DNA from: a bacterium
GTDB lineage: Bacteria; CSSED10-310; JAJRTK01
DNA length: 8,306 bases
Assembly (NCBI GenBank): GCA_024278345.1
Contig: JAJRTK010000068.1
Coordinates: 1-8,306 of the forward strand
Reading direction: 5' to 3'
Shown: positions 1-8,306 of the stretch, one piece after another
How positions within the stretch are numbered: the stretch's first letter is position 1
How the letters are laid out: every line of letters begins with the position of its first letter
Position numbers and translations under genes: made by a program
Notes under the pieces: generated by a model
The model's database searches: none
The model's input: the letters and a program-made list of their open reading frames with translations, nothing else
Told to the model about the DNA's origin: nothing

Positions 1-22
1 GGTGCAGATTTCAGACGCCGCC

Positions 23-119
23 CCAGGGCTTCCAGCCCTGGAACCCGGCGGAGGCTCTGCCTCCGGACCTCCGCTGGGAGCGCCGCTCCCAGACCCACGC
101 CAGGGAGCCAGCTCCCTGG
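23..119. repeat. Array of four GC-rich hairpins
   Basis: Four near-perfect inverted repeats follow one another with centres about 26 nt apart. They are CCAGGGCT/AGCCCTGG (23-30/34-41), CGGAGGC/GCCTCCG (49-55/59-65), CTGGGAGC/GCTCCCAG (74-81/85-92) and CCAGGGAGC/GCTCCCTGG (100-108/111-119). Loops are 2-3 nt, and the linkers are short and similar (GACC, AGACCCACG). The stem sequences differ between units while pairing is kept, so structure rather than sequence seems to be maintained. There is no T-run after the individual stems. The array could act in RNA as a 3' stabiliser or processing element for a gene left of the window, as an attenuating leader for the gene to the right, or be a dispersed repeat. 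The pairing is read directly; the role is unknown. Confidence 0.8.
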
Positions 120-128
120 ACCCACATC

Positions 129-150
129 TTTTTGCGCTGCGCGCTTTTTT
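129..150 (+). terminator. Short stem plus T6, terminator-like
   Basis: GCGC (134-137), loop TGC, GCGC (141-144) is followed directly by six T (145-150). The stem is only 4 bp, so it is weak as an intrinsic terminator alone. It sits just after the hairpin array and could end transcription arriving from the left. A similarly built stem (GTAC-GCC-GTGC, with one G-T pair, then A and T6) occurs upstream of the VWA gene at 1574-1591. The two are therefore part of a shared sequence block rather than a chance terminator. Termination activity is inferred. Confidence 0.4.
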
Positions 151-152
151 CG

Positions 153-178
153 GGTGGCCGGTACCATGACCGAGGCCG
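153..178 (+). repeat. 26-nt leader repeat, copy 1
   Basis: This stretch reads GGTGGCCG, GTACC, then ATGACCGAGGCCG. It recurs at 225-250 with two mismatches (GGTGGCCC, GTATC, same ending). The ATG at 166 opens only a seven-codon frame, MTEADSG, stopping at 187-189. The same GGTGGCCG...AC.ATGACC pattern forms the start of the VWA gene at 1597-1615. This copy may be the remnant of a gene start or a leader uORF. Confidence 0.7.
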
Positions 179-224
179 ACAGCGGGTGATTTGGGGTCGG
201 CCGAAACGGAATCGGCGTGGGCCC

Positions 225-250
225 GGTGGCCCGTATCATGACCGAGGCCG
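225..250 (+). repeat. 26-nt leader repeat, copy 2
   Basis: This is the second copy of the 153-178 sequence, 72 nt downstream and 24/26 identical. Its ATG at 238 opens a 40-codon frame ending at 358-360, inside the 5' end of the acyltransferase gene. The encoded peptide (beginning MTEAVFMVIRRAEQ) has no recognisable domain. The ATGACC at 238-243 could also pair with GGTCAT at 258-263. Whether either short frame is translated cannot be decided from sequence. Confidence 0.65.
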
Positions 251-318
251 TTTTCATGGTCATCCGCAGGGCGGAACAGTTCGACACTTCGAGCACCAGC
301 CGCCCTCGCGGCCATGCT

Positions 319-325
319 AGAGGAA
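319..325 (+). promoter_or_regulatory. Ribosome binding site deciding the acyltransferase start
   Basis: AGAGGAA at 319-325 is the only Shine-Dalgarno-like sequence near the start. It lies 9 nt before GTG 335 and 12 nt before ATG 338. The earlier in-frame ATG at 314 lies upstream of this site and has none of its own. It also directly follows a 5-bp hairpin (299-312). The start is therefore placed at 335 or 338 rather than 314. Confidence 0.55.
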
Positions 326-337
326 TCAAAACCCGTG

Positions 338-1357
338 ATGAATTCTTTGGAAACAGGTGAAAACAAGCCCGTGGATCCAGGCGCCGGGCCGCCTCGGGAG
401 GTTCGATGGACGCGGATCTGCCGGGTCCATCTTCTTTGGTGGATGATCCGTGCCGCCGCGGTTTTTTCGCGGCTTCCGCCAAGTGGCTGGGGAGTCCGGC
501 TTGGTGCGGTTCTGGGTGGGCTGGCGGGCAGGATTCCCACTGGGGGCCAGCGGAGGGCGCTGGAAAACCTGGAAAAATGCTATGGCACCGCTCTCACGGA
601 AGCGGATAGAACGGTCTTGGTCCGAAAAATGTTTGCCCACCTGGGACGTGGAGTTTTCGAGCTTTTCCACCTGGCTTACCTGGCGCCGGGCGCTCTGGAC
701 GATGAGATCGAGGTCGATGGGCTGAAGTTTTTCCATGAGGCGCGGGAGAGGGGAAAGGGGATTATCCTGGTGACGGGGCATATCGGTAACTGGGAGCTCA
801 TGGCGGCCTGGGTGGCCCAACGGGTGAAGCTAACGGTGGTGGCGCGGTATCTCCCCAACTGGAAGCTCAACGAGTGGCTGGTGGCAGTCCGTGCGAGGCA
901 GGGTGTAACAACGCTTTATCGGGGCTCGCCTCGGACGGCTCGGGAAAGTTTGAGGTGCCTCCGGCGGGGCGAGACGCTGGGGATTCTCATCGACCAGGAC
1001 ACGCGGGTGGATGGTGTCTTCGTGCCTTTTTTCGGGCATCCGGCCTTCACTCCCGTGGGTGCCGCCGCGCTGGCTGAGAGAACTGGCGCAACCCTCCTCC
1101 CTTGCTGTATCTACAGAGAGAAAGGCCGACACCGGATCTGCTTCTCCAGGCCTGTGGAAATCCCGAAGCTGCCCCACCGCCAAGGGCGGCGCACCGAATG
1201 CACCGCTCGCCTCACCGCCTGCCTGGAAGGTTTCATCCGGCGTCATCCCGAACAGTGGGTCTGGCTCCACCGCCGTTTCAAAACGACACTGGAAACAGCA
1301 ATGGATGGGTCATCCACCGGGGACTCATCCAAGACGATGCCCGGCTCCTCTCTTTGA
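338..1357 (+). CDS. LpxL/HtrB-family lipid A acyltransferase
   Basis: This is a predicted late acyltransferase that transfers a fatty acyl chain from acyl-ACP to a lipid A precursor at the inner face of the inner membrane. From ATG 338 it has 339 residues, close to the family's usual 300-330 plus a short tail. A Trp-rich hydrophobic segment near residues 32-44 (HLLWWMIRAAAVF) is the usual N-terminal membrane anchor. The catalytic HX4E motif is GHIGNWE, with His148 and Glu153. Further family blocks are LIDQDTRVDGVFVPFFG and, near the C-terminus, PEQWVWLHRRFKT. The last 23 or so residues are Ser/Thr/Gly-rich and lie beyond the conserved end. The N-terminus is also longer than typical before the anchor. 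GTG 335 is an almost equal start, and ATG 314 is less likely. The family call is firm. Which secondary acyl position it fills (LpxL- or LpxM-like), or whether it acts on another glycolipid, cannot be told. It is separated from the next gene by 252 nt, so co-transcription is uncertain. Confidence 0.9.
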   Translation: MNSLETGENKPVDPGAGPPREVRWTRICRVHLLWWMIRAAAVFSRLPPSGWGVRLGAVLGGLAGRIPTGGQRRALENLEKCYGTALTEADRTVLVRKMFAHLGRGVFELFHLAYLAPGALDDEIEVDGLKFFHEARERGKGIILVTGHIGNWELMAAWVAQRVKLTVVARYLPNWKLNEWLVAVRARQGVTTLYRGSPRTARESLRCLRRGETLGILIDQDTRVDGVFVPFFGHPAFTPVGAAALAERTGATLLPCCIYREKGRHRICFSRPVEIPKLPHRQGRRTECTARLTACLEGFIRRHPEQWVWLHRRFKTTLETAMDGSSTGDSSKTMPGSSL

Positions 1358-1609
1358 CCTTCGGACACCATGAGAAGCCTCATGAACGGCCTCCGCAAAT
1401 CGAAACCTCGCTACGCTCGACGGTACTCCGGGGACTCCGGCCGCGGCCCCGTGGGCCGCGTCTCGCTGCGCTCGCCATCCGGTCCCCTGGCAGGGCCTTC
1501 TCCCGCACCCACCAGGGAGCCCGCCGCGGACCGGTTGCAATTGGGAGGCAACGAGTTCCCCACTCACATCTTTGTACGCCGTGCATTTTTTGGGAGGGTG
1601 GCCGACACG
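1358..1609 (+). other. Hairpin-rich intergenic region
   Basis: The frame of the VWA gene is open back to 1370. However, the 80 extra residues are Arg/Pro/Ser-rich, have no Shine-Dalgarno, and would bury the signal peptide, so I treat this stretch as non-coding. It contains a perfect 8-bp hairpin, CGCGGCCC-CGT-GGGCCGCG (1442-1460), a CCCTG-G-CAGGG palindrome (1485-1495), and two 13-nt near-repeats CTCGCTACGCTCG (1407-1419) and CTCGCTGCGCTCG (1462-1474). There is also a GTTGC/GCAAC stem (1534-1552). CCAGGGAGC at 1512-1520 matches the left arm of the fourth hairpin of the 23-119 array, but its right arm is lost. A promoter for the downstream three genes may lie here; I could not pick one. Confidence 0.6.
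1565..1609 (+). promoter_or_regulatory. Leader module and RBS of the VWA gene
   Basis: CACATC (1565-1570) is followed by a 4-bp stem GTAC-GCC-GTGC (1574-1584), then A and T6 (1586-1591). Next come GGGAGGG (1592-1598) and GGTGGCCG leading to the start codon at 1610. GGGAGGG is a good Shine-Dalgarno, 11 nt before the ATG. The same order of elements occurs at 123-171 upstream of the acyltransferase gene. The stem plus T-run inside a leader could attenuate transcription, but the stem is short. Confidence 0.5.
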
Positions 1610-2983
1610 ATGACCAGTGTTGGATTTGGCGTAAGAAAAAGCTTCGGGAAGCTGCCCCGTCTGCCGTTCTGGCTGTTTTTTCTGGTGGGGATTTTCGTTT
1701 TGGGTTTACCGCCATCGGTTGCCGCGTCCACCAAAGAGGCCGGGACCGCCGTGTCTGGTGGCCCGGAATTGGGGGCGTTGATGGCAAGTGGGGGGAAGAT
1801 GGCGAGTAGCGGCGGACGGACTGCCGCCGATGCGAGCGGAACACAACACTCCTTGGAACAGGCACCGGAGGGAATGGCATCTGGTGACAAAATCGTTGTT
1901 TTCGCCGAGCCCACGGGCCAGTATCTGGTGGAAAACACGCTCCTCCGGGTGGTCGTCACACCTCCAGACGGCAAGGGAGTCCGATCCGTGGAGATCTCGG
2001 TGGACGGAAGGAGGGTCGCTCGTCTAAAGAAGCCCCCTTACGAGGTGGTCCACGATTTCGGAGATCGCCTGGAAGCCCACGAGATCACGGCGTTGGCGAT
2101 CTTGACCGACAAGAGCCGTCATCATGCGCAACTGAAGAGCCTGGCTGTTCCTCTTGCCTACACGCAAAACGTGAGCCTGGTGACCATCACCGTGGCGGTG
2201 CGGGATGAGAATGGCCAATACCGGATCGATTTGGGTCGGGAACGGTTCCGCGTCTATGAAAACGGACGGCCACAGAAAATCCGTTATTTCGGGCGCGACG
2301 CGGGGCCGTTGAAGATCGCTCTCGCCCTGGATTGCTCCGGGAGCATGAGCCGTGCGCTCCCCGCCCTCCGGCACGCGGCGGCGGCCTTCATCAAGAGCAA
2401 GAAACCCGAAGACGAGATCCAGGTCGTGCGCTTCAATGAGGTAACGGCCTTGCTTTGCCCGATGACCACGAACGCCAAAAAGCTCTGCCGCTCCATGGCT
2501 GGCCTGAAACCTGGAGGCGGCACTCTCCTTTGGGACGCCGTCTATGCCGCGGTCATCTCCCTTGGTGACGAGCGTTGCCACAAGGCCGTTCTTCTCTTCA
2601 CGGACGGTCGGGATGAGAGCAAAAATGCTGAAAATCCCGCGACTTGCACGACCTTTTCCGAGGCCGTTTCCGCTGCTCGGCAACGGCAAGTTCCCGTGTA
2701 CGCCATCGGCCTTGGACAGGAGGTCGATACCCGGGCGCTCCAGAGGCTGTCGGAGAAAACCGGAGGCCGGTTTCTGGCTGTGGCGCGGCCGGACGAGATC
2801 CAAGCGGCCTACGAAAAAATCTACCGGGACCTCACCCACCGCTACACTCTTTCCTACCAATCCAACAACGATCCGGCACCGGGTGAGTGGGTGGAAATCG
2901 AGGTAAGAGTTGACGATCCGATGCTGGAAGTCCACCATCAACAGGGTTACATCTCCGGAGATGATGATGGTGTTATGGAATAA
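1610..2983 (+). CDS. Secreted von Willebrand factor A domain protein
   Basis: From ATG 1610 the protein has 457 residues. It starts with a signal peptide: basic residues RKSFGK, hydrophobic core LPFWLFFLVGIFVLGL, likely cleavage after PPSVA. A low-complexity linker (about 40-90) follows and carries a repeat-derived peptide. Next is a beta-rich Ig-like segment (about 90-175), then the VTITVAVRDENGQYRIDLG / FRVYENGRPQKI block typical of the 'VWFA-related Acidobacterial domain' family. The VWA domain runs from about 235 to 415. Its metal-ion adhesion site appears complete: DCSGS (Asp241, Ser243, Ser245), Thr305 in GGGT and Asp332 in FTDGRD. Such proteins are exported and bind ligands through Mg2+. 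The ligand here is unknown. The start is chosen for the Shine-Dalgarno and the signal peptide; the frame is open upstream to 1370. The stop is one base before the next gene, implying co-transcription with the SPOR gene and mutS. Confidence 0.87.
   Translation: MTSVGFGVRKSFGKLPRLPFWLFFLVGIFVLGLPPSVAASTKEAGTAVSGGPELGALMASGGKMASSGGRTAADASGTQHSLEQAPEGMASGDKIVVFAEPTGQYLVENTLLRVVVTPPDGKGVRSVEISVDGRRVARLKKPPYEVVHDFGDRLEAHEITALAILTDKSRHHAQLKSLAVPLAYTQNVSLVTITVAVRDENGQYRIDLGRERFRVYENGRPQKIRYFGRDAGPLKIALALDCSGSMSRALPALRHAAAAFIKSKKPEDEIQVVRFNEVTALLCPMTTNAKKLCRSMAGLKPGGGTLLWDAVYAAVISLGDERCHKAVLLFTDGRDESKNAENPATCTTFSEAVSAARQRQVPVYAIGLGQEVDTRALQRLSEKTGGRFLAVARPDEIQAAYEKIYRDLTHRYTLSYQSNNDPAPGEWVEIEVRVDDPMLEVHHQQGYISGDDDGVME
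1799..1847 (+). repeat. Diverged copy of the ligase-end repeat inside the VWA gene
   Basis: These 49 nt match the reverse complement of 6770-6818 at 45 of 49 positions by eye, including an unbroken 21-nt core and the 11-nt block GCGAGCGGAAC. The core forms a palindrome, GGCGGC...GCCGCC. Here it encodes residues 64-79, MASSGGRTAADASGTQ, in the linker after the signal peptide. Similar pentapeptides occur just before (MASGG) and after (MASGD). The insertion keeps the reading frame. Confidence 0.8.
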
Positions 2984-2984
2984 G

Positions 2985-4085
2985 ATGATGTTTGATGGGT
3001 TTTCTTTCTCTTCAAGGCGCCCGTTTGGGGGCCTGGCCGGCTGGGTTTGGAGTTTCGTCCTCTTTTTGCTTGTCAGCGGCAACGCTTGGGCGGGGACACG
3101 GGAGCTGGACGCTCTTCGGTCGGCGGTGGAGGCCGATGGTATCCGTGGGCCGAAACTCGATATGGCGGGGGTCCTTGACGGGCTGACTCCAGAACAGACG
3201 CGGGAGGCCTTGCTGCTCCTAACCCATACGGTGGCCCCGGCTCAGCGACTTCGAGAAGTCCTTTCCTCTCTTTCGGAAGGAGACGACAAAGTCGCGGAGC
3301 TGGCCGCCTATCGCCAAATCGAGCTCGCGCACCTTTCTGGCGAGCTTCAGCGGGTTTATTCTCTTTCGGATGCCTTTCGCTTGGATCACCCGGGATCAGC
3401 GTTTCTGACGCGGACTCTCCTTCTTTCGGGGTGGTCTGCGCTGGAACAGAGAAAGCTCTCCCTTGCCAGTGAAAGATTTCTCCAGGTGCTTCTCCGGGCC
3501 CCTTCCAGCCCGGAGGCCCGGGAAGCCCAGGTGGGTCTGGGCGACTGCTATCGCCTGGAGGAGAGGTTCGACGAGGCGCTGGCGCAGTACTCCATCGTGG
3601 CCCGGGGCGACGCGAGGCGGACTGCCTGCCGCGCTCGTCTCCGTCTGGTGGAAATCGCCGTGGAACGGGACCTCCAGGCCGAGTCTTTGGCGGCACTCAG
3701 GTCGTTTCTTGGCTCCTGTGAGGGAGGCATCCTCCAGCGGGAACTGGAGAAGCGATGGCCGAAACTGGTGAAGCTGGCCCAGTCGGCCTCGCCAGATGAT
3801 TCGGGCTCCAAGACTGACGCGGGCGCTGAAACCCGCTATTGGGTGCAGCTCGGGGCCTACCGGAAGCTCGGGAATGCCCAGCGCCTGGTCTCCAAGCTGT
3901 CGCCTGGCACCAAGAATTTGACCGTCCACGAAACCGAGGTCTCCGGGGAAGCGATCTTCAAGGTTTGCAATGGCCCGTACCCGAGCGAGAAGGAGGCCCT
4001 CACGGCTCAGCATTCCCTGGAAGAAGAGCTTGGGCTCCTGGGGTTCGTCATCCGCCTGCCCGATAGCGAGCGCCGCCATGAGTGA
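2985..4085 (+). CDS. Exported TPR and SPOR-domain envelope protein
   Basis: From ATG 2985 the protein has 366 residues. It begins with a signal peptide containing SRRPF (10-14), a hydrophobic core LAGWVWSFVLFLLVSG (17-32) and an AWA cleavage site at 34-36. A helical region follows. Its part near 140-205 (SGWSALEQRKLSLASERFLQVL, then GLGDCYRLEERFDEALAQYS; quoted in two pieces) looks like one or two tetratricopeptide repeats. The C-terminus from Tyr285 (YWVQLGAYRKLGNAQRLV) to about 358 is a SPOR domain. SPOR domains bind denuded peptidoglycan glycan strands, often at division sites, so a periplasmic role in wall remodelling or division is likely. The start follows the VWA stop TAA by one base, with GGAA 4 nt upstream. 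Alternatives are ATG 2988 (slightly better spacing) and ATG 2967 (GGAG 6 nt upstream). The 3' end overlaps mutS by 8 nt. No specific orthologue is recognised. Confidence 0.85.
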   Translation: MMFDGFSFSSRRPFGGLAGWVWSFVLFLLVSGNAWAGTRELDALRSAVEADGIRGPKLDMAGVLDGLTPEQTREALLLLTHTVAPAQRLREVLSSLSEGDDKVAELAAYRQIELAHLSGELQRVYSLSDAFRLDHPGSAFLTRTLLLSGWSALEQRKLSLASERFLQVLLRAPSSPEAREAQVGLGDCYRLEERFDEALAQYSIVARGDARRTACRARLRLVEIAVERDLQAESLAALRSFLGSCEGGILQRELEKRWPKLVKLAQSASPDDSGSKTDAGAETRYWVQLGAYRKLGNAQRLVSKLSPGTKNLTVHETEVSGEAIFKVCNGPYPSEKEALTAQHSLEEELGLLGFVIRLPDSERRHE

Positions 4086-6720
4086 GATCGAACAGAAAAG
4101 CAGTGCCCGGCGAACGCCGATGATGACGCAGTATCTCTCCTTCAAGGAAGAGTACCCGGACGCGCTGCTCCTTTTCCGGATGGGCGACTTCTACGAGATG
4201 TTTTTCGACGACGCCCGCTTGGCCTCCAAGGCGCTGGATATCGCCCTCACCAGCCGAGACCGGAACAAAAAGGAGGGGATCCCCATGGCGGGAATCCCCC
4301 ACCATGCCCTGGACAGCTACCTGCCAAAACTAGTGCAGCAGGGCTTCAAGGTGGCCATCTGCGATCAGGTGGAGGACGCCCGAAAAGCCAAAGGCCTTGT
4401 GAAGCGGGATGTCGTTCGCGTCGTGACCCCGGGAACCGTCACCACGCCTGGAATGCTCTCCGCCGCGGAAAACTGCTACATCCTGGCTCTGGTCCATGGG
4501 CGCAAAGGTCGAGGTCGCCTTCTGGGTGTGGCTTTTTCCGATCTCTCCACCGGTGAATTCATCGCCTGCGAATTTCAGGGCGTTCAGTGCGAGGAAGATG
4601 CCGAGGCTCTGCTCATGAAGCTCCGGCCCAAGGAGATCCTCCTTCCCCGTGGCACGCTCTTGGAGGGACGGCTTGGACTCCTGGCCCAAGAGCTAGGAGC
4701 CCCCGTCTCCTATTCCGACGCGGATGGTTTCGCCAAGAGCCCGGCCAGGAGGGCGCTCCTGGAGCAATTCGAGGTGGTGACGCTGGAGGGGTTCGGCCTT
4801 GGCGGCATGCCCTGGGCCGAACGTGCCGCCGGCGGCCTCCTACGGTATCTGGAAGAGACGCAAAAACAGAGCCTCCAGCACATTCGCCTCCTGCAAGTTT
4901 ACGACGCCTCCGATGCCCTGGTTCTCGACGCCACCAGCCAAGCAAATCTCGAGCTGGTCCAATCACTCCGGGACGGCGGGCAAAGCGGGAGTCTTTTGCA
5001 GGTCCTCCACAAGACTCGAACGGCCATGGGTTCGCGCCTCCTCAGGAAATGGCTCCTCTCGCCCTTGGTGGATTTGGAACGGATCGAGGAGCGCCTGGAC
5101 GCCGTGGGACTTCTTCGGGACTCGCAGATCCTCCGGGCGGAGATCCGGGAAACCTTCGATTCCGTGGCCGATCTGGAAAGGCTGGCGGGCCGTGTAGGCC
5201 TCGGGCGGGTTCGCGGCCGTGAACTCCGCGCACTGAGGGAATCACTGGCCGCTCTTCCTCGCTTCGGAAAGCTCTTGAAGGAGTCGCCGGCGGACCTTCT
5301 GCAAAAGCTGGCCTCGGAAATCGACCCCCTGGAAGAGATCTTCGATCTGTTGCAACGGGCGGTCTCTGAAGAACCTCCTCAACTGCCCAGGGACGGAGGC
5401 CTCATCCGGGAGGGCTACTCTCCCAGGCTCGACGAGCTCCGGGCGCTGGCCCGAGACACCCGAACGGAGCTTCTCCGGTTCGAAGCCCGAGAGCGCCAAA
5501 TGACGGGTATCCCGAACCTCAAAGTCAAGCACAACAAAGTGTTCGGATTTTTCATCGAGGTGCGGAAGACTCAAGAATCAAAAGTTCCGGATCGCTACAT
5601 CCGGAAACAGACCCTAGTGGGCTCGGAACGGTATATCACGGAGGAGCTCGCCGGTTTCGAGGAACGCGTCTCCAGCGCCCAAGAGGAATCACTGGCCCTG
5701 GAAATCGAGCTCTTCGAAAAACTCAAAGCAACCCTTGCCAAGGCCACGGCCAGGCTCCAATCAACGGCCGCTGCCCTGGCGGTCCTCGATGTCCTGGCAA
5801 CCTTGGCCGAAGTGGCCGCGACCCAGGGCTACAACCGGCCCAAGCTCCACGGCGGCTCAGCGATCCGGATTACCGACGGCCGACACGCCGTGGTGGAGTC
5901 TCTCTCCGATATAGACTACGTGCCCAGCGACTGCCTCATGGACGCGGAAAAGGAACAGATTCTTCTCATCACCGGCCCCAACATGGCTGGGAAGTCCACC
6001 TATATGCGACAGGTGGCCCTCATCGTCATCCTAGCGCAAATGGGTTCGTTCGTCCCCGCCAAGGAAGCCCATATCGGCATTGTCGATCGGATCTTCACCC
6101 GCGTGGGCGCCTCGGACAACCTCGTCCGCGGACTCTCCACCTTCATGGTAGAAATGAGCGAAACCGCCAATATCCTCAACAATTGCACCGATCAAAGCCT
6201 CATCCTCCTGGACGAAATCGGTCGGGGCACTTCCACTTTCGACGGCCTGGCCATCGCCTGGGCCGTCACCGAACACCTCCACGGAGCCAAGAAAACCGGC
6301 CCTCGCACCCTTTTCGCCACTCACTACCACGAGATCACGGCACTGGATAAAGAGCTTCCACGCCTCATCAATCTCCATATTGCCGTCCACGAGTGGCGAG
6401 AACAGATCCTCTTTCTTCGCAAAATCCGGCCAGGCCCGGCATCCCAAAGCTACGGAATCCAGGTGGCCAGGCTCGCCGGCCTCCCCAAAAAAGTCGTTGC
6501 CAGGGCAAGGCAAGTGCTGGACAGCCTGGAGCAAGGCCAAAGGGGGCGTCTGCCGGTGGAGCCACCGGTTCCCATGGAACAACAGCTCGATCTCTTTGCC
6601 GATGGCAAGAGGGACCTCCTTCGGGATCTCAGCCGCGAAAAGATCGATGCCATGACTCCCATCGAAGCCTTGAACCGCCTCGCCCGCTACGCCCAAAGGT
6701 CGCAAGAACTCACCCTCTGA
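4078..6720 (+). CDS. mutS: DNA mismatch repair protein MutS
   Basis: This is the dimeric ATPase that recognises base mismatches and small loops in newly replicated DNA and recruits MutL. From ATG 4078 it has 880 residues, a normal MutS1 length. The mismatch-reading F-x-E motif is in GDFYEMF (Phe38, Glu40). The ATPase domain has Walker A GPNMAGKS (633-640), the STFMVEMSETANIL signature, Walker B LILLDEIGRGTSTFDG (Asp712, Glu713) and ATHYHE (about 747-752). QLDLF at 836-840 fits the consensus beta-clamp-binding pentapeptide found near the MutS C-terminus. The ending TPIEALNRLARYA is also typical. All key residues are present, so it should be active. The frame is open upstream to 3970, but those 36 residues fall within the SPOR gene in another frame and are not MutS-like. 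The 8-nt ATGAGTGA overlap and poor Shine-Dalgarno suggest translational coupling to the SPOR gene. Confidence 0.97.
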   Translation: MSEIEQKSSARRTPMMTQYLSFKEEYPDALLLFRMGDFYEMFFDDARLASKALDIALTSRDRNKKEGIPMAGIPHHALDSYLPKLVQQGFKVAICDQVEDARKAKGLVKRDVVRVVTPGTVTTPGMLSAAENCYILALVHGRKGRGRLLGVAFSDLSTGEFIACEFQGVQCEEDAEALLMKLRPKEILLPRGTLLEGRLGLLAQELGAPVSYSDADGFAKSPARRALLEQFEVVTLEGFGLGGMPWAERAAGGLLRYLEETQKQSLQHIRLLQVYDASDALVLDATSQANLELVQSLRDGGQSGSLLQVLHKTRTAMGSRLLRKWLLSPLVDLERIEERLDAVGLLRDSQILRAEIRETFDSVADLERLAGRVGLGRVRGRELRALRESLAALPRFGKLLKESPADLLQKLASEIDPLEEIFDLLQRAVSEEPPQLPRDGGLIREGYSPRLDELRALARDTRTELLRFEARERQMTGIPNLKVKHNKVFGFFIEVRKTQESKVPDRYIRKQTLVGSERYITEELAGFEERVSSAQEESLALEIELFEKLKATLAKATARLQSTAAALAVLDVLATLAEVAATQGYNRPKLHGGSAIRITDGRHAVVESLSDIDYVPSDCLMDAEKEQILLITGPNMAGKSTYMRQVALIVILAQMGSFVPAKEAHIGIVDRIFTRVGASDNLVRGLSTFMVEMSETANILNNCTDQSLILLDEIGRGTSTFDGLAIAWAVTEHLHGAKKTGPRTLFATHYHEITALDKELPRLINLHIAVHEWREQILFLRKIRPGPASQSYGIQVARLAGLPKKVVARARQVLDSLEQGQRGRLPVEPPVPMEQQLDLFADGKRDLLRDLSREKIDAMTPIEALNRLARYAQRSQELTL

Positions 6721-6759
6721 CCCGGGCATTCCAGGCAAAAAGCCAAGCACTCCGAAGCT

Positions 6760-6997
6760 CCACTTTCGGGTTGCGTTCCGCTCGCGGCGGCGGCAGTCCG
6801 TCCGCCGCCACTCGCCATTGTCGCTGCTCTCGCTATCCACCACCCGAAGCCCGAAGCGCCACCCCACTTTCGGGTTGCGTTCCGCTGGCGGCGGCAGTCC
6901 GTCCGCCGCCACTCGCCATTGTCGCTGCTCTCGCTATCCACCACCCGAAGCCCGAAGCGACACCCCACTTTCGGGTTGCGTTCCGCTGGCGGCGGCA
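6760..6997. repeat. Tandem 101/104-nt palindrome-bearing repeat
   Basis: Three head-to-tail units are seen: 6760-6863 (104 nt), 6864-6964 (101 nt) and a truncated 6965-6997 (33 nt). Unit 1 has an extra 3 nt in its CGCGGCGGCGG stretch; otherwise the units are almost identical. Each full unit carries the inverted repeat GCGGCGG-CAGTCCGT-CCGCCGC. The first unit lies between the converging genes, and the second and third lie within the 3' end of the ligase gene. Because 101 is not a multiple of three, each unit is read in a different frame. A diverged partial copy lies in the VWA gene at 1799-1847. No transposase or obvious target duplication is visible. The dyad could also slow or end transcription between the convergent genes, though no T-run follows it. 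Confidence 0.9.
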
Positions 6998-8287
6998 CGA
7001 CCCGCGCCGAGCCCTGGCAACACCACGCCAGCCCGCCACGGCGGCCACCACCGCGAAGATCCGCCAAGGGTAGAAGTTCAGGAGACAGCGATAAAAAAGT
7101 CCACCGATGACAAAGACGCCCAACGCCAACCGGCTGGCGCGCTCCAGCTCCGCCCACCGCAGCGTTTCCCGGCTTTCCCGAAGAAGTGGCGCCGCCGATG
7201 GCGACGCGCCGCCCAAGACTCCCAGGAGCAAGAGAAGATAGGCTGCGAGCCCCAAAAATCCCGTCTCCGCCGCGAGCTGCACGTAATCGTTGTGAAGATT
7301 GTACCACTTTCGCCGCTGCCCCAAGGCCGATGCCGGTGGATCATCGAAAAGGCTTCCCTTCTTGTAAAGGTCGTAGACCACCCGGACATTCCCCAGGCCC
7401 ACGCCCATCATTGGATGCTCTCTCGCGACGGCCAACCCGGTTCTTGCCATATCGAACCGCATCCGGAGCGACGATGGCGGGCTTTTCTCCACGGCCTCCA
7501 CCCGAAACGCCTCCCGAATACGGAGCTGGTGGTTTGAGGGCAACCACCCGAAGGCGAAAAAAACCAGGGGAGGCAGCAAAAGAAAGGCCGCCGGCGCTCG
7601 GTGGTACACCTCGGCGAACACCAGGAATAGAAGGAAGACCAGGGCGGCACGGCTGCCCGACAGAAGGCAGTGCATGGCCAGCAGCAAGGCCAGGGCGGCC
7701 GCGGCAATCCTCACGGCTGGCCGCCAGTTTCGGCTAGTGGCCAGGGGAAGGATCAAGGCAAGGGACATTGCCGCCATCTGGGCGAGCTGCAAATAGTCGA
7801 TCCGCGTCCGGAGCTCGCCACCCCACAGGCTCCAGGCAGTGATGCCAACGATGGAGTGGAGGGCTACTCCACCAGCCAGGCCTAAAAATGCGAAAGCCAC
7901 CACCGAAGGCCGCAACCGCCTCGGCTCCACCGCCACCGCCGCCACAAGATAAAGCAACTTGCTCCACTGCCGCAGGCTCTGCCAGGGATCCAGGGAGACA
8001 ACAGCGCTGACCAGGGCAATCGCCAAAAAGCCCAGCCCGGCCCACGTCGCCCGAGGCAATCGAAACGGTTCGCCCAAAGTCCAGGCCGCCACCCTCAGGA
8101 CCAAGGCTGCCGTAAAGCCCAACTCGAAAAAAAACGGCCCCATGGGCAGGAGCACCAGGCCCGCCAGTCCCAGGAGTGTCGCCCATGCCGCCAGCCCCTG
8201 GCCCAACGTCCCGGGAGGCCTCGAAACCAGACTCAGGGGAATCCACCCCGGAACCCGGCGGCCAGGCCGCGGATCCTTTCCCGCCAT
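6833..8287 (-). CDS. O-antigen ligase/Wzy_C-like membrane protein with repeat-derived tail
   Basis: From ATG 8287 (minus strand) the protein has 484 residues. The frame stays open to the window edge, with TTG at 8305, so the true start may lie further upstream. It is strongly hydrophobic, with about ten predicted membrane helices, starting near residues 31-48 and ending at about FAVVAAVAGW. Family features are LLSGSRAALVFLLFLV (Arg213), HPMMGVGLGNV, and the large periplasmic-loop motif HNDYVQLAAETGFLGLAAYL (His332). These belong to the O-antigen ligase/polymerase superfamily, which transfers or polymerises undecaprenyl-linked glycans on the periplasmic face. WaaL-type ligation to lipid A-core is the simplest reading. 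Polymerase or protein O-glycosyltransferase activity is possible. Residues 431-484 are encoded by the tandem repeat and have no counterpart in the family as I know it. The natural end is probably near ARARRGS. The gene converges on mutS, with 112 nt between them. Confidence 0.85.
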   Translation of the reverse strand: MAGKDPRPGRRVPGWIPLSLVSRPPGTLGQGLAAWATLLGLAGLVLLPMGPFFFELGFTAALVLRVAAWTLGEPFRLPRATWAGLGFLAIALVSAVVSLDPWQSLRQWSKLLYLVAAVAVEPRRLRPSVVAFAFLGLAGGVALHSIVGITAWSLWGGELRTRIDYLQLAQMAAMSLALILPLATSRNWRPAVRIAAAALALLLAMHCLLSGSRAALVFLLFLVFAEVYHRAPAAFLLLPPLVFFAFGWLPSNHQLRIREAFRVEAVEKSPPSSLRMRFDMARTGLAVAREHPMMGVGLGNVRVVYDLYKKGSLFDDPPASALGQRRKWYNLHNDYVQLAAETGFLGLAAYLLLLLGVLGGASPSAAPLLRESRETLRWAELERASRLALGVFVIGGLFYRCLLNFYPWRIFAVVAAVAGWRGVARARRGSCRRQRNATRKWGVASGFGWWIARAATMASGGGRTAAASGTQPESGVALRASGGG

Positions 8288-8306
8288 CGCCTCCGGTCTC
8301 TCCAAC

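Follow-up and report, generated by a model that had tools for sequence, protein, structure and literature searches.

The locus

The window, that is, the whole stretch of 8,306 nucleotides analysed here, lies on contig 535 of a 6.06 Mb host assembly that comprises 550 contigs and is 87.9% complete. Two of its genes had been described beforehand as encoding a VWA protein and a ligase, and Pfam searches bore this out, matching the VWA domain in the one and the Wzy_C domain of O-antigen ligases in the other. The features relevant to the present analysis are the following:

1610–2983, plus strand: VWA gene, with a signal peptide at about 1610–1730 and a VWA domain; the coding model supports both sides of the insert
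1756–1849, plus strand: truncated in-frame copy of the putative MITE, comprising the left terminal repeat (GGTGGCCCGG, 1757) and the core and stopping shortly after the latter
1799–1847, plus strand: core hairpin segment of this copy, read as MASSGGRTAADASGTQ
4078–6720: MutS
6753–6863, minus strand: putative MITE copy, tandem unit 1, intergenic, in the mutS/ligase gap
6864–6964, minus strand: second tandem unit (101 nt, 99% identical), a putative MITE copy translated as MASGGGRTAAASGTQ in the C-terminus of the ligase
6958–6996, minus strand: third tandem unit, present as a remnant, which this ligase ORF translates in a different frame as CRRQRNATRKWG
6833–8305, minus strand: ORF of the O-antigen ligase (Wzy_C), entering the repeat array at its 3' end

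The MutS protein is 43–49% identical to its relatives, which come from many phyla (GTDB 220 contigs), meaning that the host lineage is thinly sampled. For comparisons within the phylum, eight genomes were used, namely the host and seven others.

The segment at 1799–1847 matches the reverse complement of 6770–6818 at 45 of 49 positions (91.8%, blastn), while a second copy at 6919–6874, shorter by 3 nt, is 87.8% identical over 49 alignment columns with one gap; the matches reported in the preliminary description were thus reproduced. An 18-nt core, GGCGGACGGACTGCCGCC, occurs exactly at 1811–1828 on the plus strand and at 6789–6806 and 6890–6907 on the minus strand. Even with three mismatches allowed, 0.04 copies would be expected in the window by chance, versus the three found. 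The two ORFs also read the segment in the same sense and codon phase, as had been stated, the peptides MASSGGRTAADASGTQ and MASGGGRTAAASGTQ being present in the VWA and ligase ORFs, respectively. A repeat unit of 101 nt does exist, as a tandem duplication at 6786–6987 (99% identical) where mutS and the ligase gene converge, but it is a local feature only, the element found genome-wide being about 148 bp long.

A dispersed element with transposon ends

Copy numbers were obtained by pattern searches of the whole host genome, whereas the tests of location relied on about 540 kb of loci; the ends of the element were worked out from 30, and later about 170, of these host loci. A degenerate search of the host genome (G000) returned at least 268 core copies at no more than two mismatches, a figure that is a lower bound on the size of the family, and none for the reversed control. 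The suggestion that the segment belongs to a dispersed, palindrome-containing repeat family was therefore well founded.

Full elements measure about 148 bp (range 144–174 bp), and copies stop abruptly at GGTGGTGCTCCRGCC...GAAGAGCACGACC. At their ends they carry imperfect terminal inverted repeats (TIRs), GGTSGTGCTCYRGCCYTAGGGC, the left one being GGTGGTGCTCYRGCCYTAGGGC and the right one, as reverse complement, GGTCGTGCTCTTCTTTTAGGGC; in several subfamilies the ends are paired 144–174 bp apart. Among 45 full copies, 13 were flanked by exact target-site duplications (TSDs) of a fixed length of 8 bp, and 26 by such duplications with up to two mismatches, compared with none and about two, respectively, expected from swapped flanks. 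Examples are agaattcg (L016), gaaaaccg (L201) and cgactttg (L180); in old copies the duplications have decayed. The subfamilies differ by their central hairpin, which can be GGCGGACGGACTGCCGCC, GGGCGCCGGATGGCGACC or GGGTGCCGGACGGCGCCC, with further forms bearing an extra CGCGGGGAACTCGCGCCACAGGCGCGGGTCG, and alternative apical hairpins, such as GGGGAACTCGCGCCACAGGCGCGGGTC, are swapped among them.

The terminal repeats, the 8-bp duplications, the lengths of 144–174 bp and the hairpin subfamilies are marks of a miniature inverted-repeat transposable element (MITE), and the short size, high copy number and lack of coding capacity agree with this assignment. The repeat is thus very probably a family of non-autonomous DNA transposons of about 148 bp, one truncated copy of which came to lie in frame in the VWA gene, while the tails of the ligase and of a further protein (L233) arose by read-through.

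Position of the copies relative to genes

To call coding segments, a model of codon phase was trained on the long ORFs found in this DNA, and the elements were masked. Flanks were usable for 167 copies, among which 154 lay outside coding segments, 6 overlapped the end of a segment and 7 lay inside, as against 228 of 342 random positions (67%) inside. Five of the seven apparent in-gene copies were in fact upstream of the true start of a gene (murA-like, recQ-like, prepilin-like and two for outer-membrane proteins, names that were taken from the translations without database search), one was in a doubtful ORF, and the last was the VWA copy, the only one of the 167 to have real coding sequence on both flanks. 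The orientation of genes around the copies was like that around other gaps, and no preference of context or orientation emerged that could serve as a regulatory hint.

The copy in the VWA gene

The 3' third of the VWA copy is absent or unrecognisable, most matches ending at 1847–1850, and no TSD could be recognised. What is left is 86% identical to L084 over 85 nt and 96% identical to L183 over 51 nt (E about 1e-18 to 1e-23). A signal peptide precedes the copy and the conserved domain follows it. In the best orthologue found in the phylum, L222 (28% identity), only about 5 residues separate the signal peptide from the first conserved block, versus about 48 in the VWA protein. The orthologue thus lacks some 43 residues, and the peptide is, as had been proposed, an insert and not native sequence.

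The DNA homology, together with this single, 28%-identical orthologue, points to an insertion event in which a copy would have entered the gene after the signal peptide and ahead of the first domain. A deletion may then have removed its 3' third, leaving the remainder in frame, and the remaining fragment would be read as a linker. Separately, the start of the VWA gene (ATGACC, 1610) falls within an apparent decayed right end of a second repeat family (window 1562–1620), so that start and linker may both be repeat-derived.

The ligase array and the L233 tail

In the ligase ORF, the remnant is translated as CRRQRNATRKWG and the unit that follows as MASGGGRTAAASGTQ; since a period of 101 nt is not divisible by three, the frame changes from one to the other. 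The copy in the ligase does lie at the C-terminus and is read in the frame originally reported, but it represents 3' read-through past the end of the domain rather than an insertion. In other words, the tail is an extension of the ORF into the array, not a designed insertion. A similar case was seen on the minus strand at L233 (contig C368), where a protein that has a hydrophobic segment at the C-terminus gains a MITE-derived end, ...DAPGLGQLMARGEGMASSGRRTAPDESGTQQ, in the frame of the VWA peptide. Stop codons being rare in the element, both ORFs would simply run on into the adjoining copy. The codon phase common to the VWA, ligase and L233 cases is not significant, as chance alone would produce it with a probability of about one in nine.

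Distribution and search for a mobilising transposase

No copy was detected in the seven other genomes of the phylum, and neither the GTDB 220 contigs nor IMG/VR contained an exact match to the pattern. Searches with left- and right-end patterns in the 87.9%-complete, 550-contig assembly revealed no transposase between element ends, nor was any transposase with matching ends found among the matches to three families (PF01610, PF12762 and PF00872) in this incomplete assembly. An ISL3 copy, L237, was discarded as autonomous partner, as its ends are different and its gene is split by a MITE of the second family. Two IS1595 copies, L320 and L321, were likewise discarded, as they have ends (GGCTCTATATGCGATCC) unlike the element repeats, and a MITE copy merely adjoins one of them. 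The copies were presumably moved by a DDE transposase acting in trans, which would since have been lost or might reside in an unassembled part of the genome.

At L320 (2037–2236, contig C322), a second right end occurs at most 31 nt after the MITE copy, adjoining the IS1595-type transposase gene. This double right end could reflect nested insertion or recombination.

Alternative explanations

The preliminary description had likened the repeat to the palindromic elements of Rickettsia (RPEs) and had suggested a coding-compatible family. RPEs are frequent within genes, where they code for a conserved peptide (summarised in PMC10969869); a family of this type would spread into genes in frame, contributing a peptide. 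The likeness holds insofar as the element is palindromic and about 150 bp long and one copy is translated in frame, with C-terminal tails in the same phase in the ligase and L233; moreover, in the 148-bp subfamily the element plus its TSD amounts to 156 bp, or 3 × 52. However, such a frame-preserving size is true of some subfamilies only, the sum being a multiple of three in 24 of the 45 full copies, and the two units in the ligase ORF are read in two frames. Rather than entering many ORFs in frame, the family is intergenic, with a single copy of 167 in frame within a supported gene. The frame of the VWA peptide (the MASSGG frame) is open throughout in 13 of 45 full copies, against 28 of 45 for another forward frame. 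In the MASSGG frame, the differences between copies fall at codon positions 1, 2 and 3 in proportions of 51, 28 and 21%, with the fewest at position 3, which is the reverse of coding constraint; this bias may be due in part to the selection of copies by their core, but it still contains no coding signal. With location, frame and substitution tests all against it, a coding-compatible design is refuted at the level of the whole family, and we regard this explanation as highly improbable. It is harder still to credit a native, low-complexity origin of the VWA peptide, with a chance resemblance to the repeat. Linkers rich in Gly, Ala and Ser are indeed common, but the match to intergenic copies at the DNA level already excludes chance likeness, and the orthologue has no insert.

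A MITE could also carry an element acting as structured RNA or as single-stranded DNA, in which the central hairpin would function as a small RNA or as a site for a transposase or host factor. Pairing of this hairpin is kept (93% of cells paired), both sides were changed in 17 cells versus 5.4 in shuffles, and the exchange of apical hairpins between subfamilies would fit such a function. On the other hand, the double changes represent few events, common to subfamilies, and hairpin-templated mutation can likewise keep palindromes perfect. Fold z-scores of full elements were modest (−1.5 to −2.8), neither orientation nor gene context is favoured, and Rfam searches, by gathering threshold as well as by E-value, yielded no known RNA family. 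On balance, we consider a functional hairpin unlikely. Rather improbable, too, is the bolder version in which the hairpin, with its interchangeable apical parts, is selected as folded RNA or single strand, making the element effectively a mobile structured RNA of which one fragment was recruited as a protein linker.

Comparison with known elements

Read as a MITE, the family is a further bacterial example of a kind already described (reviewed in PMC10969869). By analogy, its closest precedents appear to be the MITE–gene fusions of Coxiella and, more loosely, the RPEs, alongside which in-frame and C-terminal MITE fusions have been reviewed (PMC10969869). The bacterial MITEs QMITE1 and QMITE2 of Coxiella burnetii are mostly intergenic and 3' of genes, with occasional C-terminal or in-frame extensions, such as one of 33 amino acids on EnhC in the Dugway strain (PMC5896051). 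The present family resembles them in short size, multiple copies, terminal inverted repeats, direct repeats and intergenic bias; there is no sign of sequence kinship, the two having been compared by description and not base by base. QMITE2 is 150–190 bp long, with direct repeats of 7–11 nt and 62–78 copies (PMC5896051), whereas our family has at least 268 core copies, 8-bp TSDs and no known mobilising element. With REPs, which are palindromes of 20–40 bp tagged by GTAG or CGTC (PMC3733652), it shares a GC-rich hairpin, high copy number and extragenic location, but it differs in its length of 144–174 bp, its TIRs and its 8-bp TSDs. Compared with the RPEs, it is intergenic and unconstrained as code.

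These results document a MITE family of very high abundance, not detected in the other collections searched, in a phylum that has been sparsely sampled. The VWA gene would provide a clear example of a non-coding transposon fragment turned into a protein linker between a signal peptide and a domain, suggesting that peptides common to unrelated proteins can arise from intergenic repeats with no coding-compatible design.

A second repeat family

The first 250 nt of the window hold a second, younger MITE-like family, with right ends at 153–178 and 225–250 that terminate in GGTGGCCGGTACCATGACCGAGGCC. There are 209 such GGTGGCCGGTACCATGACCGAGGCC ends in the genome, many of them near contig ends, which probably explains the fragmented assembly. 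At L237 (about 320–545, contig C5), it is a copy of this family that splits the ISL3-type transposase gene, with a 9-bp direct repeat, GTTCAAGCG, at its flanks.
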